Positions 1-38,887 of a DNA stretch of 38,887 nt are shown in pieces. The notes beneath the pieces are model-generated. The model did not search any database and was not told the DNA's origin. It worked only from the letters and a program-made list of their open reading frames with translations. The stretch spans positions 1 to 38,887 of the forward strand of contig JAJRQU010000082.1 in the NCBI GenBank assembly GCA_024280095.1, in the 5' to 3' direction. Every line of letters starts with the position of its first letter. The first letter of the stretch is position 1. The translations under genes were made by a program, and so were the position numbers. This stretch comes from Alphaproteobacteria bacterium (lineage in GTDB: Bacteria > Pseudomonadota > Alphaproteobacteria > Sphingomonadales > Emcibacteraceae).

Positions 1-435
1 GATGAAAAACTGGCCACCCATATAGCCAATCTGGAATTAAAAATTGCGGCCTGTGATATTGTGCTGGTCGCCCTTGATATGAAAATTGATGTGGAAGATG
101 TTGCGCGAGCCTACTTTATGCTTGGGGATAAAATTGGCTTTGACTGGTTGCGGGCCGAAGCAGAACTGGTGGAATCTTCAGACCATTGGGACAGGCTTGC
201 CATCAATAGTGTTGTGACCGACCTTCTGGATCAACAAAAGAATCTGACGCGCTCTGCACTGAAAGACTTGGGGGAGAATGACAGCATTGATGCCGCGCGG
301 CTCTGGTTGAAAAAAGTGGAAAATTCAACAAACAGGATTCAAAAGTTAATTCATGACTTCCAAACTTCCGGCCGTGTTAACGTGACCAAGCTTGGTTTTG
401 CGGCCCGTCAGATCAGGAATGTGATTATCGATTAA
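1..435 (+). CDS. NAD-dependent glutamate dehydrogenase, C-terminal end (partial)
   Basis: The reading frame is open from base 1 and gives about 144 residues ending at a TAA. The gene is cut by the window edge, so only the C-terminus is seen. The helical sequence, with LELKIAACDIVLVALDMKID, a segment around DKIGFDWLRAE and a DRLAINSVVTDLLDQQ stretch, resembles the tail of the very large (about 1,600-residue) bacterial NAD-specific glutamate dehydrogenase family. Those enzymes oxidise glutamate to 2-oxoglutarate and ammonia. No catalytic residue lies in this fragment, so the call rests on resemblance of the tail alone. It converges on purH with a 161-bp spacer carrying hairpins. Confidence 0.75.
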   Translation, partial: DEKLATHIANLELKIAACDIVLVALDMKIDVEDVARAYFMLGDKIGFDWLRAEAELVESSDHWDRLAINSVVTDLLDQQKNLTRSALKDLGENDSIDAARLWLKKVENSTNRIQKLIHDFQTSGRVNVTKLGFAARQIRNVIID

Positions 436-596
436 TTCTTATATATTTAGGGGGAACTCCCCCGTGCCGTGGGCACTCCCCCTCCTCACATAAGCTCGGG
501 CGGCCAGTCGGCCTTGCCTCAGCCTACGGCTTCGGTATATTAGGGGGGAACTCCCCCGTGCCATCATAGATTATGGGTAGCACTCCCTCTAATATA
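436..596. repeat. Two copies of a GC-rich hairpin repeat between convergent genes
   Basis: The spacer between the glutamate dehydrogenase stop and the purH stop holds two related sequences starting near 448 and 541. Each has a run of five or six G, then AACTCCCCCGTGCC. The first (449-483) folds with an AGGGGGA/TCCCCCT outer stem and a GTGCC/GGCAC inner stem. The second (about 537-597) folds with TATATTAG...CTAATATA flanks and a degenerate inner stem. Between them are short inverted repeats (GGCC-AGTC-GGCC, AGCC-TAC-GGCT). It probably acts as a bidirectional transcription end and looks like a dispersed intergenic repeat family, but no further copy was noticed in this window. Confidence 0.55.
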
Positions 597-2198
597 TCAA
601 TGCTTGAAGTGGCGCATTCCCGTCATAACCATGGCAAGGCCACGCTCATTTGCCGCCGCGATCACTTCATCATCGCGCATAGACCCGCCCGGCTGAATCA
701 CGGCAGTGACGCCGGCTTCTGCGGCGTGAATCAAACCGTCGGCAAAAGGGAAAAAAGCATCCGATGCCACGACAGACCCTTTGGTCATAGCCTCTGATAA
801 TCCCGCCGCAGCGCTGGCATCCTCTGATTTGCGCACCGCAACGCGCGCGCTGTCTATGCGGCTCATTTGTCCGGCCCCGATGCCGACAGTGGCCCCGTCC
901 TTGACATAAATAATCGCGTTTGATTTCACATGTTTACACACCGTAAAAGCAAACAACAGGTCTTGTAATTCCTGCGGTGTCGGACGGCGTTCTGTCACCA
1001 CTTTCAAATCATCCATGGTGATTTTACCATTATCTCTGGCCTGCAACAAATAACCACCCGCAACGGATTTTATGGTTTGCCCTGCAGCCCGAGGGTCGGC
1101 CAGACCGCCGGTCAAAAGCAGCCGCAGGTTTTTCTTTCCCGCCAAAATTTCCAGTGCCTTTTCATCGGCCTCGGGGGCAATCACCACCTCGGTAAAGATT
1201 TTCACTATTTCTTCTGCCGTGGCCGCATCCAACGTGCCGTTCAAGGCAATGATGCCGCCAAAGGCACTTGTCTGATCACACAGCAAGGCGCGCTTATAAG
1301 CCTCGGTCAATGTTGCGGCCTGCGCCACCCCGCAAGGATTGGCATGTTTGATAATCGCAACCGCCGGGCCGCTTTGTGGGCCAAACTCACTAACCAGTTC
1401 AAAGGCTGCATCGGTATCATTCAAATTATTATAACTCAATTCCTTACCCTGAATTTGCCGCGCCGTTGCAATACCGGGGCGCGGCTTTGAGTTGCGGCTT
1501 GTATAAAAAGCGGCATCCTGATGGGGATTTTCGCCGTAACGTAATATTTGCTGACGATTGGCGGTAATGTTAATCCGGTCCGGATATGTTTGTCCTGTTT
1601 CACCCGCGAACCACGTGGAAATGGCCGCATCATAAGAACCGGTTCGGGCAAAGGCCGTTGCCGCCAACCTTTTACGCAATTCAAAAGACGTGCCGCCCTT
1701 ATTTTCTATCATGGAGGCTCTGACCGCGTCATAGTCACTGGCTTCGACAACCACCGTCACAAAGGCATGGTTTTTTGCGGCGGATCGGATCATGGCCGGG
1801 CCACCAATATCAATATTTTCAATACATGTCGCGAAATCCGCACCCTTTTCCACGGCTTCTTCGAAAGGGTATAAATTAACCACCAATAAATCAATCCGGG
1901 CGATGTCATGATCGGTCATGGCCTTAACATGGGCATCATCCTCCCGCAGCGCGAGCAGGCCGCCGTGAATTTTAGGGTGCAGCGTCTTGACCCGCCCATC
2001 CATCATTTCCGGAAATCCCGTGTGATCAGATACTTCTGTCACAGAAACGCCCGCATCGGCCAATGCCTTGGCCGTGCCGCCGGTAGAGAGAATTTCCACC
2101 CCCTGATTTTCAAGAAATTGCCCGAATTCTATCAAGCCACTTTTATCAGATACGGACAATAATGCCCGCTTGATGGGGGCTGGGTTTCTATCACTCAT
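597..2198 (-). CDS. purH: Bifunctional AICAR formyltransferase / IMP cyclohydrolase PurH
   Basis: It catalyses the last two steps of de novo IMP synthesis: formylation of AICAR with 10-formyl-THF, then ring closure. The 533-residue length is normal. The N-terminal MGS-like cyclohydrolase domain opens with [11 protein letters not shown] (12-22). The transformylase part has LRYGENPHQ (219-227), [11 protein letters not shown] (251-261) and the catalytic Lys-His pair in [10 protein letters not shown] (K284, H285). A GTG lies one codon upstream, but the AGGA Shine-Dalgarno is 7 nt from the ATG at 2198 and only 4 nt from the GTG, so the ATG is preferred. It lies downstream of rsmB, rpe and the heparinase-like gene on the same strand. 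Confidence 0.97.
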
Positions 2199-2297
2199 CA
2201 CGCGATCCTAATCATTTAAGTTGCCCTAATATTACAAAATAAGGGGAATTGCAGACCTAGGGCGTAACGGATTAGGGTCCCCGCCGCAAGAAAAAAA

Positions 2298-4064
2298 TCA
2301 GGGTTTTCCTGAAGTCTTCTGTTCTATGCGGCGCAGGGACCATTTTATGGTGGTTTCTGATAAAGTCATTTGGTCTGATATAACAATCTGGCGACATTTT
2401 TTCTGACGATTTCCCTCACCAAGGTATAAGCTTTCCCCCAGAGACAGCCTTCCGCCCGAACATTGGAATTGCCAATATTCCGATGTCGGCAGGCGCAATA
2501 ACAGACGATCATCCGCCCCTTGACGGGTAATCGTAACATCCGGATGAATATGAAAACGAACATCAAATTTTGGCGGCGCGTCTTTGAGTAATGGCGTTTT
2601 AACCTCCAGAATATCCTCCCCGCGTACATCATCTCCGGTTTCATTCATATAAATTGTCCGGTGATGCATAACCCCAAAATGCCGCATATATCCATCATGG
2701 CTGGCTTCTAACAACAGATGGCCATCCACGTTACTTTGGTGGCTTTCTACCATCGTCGGGCCGCGTCCGATCAAGCCATCGGGACGAATTTCGCTGGAAT
2801 TTTTATCTTGCAGGACAATTGTTGAATGAGCGGCCGTTGACCGCGCCAACGCCTCAAGGTCATTATCCAAAGGATTGGGGGAGGCGCGCGCACTGCCGCA
2901 ATTTACAATGATCCTTTGTTTGGCACTGCTCATTTCAAACGATAATGTACCAGCATGGCAATGTTGGCTAATATCCACAGGGGCCGGCGGGCCGGTATCA
3001 ACAATAATAAGCGCCCTTCCTTGCTGAAGTCGCCTAAAGCCACTTTTTTCACCCATACGTTCAGAGGAGTCCTGGACTGTGTCTTCTGGGGATTTGGCAA
3101 GGGACAGGGTTGCGTCTATTTCTTGCGCATCCTGTTCGCTCGCACCATTAAAAAGGGCCAGACGGCCATCACCATGCCGCAAGTTTTTTAAACTTACCGA
3201 CATGCGATGGATGGCCTCATTCAATTTTTTTGGAACGTCATGCCCCATGGCCTTACAGGACGCCCGAACCATCAGACAATTTCGCAAAATATAATATATA
3301 TCTTCCGGGCAACGGCTTTGGGTACCGCCGTCCGCAAGTATTTCTTCGTCCAAAGCCTGATTTAATAAGAACGTTCCTTTTTTCAACCAGTCTTCACCAT
3401 AAGGAATATAAAGCCCGGCGAGAATAAGGCCCGTTATGGCCTTCATCCGAGGCAAGCCCTGCAGAGATTGATCTGCGGCATAATGAAGATGGCGCGATTG
3501 GCGGGCCAGACAATTCAATATTTTGCTGCGATATACCAAATCATTACTATCGAGAATAAGCGGCGCATAGGCCATCCAATTGACGATGCGCTGGCCAATG
3601 ATGTCCGGTGACCAGAACAGCTCATGCCATTGATCAAAACTTTCAAGCCAGTGTGCCGTCAATGCCAAGGCCTTCTTGCGCGCCGCATTACGGTCGAGGC
3701 AACCGTTCAAATCTCGAAGCCAGCAGAAAGAATGTAAATATTCCTGCCATTTCGGCCCCAAGCCACGGGCATGCCAAATTTCATCCCCATGCCATTCACC
3801 CTTTTTATGGTCTGGATTCTTCAAGAGCTGTCCCGCGCAATAAAATCGATTGGACAAAATATGAGATCCCGCGGTCACTGATCCGGTCTCCCCCGATCTG
3901 GCCCAAAGGTCTTTTGGGGTACCAAGCAGGCGCAAAGGGTGTTTGCCTTTCAGGCGAAATTCATGGTATCGGCTGGCATAGCGGGTCTTTTTCGCCAGCG
4001 CCCTAAGACGTTTTTGAAGCTTGCCGGAATGCGGCCTATCTGCTTGACGGCGAATTTGCGACAT
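2298..4064 (-). CDS. Heparinase II/III family protein
   Basis: A protein of about 588 residues. The N-terminal two thirds looks alpha-helical, as in an alpha/alpha-toroid polysaccharide lyase. The C-terminal part carries the heparinase II/III signature region, with an NCGSARASPN segment followed by an ALARSTAAHSTIVLQD segment that matches the family's conserved 'NCG...TAAHST' block, then beta-rich sequence. No signal peptide is evident, so a cytoplasmic or unusual substrate is possible. The substrate cannot be told from sequence. The open frame extends to a TTG at 4091, but the ATG at 4064 follows an AAGACAAGAA purine run and gives a more usual N-terminus. This gene often neighbours purH and rsmB in alphaproteobacteria. 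Confidence 0.85.
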   Translation of the reverse strand: MSQIRRQADRPHSGKLQKRLRALAKKTRYASRYHEFRLKGKHPLRLLGTPKDLWARSGETGSVTAGSHILSNRFYCAGQLLKNPDHKKGEWHGDEIWHARGLGPKWQEYLHSFCWLRDLNGCLDRNAARKKALALTAHWLESFDQWHELFWSPDIIGQRIVNWMAYAPLILDSNDLVYRSKILNCLARQSRHLHYAADQSLQGLPRMKAITGLILAGLYIPYGEDWLKKGTFLLNQALDEEILADGGTQSRCPEDIYYILRNCLMVRASCKAMGHDVPKKLNEAIHRMSVSLKNLRHGDGRLALFNGASEQDAQEIDATLSLAKSPEDTVQDSSERMGEKSGFRRLQQGRALIIVDTGPPAPVDISQHCHAGTLSFEMSSAKQRIIVNCGSARASPNPLDNDLEALARSTAAHSTIVLQDKNSSEIRPDGLIGRGPTMVESHQSNVDGHLLLEASHDGYMRHFGVMHHRTIYMNETGDDVRGEDILEVKTPLLKDAPPKFDVRFHIHPDVTITRQGADDRLLLRLPTSEYWQFQCSGGRLSLGESLYLGEGNRQKKCRQIVISDQMTLSETTIKWSLRRIEQKTSGKP

Positions 4065-4132
4065 AAATTCTTGTCTTTGGTGGTGTTTCAAGGATGGGGC
4101 TTAAGGTAGAAAAAACCATTATATCACAAGTT

Positions 4133-4801
4133 TTAGGATAGGGTACCCCGAAGTTTCCGAATATTCTCGGCATAATGGGCAGGGCCGCCGGTAAAGCTTG
4201 CCGTACCCGCAACCAGAACATCTGCGCCGGCCTGTGTCACCAGTTTTGCGGTTTCTTGCGTGATACCGCCATCAACCTGAAGGTCAATATCCCGGCCGCT
4301 ATCCTCAATCATCTGGCGAATCCGGCTTATTTTCGTCAATTGGCTCATAATGAATTTCTGGCCGCCAAATCCGGGGTTGACGCTCATGACCAGAATCAAA
4401 TCTACCATATCCATCACATTGTCCAGCATTTCCGCTGGCGAACCTGGGTTCAGGGAAATTCCGGCTTTGATGCCCAGTGACTTGATCAGTTGGAGCGTCC
4501 GGTGAAAATGCGGCGTTGCTTCGGCATGAATGGTAATGATGTCAGAACCCGCATTGGCAAAATCCTCGATATAAGCATCCACAGGAGAAATCATCAGATG
4601 GACATCAAAGATTTTCTTGCTGAAGGGCCTTATGGCTTTCACGACAGCCGGCCCAATGGTAATATTGGGCACAAAATGACCATCCATAACATCCACATGA
4701 ATATAATCCGCCCCGGCCGCATCAATGGCGGCGATTTCTGCGCCCAGCTGAGAAAAATCCGCCGAGAGGATCGAAGGGGCAATTCTGATATTTTTTTGCA
4801 T
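4133..4801 (-). CDS. rpe: Ribulose-phosphate 3-epimerase
   Basis: Interconverts D-ribulose 5-phosphate and D-xylulose 5-phosphate in the pentose phosphate pathway. The 222 residues form a complete TIM barrel. Family landmarks are present: APSILSADF near the start, [12 protein letters not shown] with metal/catalytic H35 and D37, DVHLM with H68, the signature [10 protein letters not shown] (141-150), and the second catalytic Asp in QVDGGI (D177). It is 15 bp downstream of rsmB on the same strand, so the two are probably co-transcribed. Confidence 0.97.
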
Positions 4802-4816
4802 AGATAGTCCCTAAAA

Positions 4817-6124
4817 TTAATCTGCCGTTTTTGTTAAGCGGCTCATGAAAAAACCGTCCATACCCCCGGAATAGTTATGAGGCAAGGTTTGTACGTCACC
4901 GTCCTTCAGCACAGAATTCTCAAAGCCGGGCAATTCCGCCGCGTTAATTCTCTTTCGTTTTACCGCTGCGTTACGGTTCAGTAAAGCTTTTATCTGATCC
5001 GGCCCCTCTTCAGCCTGCAATGAACATACACAATAAATCAGCACGCCGCCCACAGGCATCATGTCAACCGCCGCATCAAGAAGCCGCGTTTGTATCTCTG
5101 CCAGCGCAGCCACATCCCCCGGCCCTCTGCTGCGGCTGACATCCGGATGACGGCGCATGGTGCCGGTCGAAGAACAGGGCGCATCAAGCAGGATATAAGG
5201 AAATTCTTTTTCCGGTTTATAATCCGCCGCATCTGACGTCACAACGTCACAGGAAAGTTTCAGGCGATCCATATTTTCCTGCAGCCGGCGCAAGCGTCTC
5301 TTTGACTGATCAACGGCGGTGACCAAGCAGCCCTTGGCGGCAGATTGCGCGGCCTTACCGCCGGGCGCGGCACAAAGGTCTAAAACAAAATCACCTTTTT
5401 TCGCGCCCAAAAGCGTTGCCGGCAGGCTGGCGGCCACATCCTGTATCCACCAAACCCCATCATCATAGCCGGGAAGATTCTGCACAAGGCCGGCTTTTTC
5501 CACCCTGATTGATCCATTGGGTAATATTATTCCGCCAAGTTTTTCAGCCCAGACTGCCCCGTCCAATTGGGGCTTCAGGGTGAAATCCAGCGGCGGTTCA
5601 TCCAAGAGGGCAAGGGCGATTTTATCCACCGCCTCTGCCCCGTAACTGTCTGCCCAGTTTGCTTTAAGCCATTTCGGAATATTCAGGTTCGGCGAAAATT
5701 TTGTGGAAAATTTTTCATGCTCACGGTCTATCCGCCTTAAAATGGCATTGACCATACCCTTGGTATGACGGTCTGAGGTGTTTTTTTGTTTATCGGTCAT
5801 TTTTACGGCCGAATTTACCGCCGCATGGGCCGGAACCGCCATATAGAGCAATTGGGTAATGCCAAGCCGCAGGATATTACGAATGGTCGTCTGTTTGCTG
5901 GTCAATTTGTTTGGCGTACAATGATTAATCATCGCATCCAATTGCCCAAGGCGGCGCATGCATGTGGTGCCAAGGTGGCGCACAAAACCCCGATCCTGGC
6001 GGGATAATTTATCGCCGTAATGATGGCATGTTTGCTCAAACGCCTGATCAAGGGGCAAATGTTCATCGAGCATCTTTTCCAAAAAACTGAGCGCCGCCCA
6101 GCGGCCTGTCAGGTCATTTGCCAT
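4817..6124 (-). CDS. rsmB: 16S rRNA (cytosine-967 C5)-methyltransferase RsmB
   Basis: A 435-residue RsmB/NOP-type rRNA m5C methyltransferase. The N-terminal NusB-like RNA-binding region is at about 8-140 (WAALSFLEKMLDEH, then RLGITQLLYM). The Rossmann methyltransferase domain follows, with the SAM loop LDLCAAPGGK (248-257), the DAPCSSTG motif IV (C317) and the CVCSLQAEEG motif VI with the nucleophilic Cys (C367). All expected catalytic residues are present. Transcription runs towards rpe. The start ATG lies opposite the divergent SDHAF4-like gene, with 190 bp between. Confidence 0.95.
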   Translation of the reverse strand: MANDLTGRWAALSFLEKMLDEHLPLDQAFEQTCHHYGDKLSRQDRGFVRHLGTTCMRRLGQLDAMINHCTPNKLTSKQTTIRNILRLGITQLLYMAVPAHAAVNSAVKMTDKQKNTSDRHTKGMVNAILRRIDREHEKFSTKFSPNLNIPKWLKANWADSYGAEAVDKIALALLDEPPLDFTLKPQLDGAVWAEKLGGIILPNGSIRVEKAGLVQNLPGYDDGVWWIQDVAASLPATLLGAKKGDFVLDLCAAPGGKAAQSAAKGCLVTAVDQSKRRLRRLQENMDRLKLSCDVVTSDAADYKPEKEFPYILLDAPCSSTGTMRRHPDVSRSRGPGDVAALAEIQTRLLDAAVDMMPVGGVLIYCVCSLQAEEGPDQIKALLNRNAAVKRKRINAAELPGFENSVLKDGDVQTLPHNYSGGMDGFFMSRLTKTAD

Positions 6125-6314
6125 CTGTGGTTAATCCTTGGGTCATATATCATTTTCGTATCTTTAGGGAGGTAACATAAGCCCTCATGCAAACCAAGAA
6201 GAAAAGGCGGGTTGCGCGACATATCCCCTTTCTATTTTCTTTTAAGTCATGACCTTTAGGTAAAATATCTGCTATATAGGGAAATAAGCTATGATATTAA
6301 CAGGGGTCATACCA

Positions 6315-6494
6315 ATGAGTGAACAGAAAAATTCAGCAGACTTAATGAAGAAATTTTCGGCCAATGATGGGGGGGCAGGTGATCACACTCCGGATAAACC
6401 TGCCTCGGCCCCAAAAGAAATTGGTGGCAGAAAGGGGCCGGAACCTACCCGTTACGGCGATTGGGAAAATAAGGGTATCGCCTCTGATTTTTAA
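6315..6494 (+). CDS. DUF1674 protein, SDHAF4-like succinate dehydrogenase assembly factor
   Basis: A small (59-residue) protein whose C-terminus carries the conserved GGRKGPEPTRYGDWE block and ends KGIASDF. This block defines the DUF1674/SDHAF4 (Sdh8) family. In mitochondria that family binds flavinated SdhA and promotes succinate dehydrogenase assembly. The same role here is inference from homology, since no sdh gene lies nearby. The N-terminal third is polar and low complexity. The ATG at 6315 has an AGGGG Shine-Dalgarno 8 nt upstream. An in-frame ATG at 6291 (eight residues longer) is also possible because GGGA precedes it. Confidence 0.88.
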   Translation: MSEQKNSADLMKKFSANDGGAGDHTPDKPASAPKEIGGRKGPEPTRYGDWENKGIASDF

Positions 6495-6530
6495 GATCAC
6501 TATTAAGTCATATATGACGAGGGAGGCCCT

Positions 6531-7037
6531 ATGAAAAAACTGTTTCTGCTCAGGCATGGTAAGGCCGGAGTTGGAGCCAATGACAAATCCCGCCCCCTTG
6601 CACCCCGCGGAAGGCAGGATATTTTCTGGCTTGGCCAATATTTAAAAAAAACCCAGATGCTGCCGGATTATATATTCTGCTCTTCCGCCATACGGACCAA
6701 GGAAAGCTTTAACCAATTACAGACCGGCGCAGACGCCTCTTTACCCGTAACCTTTCGGGGTGATCTATATCTGGCCGCAGCCGAAGATATGACCCGCCTG
6801 ATCCAAAAGTTTGATCAAAAAATATCCACGGCCATGATCATTGCCCATAACCCCGGGCTGGCACAAATATTTCACAATCTAAGCCAAAACCCATCGAACG
6901 AACACCGGGGTTTGCCATTTGCAACCGGCACGCTCGCCATTATCGGTTTTGATATTGACGATTGGTCCAAATTAAGAAATGACTCCGGCCGGGTTTTACA
7001 GGTTATCATGCCTCCTGAAATAAGAAAAAATACATAA
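6531..7037 (+). CDS. sixA: SixA-type phosphohistidine phosphatase (histidine phosphatase superfamily)
   Basis: A 168-residue histidine phosphatase superfamily protein. The catalytic motif is LLRHGKA (phospho-acceptor H9) and the second catalytic His lies in IIAHNPGL (H106). The short single-domain form matches the SixA subfamily, which removes phosphate from phosphohistidine proteins (ArcB HPt and phosphotransferase proteins in E. coli). The local target is unknown. A strong GGGAGG lies just upstream of the ATG. It sits 36 bp after the SDHAF4-like gene and upstream of the patatin gene on the same strand. Confidence 0.85.
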   Translation: MKKLFLLRHGKAGVGANDKSRPLAPRGRQDIFWLGQYLKKTQMLPDYIFCSSAIRTKESFNQLQTGADASLPVTFRGDLYLAAAEDMTRLIQKFDQKISTAMIIAHNPGLAQIFHNLSQNPSNEHRGLPFATGTLAIIGFDIDDWSKLRNDSGRVLQVIMPPEIRKNT

Positions 7038-7104
7038 TTTAACGACAATCCTATAATATTTAATATAGGTTAATCTGTGGTTTAAGAAATATTTGGTGAT
7101 CTAA

Positions 7105-9636
7105 ATGCGAGAAAAAGAACTCAGGTTGGCTTTGGTGTGTTTTGGCGGCGTATCGCTCGCTATTTATATTCATGGCTGCACCAAAGAAATTTTAAAACTT
7201 GCCCGGGCGTCCAAGGCTTTCCATAGCGACCCTGACATTAACGCCCAAAGCCGCAAAACATATTGCTATCCCAACCCAGAGCTAACAGATAAGCCGGATA
7301 CCGAGCTTGTTTATTTTGATATTTTAAAATCACTTTCCCCGGAACTGAACCTAAGGGTGATCATTGACGTTGTTGCCGGGGCATCCGCCGGGGGTATGAA
7401 CAGCATTTTTCTGGGCCGCGCCCTGGCCCATGATTTAAGCATCGATCATTTACGGCATCACTGGCTCGTCGAAGCCGATGTGAGCAAGCTTATTGGTGAT
7501 AAAAAGCCCGCCGGACGTATGGATAAGGTTTTTTCCAAACCTATCATCAATTATATGAGTAAAAAATATCTCGGCGATACGGCGCTGACCCAGATGGTAC
7601 AAGAAAAACTGCCGGCCTTAATGAGCATCTGGAAATTAAAACCACCCTTTGACGGCAAGCATTTTTTAGGCTTGATCTATAAGGGGTTAAAAGGCATGGG
7701 ACAGGCTAATGAGCATTCTTTAATGCCCTATGGTCATCGGTTGGATCTTTATGTAACCGTGACCGATTTTTACGGTTTTCAGCGCGTGGTTCCCCTGAAT
7801 GATCCGCCGACCATTCGCGAAAGGGAGCATCGTCATAACTTTCATTTCTCCTATCTCAATAAACTGAATGGAACAACACTTTCATTAAAACAAGATGCTA
7901 TAAAAAACCCCGATAATATTGAATCGGACTTCGAAGATATTGACATTCCCGCCTTAAGTTTTGCCTCCAGAGCAACGGCAAGCTACCCCGGGGCATTTCC
8001 CCCCGCCCAACTTCGGGAGGTGGATAGCTTCCTGAAAGATCTGGATAAAAGTTGGGTTAAAAAAGACGACTTTTTAAAGAAAAACTTCTCGGAATATAAA
8101 AAAGCTGGCATCGACCCAATGTTAACCTCATTTATTGATGGCAGTATTTTAAATAATAAACCCTTTGGCAAAGCTATTCTTGCTATTCAGGGGCGGCCCG
8201 CCTTTCGTGAGGTGGATCGACGCATTATCTATATTGATCCCAACCCGGAAAAAACCCGGCCTTCGCCTACTGGCGCACCGCCTTCCATGCTCAATACCAT
8301 CAAAGGAGCCTTGTCCAATATTCCAATGAATGAGCCGATACATGATGATTTAACCAAGATTCAGGCCCATAATCAACAAATCAACATTATTAAAACCGTC
8401 ATTGATACTGCCAAACCAGAAATTGAACAATTGGTTGAAAAAATTTCCGGCAGCACATTGAATGCCATATCAGAGGCAAAACAAGTCACCCATTTACGGG
8501 TTATAGCCAATATTAAATCCGTCACGAGCGCCGGATTTTCTTATGGCGGCTATGCCCGGTTAAAAGTCCGCAATACGGTGGCTTATTTGACGAACTTCAT
8601 CGGGGATATTTGTGATTTTAGCTCTGGCAGCCGCCAGCGCCGGCGCCTGTTCACCGTTTTACACAATATGGCGTTTGAAGATAAATTCGATTTTTTATCC
8701 TATACACAAAAAATGGAAAATGGGCATAAGTCCGGAATGCTTAACTGGGTCAAGGGTATCGTTAAAAAAGATGTTTCTGCTGAGCCGCTGCCATCCTGGG
8801 GATATTTTTTAACCCAATTTGATGTGAATTTTCAACGTCGTCGCTTGTTGTTTGTCATTAAAGATCTGAATACTTACTATTCCCGTCACCGCCGCGATGT
8901 TTCGAAATTAGATGGATTGAAACGATCCCTCTATGATCTGCTTGAAGATATTACCAGCAGCGCCAAGCCTGATGCCATCCCGGCCTCCATAAAGCAGGCA
9001 TTACGCACCGCGTTTAGACCTATTTCTCACCTTGACATTGATGACGATACCCAAGAAAATATTTTACGGGAGAGGCTAAAGGATTATATCCCTGATTTTA
9101 AGTCGGCCTTAGAAGGTCTAGCGGATACATTGAATCTGGATCGGTTTAAAATTGATGCGGATCAACTCATTGCGGATCAGAGTAATATCGACTGGAAAAG
9201 TGATTTAGCCAGAAATCTGACCATTAGCTATGTCGGTTTTTCTTTTTGGGATGTGACAACATTTTCTATTCTGGGCTCCAAGGAGCTCGGGGAATCCAAC
9301 AAAATAAAAGTTAACCGCATCAGCCCAAAAGATATTTCCATTCTGCGGGAAGAGGGGGACGAGCTCCCCTTGCGCGGAACAGCTATGGCAGGCTTCGGGG
9401 CCTTTTTTAGCCGTGCCGACCGGGAAAATGATTATTTGTGGGGACGAATAAATAGCGCAGAACGGCTCATTGAACAGCTTTATAGTCAGGCAAAATTATC
9501 GTCCCTAAGTCATAAACTTGATATTATTGCTTTAAAAAAACGCGCCTTCACAACTATTTTGGATGTGGAAGAAGAATATCTGTTAAAAATTCCCGAACTT
9601 TTCGCCGAGCTAAGAAACAAAATAGCCAAACTCTAA
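7105..9636 (+). CDS. Large patatin-like phospholipase (patatin-related protein with C-terminal extension)
   Basis: 843 residues. The patatin Ser-Asp dyad is visible: an oxyanion-type Gly-rich segment CFGGVSLAIYIHG (12-24), the nucleophile elbow GASAG (92-96, S94) and the Asp in FIDGSILNNKP (D345). An N-terminal 'LALVCFGGVSLAIYIHG' followed by a very long C-terminal part fits the patatin-related family that carries a DUF3376-type extension. A segment FQRRRLLFVIKDLNTYYSRH (about 575-594) resembles that extension. Predicted activity is hydrolysis of membrane lipid acyl esters. No signal peptide is seen. A TATAAT at 7052-7057 may be its -10 box, and a GGTGAT precedes the ATG. Confidence 0.85.
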   Translation: MREKELRLALVCFGGVSLAIYIHGCTKEILKLARASKAFHSDPDINAQSRKTYCYPNPELTDKPDTELVYFDILKSLSPELNLRVIIDVVAGASAGGMNSIFLGRALAHDLSIDHLRHHWLVEADVSKLIGDKKPAGRMDKVFSKPIINYMSKKYLGDTALTQMVQEKLPALMSIWKLKPPFDGKHFLGLIYKGLKGMGQANEHSLMPYGHRLDLYVTVTDFYGFQRVVPLNDPPTIREREHRHNFHFSYLNKLNGTTLSLKQDAIKNPDNIESDFEDIDIPALSFASRATASYPGAFPPAQLREVDSFLKDLDKSWVKKDDFLKKNFSEYKKAGIDPMLTSFIDGSILNNKPFGKAILAIQGRPAFREVDRRIIYIDPNPEKTRPSPTGAPPSMLNTIKGALSNIPMNEPIHDDLTKIQAHNQQINIIKTVIDTAKPEIEQLVEKISGSTLNAISEAKQVTHLRVIANIKSVTSAGFSYGGYARLKVRNTVAYLTNFIGDICDFSSGSRQRRRLFTVLHNMAFEDKFDFLSYTQKMENGHKSGMLNWVKGIVKKDVSAEPLPSWGYFLTQFDVNFQRRRLLFVIKDLNTYYSRHRRDVSKLDGLKRSLYDLLEDITSSAKPDAIPASIKQALRTAFRPISHLDIDDDTQENILRERLKDYIPDFKSALEGLADTLNLDRFKIDADQLIADQSNIDWKSDLARNLTISYVGFSFWDVTTFSILGSKELGESNKIKVNRISPKDISILREEGDELPLRGTAMAGFGAFFSRADRENDYLWGRINSAERLIEQLYSQAKLSSLSHKLDIIALKKRAFTTILDVEEEYLLKIPELFAELRNKIAKL

Positions 9637-9652
9637 GACATTATCAGGCCCT

Positions 9653-9985
9653 TTATATATGAAAACTTTCCCCGCAACCGCATCGGCCTTTTTCATTGGG
9701 ATTGGTAAAGGTAAATCCGCTTTGAAATTTTTCGTCCTTATAGTCCATCACGCTGCCGATCAAATAAATCAACGACATGGCATCCACATATAGCGTGATA
9801 TCCTTATATTCAATTTTTTCGTCCGCCTGATTAACCTCATCCACATAATCCACCGTATAGGACAAACCATTACAGCCCTTAGTCGAGGTGCCAAGACGAA
9901 CGCCGAGACTGGGTTTGTCCCGGTTTGCTATAATTGCCTTGATACGGCTCACCGCAGCATCTGTAATGGTAATTGCGTCACTCAT
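9653..9985 (-). CDS. sufA: A-type iron-sulfur carrier SufA
   Basis: A 110-residue A-type Fe-S carrier with the three conserved cysteines: C38 in KGCNG and C102/C104 in RCGCG near the C-terminus. It accepts nascent clusters from the SufBCD scaffold and passes them to client apoproteins. It is the last gene of the suf cluster, 15 bp after sufT, with a good AAGGA ribosome-binding site. Its position in the suf operon makes SufA the best name over IscA or ErpA, which share the fold. Confidence 0.93.
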   Translation of the reverse strand: MSDAITITDAAVSRIKAIIANRDKPSLGVRLGTSTKGCNGLSYTVDYVDEVNQADEKIEYKDITLYVDAMSLIYLIGSVMDYKDEKFQSGFTFTNPNEKGRCGCGESFHI

Positions 9986-10000
9986 TGTTTTTCCTTTTGA

Positions 10001-10441
10001 CTACATAAAGCCCATTTCAAGGCGTGCGGCCTCGCTCATCATATAAATGGTCCAGGGCGGATCCCAAACAAGTTCCACATGAACATCACGCACCCCATCC
10101 ACATCCTGCGCCCTGATCTGAACATCTCCCGGCATGGATTCGGCCACCGGGCAATGGGGCGTTGTCAGGGTCATAATAATTTCCACATTGGCATCTTCAG
10201 CCACATTGACTTCATAAATCAGCCCCAATTCATAAATATCCACGGGAATTTCCGGGTCATATATTTCCCGCAATCTTTCGACAACTTTTTCCTGTAAAAT
10301 TTTTCGGGTATCTTCGGACAGAGGCGGGGAAAAATCCGGCGGCGCCTTTACCACTTCAGATATTGTCTCAGATGACTTTGTTTCGCTATCAACCACTTTA
10401 CTATCCTGTTGTTCTTTTAAAAAACGATCTAAAAAACTCAT
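10001..10441 (-). CDS. sufT: SUF-associated MIP18/DUF59 family protein SufT
   Basis: 146 residues: a polar variable N-terminus of about 45 residues, then a DUF59 (MIP18-like) domain. Typical motifs are EIYDPEIPVDIYELGLIYEV, the conserved acidic D and the TLTTPHCPVAESMP block with its Cys. SUF-linked members of this family act as auxiliary Fe-S maturation factors. The C-terminal VELVWDPPWT segment also matches. It lies 15 bp downstream of sufS and 15 bp upstream of sufA in one transcription unit. Confidence 0.9.
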   Translation of the reverse strand: MSFLDRFLKEQQDSKVVDSETKSSETISEVVKAPPDFSPPLSEDTRKILQEKVVERLREIYDPEIPVDIYELGLIYEVNVAEDANVEIIMTLTTPHCPVAESMPGDVQIRAQDVDGVRDVHVELVWDPPWTIYMMSEAARLEMGFM

Positions 10442-10456
10442 ATACTCTGCTTTATA

Positions 10457-11710
10457 TCAAGAAAAAATTCGATTGACCTTATGCAGCCCAGCCACAAGCC
10501 GGTCAATATCTTCTTCTGTGTTATAGAGCCCCAATGACATACGCGCGGTGGACGGAATATCAAAAAAATCCATCACCGGCTGGGCGCAGTGATGCCCCGT
10601 CCGAATGGCAATGCCGTCCTGATCCAATATGGTGCCAATGTCATGGGGGTGGGCCAAATCCATGGTAAAGGATAAAATTCCCGCCATCTTGTCTGCCCGG
10701 CTGACAAGCCGCAGCCCTTTGACCGTTTGAATTTTATCCAGCGCATAATCCAGCAACCCGTCTTCATGGGGGCCAATATTTTCAAAACCAAGGCTTTCCA
10801 CATAATCTATTGCCGCCCCAAATCCAATGCCCCCCGCAATATGGGGCGTTCCGGCCTCAAATTTATGGGGAAGGTCATTATAGACGGTTTTTTCAAATGT
10901 CACGGAACGGATCATATCGCCGCCGCCCTGATAAGGCGGCATGGCATTCAATAATTCTTCCTTGGCATACAGCACGCCAACGCCGGTAGGGCCATAGAGT
11001 TTATGACCGGAAAAAACATAAAAATCCGCATCCAGTTCCTGCATATCAACCCGCATATGGGGTACGGCCTGACAGCCATCCACCAGGACCTTGGCCCCAA
11101 CCTTGTGCGCGGCCTTGATAATTTCTTTAATGGGTGTGATGGTGCCCAGGGCATTGGAAATATGCGTGATAGCGACCAATTTGACTTTTTCGCTGAGCAT
11201 TGCCTCAAATTCATCAAACAGAAAGTTGGCTTTATCGTCAATAGGGGCCACCGTGATCACGATATCCTTTTCATCCCGCAACATCTGCCACGGCACTATA
11301 TTGGAATGATGCTCCATACGGCTTAAAACAACTTCATCGCCCTTGGTCAAGAACTTCCGGCCCCAGCTTTGGGCCACAAGATTTATCGCTTCGGTTGCGC
11401 CGCGCACAAAAATAATTTCATTCGGGCTGGCCGCATTGATGAATTTCTGGATTTTAACCCGGGCATCTTCATATTTCTGCGTGCCGACTTGCGAAAGATA
11501 ATAAACTCCCCGATGTATATTGGCATATTCCTCCGCATAGCATTTCTGAATAGCCTCCAGAACCTGCCGGGGTTTTTGTGCGCTCGCGCCACTATCCAGA
11601 AATGTTAAGGGCTTTCCATATATTTTCTGGCTAAATATCGGGAAATCCTTACGAATTTCTTCAACATTATAATTTGTTGCCGGCACTGCCTTTGGCATTT
11701 GTGACGTCAT
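10457..11710 (-). CDS. sufS: Cysteine desulfurase SufS
   Basis: A 417-residue group II PLP-dependent cysteine desulfurase that supplies persulfide sulfur for Fe-S assembly. The PLP Lys lies in SGHKLYGPTGVG (K237) and the active-site Cys in TGHHCAQPVM (C375). The N-terminal FLDSGASAQKP block matches SufS-type enzymes. The start is the ATG at 11710, with AGGAGG 7 nt upstream, overlapping the sufD stop as ATGA (translational coupling). A longer in-frame start at 11734 would lie inside sufD and is rejected. No sufE or sufU partner gene is present in the window. Confidence 0.96.
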   Translation of the reverse strand: MTSQMPKAVPATNYNVEEIRKDFPIFSQKIYGKPLTFLDSGASAQKPRQVLEAIQKCYAEEYANIHRGVYYLSQVGTQKYEDARVKIQKFINAASPNEIIFVRGATEAINLVAQSWGRKFLTKGDEVVLSRMEHHSNIVPWQMLRDEKDIVITVAPIDDKANFLFDEFEAMLSEKVKLVAITHISNALGTITPIKEIIKAAHKVGAKVLVDGCQAVPHMRVDMQELDADFYVFSGHKLYGPTGVGVLYAKEELLNAMPPYQGGGDMIRSVTFEKTVYNDLPHKFEAGTPHIAGGIGFGAAIDYVESLGFENIGPHEDGLLDYALDKIQTVKGLRLVSRADKMAGILSFTMDLAHPHDIGTILDQDGIAIRTGHHCAQPVMDFFDIPSTARMSLGLYNTEEDIDRLVAGLHKVNRIFS

Positions 11711-13047
11711 GAGCTCACCTCCTGACTCAACCATCCTCTGGTTTTTTCGGTGAATCTCTGCTGTAATATTTCCATATCCCCGCCGCTCTGCATATTAGAA
11801 AAGACCTCAGCCACAAAAGCTTCAACCAGCAATTCTTTGGCAGCAGCCTCATCCAACCCGCGAGACCTCAGGTAAAAAAGCTGATCCGCGTCCAGCTCTC
11901 CGACCGTTGCGCCGTGGGTACATTTTACATCATCGGCATAGATAAGCAATTCCGGCTTGGCGTTGGCCTCGGCCTTACGGCTGAGCAACAGGTTTTTATT
12001 GGATTGATCCGCGTTGGTTTTTTGAGCATGCCGCGCAACAATTACCTTGCCCTGAAAAGCCGACTTTCCGCCGGCGTCCAATACGCCGCGAAACAGCTGA
12101 TTGCTTTGGCAATGAGGCCTGTCATGATTAATCCGCGTGAATATATCCTGAGACTGTTTAACCCGGCCAAAATAGGCCCCGCGCAAGTCTATTTCAGCAT
12201 ATTCACCAGATAAGCTGTTCATGATTTCGCTGCGGCTGACCTCTGCCCCAAGCTGTAAATTCATATGGTTGAATTTTGCTTTTTCCAGCAGGGTAGAATG
12301 CATTTCTGTCATATGGATCGCCTGTTTTCCCTGCAATTGAAACTGGAAATAACAAAATTCTGCCTTCTCTGCCACATCCACATCGCTGATCATATGTGTC
12401 CAATATTGCGGCCCATCCGGCCCCATAAAGCTTTCAATCACTTTTGCCTTAGCGCCCGCAGCCAGCGATATTTTACCCCGCGTGTGCAGTGACCGCCCAT
12501 CACTGCCTGATGTTGCCAAATGGATGATCTGTATGGGCTGAGGCATAGTCGTCTGCGCAGATATCTCCAAATAATATCCATCTGTAACCATGGCGCGGTT
12601 CAGGTTATTCAGGGATGTTGCCTGTTTTGGTTCCGCCAGTGATTGCCGGAATGCCTCGGGATTTTCAGAAAAGATAGAAAATTTTACGCCATCCTCATCG
12701 GGGCAGGACGATAATGCCGGATTAAAATGGCCATTAACAAAAACCACCACCGAACCAGCGATATTTCCCATATAAGCCCTGTCAAACAACATTTTTATTT
12801 CTGTGGTATCAGGGTCAGTTTTTGAAATTTCAAAATTTTCATTTGCCAGGAACCGCGCCAAAAAGCCCAAATTCGTATATTTCCACTCTTCTACTTTTGG
12901 GCCGGGAAGGCCTGCGGCCATAAATTTATCCATAGCGCGCGCGCGTATATCGCTCAGCCAACCCTGATCCGCGCCGGCAAATCCAGCTTTTCGTTTTTCA
13001 AAGTTTTTGCCAACTTCGGGCGTATCTAAATATCGCTTTAACGTCAT
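11707..13047 (-). CDS. sufD: Fe-S cluster scaffold subunit SufD
   Basis: 446 residues of the SufB/SufD beta-helix family. The N-terminal helical part (KVEEWKYTNLGFL) is followed by the repetitive core with HMTEMHSTLLEKAKF and a C-terminal block KCTHGATVGELDADQLFYLR, which holds the His that pairs with SufB at the cluster-assembly interface. It forms the SufBC2D scaffold with its neighbours. It starts 22 bp after sufC and ends overlapping the sufS start by 4 bp. Confidence 0.95.
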   Translation of the reverse strand: MTLKRYLDTPEVGKNFEKRKAGFAGADQGWLSDIRARAMDKFMAAGLPGPKVEEWKYTNLGFLARFLANENFEISKTDPDTTEIKMLFDRAYMGNIAGSVVVFVNGHFNPALSSCPDEDGVKFSIFSENPEAFRQSLAEPKQATSLNNLNRAMVTDGYYLEISAQTTMPQPIQIIHLATSGSDGRSLHTRGKISLAAGAKAKVIESFMGPDGPQYWTHMISDVDVAEKAEFCYFQFQLQGKQAIHMTEMHSTLLEKAKFNHMNLQLGAEVSRSEIMNSLSGEYAEIDLRGAYFGRVKQSQDIFTRINHDRPHCQSNQLFRGVLDAGGKSAFQGKVIVARHAQKTNADQSNKNLLLSRKAEANAKPELLIYADDVKCTHGATVGELDADQLFYLRSRGLDEAAAKELLVEAFVAEVFSNMQSGGDMEILQQRFTEKTRGWLSQEVSS

Positions 13048-13069
13048 ATCCTATGAACCTGTTCTGATG

Positions 13070-13825
13070 CTATGCTGCATTTTCTGCAATCCCAAGGCCC
13101 GCATAGCCCTTCGCTTCCAATTGCAGAGCCAAATCCTTGGTTCCGGTTTTAACAATCCGGCCATCGGCCAATACATGAACAAAATCCGGCACCACATAAT
13201 CAAGGAGCCTTTGGTAATGGGTGATCAGCAAAATAGATTTATCCTGACCGCGCAAACGATTTATGCCGTCGGCGACAATTCTTAACGCATCAATATCAAG
13301 CCCGGAATCCGTCTCATCCAATATGGCCATGCTTGGGTCCAAAACCGCCATCTGAACCATTTCATTGCGTTTTTTTTCACCGCCGGAAAAGCCCACATTC
13401 ACGTCACGCTTTAACATTTCAGGGTCAACATCAAGCTCTTTTGCCTTGGCACGAATTAATTTCAGGAAATCAACCGCTTTCACTTCTGGCGCGCCTTGAT
13501 AGCGGCGCTGGCTGTTCAAAGCAGTACGCAGGAAGTTCATGTTGGAAACCCCCGGGATTTCCACAGGATATTGAAAGCCGAGAAACAGGCCTTCGCCCGC
13601 GCGCTCATTTGGATCCATGGCAAGCAAATCCTTGCCGTTATAGAACACAGACCCCTCTGTCACCTCATAACCGTCTTTGCCGCTTATGGCATAAGATAAT
13701 GTACTTTTACCGGCGCCATTTGGCCCCATTATCGCATGAACTTCGCCATCATTGATGGTTAAATTAAGCCCTTTCAGGATTTCTTTCCCGCCGACAGTCA
13801 CACGTAAATTTTTTATTTCCAGCAT
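13070..13825 (-). CDS. sufC: Fe-S assembly ATPase SufC
   Basis: An ABC-type ATPase of 251 residues that drives conformational change of the SufBD scaffold; it is cytoplasmic, not a transporter. Walker A is GPNGAGKST (34-42), the signature is the SufC-typical FSGGEKKR and Walker B is AILDETDSGLD. The frame is open upstream to 13867 inside the sufB end, but the canonical N-terminus MLEIKNLRV at 13825 has a purine-rich AAAGAGAA upstream and leaves a 22-bp gap to sufB. Confidence 0.97.
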   Translation of the reverse strand: MLEIKNLRVTVGGKEILKGLNLTINDGEVHAIMGPNGAGKSTLSYAISGKDGYEVTEGSVFYNGKDLLAMDPNERAGEGLFLGFQYPVEIPGVSNMNFLRTALNSQRRYQGAPEVKAVDFLKLIRAKAKELDVDPEMLKRDVNVGFSGGEKKRNEMVQMAVLDPSMAILDETDSGLDIDALRIVADGINRLRGQDKSILLITHYQRLLDYVVPDFVHVLADGRIVKTGTKDLALQLEAKGYAGLGIAENAA

Positions 13826-13847
13826 TTCATTCTCTTTACAAGTTGTC

Positions 13848-15302
13848 TTATCCAACACTACCTTCAAGGCTTATTCCCAGCAGTTTCTGGGCTTCTACCG
13901 CAAATTCCATGGGAAGATGTTTCATCACGTCTTTACAAAAACCATTCACAATCAATGTCACCGAATCCTCAACATCCAAACCACGTTGCAAGCAATAAAA
14001 AAGCTGTTCGTCGCTGATTTTTGATGTTGTTGCCTCATGTTCCACTTGGGCTGTCGGGTTTTTAATCTCAATATAGGGCACTGTATGGGCGCCGCACTGG
14101 GCGCCAATCAAAAGGCTGTCACATTGGGTAAAATTCCGCGCATTTTCTGCCCCCGCCATGACCTTGACCAAACCCCGGTAGGTCGCTTCAGATTTTCCGG
14201 CACTGATCCCCTTGGAAATGATCGTGCTTGACGTATTATTACCGATATGAATCATTTTTGTGCCCGTATCAGCCTGCTGATGGTTATTGGTGATCGCCAC
14301 AGAATAAAATTCACCGACCGAATTGTCGCCGATCAAAAGACAACTTGGGTATTTCCATGTTATCGCCGATCCGGTCTCCACCTGAGTCCAGGAGATTTTT
14401 GAATTCTTACCCCGGCACGCCCCGCGCTTGGTCACAAAATTATATATGCCGCCCTTACCATCCTTGTCGCCGGGATACCAGTTTTGAACCGTAGAATATT
14501 TGATCTCTGCATCATCATGGGTGACCAGCTCAACCACAGCGGCATGGAGTTGATTTTCGTCCCGCTGCGGCGCGGTACAGCCCTCCAGATATGATACATA
14601 CGAGCCTTCATCCGCGATGATGATCGTCCGTTCAAACTGCCCCGTGTTTGCTTCGTTTATACGAAAATACGTGCTTAGCTCCATGGGACAGCGCACACCC
14701 TTTGGAATATAAACAAAGGTGCCATCAGTAAAGACCGCGCTATTCAATGCAGAATAATAATTATCCATCACCGGGACGACCGAACCCAGATATTTTCTCA
14801 TCAATTCCGGGTAATCATGGGCGGCTTCAGAAATCGAGCAGAAAATAATGCCGGCTTCTTTTAATTTTTTACGAAAAGTTGTCGCAACAGAAACACTGTC
14901 AAAAACAATATCAACAGCAACGCCTGCCAAAACCTCTTGTTCTTTAAGGGATATGCCCAGTTTTTCATAAACCCTGAGCAATTCCGGATCAACTTCATCC
15001 AAACTTTTCGGCCCGTCTTCAGAGGATTTTGGGGCCGCGTAAAAATATATGTCCTGAAAGTCTATTTCTGGATAATTTACCATGGCCCATTTGGGCTCTT
15101 CCATTGTTAGCCATTTATCATAAGCCTTGAGCCGCCAGTCAAGCAGCCATTCAGGCTCCTTTTTCTTGGCGGAAATAAAGCGGATAACATCCTCATTAAG
15201 GCCTTTGGGCGCTTTTTCCGTGTCAATCTCTGTGACAAAACCGTATTTATATTCGCCGGAGACTTCTTTTACGGTTTGTCGAGCTTCTTCTGTTGCAACC
15301 AT
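13848..15302 (-). CDS. sufB: Fe-S cluster scaffold subunit SufB
   Basis: 484 residues, full length for SufB. Recognisable blocks are the N-terminal [40 protein letters not shown] with its Cys, and a C-terminal [19 protein letters not shown] segment close to the cluster-assembly Cys. It is the scaffold subunit on which the cluster forms with SufC and SufD. It starts 9 bp after sufR. Confidence 0.97.
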
Positions 15303-15311
15303 TATTACGAC

Positions 15312-15779
15312 CTAGTTTATTAATTTACTTATCAGCGGCAAGTCATCAACCATGCCATCCCCGATAAAATCCGGAACACTCTCAATCATTTGGGACAGCA
15401 ATACGCTGCCGAGCGCGTCCTTTACTGCTTCATTTATTCTGTACCATTGGCTTCTGGTTCCGCAGCTGCTTATCCGGTCACAGTCGGCGGTATCTTCGCC
15501 GAGGCAATTGGTAAGCTGAACCGGGCCATCTACGGCCTCAATAATATCCGTGATTGATATTTTATCTGCACGAATACCCAAAGAAAAGCCGCCGTTCAAA
15601 CCCCGGTGCGATACCAACAAACCTGCCTTCACCATCAATCCCAGTATCTTACTGACCGTTGGCAACGGGATTTTCGTCTGCTGCGCCATGCTGGCTGACC
15701 CACGGATTTTTTCGGGCTTTAGGGCGATGCAGCACATCAGCTCAACCGCATAATCGGCCAAATTTGATAATTTTATCAT
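15312..15779 (-). CDS. sufR: SUF-system Rrf2-family Fe-S regulator (SufR/IscR-like)
   Basis: 155 residues of the Rrf2/IscR family. An N-terminal winged helix (SASMAQQTKIPLPTVSKIL as recognition region) is followed by a wing with HRGLNGGF. Three cysteines (C92, C100, C106) lie in NCLGEDTADCDRISSC. Their spacing is close to the E. coli IscR cluster ligands (C92, C98, C104), so it probably binds a [2Fe-2S] cluster and senses Fe-S status. This fits the SUF-cluster regulator subfamily. It is the first gene of the suf unit, so autoregulation is likely. A candidate operator and -35 box lie upstream. Confidence 0.92.
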   Translation of the reverse strand: MIKLSNLADYAVELMCCIALKPEKIRGSASMAQQTKIPLPTVSKILGLMVKAGLLVSHRGLNGGFSLGIRADKISITDIIEAVDGPVQLTNCLGEDTADCDRISSCGTRSQWYRINEAVKDALGSVLLSQMIESVPDFIGDGMVDDLPLISKLIN

Positions 15780-15977
15780 ACGCGCCTAAGTCCTTTCGAG
15801 CAGGTATGGCATACGCCAGACAAACCATACCAACCCCGTATCTTTATCTTATTAGATGCGACTTATTTTAAGGGATGTCAACCAAAATAAGACCAAATTA
15901 GTCTTTTTAAGCTTAAAATAAATTTTTATGCTTATATTTTAAAGGGTTATCCTGTTTACTATGTGGTTTTAATTAGG
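15780..15977 (-). promoter_or_regulatory. Upstream region of the suf operon
   Basis: A 198-bp gap between the parB stop and sufR, both read leftwards. On the minus strand a consensus TTGACA lies at 15881-15876. The best -10-like hexamers (TCTAAT or ATCTAA) follow at a 18-19 bp spacing, so the promoter call is tentative. The 15906-15960 part is very AT-rich, with a TTAAAATA/TATTTTAA inverted repeat that might end parB transcription, but it has no GC stem. Confidence 0.5.
15889..15905. promoter_or_regulatory. IscR type 1-like palindrome upstream of sufR
   Basis: AAGACCAAATTAGTCTT is a palindrome with AAGAC/GTCTT arms. Its core GAC-N7-GTC fits the E. coli type 1 IscR site pattern GACTRWWWYAGTC at all positions but one. 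It lies 8 bp upstream of the TTGACA -35 candidate of the suf unit. That the local SufR binds it is inference from motif and position. Confidence 0.45.
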
Positions 15978-16883
15978 TCAGCGGCTTAATCTCTGACACA
16001 CATCATCCAGCTGCTCCAGCGTTTTATACTGGAGTCGCAGCTCACCGCTTTCATCGCTGTTAAACTCGATAGATACCGGAAACCCAAGCGCAAGAGACAG
16101 GTCATTCTCCAGAGCGAGCGTGTCTGCATCTTTATTCTGCTTAACCGGCTTTGTTCTATCCGCTTTTTTCATACGCGATCTAGCGCCTGCTTTGCCCTTT
16201 TTAGATATGGCCTCCACTTGACGGACGCTTAAGCCTTCTGTGACAATCCTTTTTGCCACCGCCTCAGCATCACCCACGGTAATCAAGGCGCGGGCGTGGC
16301 CCATGGAAAGTTTTCCCTGCATAACCAGTTGCTGAACAGAGTCAGGTAAAACGAGCATACGCAAAATATTGGCAATATGGCTGCGGCTTTTTCCCACGAT
16401 ATGGCCCAGCTGTTCCTGAGTATGATGAAATTCATCCATAAGCCGCTTATAACCCCCGGCTTCCTCAATAGGGCTTAGGTCATGGCGCTGTATATTTTCA
16501 ATAAGCGCAATTTCAAGCGCTTCGCCGTCGGTCATTTCGCGTATAATAACCGGAACACGGTGCAATTCTGCCGCTTGCGCCGCACGCCACCTCCGTTCTC
16601 CGGCGATTATTTCATATTCATCCAAATCCCCGCGCCGGCGCACCAAAAGGGGCTGCAATATACCGCGGTCTTTAATGGATTGTATGAGATCGGCGGATTT
16701 TTCTTCATCAAAAAAAAGTCTGGGCTGATATGGATTTGGCACCAGAAACTCAATGGGCAGATCCCTGTCACGTGAAGCGGGTGGCCCAGAAAGATCTGCA
16801 TATTCTTTGTCCGTAGAGACCAATAGTGCAGATAATCCTCGCCCCAGCCCCTTTGAGGATTTTGTTTTTTCTTTAGCTTTCAT
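15978..16883 (-). CDS. parB: Chromosome partitioning protein ParB (Spo0J family)
   Basis: 301 residues, the normal length for chromosomal ParB. An N-terminal basic segment with GLGRGLSALL (the ParA-contact type) leads to the CTP-binding box GERRWRA (95-101), the ENIQR motif (129-133) and a helix-turn-helix at about 155-178 (TQEQLGHIVGKSRSHIANIL). The C-terminal dimerisation domain ends in LQYKTLEQLDDVCQRLS. It binds parS and spreads as a CTP clamp to load condensin and engage ParA. Candidate parS sites occur at 18354 and 20412. It is the gene after parA, with a 65-bp gap. Confidence 0.97.
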   Translation of the reverse strand: MKAKEKTKSSKGLGRGLSALLVSTDKEYADLSGPPASRDRDLPIEFLVPNPYQPRLFFDEEKSADLIQSIKDRGILQPLLVRRRGDLDEYEIIAGERRWRAAQAAELHRVPVIIREMTDGEALEIALIENIQRHDLSPIEEAGGYKRLMDEFHHTQEQLGHIVGKSRSHIANILRMLVLPDSVQQLVMQGKLSMGHARALITVGDAEAVAKRIVTEGLSVRQVEAISKKGKAGARSRMKKADRTKPVKQNKDADTLALENDLSLALGFPVSIEFNSDESGELRLQYKTLEQLDDVCQRLSR

Positions 16884-16948
16884 CAGATGAAGATTCCTTG
16901 AAATATTGCCTAATACTATTGAATTTAAGCCCCAGTCGGCCCGAGTCT

Positions 16949-17764
16949 TTAAGCCGCCTTTAGGGTCTCTCGACGCAGCAGCTCCCGAGCAAGGCGTATA
17001 TAAGCCTGACTGCCACTACATTTAAAATCATAAAGCAGCACAGGCTTGCCATGAGACGGTGCCTCTGACACACGCACATTTCGCGGAATAACCGTTTTAA
17101 AAACCTGTTGTCCCAAATGGCCGCGTACATCATTGGCAACCTGGCTGGAAAGATTATTTCGGCCATCATACATGGTTAAAACCACCCCCGACATCTCTAG
17201 CCCGGGATTAAAGTTTACCTTCACCATTTCAATAGTTTTTAGCAAAAGACTTAGGCCTTCTAACGCAAAAAACTCGCATTGCAGGGGCACAATCACCGAA
17301 TGGGCCGCCGCCAGCGCGTTCAACGTCAAAAGGCTTAACGATGGCGGGCAATCAATCAGAATATAATCAAATTGATCTACAATAGGGTCCTGCAAAGCCT
17401 TTCTGAGACGATATGTCCTCTGCTCCATTGACACAAGCTCAAGTTCTGCTCCCGCAAGGTCAACCGTGGACGGCACCAAAAACAAGTTTGGCACAACAGA
17501 TTCCACAACAGCCTCCTGAAGGCTGATCTCGCCCAGCAAAATTTCGTAAATACTATTGTCCCGGTCATCTCGCGCGAGCCCAAGACCCGTGCTGGCATTT
17601 CCCTGAGGATCCATGTCAAGCAGCAACACCCGCTTTTGGACCGCAACCAATGCTGTCGCCAAATTAATAGTCGTCGTTGTTTTCCCTACACCGCCCTTTT
17701 GATTTGCGATTGCAATAATTTTGGTGGTTTTTCTGGGTGTGGATAACTTTGTGGATATACTCAT
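16949..17764 (-). CDS. parA: Chromosome partitioning ATPase ParA (Soj family)
   Basis: 271 residues with the deviant Walker A KGGVGKTT (23-30), a DMDPQGNAS block, LIDCPPSLSL and a C-terminal VRVSEAPSHGKP motif typical of chromosomal ParA/Soj. It drives ParB-parS segregation through nucleoid-bound ATPase gradients. An AGGAG lies 7 nt before the ATG, in the 10-bp gap after rsmG. The first coding bases contain two DnaA-box sequences, which is unusual (see the separate entry). Confidence 0.97.
   Translation of the reverse strand: MSISTKLSTPRKTTKIIAIANQKGGVGKTTTTINLATALVAVQKRVLLLDMDPQGNASTGLGLARDDRDNSIYEILLGEISLQEAVVESVVPNLFLVPSTVDLAGAELELVSMEQRTYRLRKALQDPIVDQFDYILIDCPPSLSLLTLNALAAAHSVIVPLQCEFFALEGLSLLLKTIEMVKVNFNPGLEMSGVVLTMYDGRNNLSSQVANDVRGHLGQQVFKTVIPRNVRVSEAPSHGKPVLLYDFKCSGSQAYIRLARELLRRETLKAA
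17738..17758 (-). promoter_or_regulatory. Pair of DnaA boxes in the first codons of parA
   Basis: On the coding (minus) strand the parA start reads ATGAGT, then ATATCCACA (17758-17750), AAG, then TTATCCACA (17746-17738). The second is a perfect consensus DnaA box and the first differs at its first base. The two lie 12 bp apart in the same orientation and encode ISTKLST. Binding would place DnaA at the translation start of parA. Confidence 0.55.
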
Positions 17765-17774
17765 CTACGTCTCC

Positions 17775-18425
17775 TTAATCTACATGGCCCAAAGCCTTAA
17801 TATGACTAACCTTTAACAGCATCCCCCTGTCCTGCGTAACGCTTGTGAACTTTTCTACCTCAAACGTCCAGTACCGCTGAGCCTCCGCAATTTCCTTTTC
17901 CGCGGTTTGGCCCTTTAAAAACAAACATATTGTATCTTCATGAATAAAATTCCGGCTAAGATCAAACAGTTTATTTAAGGGCGCACAAGCCCGGGAAATA
18001 ATATAATCCACATGAAACGGCCTTATATTTTCAATCCGCTCATTATGAATTACCGCATTACAATTGGTTTCCCTGATTACCTGCCGCATGAAGGCGCATT
18101 TTTTGTTGTTGCTTTCCACCATGTGAAATTCACCCAAGCCCAACATCGACAATAACAGACCCGGAAAGCCGGCACCACTGCCAATATCGAGAATCTTAGT
18201 TTTTTCCACATTTAGCCCGTTCAAATGCGCCTTAAGCTGAAAACTATCATAGAAATGCCGTGACCATAAGTCTGGCATGGTGGACTGACTAACCAGGTTT
18301 ATTTTCTTTTGCCATTTCGTCAATAGATTCGCATAAATACGAATATTGGCCATCGTTTCACGTGAAACACTGGTTTTTTGAGCGAATGTTTTTTCAGTAA
18401 GTATATCTGGCATAATATCTGGCAT
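17775..18425 (-). CDS. rsmG: 16S rRNA (guanine-527 N7)-methyltransferase RsmG (GidB)
   Basis: About 216 residues. The SAM-binding motif DIGSGAGFPGLLLSM and the WSRHFYDSFQL block identify RsmG, which methylates G527 of 16S rRNA; loss in other bacteria gives low-level streptomycin resistance. The frame extends to 18452 inside mnmG, but the ATG at 18425, just after the mnmG TAG, is the better start. Its first eight residues are MPDIMPDI, from an exact-phase 12-bp duplication. A third possible start is the second Met (18413). The codons for VSRETM contain a parS-like palindrome. Confidence 0.94.
   Translation of the reverse strand: MPDIMPDILTEKTFAQKTSVSRETMANIRIYANLLTKWQKKINLVSQSTMPDLWSRHFYDSFQLKAHLNGLNVEKTKILDIGSGAGFPGLLLSMLGLGEFHMVESNNKKCAFMRQVIRETNCNAVIHNERIENIRPFHVDYIISRACAPLNKLFDLSRNFIHEDTICLFLKGQTAEKEIAEAQRYWTFEVEKFTSVTQDRGMLLKVSHIKALGHVD
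18354..18369. promoter_or_regulatory. parS site inside rsmG
   Basis: CGTTTCACGTGAAACA: 15 of 16 bases match the widely conserved parS palindrome TGTTTCACGTGAAACA, and the central 14 bp are perfect. It lies within rsmG, 1.5 kb from parB. ParB recognition is established for this motif in many bacteria; function here is inferred. Confidence 0.85.
18402..18425 (-). repeat. 12-bp tandem duplication at the rsmG start
   Basis: ATGCCAGATATT followed directly by ATGCCAGATATA (11 of 12 identical). It encodes MPDI twice and duplicates the start codon. Confidence 0.85.
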
Positions 18426-18429
18426 GGCC

Positions 18430-20292
18430 CTATTTCTCTTTGCGTTTGACATATCTAAGCAAACTATTCAGCGCGGAAGGCGTCACACCGGATATCCGTG
18501 CAGCAGAACCTAATGTGGCCGGCTTTGCCCGCATGAGCTTTTCTTTAACTTCGTTAGATAAACCGCCAATATTCATATAGTCCAATGCGGCAGAAAGCGT
18601 CAGGTTTTCATCTTTCCTAAAGGCTAAAATATCCGCATCCTGACGGCCAAGATACGCGCTATAGGTGGCATCAATTTCGATTTGCTTCGCAATATTTTCT
18701 GGGATTTCTTTAAGTTCTGGCCAGATTTTTATGATGTCACTCAAAGATATTTTCGCATAAGACAGCAATGTTTTTGCCGAACGCCTCACCCCGTCCTGAT
18801 TGATCTTCAACCCATAAACCGCAGCTTTATTAGGCGTTATAACCAAACCCTCAATTAAATCATTGGCTTTAGTAAGCGCCGTTTCTTTTTCTTTATAGAC
18901 CCTTGCTCTTGAACCACCAACCAGACCAGCCTTAATACCAATGGGGGTAAGCCGCTGGTCGGCATTGTCAGAGCGCAGTTTCAGGCGGTATTCCGCACGG
19001 CTTGTAAACATCCGGTAAGGCTCTCGCGTACCCTTAGTGACCAAATCATCTATCATAACGCCAATATAACCATCGGCGCGGTCAAGGATAAAATCCTCGG
19101 AATCCGCTGCTGACCGCGCAGCATTGGTGCCCGCCATCAACCCTTGAGCCGCGGCCTCTTCATATCCAGTGGTGCCATTTATCTGACCCGCAAAATATAA
19201 TCCGGAGATTTTTTTGGTTTCCAGCGTCACCAATAATTCACGCGGATCAACAAAATCATACTCTATGGCATAGCCAAACTGTTTTATTTTCACATTTTCC
19301 AGCCCTGGAATTGACCTTATATAGTCATACTGAACATCTTCTGGTAAAGAGGTTGATATACCGTTTGGATATATAGTGTCATCATCAAGACCTTCTGGTT
19401 CCAGAAAAATTTGATGTGAGGCCTTGTCTGCAAAACGAACCACTTTATCCTCAATCGACGGGCAATAGCGCGGGCCCGCGCCCTCAATATTTCCACTGAA
19501 CATGGCTGACTTATTAAGGTTTTCCCGAATTATCGCATGTGTTTTTTCTGTCGTGTGGGTGATATGGCAAGCTATTTGAGGGACAGAAATCCTACTATTC
19601 ATAAATGAAAATGCTATAGGCGGATTATCTCCCGGCTGAACAGCACAAACAGAAAAATCCATGGTCGCTCCGTCCAGCCTTGCCGGCGTTCCTGTTTTTA
19701 ATCTACCCAACGCAAAACCGGCCCTCATCAATGTTTCGGACAATCCCAGTGAGGGGACATCACCCGCCCGGCCCGCCGGGATTTTCTTTTCTCCGATATG
19801 AATCATGCCGCGCAAAAATGTGCCTGTGGTTAATATCACCCGCCCACAAAGGATTTCTTCGCCGCAGGAGGTCACTATTCCAGATATTACATTTTCGCCG
19901 CCCCGATCCACAAGTATAAGGTCTTCAACCGCGCCTGCCTTAACCTCAAGGTTTGGCGTGTTTAATATCGCCTCCTGCATGGCTTTGCGGTAAAGATTTC
20001 GATCCGCTTGAGCGCGCGGCCCCTGAACGGCGGGCCCCTTGCGCTTGTTTAACATTCGAAACTGAATGCCAGACTGGTCGATAACCCGGCCCATCAACCC
20101 ATCCAAAGCATCAATTTCCCGCACAAGATGCCCCTTACCCAAGCCGCCAATGGCAGGGTTGCATGACATTTCGCCTATGGTTTCAAGCTTATGTGTGATC
20201 AACAGGGTTTTGGCCCCAATTCGCGCAGAAGCTGCTGCGGCTTCGCAGCCGGCATGCCCGCCGCCAATCACTATTACGTCATAATGAAACAT
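18430..20292 (-). CDS. mnmG: tRNA uridine-5-carboxymethylaminomethyl modification enzyme MnmG (GidA)
   Basis: 620 residues, full length. The FAD-binding [10 protein letters not shown] is at 10-19, followed by [23 protein letters not shown]. The conserved [10 protein letters not shown] holds a catalytic-type Cys, and a [17 protein letters not shown] segment is also present. With MnmE it forms the complex that installs cmnm5U/nm5U at the wobble position of tRNAs reading NNR codons. mnmE lies directly upstream on the same strand (197-bp gap with a parS), and rsmG begins about 4 bp after the TAG stop. This mnmE-mnmG-rsmG-parAB order is the classic near-origin block. Confidence 0.98.
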
Positions 20293-20411
20293 AAGATATA
20301 TACTCAGAAAATTATATTCTTCCCGCTCAAGTCCGGGACTTTAGGTTTATAGAACCATAAAGTCAAAGGCTGATTTCGAGGCCTTTAAAGGGGGTCATAC
20401 CGCCCTTGTAA

Positions 20412-20427
20412 TGTTTCACGTGAAACA
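20412..20427. promoter_or_regulatory. Perfect parS site
   Basis: TGTTTCACGTGAAACA, a perfect 16-bp palindrome identical to the consensus ParB-binding parS. It sits in the mnmE-mnmG gap, 3.5 kb from parB and 8 kb from the proposed origin. Confidence 0.93.
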
Positions 20428-20434
20428 CAAAAGG

Positions 20435-20449
20435 TTAACAAAACGTTAA
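20435..20449. promoter_or_regulatory. CtrA-type TTAA-N7-TTAA motif
   Basis: TTAACAAAACGTTAA fits the full Caulobacter CtrA site TTAA-N7-TTAA. GTTAAC occurs at both ends. It is 8 bp from the perfect parS and upstream of mnmG. No ctrA gene is in the window, so the binding protein is inferred from the class of organism. Confidence 0.4.
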
Positions 20450-20489
20450 CGCCCCGAAAGAACCGTTATTTCTTGCTCTATATTAGACA

Positions 20490-21863
20490 TCACTTACCCA
20501 CACAAAACTCGGAAAAGATGGCTCCCAAAACCTCTTCCACATCCACACGGCCCATAATGCTGCCCAGACTGCGGGCCGCCATTCTAAGGTCCTCTGCTAA
20601 AAGCGCGACTTCCTTGTGAGGAGAATCGGCAAACCTGTGCAGATGCTCTACAGAATCACTTAAAGCTTCGCGGTGCCGAATCCGCGTTAGATTTGGCGTA
20701 TCCGTAAGCTCCATCCGTTTTTCTACTTCTGCCGACAGCTCTTCAAGGAATTCCCCCAGACCTTTTTCATATTTTGCCGAGATTGGCAAGATGGTTATGT
20801 TGGGAAACGACTGGTTTAACAAAGTCTCATCTGGCCCGTTATTTTGTAACTCTCTGGCTTGATCCGACTTGTTTAATAGAATAATCGTATTCTTGTCTAT
20901 TTGGCCCCTTAATCTTTCTGGAATTTCCGGCCAGCCTGCGGCGCTCACCAATATAATTTTTATATCTGCTGACTTTGCCCGCTCTTCGGCCCGACGGATG
21001 CCTTCTATTTCTATGACATCCCCGCTGTCCCTTATGCCTGCCGTATCTGCAATGGTTACGGGAAAGCCGTTGATATCAAGATGCACCTCAAGAATGTCTC
21101 GCGTAGTGCCCGCAATATCCGAAACAATGGCCACATCACGCTTAGACAAAAAGTTCAGCAAAGTAGATTTGCCGATATTCGGCTCCCCCAATATTACAAC
21201 CTGCAAGCCGTCTCTTATTCTTTCACCTTTAAAGCCGTCACCTATATGCTGTTCAATTTTATGGGTCAATGCCTTAACCATTGGCCCAACCTGGTCGGTT
21301 ACGTCACTGGGGATTTCTTCGTCTGCAAAATCTATGTCGGCCTCAAGATAGGCCATGGCGGATATTATTTCACTGCGCCAACCCTCATATAAATCCGCAA
21401 GATGGCCGTCCATAAGCCGCAGGGCCTGCCGTCTTTGGGCTTCGGTTTCGGCATTGATCAGGTCCGCCAGCCCCTCTGCTGCGGTTAAGTCCATCTTACC
21501 ATTATCAAATGCCCGGCGCGTAAACTCGCCCGGCTGCGCGCTTCTTAAGCCAGATAATTTAGACAATGCCACCAAAAAACCCGTGATGACAGCCCGTCCG
21601 CCGTGAATATGAAACTCTGCCACATCTTCGCCCGTAAAGCTTTTCGGTCCGGGAAAATATAACAACAACCCCCGGTCAAGCCGCACGCCTGTCTCTGGCT
21701 CCATAAACCAGCAAAGCTGTGCTTCACGTGGAACAGGCAAAGTCGTTTTTTGGGTAAGCTTTAATATTGCCGCGCCCACCTTTGGGCCGGACAATCGAAT
21801 AACCGAAACCCCCGCTCTGCCCTTGCCGCTGGATAAAGCATATATGGTATCTGCGTATGGCAC
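20490..21863 (-). CDS. mnmE: tRNA modification GTPase MnmE (TrmE)
   Basis: 457 residues. The N-terminal tetrahydrofolate-binding domain contains SGPKVG and GEFTRRAFDNGKMDLTAAEGLADL. The inserted GTPase domain has G1 GEPNIGKS (226-233), TTRD (253-256), G3 DTAG (273-276) and G4 NKSD (331-334). The C-terminal FCVGK supplies the conserved catalytic Cys of the CxGK tail. It partners MnmG in wobble-uridine modification. The start codon is GTG at 21863, with AGGA 6 nt upstream. A degenerate parS-like sequence lies in the coding region at 21720-21735. Confidence 0.97.
   Translation of the reverse strand: MPYADTIYALSSGKGRAGVSVIRLSGPKVGAAILKLTQKTTLPVPREAQLCWFMEPETGVRLDRGLLLYFPGPKSFTGEDVAEFHIHGGRAVITGFLVALSKLSGLRSAQPGEFTRRAFDNGKMDLTAAEGLADLINAETEAQRRQALRLMDGHLADLYEGWRSEIISAMAYLEADIDFADEEIPSDVTDQVGPMVKALTHKIEQHIGDGFKGERIRDGLQVVILGEPNIGKSTLLNFLSKRDVAIVSDIAGTTRDILEVHLDINGFPVTIADTAGIRDSGDVIEIEGIRRAEERAKSADIKIILVSAAGWPEIPERLRGQIDKNTIILLNKSDQARELQNNGPDETLLNQSFPNITILPISAKYEKGLGEFLEELSAEVEKRMELTDTPNLTRIRHREALSDSVEHLHRFADSPHKEVALLAEDLRMAARSLGSIMGRVDVEEVLGAIFSEFCVGK
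21720..21735. promoter_or_regulatory. Degenerate parS-like site inside mnmE
   Basis: TGCTTCACGTGGAACA keeps the CACGTG core and the TG/CA ends but differs from TGTTCCACGTGGAACA at two positions. It could be a weak third ParB site. Confidence 0.45.
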
Positions 21864-21889
21864 ATTAAATCCTGATATTTAATAGGGGT

Positions 21890-22150
21890 TTATTTATCAT
21901 TGCCCTTTGACATATTCCAAAATATATTTTGAAAGGCTTCCATGTTTTGGCTCATGTTTTCACCCGCTTGTTTTAATCCGGGAGACATCCAGAGATCAAA
22001 CATTTTATCCATGTCTTCCTTGGATAGCCCTGCGGACAGTTTATCTTGCATGTTGGCCATAAAGGCCTCCTGAAGCGGCTTTATGTCCGGCAACCCAAGA
22101 AAGTCACGCGCTTCTTTAGGGCTACAATCTATATCAATGGTTATTTTCAT
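21890..22150 (-). CDS. Small conserved alphaproteobacterial protein (DUF6489-like)
   Basis: 86 residues. MKITIDIDCSPKEARDFLGL and PDIKPLQEAFMANMQDKL resemble a small alphaproteobacterial family that I recall as DUF6489; function unknown. The C-terminal half is rich in Met, Asn and Gln (SPGLKQAGENMSQNMEAFQN) and likely helical. No membrane segment or signal peptide. It begins just 26 bp upstream of mnmE on the same strand, so the two may be co-transcribed. The spacer before it is shared with the divergent ogt. Confidence 0.75.
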   Translation of the reverse strand: MKITIDIDCSPKEARDFLGLPDIKPLQEAFMANMQDKLSAGLSKEDMDKMFDLWMSPGLKQAGENMSQNMEAFQNIFWNMSKGNDK

Positions 22151-22380
22151 TTAAATATTCCCATGGTTTATTCCTTCGCCTGATATTCGTCGACATTATT
22201 TATTATATATTAGAAATAATATATCACAGCCATATATTATTCTCTTTTATTTGTTATGTTATAATATACTATATATGATTGTTGTGATATACTGTTATTT
22301 GGGGTAAAAGGGGCTATTATCCTCAACATAACTGTTATCCCCAACATAAATATTGGGGACGTAAATATTAGTGAAATAAC
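22151..22380. promoter_or_regulatory. AT-rich divergent promoter region with palindrome and tandem repeat
   Basis: 230 bp between the divergent DUF6489-like gene and ogt. It holds an AATAATATAT-N7-ATATATTATT perfect inverted repeat (22215-22241). -10-like boxes facing ogt are TATAAT at 22260-22265 and an extended TGA-TATACT ending at 22293. It also holds an 18-bp tandem repeat (22314-22349) and a TCCCCAA/TTGGGGA inverted repeat (22338-22359) ending 21 bp before the ogt ATG. No small ORF with a good ribosome-binding site was seen. Confidence 0.5.
22314..22349 (+). repeat. 18-bp tandem repeat upstream of ogt
   Basis: CTATTATCCTCAACATAA is followed directly by CTGTTATCCCCAACATAA (16 of 18 identical). 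Each unit contains TTATCCNCA, one base off a DnaA box. The second unit's CCCCAA forms an inverted repeat with TTGGGG at 22353-22358. Confidence 0.75.
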
Positions 22381-22836
22381 ATGGCCCAGCTCTCATTCCA
22401 TAGCCCCATCGGCGACCTGACAATAGGCGAAGAGGACGGCCTGCTGGTTTCCCTTGATTGGGGTTGGTCGCCATTTTCAACAGAAACACCCTTTCTGCGA
22501 TCTATTAAAAATCAGATGGATCAATATTTTGATGGCAAAAAACCCGACTTTACCCCCCCGGTAAAGTTACGCGGAACGGCTTTTCAAAAGACGGTTTGGC
22601 AAGAAATGCTGAAAATTCCATACGGCGAAACACGGGCCTATAGAGAAATTGCGGACACTATTGGCTCTCATCCCCGCCCCGTCGGCACAGCCTGCGGCCT
22701 TAATCCCATCCCGATCATAATCCCCTGTCATAGAATCATGGGCAAAAATGGAAAATTAACCGGCTATTCCGGCGGCGATGGTATTGAAACCAAGAAATTT
22801 CTGATTGAATTGGAAAAAATGGTATTCATTTCCTGA
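22381..22836 (+). CDS. ogt: Methylated-DNA-[protein]-cysteine S-methyltransferase
   Basis: 151 residues. It repairs O6-alkylguanine by suicidal transfer to an active-site Cys in PCHR (C116), with the usual helix-turn-helix context VGTACGLNPIPIIIPCHRIMG and the IPYGETRAYREIA segment. The length and absence of an Ada regulatory domain fit Ogt/MGMT. It is the only plus-strand gene between 10 and 28 kb and ends 7 bp from the convergent nhaC stop. Confidence 0.95.
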   Translation: MAQLSFHSPIGDLTIGEEDGLLVSLDWGWSPFSTETPFLRSIKNQMDQYFDGKKPDFTPPVKLRGTAFQKTVWQEMLKIPYGETRAYREIADTIGSHPRPVGTACGLNPIPIIIPCHRIMGKNGKLTGYSGGDGIETKKFLIELEKMVFIS

Positions 22837-22843
22837 AAGCTTT

Positions 22844-24328
22844 TTATTCCACAGGTGCGGCCTGTTGCTTGTCCAGTCTTTCAATTTTAAAGCCTATATA
22901 ACCATATATTATTGAAAAAACCGGACATAAAATATTGAAAAAACAAAAGGGAATAAAAAGATACGGTGAAATACCGAGCGTCCCAGACATATAAACGGCG
23001 CAAATATTCCATGGTATCAATACAGATGTAACCGTCCCTCCGTCTTCCAGCGATCGCGACAGGTTTTTGGCCGCAAGATTTCGGCGTTTATATTCCAGCC
23101 GAAACATGCGGCCCGGCAAAACAATGGATATATATTGATCCGCCGTTAACATATTCACCCCAATAGCCGTCAGGACCGTTGTTAATATTAAAGACCCTGT
23201 TGATTGAGCCAATGTCAACGCACCATCTATAATACGCTTTAGCATACCCAGTTTTTCCAGAATAGACCCAAAAGTAATCGCGCAAATAATCAGCCAGATG
23301 GCATTCATCATACTCGACATGCCGCCCCGGCTTAACAGTTTGTCAAGCGCCTCATCGCCCGTATCAGAAACATACCCGCCAAATAATGCCCGCCAGACGC
23401 CATCAAACATATTAAGGAAACCGGCCTCATCCCCATTAACAAATTTAAGGATAACATCCTGTTGAAAAACCACCGCAAATAACCCGCCAATCAACGCGCC
23501 TGTCATAATCGTCGGGAAAGCCGGTAATTTTTTATAGGCCATATAAAAAACCACCGCCATGGGAATCAAAAGATATATACCAATATGGAAATTCTGATCC
23601 AGTAAATCTAATTGATCCTGAATATCATTCTCTAAGGGGGGTATTTCTGAATAGAGGCCAATCAAAAGAAATAATAATAATGAAAGGACAATAGCCGGAA
23701 ATGTCGTCCAGAACATATGGCCAATATGGCTGAATAGCTCTGATCCCGCTACCGCTGATGCCAGGTTTGTGGTGTCCGACAGCGGCGACATTTTATCCCC
23801 GAAATAGGCCCCCGAAATGATTGCCCCTGCGGTTATTTCCGGTGACAGCCCGAGCCCAGAGGAAATTCCCATCAAGCCAACACCTATGGTTCCTGCCGTT
23901 GACCAGCTGCTGCCAATGCTAACCGCCGTGCCCGCGCATAAAAGACAAGCCGTCACATAAAAGAAGTTGGGGTTAAGGATTTGCAGACCATAATAGATCA
24001 TGGCCGGCACCGTGCCCGACAATATCCATGTCCCGATCAATGCCCCAACCATCAATAAAATAAGCATGGCATTTACGGTGTGAGAAATGCCATGAGAAAT
24101 GGCACTTTCAATCTCACCCCAACTAAAGCCGTTTTTCCAGCCGATCAAAAGTGCAATACCGCCGCTGATCAATAACGACATCTGGCTAGAGCCGGCTTGA
24201 GTATTATCGCCGTATAAGCTGACGGATAATATTAGGAGTATCACCAAAGCCCCAACCGGTATCAATGATTCCAATAGGCTTACCCGATAGTCTGACTTTT
24301 GATTATTTGGCCCTTTAACCTGTGACAC
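22844..24328 (-). CDS. nhaC: NhaC-type Na+/H+ antiporter
   Basis: 494 residues with about 11-12 hydrophobic segments. Conserved NhaC-family stretches are the TAVSIGSSWSTAGTIGVGLMG block, ISGAYFGDKMSPLSDTTNLA and a second-half LTADQYISIVLPGRMFR. It is an inner-membrane secondary transporter, probably exchanging Na+ (or a related cation, or malate-lactate as in some relatives) for protons. The start is a GTG at 24328. It lies 78 bp after rho. Confidence 0.88.
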   Translation of the reverse strand: MSQVKGPNNQKSDYRVSLLESLIPVGALVILLILSVSLYGDNTQAGSSQMSLLISGGIALLIGWKNGFSWGEIESAISHGISHTVNAMLILLMVGALIGTWILSGTVPAMIYYGLQILNPNFFYVTACLLCAGTAVSIGSSWSTAGTIGVGLMGISSGLGLSPEITAGAIISGAYFGDKMSPLSDTTNLASAVAGSELFSHIGHMFWTTFPAIVLSLLLFLLIGLYSEIPPLENDIQDQLDLLDQNFHIGIYLLIPMAVVFYMAYKKLPAFPTIMTGALIGGLFAVVFQQDVILKFVNGDEAGFLNMFDGVWRALFGGYVSDTGDEALDKLLSRGGMSSMMNAIWLIICAITFGSILEKLGMLKRIIDGALTLAQSTGSLILTTVLTAIGVNMLTADQYISIVLPGRMFRLEYKRRNLAAKNLSRSLEDGGTVTSVLIPWNICAVYMSGTLGISPYLFIPFCFFNILCPVFSIIYGYIGFKIERLDKQQAAPVE

Positions 24329-24406
24329 AACAACTCATCCCGAAATAACTTTATTTTAATTTTTATCGGAAAACTATAGGCAAGCCACATCAAAAAGTAT
24401 AGCGCT

Positions 24407-25663
24407 TTAATTATTCATGGAATTATAAAATTCTTCGTTGTTTTTGGTATCTTTAATTTTACCGATCAGGAATTCCATCGCATCCACAGACCCCATCGGC
24501 ATTAAAATACGGCGCAATACATACATTTTCGCCAAAGTCGCCTTATCCAAAAGCAATTCTTCCTTACGGGTGCCAGATTTAATAATATCAATGGCCGGGA
24601 ATACGCGCTTATCGCTGATTTTACGGTCCAGTACAATTTCAGAGTTTCCGGTTCCTTTGAATTCTTCGAAAATAACCTCGTCCATGCGGCTTCCGGTATC
24701 AATCAGTGCCGTCGCAATAATGCTCAGCGATCCGCCTTCTTCCACATTACGGGCAGCACCAAAAAATCTTTTTGGCCGTTGCAACGCATTGGCATCAACC
24801 CCGCCGGTCAAAACTTTACCGGAACTTGGGATCACGGTATTATAGGCCCGGGCCAATCTGGTGATACTATCCAATAAAATAACCACATCCATTTGATGCT
24901 CGACAAGCCTTTTGGCTTTTTGAATGACCATTTCCGCCACCTGAACATGGCGGGTCGCTGGCTCGTCAAATGTGGAACTGATAACCTCGCCCTTCACGGA
25001 ACGGCGCATATCAGTGACTTCTTCCGGCCGTTCATCAATCAGCAAAACGATAAGAAATACATCTGGGTGGTTTTCTGTAATGGCATGGGCAATATTCTGC
25101 AATAACACCGTTTTACCTGTACGCGGCGGGGCCACAATAACCGCGCGCTGACCTTTACCTATTGGCGCAACAAGATCAATCACCCGCGCCGAATTATCTT
25201 TTACGCCGGGATCTTCCCGGTCAAGTTTGAATTTATCATCCGGATGAAGCGGGGTCAGGCTGTCAAAATGAAGTTTATGACGTCCGGCATCCGGATCATC
25301 AAAATTAATCTGGGAAACTTTTAACAGCGCAAAATATTTTTCACCTTCTTTTGGTCCCCGAATATGACCTTCTACGGTATCACCGGTTCTAAAACCAAAA
25401 CGCCGAATTTGACTTGGGCTAACATAAATATCGTCAGGGCCGGGTAGATAGTTGGCTTCTGGTGAACGTAAAAACCCAAATCCGTCCTGCAGAACTTCAA
25501 TCGTGCCGCCCCCGGTTATTTCTTCCCCTTTTTCTGCCAGCTCTTTTAAAATTGCAAACATCATGTCTTGTTTTCGCATGTTGCTCGCATTTTCCACATT
25601 AAGCTCTTCCGCCAAAAGAAGTAATGTGCTTGGCGATTTCTTTTTAAGTTCCAAAAGATTCAT
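24407..25663 (-). CDS. rho: Transcription termination factor Rho
   Basis: 418 residues, matching the usual 419. N-terminal [19 protein letters not shown] leads to the cold-shock-like RNA-binding domain ([22 protein letters not shown]) and a RecA-type ATPase with Walker A APPRTGKT (178-185) and the Q/R-loop region. The frame is open to 25717, but the extra 18 residues do not fit the family and MNLLELKKK is the canonical start. It lies downstream of hemJ with a 187-bp leader. Confidence 0.98.
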
Positions 25664-25850
25664 TTGGTATATCCATATGGTATTGTTAAGGGAAATAATT
25701 CTGTTGATTTGACACAAAAGTCACGAGACGTGGTTCATATAATAAGACATCAATGAACATTAATATTTGAAATAATATTGAGTATGATAAAGTATAATTA
25801 TCCTAAATGAAAGGATGTTTTCTAAATAGCAAGCATCCTGCTGTCAAGCC
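25664..25850 (-). promoter_or_regulatory. rho leader region
   Basis: 187 bp between the hemJ stop and the rho ATG, long for this tightly packed block. On the minus strand it has TTGACA followed by TATTTAGA, an AGGATG...CATCCT inverted repeat (about 25813-25840) and AT-rich sequence with TTATAC and TTATCATACT. It probably carries the rho promoter and leader. Autogenous control is known for rho elsewhere and is only a guess here. Confidence 0.4.
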
Positions 25851-26306
25851 TTAAAAGGCTTTCATGATCACAAGAAATACAATAATGATCATTAATATCG
25901 TCGGGATTTCATTAACAAGACGATAAAATTTTTCAGTATGTATATTTTCATCCCGGGCAAACTGCTTACGCCAACGGGATAAAAACCCATGAAAACCGCT
26001 CATTAAAATCACACAAATAAATTTTAACTGAAACCAGCTCTGCCCCCAAAGATCCTGACCAAACGCCATAGATAACCCAAAAATCCACGCAAATATCATA
26101 GCAGGATTAATAATAACCCTGATCAGTTTTAATTCCATTTCCTTGAACATTTCAGACGCATCTGAGCCTATTTCCAATCGGGTATGATAGACAAACAATC
26201 GCGGCATATAAAGCATACCTGCCATCCAGCTGATCACGGCTATGATATGCAATGAAAGAAGCCAGCTATAATGCTCTGATAAAAAAATATTTATCTGTTC
26301 CATCAT
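25851..26306 (-). CDS. hemJ: HemJ-type protoporphyrinogen IX oxidase
   Basis: 151 residues, four predicted membrane segments, with LHIIAVISWMAGMLYMPRLFVYH at the N-terminus typical of HemJ (UPF0093). It converts protoporphyrinogen IX to protoporphyrin IX in the membrane, the step before ferrochelatase. It overlaps the hemH stop as ATGA, so translation is probably coupled. The adjacency to hemH and hemE supports the call. Confidence 0.95.
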   Translation of the reverse strand: MMEQINIFLSEHYSWLLSLHIIAVISWMAGMLYMPRLFVYHTRLEIGSDASEMFKEMELKLIRVIINPAMIFAWIFGLSMAFGQDLWGQSWFQLKFICVILMSGFHGFLSRWRKQFARDENIHTEKFYRLVNEIPTILMIIIVFLVIMKAF

Positions 26307-27280
26307 TTAAGCGCCGCCTTCGTTAATTTTGTCAATGTGGAAATATATGAGGGGTGGCACCCAATAGCGGCTATGCGAATATAGTTCTTAACCCCGCTTT
26401 CTTTGGCAATTTTCCGGTAATCTATATCCAGTTCTACCAATGTTTCCGAATGTTCTGACACAAAAGAAATTGGCACAATAATCACCGATTTTCCTTCTTC
26501 TCCGGCCCGCCTGATTTCATCGTCGGTATAGGGTTCAATCCACTTTAAGGGGCCAACCCGGCTTTGAAAACAAACAACATGGTCTGGATGGCCAAGTTTT
26601 TCCTGAATGGTACGGCAGGTATTTTCAGTATGCTGGCGGTAGGGGTCACCCGCCTCAATTATTTTTTCTGGCAAGCCGTGAGCCGAATATAAAATGCGGT
26701 AATCATCCAGTGACCCGATTTTTTTAATTTCTGTCTGTATTAAACTAACGTGAGCTTCAATAAAACCTGTATCCTCTGGATAGTCCCTTACCACCCTATA
26801 AGGCGCATCAAGACCTGCTTTTTGGGCATTTTTTGCCCAATCTATCAGGGATGACCCAGTGGTTGTGATTGAATAATGCGGATATAATGAAAGCAAGACT
26901 ATTCGATCCGGCGCAAAATTTTTCACTTTCTCGACAACATCACAGGAAAAAGGATGCCAATAGCGCATGGAAACAAAGCAACGATACTCGATTTCATCCA
27001 CTATGTTCAAGGTATTTTCAAGGGCCGTTGCCTGCGCTTCCGTCTGTTCTAATATAGGGGATTTATTGCCAATTTTTTTGTATATTTCCCGCGCGATCGG
27101 CGCACGCTTTCTTGAAAGAATTTTCGCCACCAACCACCGCCAGGGATTATTCAAGGCAATGATCGCCGGATCATAAAATAAATTAAACAAAAAAGGCTTC
27201 ACAGCTTTAAGAGAATCCGGGCCCCCTAAATTTAATAAAATCACCGCGACCTTTTCTTTTTTATCCATATGGCCCGCCAT
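26303..27280 (-). CDS. hemH: Ferrochelatase HemH
   Basis: 325 residues. It inserts Fe2+ into protoporphyrin IX. The conserved NLGGP (17-21), the SMRYWHPF region and the catalytic His in SAHGLP (H201) are present, as is the ExxxD-type region near ETLVELDIDY. It starts 2 bp after the hemE TAG. A Met four codons in is an alternative start. It forms one unit with hemE and hemJ. Confidence 0.97.
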   Translation of the reverse strand: MAGHMDKKEKVAVILLNLGGPDSLKAVKPFLFNLFYDPAIIALNNPWRWLVAKILSRKRAPIAREIYKKIGNKSPILEQTEAQATALENTLNIVDEIEYRCFVSMRYWHPFSCDVVEKVKNFAPDRIVLLSLYPHYSITTTGSSLIDWAKNAQKAGLDAPYRVVRDYPEDTGFIEAHVSLIQTEIKKIGSLDDYRILYSAHGLPEKIIEAGDPYRQHTENTCRTIQEKLGHPDHVVCFQSRVGPLKWIEPYTDDEIRRAGEEGKSVIIVPISFVSEHSETLVELDIDYRKIAKESGVKNYIRIAAIGCHPSYISTLTKLTKAALK

Positions 27281-27282
27281 TG

Positions 27283-28320
27283 CTATCTTTTATAGTCCCG
27301 CAATATTTCAGATACCCGCGCGACATTTTCCGGCGGTGTTTGCGGAACTATGCCATGACCAAGATTAAATATAAAGGGTCCTTTGCCAAGACAATCCAGA
27401 ATCTCCTTCACGCGGTTTTCCATCATTTCACCGCCTGCAACCAATAATAAGGGGTCTAAATTACCCTGTACAGGACATAAAGGCTGTATATGATCCCGTA
27501 CCCACTCTAATGGCATCGTTGTGTCTATAGAGACCGCAGAGATGCCCGTAGCGCGAATATATTCAGGATAGCGGCACCCTGCCCCCTTGGGAAACCCAAT
27601 GATTGGAATATCTGGATAAATCGCCCGAATATTCCGAACAATTTTTTTGACCGGTTCTATGGCCCATTTTCGAAATTGATCATCAGGCAAATTTCCGGCC
27701 CAAGTATCAAATAATTGAATAACTTCGGCACCTTGCTTGATTTGACGACATAAATATTCAGATGTGGAAACGATCAATAAATCAATAAGCGTTTGAAAAG
27801 CGGCCTCATCCTGATAGGCCATGGCTCTTGTTGCCGCCTGATCTGTGGATCCATGCCCTGCAACCATATAAGTTGCTACTGTCCAGGGCGCGCCAGCAAA
27901 ACCAATTAATGTGGTTGTTTCTGGAATTTCCTTATGTAATCGCTTAACCGTTTCATATACAGGTGCCAGATGTTTATGAAAGCCTTCCATGCCAAGCCCA
28001 TTTATTTTATTGGCTGTGTCTACAGGAGTAAGAACAGGCCCTTCGCCCTGTCTGAATTCAAGATGTTGACCCAAAGCATGAGGCACAACCAGAATATCCG
28101 AGAAAAGAATGGCCGCGTCCATTTGGTATCTGCGAAGAGGTTGGAGGGTTACTTCTACGGCAAAATCAGGGGCGTAACAAAGATCCAGAAAGGACCCCGC
28201 AGTTTTGCGTTTTTCCATATATTCTGGTAAATATCTTCCTGCTTGGCGCATATACCAAAAGGGAATTTTATCTGTAACCTCACCATTTAAAGTCTGGAGA
28301 AAAAGTTTATTATTTTTCAT
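27283..28320 (-). CDS. hemE: Uroporphyrinogen decarboxylase HemE
   Basis: 345 residues. It decarboxylates uroporphyrinogen III to coproporphyrinogen III. Signature 1 RQAGRYLPEY is at 25-34 and signature 2 is GFAGAPWTVATYMVAG; the Asp in the FSDILV region binds substrate. It is the first gene of the leftward haem unit and directly abuts the proposed replication origin, as hemE does in Caulobacter. Confidence 0.98.
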   Translation of the reverse strand: MKNNKLFLQTLNGEVTDKIPFWYMRQAGRYLPEYMEKRKTAGSFLDLCYAPDFAVEVTLQPLRRYQMDAAILFSDILVVPHALGQHLEFRQGEGPVLTPVDTANKINGLGMEGFHKHLAPVYETVKRLHKEIPETTTLIGFAGAPWTVATYMVAGHGSTDQAATRAMAYQDEAAFQTLIDLLIVSTSEYLCRQIKQGAEVIQLFDTWAGNLPDDQFRKWAIEPVKKIVRNIRAIYPDIPIIGFPKGAGCRYPEYIRATGISAVSIDTTMPLEWVRDHIQPLCPVQGNLDPLLLVAGGEMMENRVKEILDCLGKGPFIFNLGHGIVPQTPPENVARVSEILRDYKR

Positions 28321-28735
28321 ATATTTTTCGATCGTCGTTATACACTTAAGAATAAACTACTATCTTATATTTTTATAAATATATAAATAGTGGTTGTAGT
28401 GGGTGCCTGTGAATAAAGAGAATTAAAAGTTACCCCCAAAACAATTGACAGAACAGTCTTAAAAAAACATTTTTTATCACATAGCGGATTTGGCAGAATA
28501 AGTCTATGGATAAGCGCAGGAAGGCAAGAGCTTTAAAACTGTGAATATCGGGGATAGTTTTTATATTGACAGGAGATAAAAAAACCACATTCTGATTCCC
28601 ACAGACCCTAAAAAAAGTTATCCATAAAAGGATAATAATTGTATACTAAATGAAAGGGGTGCATAATTTTACGTCTTTTATAATATAAGGCCAGTTATCC
28701 CCGTAATTAAGGCCAAAACAGCAATAGGGTTGATA
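28321..28735. other. Putative chromosomal replication origin (oriC) between hemE and ppsR
   Basis: 415 bp without a gene between divergent hemE and ppsR, the position of the experimentally defined origin in Caulobacter. It contains DnaA-box-like nonamers: TGTGAATAA at 28408-28416 (a perfect TTWTNCACA match, reverse); TTTATCACA at 28473-28481; TATGGATAA at 28505-28513 (reverse); TGTGAATAT at 28540-28548 (reverse); TTATCCATA at 28618-28626; and TTATCCCCG at 28695-28703. An almost pure AT tract at 28361-28390 could be the unwinding element. One GANTC (CcrM-type) site is at 28594. A TATAAT at 28679-28684 may serve ppsR. No TTAA-N7-TTAA site is seen here. Confidence 0.7.
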
Positions 28736-29584
28736 ATGAAAGAGGTTTATCTTCATCTGGTATCTGATGCAACAGGAGATACCCTTGAACAGGTTGCCAA
28801 GGCGGCTTTAGCGCAATTTCCCGAGATAAAAGCCAAAAAACATTATTGGCCAATGGTCAGAACCGCCCGTCATATGGGACGGCTTATTCCGGAATTTAAA
28901 GAAAAGCCGGGCATTGTGATGTTTACATTGGTCAATAGTGATATTGAACAGGTTTTGATTGAGGCATGTGAAAAAAACCATTGGCCCTATATTTCAGTAT
29001 TACACAGTATAATTCGGGAATTAGGTCATCATCTGGGTCAAAAAAGTATCGCGCGTCCCGGCCTTCAACATAAAATGAATGATGAATATTTTGCACGAAT
29101 AGATGCCATGCAATACACCCTGATGCATGATGATGGCCAGAATCCGGAAGGTATAAAATCAGCAGATATTGTTTTACTTGGGGTATCTCGAACCTCTAAA
29201 ACACCCACAAGCATCTATCTGGCAAATAAAGGAATGAAAACGGCGAATATTCCCATTGTGCCCGATCAGGCATTACCGCGCGAACTGGATGACTTGGGCG
29301 GTAAATTTGTTGTGGGCCTGATTAACAGTGTGGATCGGCTGGTTCAAATCAGGCGCAATCGTTTGTTATCCTTAAAAGAAGAAAAAGAAACCACTTATGT
29401 CAATGAAGAAGCCATAAAAAAAGAAGTTCAGCTGGCCCGGCGGCTTTTTTCCGGGCGCGGCTGGCCCGTCATTGATGTGACCCGAAGATCCATCGAAGAA
29501 ACAGCGGGCGCTATTATGAATTTGAAATATAAATTTGATGATGAAAAAGAAAAAAGAAATGTTGCTGATTCTGGTATCAACTAA
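28736..29584 (+). CDS. ppsR: PPSR-type pyruvate,phosphate/water dikinase regulatory kinase-phosphorylase (DUF299)
   Basis: 282 residues. N-terminal VYLHLVSDATGDTLEQVAKA is the family hallmark. A HDDG motif (131-134) and a P-loop-like GVSRTSKT (149-156) follow. The family phosphorylates and dephosphorylates PEP synthase or pyruvate phosphate dikinase, switching gluconeogenic flux. Which target exists here cannot be seen. The ATG at 28736 has AGGG 6 nt upstream; the frame opens two codons earlier at TTG. Its promoter would lie in the proposed origin, and the gene reads away from it. Confidence 0.94.
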   Translation: MKEVYLHLVSDATGDTLEQVAKAALAQFPEIKAKKHYWPMVRTARHMGRLIPEFKEKPGIVMFTLVNSDIEQVLIEACEKNHWPYISVLHSIIRELGHHLGQKSIARPGLQHKMNDEYFARIDAMQYTLMHDDGQNPEGIKSADIVLLGVSRTSKTPTSIYLANKGMKTANIPIVPDQALPRELDDLGGKFVVGLINSVDRLVQIRRNRLLSLKEEKETTYVNEEAIKKEVQLARRLFSGRGWPVIDVTRRSIEETAGAIMNLKYKFDDEKEKRNVADSGIN

Positions 29585-29613
29585 TATCTCACACGGGTTC
29601 ATTGGTTAGAAAT

Positions 29614-30507
29614 ATGACAAAAGATTTAAAAATAAAGGCCGGTGTGGTTGGTTGGCCTATCAGCCATTCCCTTTCCCCTCGCCTGCATGGTTATTGGCTG
29701 GATAAATATGATATTCCGGGCGAATATTTGCCCTATGCGGTTAAACCGGAGGCCTTGGGGGAATTTTTGAAATCTTTGGCCAAAAAACAAATCACAGGCT
29801 TGAATCTGACCGTTCCCCATAAAGAAATTGTGTTGCCTTTTTTGGATGAAATAGATGAGGTTGCCCAGAGAATTGGCGCGGTGAATGTCATCACCGTTCA
29901 AAAGGATGGCCGCCTGTTTGGCCGCAATACGGATGGTATTGGCTTTCTGACCAATCTTAAAACAAGCGCCCCCACATGGTCATCCAGTAGGTCATCCAGC
30001 AGGTCATTCAGTAGGTCATCCAGTAGGTCATCCTGCGGCGCGGCGGCGGTAATCATTGGCGCGGGCGGCGCGGCCCGGGCCGCTATTGTAAGCTTGCTGG
30101 ATGATGGCATTTCAGAAATCCGGCTGATAAACCGGACGCGCGCGCGGGCTGAAGACCTCGCTGAAATATATAATGATCCCCGCATAACGGTCTGTGACTG
30201 GCAGGATCGATCAAAATATATATCTGGCGCGGCACTGCTGGTCAATACGACGAGCCTTGGTATGAAGGGACAACCCCCATTGGATATTGATCTGTCTGAA
30301 TTACCCCTTGCGGCGGTGGTATATGATATTGTCTATAATCCTCTGGAAACCCCGCTTTTAAAACAAGCAAAATTGCGCGGCAATTTTCATGTTGATGGGC
30401 TGGGAATGTTATTATATCAAGCGGCCCCGGCCTTTCAGGACTGGTTTGGACGAACGCCAGAGGTGGACCAAGGTCTTCGTCATTATATTCTTGAGGCCTT
30501 GCGATGA
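29614..30507 (+). CDS. aroE: Shikimate dehydrogenase AroE with a Ser/Arg repeat insert
   Basis: 297 residues. It reduces 3-dehydroshikimate with NADPH. The substrate domain has GWPISHSLSPRLHG, NLTVPHK with catalytic K70, and NTDGIGF with D107. The NADP-binding domain begins VIIGAGGAARA (147-157) and has an NRTRARAEDL turn. Between the domains (about 119-141) lies a low-complexity W-(SSSR)n-type insert encoded by a 12-bp tandem repeat, which ordinary AroE lacks. It shifts no catalytic residue. The ATG at 29614 is preferred over a TTG at 29602. It overlaps coaE as ATGA. A maf gene, often found between ppsR and aroE, is absent. Confidence 0.95.
   Translation: MTKDLKIKAGVVGWPISHSLSPRLHGYWLDKYDIPGEYLPYAVKPEALGEFLKSLAKKQITGLNLTVPHKEIVLPFLDEIDEVAQRIGAVNVITVQKDGRLFGRNTDGIGFLTNLKTSAPTWSSSRSSSRSFSRSSSRSSCGAAAVIIGAGGAARAAIVSLLDDGISEIRLINRTRARAEDLAEIYNDPRITVCDWQDRSKYISGAALLVNTTSLGMKGQPPLDIDLSELPLAAVVYDIVYNPLETPLLKQAKLRGNFHVDGLGMLLYQAAPAFQDWFGRTPEVDQGLRHYILEALR
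29978..30036 (+). repeat. 12-bp minisatellite inside aroE (4 full units plus 1 partial)
   Basis: Unit GGTCATCCAGTA repeats at 29978, 29990, 30002 and 30014, with a partial copy at 30026. Single-base differences (CAGCA, CATTCAG) occur in units 2 and 3. In frame it encodes SSSR-like repeats, so unit gain or loss keeps the reading frame. Confidence 0.95.
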
Positions 30508-31130
30508 CGCCAGATAAGACACCAGATAAAATTACGGTCATTGGCCTAACGGGGTCTATCGGTATGGGGAAGTCGGAAACCGCAAAAATGTTTGAGAGGG
30601 CGCAGATCCCTGTATTTGATTCAGATGCGGCAGTACATATTTTGATGGGTAAGGACGGCGCGGCCACCCCATTGGTGAGCGGCCTTTTTCCAAATGTTAT
30701 GACCGCAGGTGGCATTGACCGAAAGGCCTTGGGGGCAAGGGTTTTTGATGATCCGGCGGCGTTAAAACAGTTGGAATCCATTTTGCACCCCGTGGTATCT
30801 GACATGCGGCAGGTTTTTTTTGATCAGGCGGCGGCAGAAGGCCATGATCTGGTGGTGATGGATGTGCCGTTGCTGTTTGAGACAGGCGGGGAAAAACAAT
30901 GTGACTTTACCGTTGTGGTCTCGGCACCGCCAGCGCTTCAGCGCCAGCGCGTTTTATCCCGCCGCAACATGACCGTGCAAAAATTCGAAAATATTCTGGC
31001 CCAGCAAATGCCGGACGAAGAAAAAAGAAGGCGCGCAGATTTTATCGTTCAAAGCGATCGGGGCATAAGCTATGCTGAGAACCAGGTTGCTAAAATCATC
31101 AAAGAAATTCGCGCCAAAAAAGACAAGTAA
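30504..31130 (+). CDS. coaE: Dephospho-CoA kinase CoaE
   Basis: 208 residues. It phosphorylates dephospho-CoA in the last step of CoA synthesis. The P-loop is GSIGMGKS (17-24), followed by DSDAAVH (substrate region) and VVMDVPLLFE and the LID-like RRNMTVQKFENILAQQMP. The start overlaps the aroE stop (ATGA). The N-terminus MTPDKTPDK carries a duplicated TPDK from a 12-bp repeat before the first strand. Confidence 0.96.
   Translation: MTPDKTPDKITVIGLTGSIGMGKSETAKMFERAQIPVFDSDAAVHILMGKDGAATPLVSGLFPNVMTAGGIDRKALGARVFDDPAALKQLESILHPVVSDMRQVFFDQAAAEGHDLVVMDVPLLFETGGEKQCDFTVVVSAPPALQRQRVLSRRNMTVQKFENILAQQMPDEEKRRRADFIVQSDRGISYAENQVAKIIKEIRAKKDK
30507..30530 (+). repeat. 12-bp tandem duplication at the coaE start
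   Basis: ACGCCAGATAAG followed by ACACCAGATAAA (10 of 12 identical, both changes in third codon positions). It encodes TPDK twice directly after the initiator Met. Confidence 0.8.
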
Positions 31131-31146
31131 GTAGGATAAAAAGCCA

Positions 31147-31851
31147 ATGCGGGAAATCGTTTTTGATACGGAAACAACAGGGTTTGATCCTTTTACAGGC
31201 GATCGGCTGGTGGAAATAGGCTGCGTTGAGGTGGAAAATTATTTGCCCACGGGCCGCATTTATCATCAACATGTCAATCCGGAACGGGATATGCCGGAAG
31301 GAGCGTTTCGTATTCATGGGCATAGCGCGGAGTTTCTTAAGGGTTTTCCCACATTTTCTGAAATTTATCCGGCATTTATTGACTTTGTCGGGGACGCTAA
31401 ACTGGTGGCCCATAACGCCAGCTTTGACATGAAATTTATCAATTGGGAATTATCGAAGGTTGGCCATAAAGAATACCCGAGCAGCCGGGCGGTGGACACC
31501 CTTGAAATTGCCCGCCGGAAATTTCCGGGCTCGCCCAATACTCTTGATGCCTTATGTAAAAGATTCTCCATTGATAATTCAAGCCGCGTTAAGCATGGGG
31601 CCTTGCTTGATGCAGAATTATTGGCAGAAGTTTATCTGGAATTGAGGGGTGGCCGGCAGCGGGGCCTGGCTTTGGACGAACAGGAAAATACCGATGCCCA
31701 CGCCAACGATATTCTTCAAACCCAGAAGCGCATCTTTCGCGAAAGCCGCCCGCACCGCCCTTCAGAAGAAGAATTGAGACGTCATGAGGCGTTTGTGACT
31801 GCTTTGGGCGAAAAAACACTTTGGGCAACAAAAAACAATTCTTCAAAATAA
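31147..31851 (+). CDS. dnaQ: DNA polymerase III epsilon subunit (3'-5' proofreading exonuclease)
   Basis: 234 residues, DnaQ-type DEDDh exonuclease: Exo I FDTETTGFD (D7, E9), Exo II AHNASFDMKFI (D94), Exo III HGALLDAELLAEVY (H150, D155). The C-terminal tail (about 170-234) is the region that binds the alpha subunit. It reads rightwards 16 bp after coaE and ends in a shared terminator with secB. Confidence 0.96.
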   Translation: MREIVFDTETTGFDPFTGDRLVEIGCVEVENYLPTGRIYHQHVNPERDMPEGAFRIHGHSAEFLKGFPTFSEIYPAFIDFVGDAKLVAHNASFDMKFINWELSKVGHKEYPSSRAVDTLEIARRKFPGSPNTLDALCKRFSIDNSSRVKHGALLDAELLAEVYLELRGGRQRGLALDEQENTDAHANDILQTQKRIFRESRPHRPSEEELRRHEAFVTALGEKTLWATKNNSSK

Positions 31852-31884
31852 AACCCCCAGACAAGTTAAGTTTGGAGGTTTTAA
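31851..31884. terminator. Bidirectional terminator between dnaQ and secB
   Basis: AAACCCCCAGAC (31851-31862), a 7-nt loop, then GTTTGGAGGTTT (31870-31881). This gives a 12-bp stem with one mismatch and one G-U. T residues follow on the plus strand and A residues precede it, so it can end dnaQ (plus) and secB (minus). Confidence 0.8.
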
Positions 31885-31906
31885 AATAAACTATAGATTA
31901 AGTGGC

Positions 31907-32440
31907 TTAATTAACAACCACATCATCTTTTGGTTCGGTCTGATCCTGAATATTTTGCATTTGCTGCTGATATAGCGCGGCAAAATCAATAGGCTCCAGC
32001 ATCAATGGCGGGAAACCGCCGTCCCGCGTAACGTCGGCAACAATGCGGCGCGCAAAGGGGAATAACTGGCGCGGGGCTTCGATCATCAGGAACGGCTGCA
32101 GGGTATTTTCCGGCAGGTTCTTTGCGGCAAAAAGGCCCGAATAAACCAATTCAGCCACAAAAGCAATGTCATCACCGGCCTTGGCAGTGGTGGTTATTTT
32201 CAGATCAACTTCGTAGATATCTTCTCCCACGGCCTTGGCGTTCAGGTTAACATTGATATCCATGGAGGGTTTTTCCTTGGATAATTTTTGCAATGTTTGC
32301 GCAGGCGTCGGGTTTTCAAAAGACAGGTCTTTGATATATTGGCCAAGAATGCTAATTTGAGGGCCGGTATTTTCACCAGCGACTTCTGTATTGTCTTTTG
32401 CTGTATTTTTTTCTTCTGAGTTCTCTGTTTCGTCTGACAT
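31907..32440 (-). CDS. secB: Protein-export chaperone SecB
   Basis: 177 residues. The N-terminal 28 residues are acidic and disordered. The SecB core starts QISILGQYIKDLSFENP and includes INVNLNAKAVGEDIYEVDLKI, ETVY-like AFVAELVYSGLF, then the LMIEAPRQLFPFARRIVADVTRDGGFPPLMLEPIDF block that is diagnostic. It keeps pre-secretory proteins unfolded and passes them to SecA. It is co-oriented with fxsA upstream, with a 141-bp gap holding a DnaA box. Confidence 0.97.
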   Translation of the reverse strand: MSDETENSEEKNTAKDNTEVAGENTGPQISILGQYIKDLSFENPTPAQTLQKLSKEKPSMDINVNLNAKAVGEDIYEVDLKITTTAKAGDDIAFVAELVYSGLFAAKNLPENTLQPFLMIEAPRQLFPFARRIVADVTRDGGFPPLMLEPIDFAALYQQQMQNIQDQTEPKDDVVVN

Positions 32441-32567
32441 AAAATATATCCCAATTGCTATAATGGTTTCTTATAAAAATATGTGGCTATCATGGATTGT
32501 GTCTTAGCACAAGGTGAAGATGGTGAAAGCTTCAAATATCTGCTATATTATGTTGTTTGGAGCTTAA

Positions 32568-32576
32568 TTATCCACA
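32568..32576 (+). promoter_or_regulatory. Perfect DnaA box between fxsA and secB
   Basis: TTATCCACA, an exact consensus nonamer, in the intergenic DNA just after the fxsA stop and about 130 bp upstream of secB. It is 4 kb right of the proposed origin. One exact 9-mer (either strand) is expected every 130 kb by chance. Confidence 0.45.
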
Positions 32577-32581
32577 GGGCA

Positions 32582-33055
32582 CTAGTCCTTGTGGTCAATA
32601 TTTTTTGGGTTATCTTTTTCTTCTTCATATTCCCCGTTTATGATGATTCCTTCGGGGGAATTAGAGCTGTTTTTATATCCTGAAGTGTTTTTGTAAAAAC
32701 TGTTGCGAATATTCTGCACAATGATTTTTCCAAGGACGGCCCGGATTGGGGGGGCCGCCAACAACACAGCAATACTATCGGTAATGAAACCCGGTAAGAG
32801 AAAAAACAGCCCGGCGACCAATAAAAAGACCCCATGCAGAATATCTTCTACGGGACTTTCGCCCCGCTGCAATGTTTCATGCATGCGGTTCAAGACCATT
32901 ATGCCCTGCTGACGGATCAGATAAACCCCGATAACGGCGGTCAAGATGGTGAGCAACAGGGCCTGAAACCCGCCAATAGCACTGCCAACCTCCAGAAAAA
33001 CCAGAAATTCCAGATAGGGTACGCTAAGAAGTATGATCAATATCAGCAAAGGCAT
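32582..33055 (-). CDS. fxsA: FxsA family membrane protein
   Basis: 157 residues. N-terminal hydrophobic LLILIILLSVPYLEFLVFLEVG, a second segment (LLLTILTAVIGVYLIRQQG) and a third (FLLVAGLFFLLPGFITDSIAVLLAAPPIR) match the FxsA family; E. coli FxsA relieves F-plasmid exclusion of phage T7. The C-terminal 40 residues are polar. Its cellular role here is unknown. It is divergent from timA. Confidence 0.88.
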   Translation of the reverse strand: MPLLILIILLSVPYLEFLVFLEVGSAIGGFQALLLTILTAVIGVYLIRQQGIMVLNRMHETLQRGESPVEDILHGVFLLVAGLFFLLPGFITDSIAVLLAAPPIRAVLGKIIVQNIRNSFYKNTSGYKNSSNSPEGIIINGEYEEEKDNPKNIDHKD

Positions 33056-33136
33056 GGTTTTGGACTCTTAAATATAAAATTAGGGGCCTATTGTTTGATA
33101 AAATAAAAATCTGTATTTAAATTTATCATAATAAGG

Positions 33137-33159
33137 CTTATATATACAGGCTATATAAG
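33137..33159. repeat. AT-rich palindrome upstream of timA
   Basis: CTTATATA-N7-TATATAAG, a perfect 8-bp inverted repeat with a 7-nt centre, about 40 bp before the timA start in the divergent fxsA-timA region. It may be an operator or simply promoter sequence. Confidence 0.6.
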
Positions 33160-33198
33160 TATTATTCATCTTTAGCCAAGGCGTGGAACAGGAAAAAA

Positions 33199-33942
33199 AT
33201 GCAAACGGAAACAGAAAGCGTAGAACTTATTGTAATTTTGGCACTGGTTGCCGTGTTTATTTTGTTTCAGCTTCGCCGGACGCTGGGCAAAAAAACGGGT
33301 TATGACCCGACCAAAGACCAGCCCAAGGATAAAGATGCCGCTTACGGTGACCAGAACGGTGACCAGCCCGGTGACCAACCCGGTGACCAGCGCAGTCAAA
33401 ATAACGCAGATGATGAAGATAATGTCTATCCTATTTTGCCAGATGCGGCTCAAATTGAGCCAGCTGTTAATTTAGGCCTTTCAAAATCATCACCATTTTA
33501 CGCGGTGATTGAAAAGATACATCAGCTTGATCCATCTTTTAATGTGCTGAGCTTTTTTGATGGGGCTGAATATGCTTATGGTCTGGTTTTAAATTCTTTT
33601 TGGAACAAGGATAGAAAAACCCTGCGCAGCATGCTGACCCGGCAGGTTTATGATCAGTTTTCCGGAGTTATTGATGATATGGAGAAAAAGAAGCTGCGCC
33701 ATGAAAACAAATTGATGGATGTTGAAAAAATTGATCTTCTGGACGTATCGCTGACGGGCAGCCTTGCGGAAGTCACAGTCGAATTTACCAGTCATATGAT
33801 TATGTCAACGCGCGATGCGGACGACAGGATTATTGAAGGCAACGCAGACAGGGCTATTAAAATATCCGATATTTGGACATTTTGCCGGGACGTGAAAAGC
33901 ACAGACCCCAACTGGACGCTGGTTGCGACGCGTACGGGCTAA
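33199..33942 (+). CDS. timA: Tim44/TimA family putative adaptor protein
   Basis: 247 residues. One N-terminal membrane segment (ELIVILALVAVFILFQL), then a polar Asp/Gln/Lys-rich linker (about 30-75) with a NGDQPGDQPGDQ repeat, then a Tim44-like domain (about 95-247) with LDPSFNVLSFFDGAEYAYGLVL, LRSMLTRQVYDQF and a C-terminal ISDIWTFCRDVKSTDPNWTLV. In alphaproteobacteria this family is a membrane-anchored adaptor-like protein related to mitochondrial Tim44; its client is not visible. The order secB-fxsA-timA-mltA is common in the class. Confidence 0.92.
   Translation: MQTETESVELIVILALVAVFILFQLRRTLGKKTGYDPTKDQPKDKDAAYGDQNGDQPGDQPGDQRSQNNADDEDNVYPILPDAAQIEPAVNLGLSKSSPFYAVIEKIHQLDPSFNVLSFFDGAEYAYGLVLNSFWNKDRKTLRSMLTRQVYDQFSGVIDDMEKKKLRHENKLMDVEKIDLLDVSLTGSLAEVTVEFTSHMIMSTRDADDRIIEGNADRAIKISDIWTFCRDVKSTDPNWTLVATRTG
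33346..33393 (+). repeat. 12-bp tandem repeat in the timA linker
   Basis: Four consecutive 12-bp units beginning GGTGACCA at 33346, 33358, 33370 and 33382. The third has CAACCC instead of CAGCCC. They encode GDQN/GDQP/GDQP/GDQR in the linker behind the membrane anchor. Confidence 0.93.
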
Positions 33943-33963
33943 ACCATAGAATGATATAACGCC

Positions 33964-35172
33964 ATGTGGAAATCTTTTATAATTGCCGGCACGGGGGCTT
34001 TATTTCTATTATTCTTGTGGGTTTTGGTAAGGGATGAAGCCCCCCGAAAAGATCCTGAATTTATGGCTGTGCCTTATAGTGATCTTGAATATTGGTCATC
34101 GGATCCACAAAGTCAGGCGCTGGCGGCCTTTAAAAACTCTTGCCGCGTATTTCTGTCCTGGCCCGGGACAAAAATAATATCTCCGGAAAGTCTTGGTGGG
34201 CGCGCCGGGGATTGGCACCCTTCTTGTCAATTAGCCGAGACGTTAGAGGTGCCAACAGATAATCAAGCCAAAGAATTTTTTGAGCAATATTTTACGGTTG
34301 TTTCTTATACCAAAGATACAGAAGGGCTGTTCACGGGATATTTTGCACCGGAATATCATGGCAGCGATAAACCGTCCGAAGAATATAACTATCCTCTTTA
34401 TGGCCTGCCGGGGGGCCTAAAAACTCTGGATCTTGGCGACTTTCGCGCCGATTTAAAAGGACAAACCATCATTGGTGAAATCAGGGACGGGGCGTTTGTG
34501 CCCTATAAGGACCGCGAAATAATCGATCGGGGCGCGTTGGAAAACCAAGCGCTGGAACTGGTTTGGCTTAAAGACCCGGTAGATGCTTTTTTTATGCATA
34601 TCCAAGGCTCTGGTGTTATCCGCTATGAAAATGGTGATCAGAAACTTTTTGGCTATGCCGGTAAAAATGGTAAGGCGTATCATGCCATTGGAAAGTTTTT
34701 AATTCAGAGCGGCGAGATTGAAAAACAGGATATGTCCATGCAGGCAATCAGGGGCTGGATCAATGATAATCCCTTGCAGGCTGAGGCATTGATGTGGAAA
34801 AACCCGTCATATGTTTTTTTTAGAGCCATGGAGGGCCGATTGCCGGTTGGGGCCATGAATGTGGAACTTACTGCCGGAAGGTCACTGGCGGTAGATCGTA
34901 AATTTGTGCCATTGGGCATTCCTGTCTGGCTTGACCTTAAACCATCGACAGAAATTACAGATCCCATCAGACGATTGGTTATCGCGCAAGATACGGGCGG
35001 CGCGATTAAGGGCCGGGTACGGGGCGATGTTTATTGGGGCATTGGCGAGGATGCCGGTTTAATGGCGGGTCCCATGAAGGATTTAGGCCGGTATTATTTC
35101 CTGTTACCAAATGATTTGGCCCAAAAACTATTATCTGATCAAAATACATCGCTTACAAAGGCTGGCCCTTAA
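33964..35172 (+). CDS. mltA: Membrane-bound lytic murein transglycosylase A
   Basis: 402 residues. An N-terminal signal-anchor (SFIIAGTGALFLLFLWVLV) precedes the MltA domain (GLFTGYFAPEYHGS, FFMHIQGSGVI) and a 3D domain with AQDTGGAIKGRVRGDVYWG, whose Asp is catalytic in the family. It cleaves peptidoglycan glycan strands with 1,6-anhydro product. I see no lipobox Cys, so it is probably anchored by the N-terminal segment. Its stop overlaps the Smr gene start (TAATG). Confidence 0.94.
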   Translation: MWKSFIIAGTGALFLLFLWVLVRDEAPRKDPEFMAVPYSDLEYWSSDPQSQALAAFKNSCRVFLSWPGTKIISPESLGGRAGDWHPSCQLAETLEVPTDNQAKEFFEQYFTVVSYTKDTEGLFTGYFAPEYHGSDKPSEEYNYPLYGLPGGLKTLDLGDFRADLKGQTIIGEIRDGAFVPYKDREIIDRGALENQALELVWLKDPVDAFFMHIQGSGVIRYENGDQKLFGYAGKNGKAYHAIGKFLIQSGEIEKQDMSMQAIRGWINDNPLQAEALMWKNPSYVFFRAMEGRLPVGAMNVELTAGRSLAVDRKFVPLGIPVWLDLKPSTEITDPIRRLVIAQDTGGAIKGRVRGDVYWGIGEDAGLMAGPMKDLGRYYFLLPNDLAQKLLSDQNTSLTKAGP

Positions 35173-35762
35173 TGGGCGGTAAAAAACCACGGGACAGCTT
35201 AAGCGCGGAGGAAAAAAAACTCTGGCAGAAAGTCACTGAAAATATTGCCAGATTAAACAGTAATCAAGCCATGACCCCCCTTGTCCGCAAGTCGTTTTAT
35301 TTAAATAATGTGTCAGAAAACTTTTCTTTTAACACCCAAAAACCCTTAACTGCCCCTGCGGCGCGGTTAAATGAGCAGGCCTTTTCGCTTAAAGATATGG
35401 ATCATAACTGGCAGCAGAAACTGCGGCGCGGCGCGGCAAAACCTGAAGGAAAAATCGATCTTCACGGTATGTCTCAAGACCGGGCTTTTGATGCGCTCAC
35501 CCGTTACATCGAAGAGGCGCACCGCCGCGGTAAAAGATCTATTTTGGTGGTTACGGGCAAGGGTCGCCAAAAAACCGGCGCCAAAGGAAGCGGGATCTTA
35601 AGGGCTAATGTGCCAAGGTGGCTGTCTCAGGGGGCCTTGGCGCAATATATTGTCTCTTATTATTCGGCTAACACCGAACATGGCGGTGACGGCGCGTTAT
35701 ATGTGGTCTTGAAGCGGGGGCAGAACGTAAAGCAGGGTGCACCGCCGGGGGCGAATGTATGA
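35172..35762 (+). CDS. Smr/MutS family protein
   Basis: 196 residues. A polar N-terminal half precedes a C-terminal Smr domain with DLHGMSQDRAFDAL (96-109) and VVTGKGRQKTGAKGSGILR. The Smr domain is a DNA/RNA endonuclease-like fold; small stand-alone members such as SmrB in E. coli act in ribosome rescue. Its exact role here is unknown. It overlaps mltA by 1 bp and the next gene by 4 bp, so the three are likely translated as one unit. Confidence 0.9.
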   Translation: MGGKKPRDSLSAEEKKLWQKVTENIARLNSNQAMTPLVRKSFYLNNVSENFSFNTQKPLTAPAARLNEQAFSLKDMDHNWQQKLRRGAAKPEGKIDLHGMSQDRAFDALTRYIEEAHRRGKRSILVVTGKGRQKTGAKGSGILRANVPRWLSQGALAQYIVSYYSANTEHGGDGALYVVLKRGQNVKQGAPPGANV

Positions 35763-36121
35763 CACCGCTCGGTAAAAAAATAAGGCAGCTCAGGGCGGAC
35801 AAAGCCGTGAGCCAAAAGCAGATGGCATCAGATTTACATATTAGCCCGGCCTACCTGTCCGCATTGGAGCATGGCCACCGGGGCCAGCCTACGTGGGCCC
35901 TGGTGCAAAAGGTGATCAGCTATTTCAATTTAATTTGGGATGACGCAGAGGAGATCGAGCAGCTGGCCCGCAAATCGCATCCGAAAATCACGCTGGATAC
36001 ATCAGGATTATCACCGGAAGCTGTGATAATGGCCAATCAGATGGCCGATAATATTCGCCGCCTTGCGCCAGATCATATTGCGGAAATCATCAAAATTCTC
36101 AATAATATCCTCAAGAAATAA
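35759..36121 (+). CDS. XRE-family helix-turn-helix regulator
   Basis: 120 residues. A Cro/CI-type helix-turn-helix is clear at about 15-42 (SQKQMASDLHISPAYLSALE). The C-terminal half (VIMANQMADNIRRLAPDHIAEIIKILNNI) is helical and may dimerise. The target is unknown. It overlaps the Smr gene by ATGA and is the last gene of the mltA unit; it ends in a hairpin shared with the convergent corC-like gene. Confidence 0.88.
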   Translation: MTPLGKKIRQLRADKAVSQKQMASDLHISPAYLSALEHGHRGQPTWALVQKVISYFNLIWDDAEEIEQLARKSHPKITLDTSGLSPEAVIMANQMADNIRRLAPDHIAEIIKILNNILKK

Positions 36122-36126
36122 ATGCT

Positions 36127-36147
36127 GAGAAATAAACCCTATTTCTC
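36127..36147. terminator. Hairpin between convergent XRE gene and corC-like gene
   Basis: GAGAAATA-AACCC-TATTTCTC, a perfect 8-bp stem in the 17-bp gap and overlapping the corC-like stop codon. It has no strong T tract, so termination strength is uncertain. Confidence 0.5.
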
Positions 36148-37440
36148 GGGCCCGGCACTATCGGGAATAATCAATATAGAGGTGATTTGATTGCGGCGTC
36201 TTTTTAAGACCTCAAAAGTAAAGCCGGGGGTGGTTGATGTCTGTGTAAAGCGCTGACCGGGAAGGGGAATTGTTTCGGCAATATCAATGACATGTCCGGC
36301 AATCGTTGTCACATGCTCATCACTTAAGTTCCAATTAAACTGGCGGTTTAAGTCACGAATTGGTGTATCGCCCCGGGCAATGACCGACCCATTTTTCAAG
36401 GGTTTAATTTCCTCAGAAGACGTGTCATGTTCATCATAAATTTCACCGACAATTTCTTCCAGAATATCTTCAAGGGTTGTTACCCCCATAAAGTCGCCAT
36501 ATTCATCAACCACCAAAGCAAAGTGGGAATTTTTTGCTAAAAACAGGGCTAATTGTTCTTGCAGGCTGGTTGTTTCTGGTACAAACCATGGGTCATGGGC
36601 AATTTTGGTGAAATCAATATTTTTTGCTGAACCACCATTGGCCTTGATGGCGCGCAATACTTCCTTGGCATGAATGATGCCGATAATATTGTCGGGGTCT
36701 TCCCGCCAGAGGGGCAGCCTTGTATGGGGGCTATTGACCAATTGGGCAAAAATATCATCACTATTGTCATCCGCATTGATCATTTCCACATTTTTGCGAT
36801 GTACCATGACATCTTCAAGCTAAACATCCTGTAAATCAAGAATGCTGTCGAGCATGTCTTTATTGTATTTGATCAGGCCACCTTCGTGGGCTTGAAAACT
36901 AATGGCGCCCCGAATTTCATCATGAGCCGAGAACAGCTTTTGCCCGACAATGTCAATGCCGAACATCTTTAAGCTTCCCCGGACAATATATTGAACCAAT
37001 GTCATGAAGGGTGCAAAAAGCAGGACGACTAATTTGACAAAAGGGGCGGCCTTTAACGCGACGCGCTCAGGGTTGGAAATGGCGTAGGTTTTAGGTAATA
37101 CATCCGCGAAAACAAGTATGATTACGGTCATGACCAATGTGGCATAGACCACGCCGATTTCGCCAAATATCCGGATAAAAAATGCTGTGGCAAGGGCGGA
37201 TGCCAAAATATTCACCAGATTATTACCGAGCAGAATGGCTCCGATCAGGATTTCTGTATTATCGATGAGTTTTTCTATCACCTTGGCCCGTTTGTTGCCT
37301 TCTTTGGCCAAGCGATGAATTCGCGAAGGGGATGTGGCCGTTAATGCGGTTTCCGAACCAGAGAATGTTCCCGATAAAATGATCAAAAATAAAATGATGC
37401 CGGAAAAAATAAGAATTTCTATTATAAAATATGTTGTCAT
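36139..37440 (-). pseudogene. HlyC/CorC (CNNM-type) transporter gene with an in-frame amber codon
   Basis: The 1,302 bp read as 433 codons in one frame if a single TAG at 36822-36820 is passed over. The upstream part (206 aa, from 37440) is a DUF21/CNNM membrane domain with LSGTFSGSETALTATSPSRIHRL and four hydrophobic segments, ending in KYNKDMLDSILDLQDV. The downstream part continues LEDVMVHRKNVEMINAD as in intact homologues, with two CBS domains (KEVLRAIKA; DEYGDFMGVTTLEDILEEIVGEIYDEHD) and a CorC/HlyC C-terminus. The family moves divalent cations such as Mg2+. The TAG sits where the family usually has a residue like Glu, Thr or Ser, so one substitution explains it. The second part could restart at 36807. 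TAG also ends mnmG and hemE, so it is a real stop here. Confidence 0.85.
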
Positions 37441-37492
37441 GAAGCCTATACCGAAAAAGTTTTTAGTTAATTATATGAATTGGATTTTATGG

Positions 37493-38611
37493 TTAATTTA
37501 TGGCCGCCTGGAAAATTTCTTTGACGTCTTTGGGGTCTATCTTATTGCTCAAAAAAGCCTTTCCAATAGCGGATACTATCACAAAATTCACCCGCCCATC
37601 TGATTTTTTTTTATCCTGCAAAACATGGCCATATAATCGCTCCGCCGTCATTTTAACCTGTGATATTGGGTGGCCCGTTTTGCTTACGCGCGTTGGCAGG
37701 GACATTTCTTCCAGATGTTGTTGCAGCCTTTCGGCATCTTCTTTAGAGCAAAGGCCCATTTTAACCGATAAATTAAAGGCCATGACCATGCCAATGGCGA
37801 CGGCTTCCCCATGGAAAAGAAGATCTGAATATCCGGCCTCCGCCTCTAGCGCGTGACCAAAAGTATGACCAAGGTTAAGCAGGGCTCGATTGCCGCGCTC
37901 TTTTTCATCCTCGGCAACGACACGCGCTTTGGCTTGGCAGCTTTTGACAATGGCCTCCCGCCGGGCCTGTGGATCGCCAGAGATAATTTTCTGGCCATTT
38001 TTTTCCAGCCAGCTGAAAAACGCCGCATCGTCAATCAGGCCGTATTTCACCACTTCTGCATATCCCGCCAACAGCTGCCTTTTGGGCAAGCTGTTCAAAC
38101 TTCTGACATCGGTTAAAACCAGACAAGGCTGGTGAAAGCTGCCCACCAGGTTTTTGCCGCGCGGGCTGTTGATACCTGTTTTCCCGCCGACAGAACTATC
38201 AACCTGAGCCAGAAGTGTGGTCGGGATTTGGATAAAATCAATGCCGCGCATGTAAATGCTGGCGGCAAACCCCACCAAATCGCCAATGACGCCGCCGCCA
38301 AAGGCGATGATTATATCATTACGGTCTAATTTTAAAGACAGCAGCCGATCCAGCAAATTTTCCAAATGGCGAAAAGATTTTGTGGCCTCTCCTGCTGGCA
38401 TAATGATGGTGTCAAATTCTATGTTTGCCGAGACAAGCGACTTTTTAAGGCGCGGAAGTTGATGTTTTGCGACATTTTCATCCGTGATAACCACGGTTTT
38501 CAGCCTTGGCAACAGGGGGGCGATAAGCGCGCCGGCCTGATCCAGAAGACCGGTACCCACAAGGATATCATAACTATGGTTTTTCAGAGAAACCGTTATT
38601 TTCTGGGTCAT
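37493..38611 (-). CDS. aroB: 3-dehydroquinate synthase AroB
   Basis: 372 residues. It converts DAHP to 3-dehydroquinate, the second shikimate-pathway step. The NAD+-binding GGGVIGD is at 105-111, IPTTLLAQVDSSVGGKTGIN follows, and metal ligands E186 (in AGYAEVVKYG) and H249/H253 (LNLGHTFGHALEA) are present. Its ATG overlaps the aroK stop (ATGA), so aroK and aroB are likely coupled, with the corC-like gene 52 bp downstream. Confidence 0.97.
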   Translation of the reverse strand: MTQKITVSLKNHSYDILVGTGLLDQAGALIAPLLPRLKTVVITDENVAKHQLPRLKKSLVSANIEFDTIIMPAGEATKSFRHLENLLDRLLSLKLDRNDIIIAFGGGVIGDLVGFAASIYMRGIDFIQIPTTLLAQVDSSVGGKTGINSPRGKNLVGSFHQPCLVLTDVRSLNSLPKRQLLAGYAEVVKYGLIDDAAFFSWLEKNGQKIISGDPQARREAIVKSCQAKARVVAEDEKERGNRALLNLGHTFGHALEAEAGYSDLLFHGEAVAIGMVMAFNLSVKMGLCSKEDAERLQQHLEEMSLPTRVSKTGHPISQVKMTAERLYGHVLQDKKKSDGRVNFVIVSAIGKAFLSNKIDPKDVKEIFQAAIN

Positions 38612-38887
38612 TTTTTTTCTCTGTTTTTCATTTCGGAAATCTTTTTTGGCGCAAGATACTGGTTAAGCTTGCGAATAATATCATTGACCACTTTTTCATG
38701 AGGCCCGGCACCGGTTTCTACTGTAATGGCGGCTTGTCCATAGATGGGGTAGCGTATTTTGGCAAGATTCCGCAATATTTCTTCGGGGTTTCCTGTGCGA
38801 AGAAGGGGGCGCGTATTGCGCCGGGATGTCCGTTCCACCAAATGATCAATATCTGCCCTTAACCAAATCGTGATGGTTTTATCGAGC
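38608..38887 (-). CDS. aroK: Shikimate kinase AroK, C-terminal part (partial)
   Basis: About 92 C-terminal residues; the gene runs off the right edge. The visible part has WLRADIDHLVERTSRRNTRP followed by LLRTGNPEEIL, whose RPLL and surrounding LID-type region match AroK/AroL. It phosphorylates shikimate. The P-loop lies beyond the window. It ends with a Lys-rich tail, EMKNREKK, and overlaps aroB by 4 bp. Confidence 0.92.
   Translation of the reverse strand, partial: LDKTITIWLRADIDHLVERTSRRNTRPLLRTGNPEEILRNLAKIRYPIYGQAAITVETGAGPHEKVVNDIIRKLNQYLAPKKISEMKNREKK

Follow-up and report, generated by a model that had tools for sequence, protein, structure and literature searches.

The window considered here, a stretch of 38,887 nucleotides of alphaproteobacterial DNA, contains a gap of 415 bp between hemE and ppsR. 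It raises the question whether this gap is the chromosomal replication origin (oriC) of the organism and by what sequence elements its strands might be opened. A preliminary description of the sequence had proposed a candidate origin in this gene-free interval, with ppsR, aroE, coaE and dnaQ to its right, and had likened the setting to that of the known Caulobacter origin. NCBIfam matches agree with that gene order, add secB on the right and put hemH, hemJ and rho to the left of the gap, which is free of genes as described; ppsR starts at 28730 or 28736 on the forward strand. The flanking pair is also the one known from Caulobacter; ppsR goes by the name DUF299/COG1806 in PMC1914354. The GC content of the gap is 31.8%, against 46.1% for the window, and ppsR is its neighbour in 37 of the 39 stretches compared from the same order and in 33 of the 36 from the class.

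Two side observations concern the flanks. In one metagenome-assembled relative (G004), ppsR appears as two partial pieces near contig ends, with 92% and 82% identity to the query, suggestive of a bin that mixes strains. To the left of the gap, an exact copy of the parS-like motif TGTTTCACGTGAAACA is accompanied by further copies at 18354 (one mismatch) and 21720 (two mismatches). These three sites (18354, 20412 and 21720) lie amid ORFs of the interval 15978-21863 that presumably represent parB, parA, rsmG, mnmG and mnmE, an assignment that uses their sizes and the customary gene order only.

The GC skew of the window is about -0.12 before the gap and +0.08 after it. It keeps between -0.11 and -0.16 along the 18 kb on the left and between +0.07 and +0.11 along the 8 kb on the right, and drops to about 0 for the final 3 kb. 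A change of sign at this place could have another cause. The gap might be a mere divergent promoter region that contains DnaA boxes by chance, with the origin located elsewhere, for example at dnaA, and the divergent genes that flank it would alone be enough to shift the local skew. The source genome, a 2.63-Mb draft in 221 contigs that is 85% complete, allows no whole-chromosome curve, and chromosome-wide skew was instead sampled in 40 stretches, each of 20 kb and one of them containing 2,500 masked bases, from a closed genome of the same genus, G001 (4,189,011 bp). From position 1 to 1.8 Mb, the sampled stretches of this congener have positive skew; those between 1.89 Mb and 4.01 Mb have negative skew. 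The cumulative skew of G001 has a maximum near 1.8-1.9 Mb and is lowest at the stretch that carries the homologous gap, and there at the 1-kb bin of the gap itself. The dnaA gene of G001 (55-1437) lies some 90 kb away from the gap, and the skew between the two is already positive (+0.127 at 4.15 Mb), which places the cumulative minimum at the homologous gap and not at dnaA. In G019, a second closed genome of the family, the skew changes sign at the same gap; in a third, G018, the gap reaches the end of the record, and its left side, the only one seen, has negative skew. Against the sampled skew minimum, the positive skew on the way to dnaA and the recurrence of the box and AT tract across the class, the notion of a mere promoter region is hardly credible.

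The gap is thus very probably oriC. The origin call of the preliminary description was correct, being supported by the skew, for which that description had predicted a cumulative minimum at the gap (found in the sampled congener, together with the local flip in the window), and by the conservation of the DnaA boxes. An origin at this place is in itself ordinary and expected, since the location is already known for the class from Caulobacter and Rickettsia. The interest of the locus shifts to what appears, from a sequence pattern combined with a residue change in DnaA, to be a class-wide variant of the DnaA-trio.

When compared with TTATCCACA, the gap is found to contain three nonamers with one mismatch (28408 and 28505 on the reverse strand and 28618 on the forward strand) and eight with at most two, lying in both orientations. 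The corresponding means in dinucleotide shuffles are 0.15 and 1.76, and none of 2000 shuffles reached either observed count. The count of eight bears out the earlier figure of at least six box-like nonamers in both orientations, but the statement that they are mostly one base from the consensus applies to only three of the eight. The nonamer said to fit the degenerate consensus in full is TGTGAATAA at 28408-28416, which does fit TTWTNCACA; a single match of this kind is unremarkable, as it is seen in 4.4% of shuffles.

Conservation of the boxes in relatives, another check put forward in the preliminary description, was examined in 13 genus gaps that align end to end, that of the window among them, with up to two mismatches allowed per box. 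Seven of the eight nonamers are kept in 10-13 of these 13 gaps (Table 1), and a nonamer at 28658 is kept in just 4. The 28540 nonamer is within two mismatches of TTATCCACA in 10 of the 13 gaps, and its neighbour at 28549 is within two of TTATCCCCA in 11 and of TTATCCACA in 7. The 28430 box reads TTATCCCCA in three genus gaps, while the 28695 box reads TTATCCCCA in seven and TTATCCCCG in six; the mean identity around the latter (0.92) is the highest among the stretches measured. At the place equivalent to 28338, GTTATNCAC occurs in the 12 aligned gaps of another genus of the family (g5). A separate observation is that the island ATCACATAGCGG...AATAAGTCTATGGATAAG (28476-28513), which has a DnaA box at its end only, is nearly invariant in the genus and was not seen in the aligned gaps of other genera of the family.

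Table 1. Coordinates of features in and around the hemE-ppsR gap (positions in the window; genus gaps, the 13 aligned gaps of the genus)
Feature	Position	Strand	Evidence or remark
parS-like site, exact TGTTTCACGTGAAACA	20412..20427		Motif match; 7.9 kb left of gap
hemE (uroporphyrinogen decarboxylase), left boundary	27283..28320	-	NCBIfam TIGR01464, E 1.4e-119
Origin region (very probable), hemE-ppsR gap	28321..28735		Conserved, noncoding; 31.8% GC
DnaA-box-like TTATACACT	28338..28346	+	Left of AT tract and pointing at it; <=2 mismatches in 11/13 genus gaps
CTACTA at left end of AT tract, two trios of the other strand	28357..28362	-	10/13 genus gaps; role doubtful
A/T-only tract, 25 bp	28365..28389		Likely first DNA to melt (DUE); overlaps array by two bases
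Putative trio array TAG TGG TTG TAG TGG (3'-GGT GAT GTT GGT GAT-5')	28388..28402	+	Five GNT trios in a row; 5 nt to box
Spacer GTGCC	28403..28407	+	Between array and box
DnaA box TTATTCACA (TGTGAATAA on + strand), array anchor	28408..28416	-	<=2 mismatches in 10/13 genus gaps
DnaA-box-like TTACCCCCA	28430..28438	+	<=2 mismatches to TTATCCCCA in 13/13 genus gaps, to TTATCCACA in 12/13
DnaA box TTATCCATA	28505..28513	-	13/13 genus gaps; end of island ATCACATAGCGG...AATAAGTCTATGGATAAG
Two adjoining box-like nonamers ATATTCACA, CTATCCCCG	28540..28557	-	
DnaA box TTATCCATA	28618..28626	+	13/13 genus gaps; also within two of TTATCCCCA in 13/13
Box TTATCCCCG	28695..28703	+	13/13 genus gaps; also within two of TTATCCCCA in 13/13
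ppsR (PEP synthetase regulator), right boundary	28730..29584	+	NCBIfam NF003742, E 5.5e-96

The core of the origin, which the preliminary description missed, would be an array of trios next to the box at 28408. That description had noted an AT-only tract of 30 bp; the uninterrupted A/T run measures 25 bp, is separated from the box by 18 bp, and has counterparts at the same place in the gaps of the family, order and class. The succession of A/T tract, TAG TGG TTG TAG TGG, GTGCC and TGTGAATAA resembles, as far as sequence can tell, the layout of a DnaA-trio basal unwinding system (BUS), and the order of tract, array, spacer and box recurs in hemE-side gaps of the family, order and class, including the CC beside the box (C at a frequency of 0.71 at position -2 and 0.76 at -1, class-wide). 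Of the features by which a canonical BUS is recognised, the 28408 position has a box with one mismatch (up to two being allowed) and, in the direction of the AT tract, GNT trios after a spacer of 5 nt (0-16 bp being allowed). A run of at least three consecutive 3'-NAN-5' trios is absent at this box, where A is the middle base in two of the five trios and the longest NAN run within 16 nt is 1; runs of 3 and 4 NAN trios stand farther from the A/T tract, by the boxes at 28505 and 28618. All 13 genus gaps have a GNT run of at least three beside the array box, and a NAN run of that length lies within 16 nt of it in 5 of the 13.

We also observed AAGAATCTT, which bears GANTC (the CcrM site), in the melting tract of some class gaps (e.g., L153 of G244, L150 of G144 and L171 of G223). 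GANTC is weakly over-represented in this tract, where 11 of the 65 scored gaps have it and shuffles give 4.5, and is absent from the A/T tract of the window; its methylation could affect melting.

The comparison across the class was based on 80 gaps, namely one for each of the 5 genera of the family, 39 stretches from the order and 36 from the class. The order set comprises 39 of 40 stretches chosen among the order's hemE matches (one ended at a contig end), and the class set is mostly the best of 110 hemE matches in 142 genomes. For five order or class gaps lacking a ppsR match, the 600 nt beside hemE were taken instead, and the family gap of G018 runs off its record. Seven extra class gaps were viewed by eye and left out of all counts; ppsR was matched in five of these, in one case about 1.1 kb away. 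An initial array statistic was discarded as biased, since it came from a finder that rewarded words of the TAGT, TTGT and GTAG type; this finder missed the arrays of the genus members G001 and G011 and found none in 3 of the 80 gaps. It was replaced by anchors defined by AT content and a box only, ignoring the array, which allowed 65 of the 80 gaps to be scored; the other 15 failed the thresholds of AT content (at least 0.7) or box (at most two mismatches).

In these 65 gaps, in-phase T.G averages 2.55, as compared with 1.61 in mononucleotide and 1.58 in dinucleotide shuffles (z about 11), and runs of T.G beside the anchor reach z values of 14-16 against shuffles. Over the 21 nt that precede the anchor box, the pattern.A. 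is not enriched (z -1.4 and -0.3). Control zones drawn by the same rule from non-origin parts of G001 (242 zones, whose base composition is unlike that of the gaps) have a mean of 0.78, and 20,000 resamples of 65 such zones never reached 2.55; relative to their own shuffles, the ratio is 0.89 for the control zones and 1.60 for the gaps. When bases are tabulated by distance from the box (62 of the 80 gaps), one phase has G at 0.52, the next has T at 0.51, and the third, the middle of the trio, has A at 0.29, G at 0.31, T at 0.37 and C at 0.03. The middle A is mildly preferred (0.29 against 0.17-0.20) and reaches 0.42 at -10. Uninterrupted GNT runs of at least three beside a box with no more than two mismatches are found in 25 of the 80 gaps, against 0.4 in shuffles, and are missing from the other 55; by the same box rule, they are missing from 2 of the 13 genus gaps as well. 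From the location, the skew of the congener, the conservation and the periodic array phased to its box, all of them observed, we put the probability that the gap is oriC with a box-phased unwinding array at TGTGAATAA at roughly 0.85, a figure that leaves aside how the trios might be read.

A possible clue to the reading of the trios is found in DnaA. In B. subtilis, Asn187 bonds to the middle A, and Arg202 and Glu228 contact the G; replacement of the middle A by G or T slows strand separation and lowers initiation, while C is tolerated, and Asn187 is not universal even among species with a working BUS (all from PMC10721633). The DnaA of the present genome, aligned to B. subtilis chain 8btg_A, has Tyr at 187, Lys at 202 and Glu at 228. 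Among 48 alphaproteobacterial DnaA proteins, from hand-picked genomes, position 187 is occupied by Tyr in 33, Phe in 7, Val in 3, His in 2, Ser in 2 and Trp in 1 (an aromatic residue in 41 of 48) and by Asn in none. The 27 DnaA proteins from other Pseudomonadota, which are best-scoring matches and not a random sample, have Ala (11), Gln (9), Thr (4), Ser (2) or Asn (1) at this position. Asn187 is therefore missing in 26 of 27 proteins beyond the class too, so that its loss alone does not predict the array, but Tyr, Phe or Trp at 187 is confined to the Alphaproteobacteria in this sample of 48 plus 27. In one family (f6), three of the four DnaA proteins examined have Val at 187 and one has Phe, and a GNT run of 3 is found in none of 12 gaps, as compared with 25 of 68 elsewhere (Fisher p 0.014, uncorrected for descent).

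These observations can be assembled into a tentative mechanism. DnaA would load on boxes across the gap, several of which are similar to TTATCCCCA, and from TGTGAATAA at 28408 it would extend leftward on the forward strand over TAG-TGG-TTG-TAG-TGG, with about one protomer for every three bases; the adjoining 25-bp A/T tract would then melt and permit the loading of helicase. We infer that DnaA binds the array as a single strand. Each trio would be read mainly through its G, by Lys at 202 and Glu228, and the aromatic residue in place of Asn187 would accept almost any middle base because it would stack on any of them. On this proposal, the alphaproteobacterial trio might be a relaxed 3'-GNT-5', with its ends kept and its middle nearly free, instead of 3'-NAN-5', a proposal we put forward with less than even confidence. 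It would invert the published rule, by which the end bases of the trio are variable and the middle must be A (PMC6727663). A limited literature search turned up no account of a relaxed trio in the Alphaproteobacteria.

The same gaps might instead open through a canonical module in which DnaA reads the middle A of 3'-NAN-5', the G/T periodicity being a by-product of a favoured 3'-GAT-5' or the working module lying at another box of the gap. This is a possibility that we regard as real but somewhat doubtful. NAN runs of at least three are found beside any box of the gap in 49 of the 80 gaps, as compared with 21.1 in shuffles, and in the whole gaps of the genus in 13 of 13, against 7.0 (runs of 4: 13 against 3.7). 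The mild enrichment of middle A noted above also fits a canonical reading, as does the report that 3'-GAT-5' is the most frequent trio (PMC8287927). However, runs of at least three GAT trios occur in just 1 of the 80 gaps,.A. is unenriched where T.G is periodic, the window array itself is poor in NAN, and Asn187 is present in none of the 48 alphaproteobacterial proteins.

A different arrangement is suggested by the left end of the A/T tract, where the inverted trios CTACTA (28357-28362) and the left box TTATACACT might form a twin module, with DnaA coating both strands and one helicase being loaded on each. In work on Bacillus, the loading of the second helicase is called unclear (PMC10201434). 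CTACTA is present in 10 and an inward-pointing left box in 11 of the 13 genus gaps, and the GTTATNCAC box and TAC recur in the family genus g5, but class-wide, over 59 gaps, the left side is not periodic when judged by dinucleotide shuffles (TAG z 1.5; T.G z 1.0), and the TAG z of 4.4 holds against mononucleotide shuffles only. A twin module was accordingly rejected for the class and is left as a curiosity of the genus and family; we consider it improbable.

The relaxed 3'-GNT-5' trio would matter beyond this locus. The trio-based BUS has been proposed as an ancestral way of opening bacterial origins, and its middle-A rule was derived in Bacillus. If the relaxed trio is real, the BUS model would extend to a large class of bacteria, and position 187 would offer a way to test, by changing one residue, how single-stranded DNA is read by DnaA.

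Like Cori of Caulobacter crescentus and the origin of Rickettsia, the gap has hemE and COG1806 flanks, an AT-rich region and several DnaA boxes; it differs from Cori, for which five CtrA sites and one IHF site are described (PMC1914354), in having neither kind of site. The likeness to Caulobacter drawn in the preliminary description thus holds for place and fails for regulator sites. The window gap has no exact CtrA motif TTAA-N7-TTAA on either strand and, on the forward strand, none in which a single A is mismatched; 12 of the 13 genus gaps, as scanned on the forward strand, lack the motif, G003 having one match with a mismatch. No copy of the IHF consensus WATCARNNNNTTR was found in the 13 genus gaps. 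A 2011 paper on Cori reportedly describes weak DnaA sites there.

The B. subtilis BUS presents the same order of AT tract, 3-nt repeats, short spacer and DnaA box, and the orientation of the array agrees with the 3'-to-5' trio notation of the BUS papers and, presumably, with the B. subtilis sequence. The two differ in that G and T recur here while the middle base is not fixed as A, and in that position 187 of DnaA is Tyr here and Asn in B. subtilis. A BUS, consisting of a box, a short spacer and 3-nt DnaA-trios, has been predicted in 1755 of 2070 species (PMC8287927). At E. coli R1, in contrast to the window array, there is no GNT run (the longest is 1) and there are three NAN trios. Position 187 of E. 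coli DnaA is presumably Gln. In the DUE-R1-R5M region of E. coli oriC (box names as in PMC6727663), the succession of CTGCCC, TGTGGATAA and CAAGGATCC is laid out, by eye, like the GATGCC, TGTGGATAA and CGGGGATnn of the class gaps, a likeness that hints at an old, shared pair of boxes beside the DUE.
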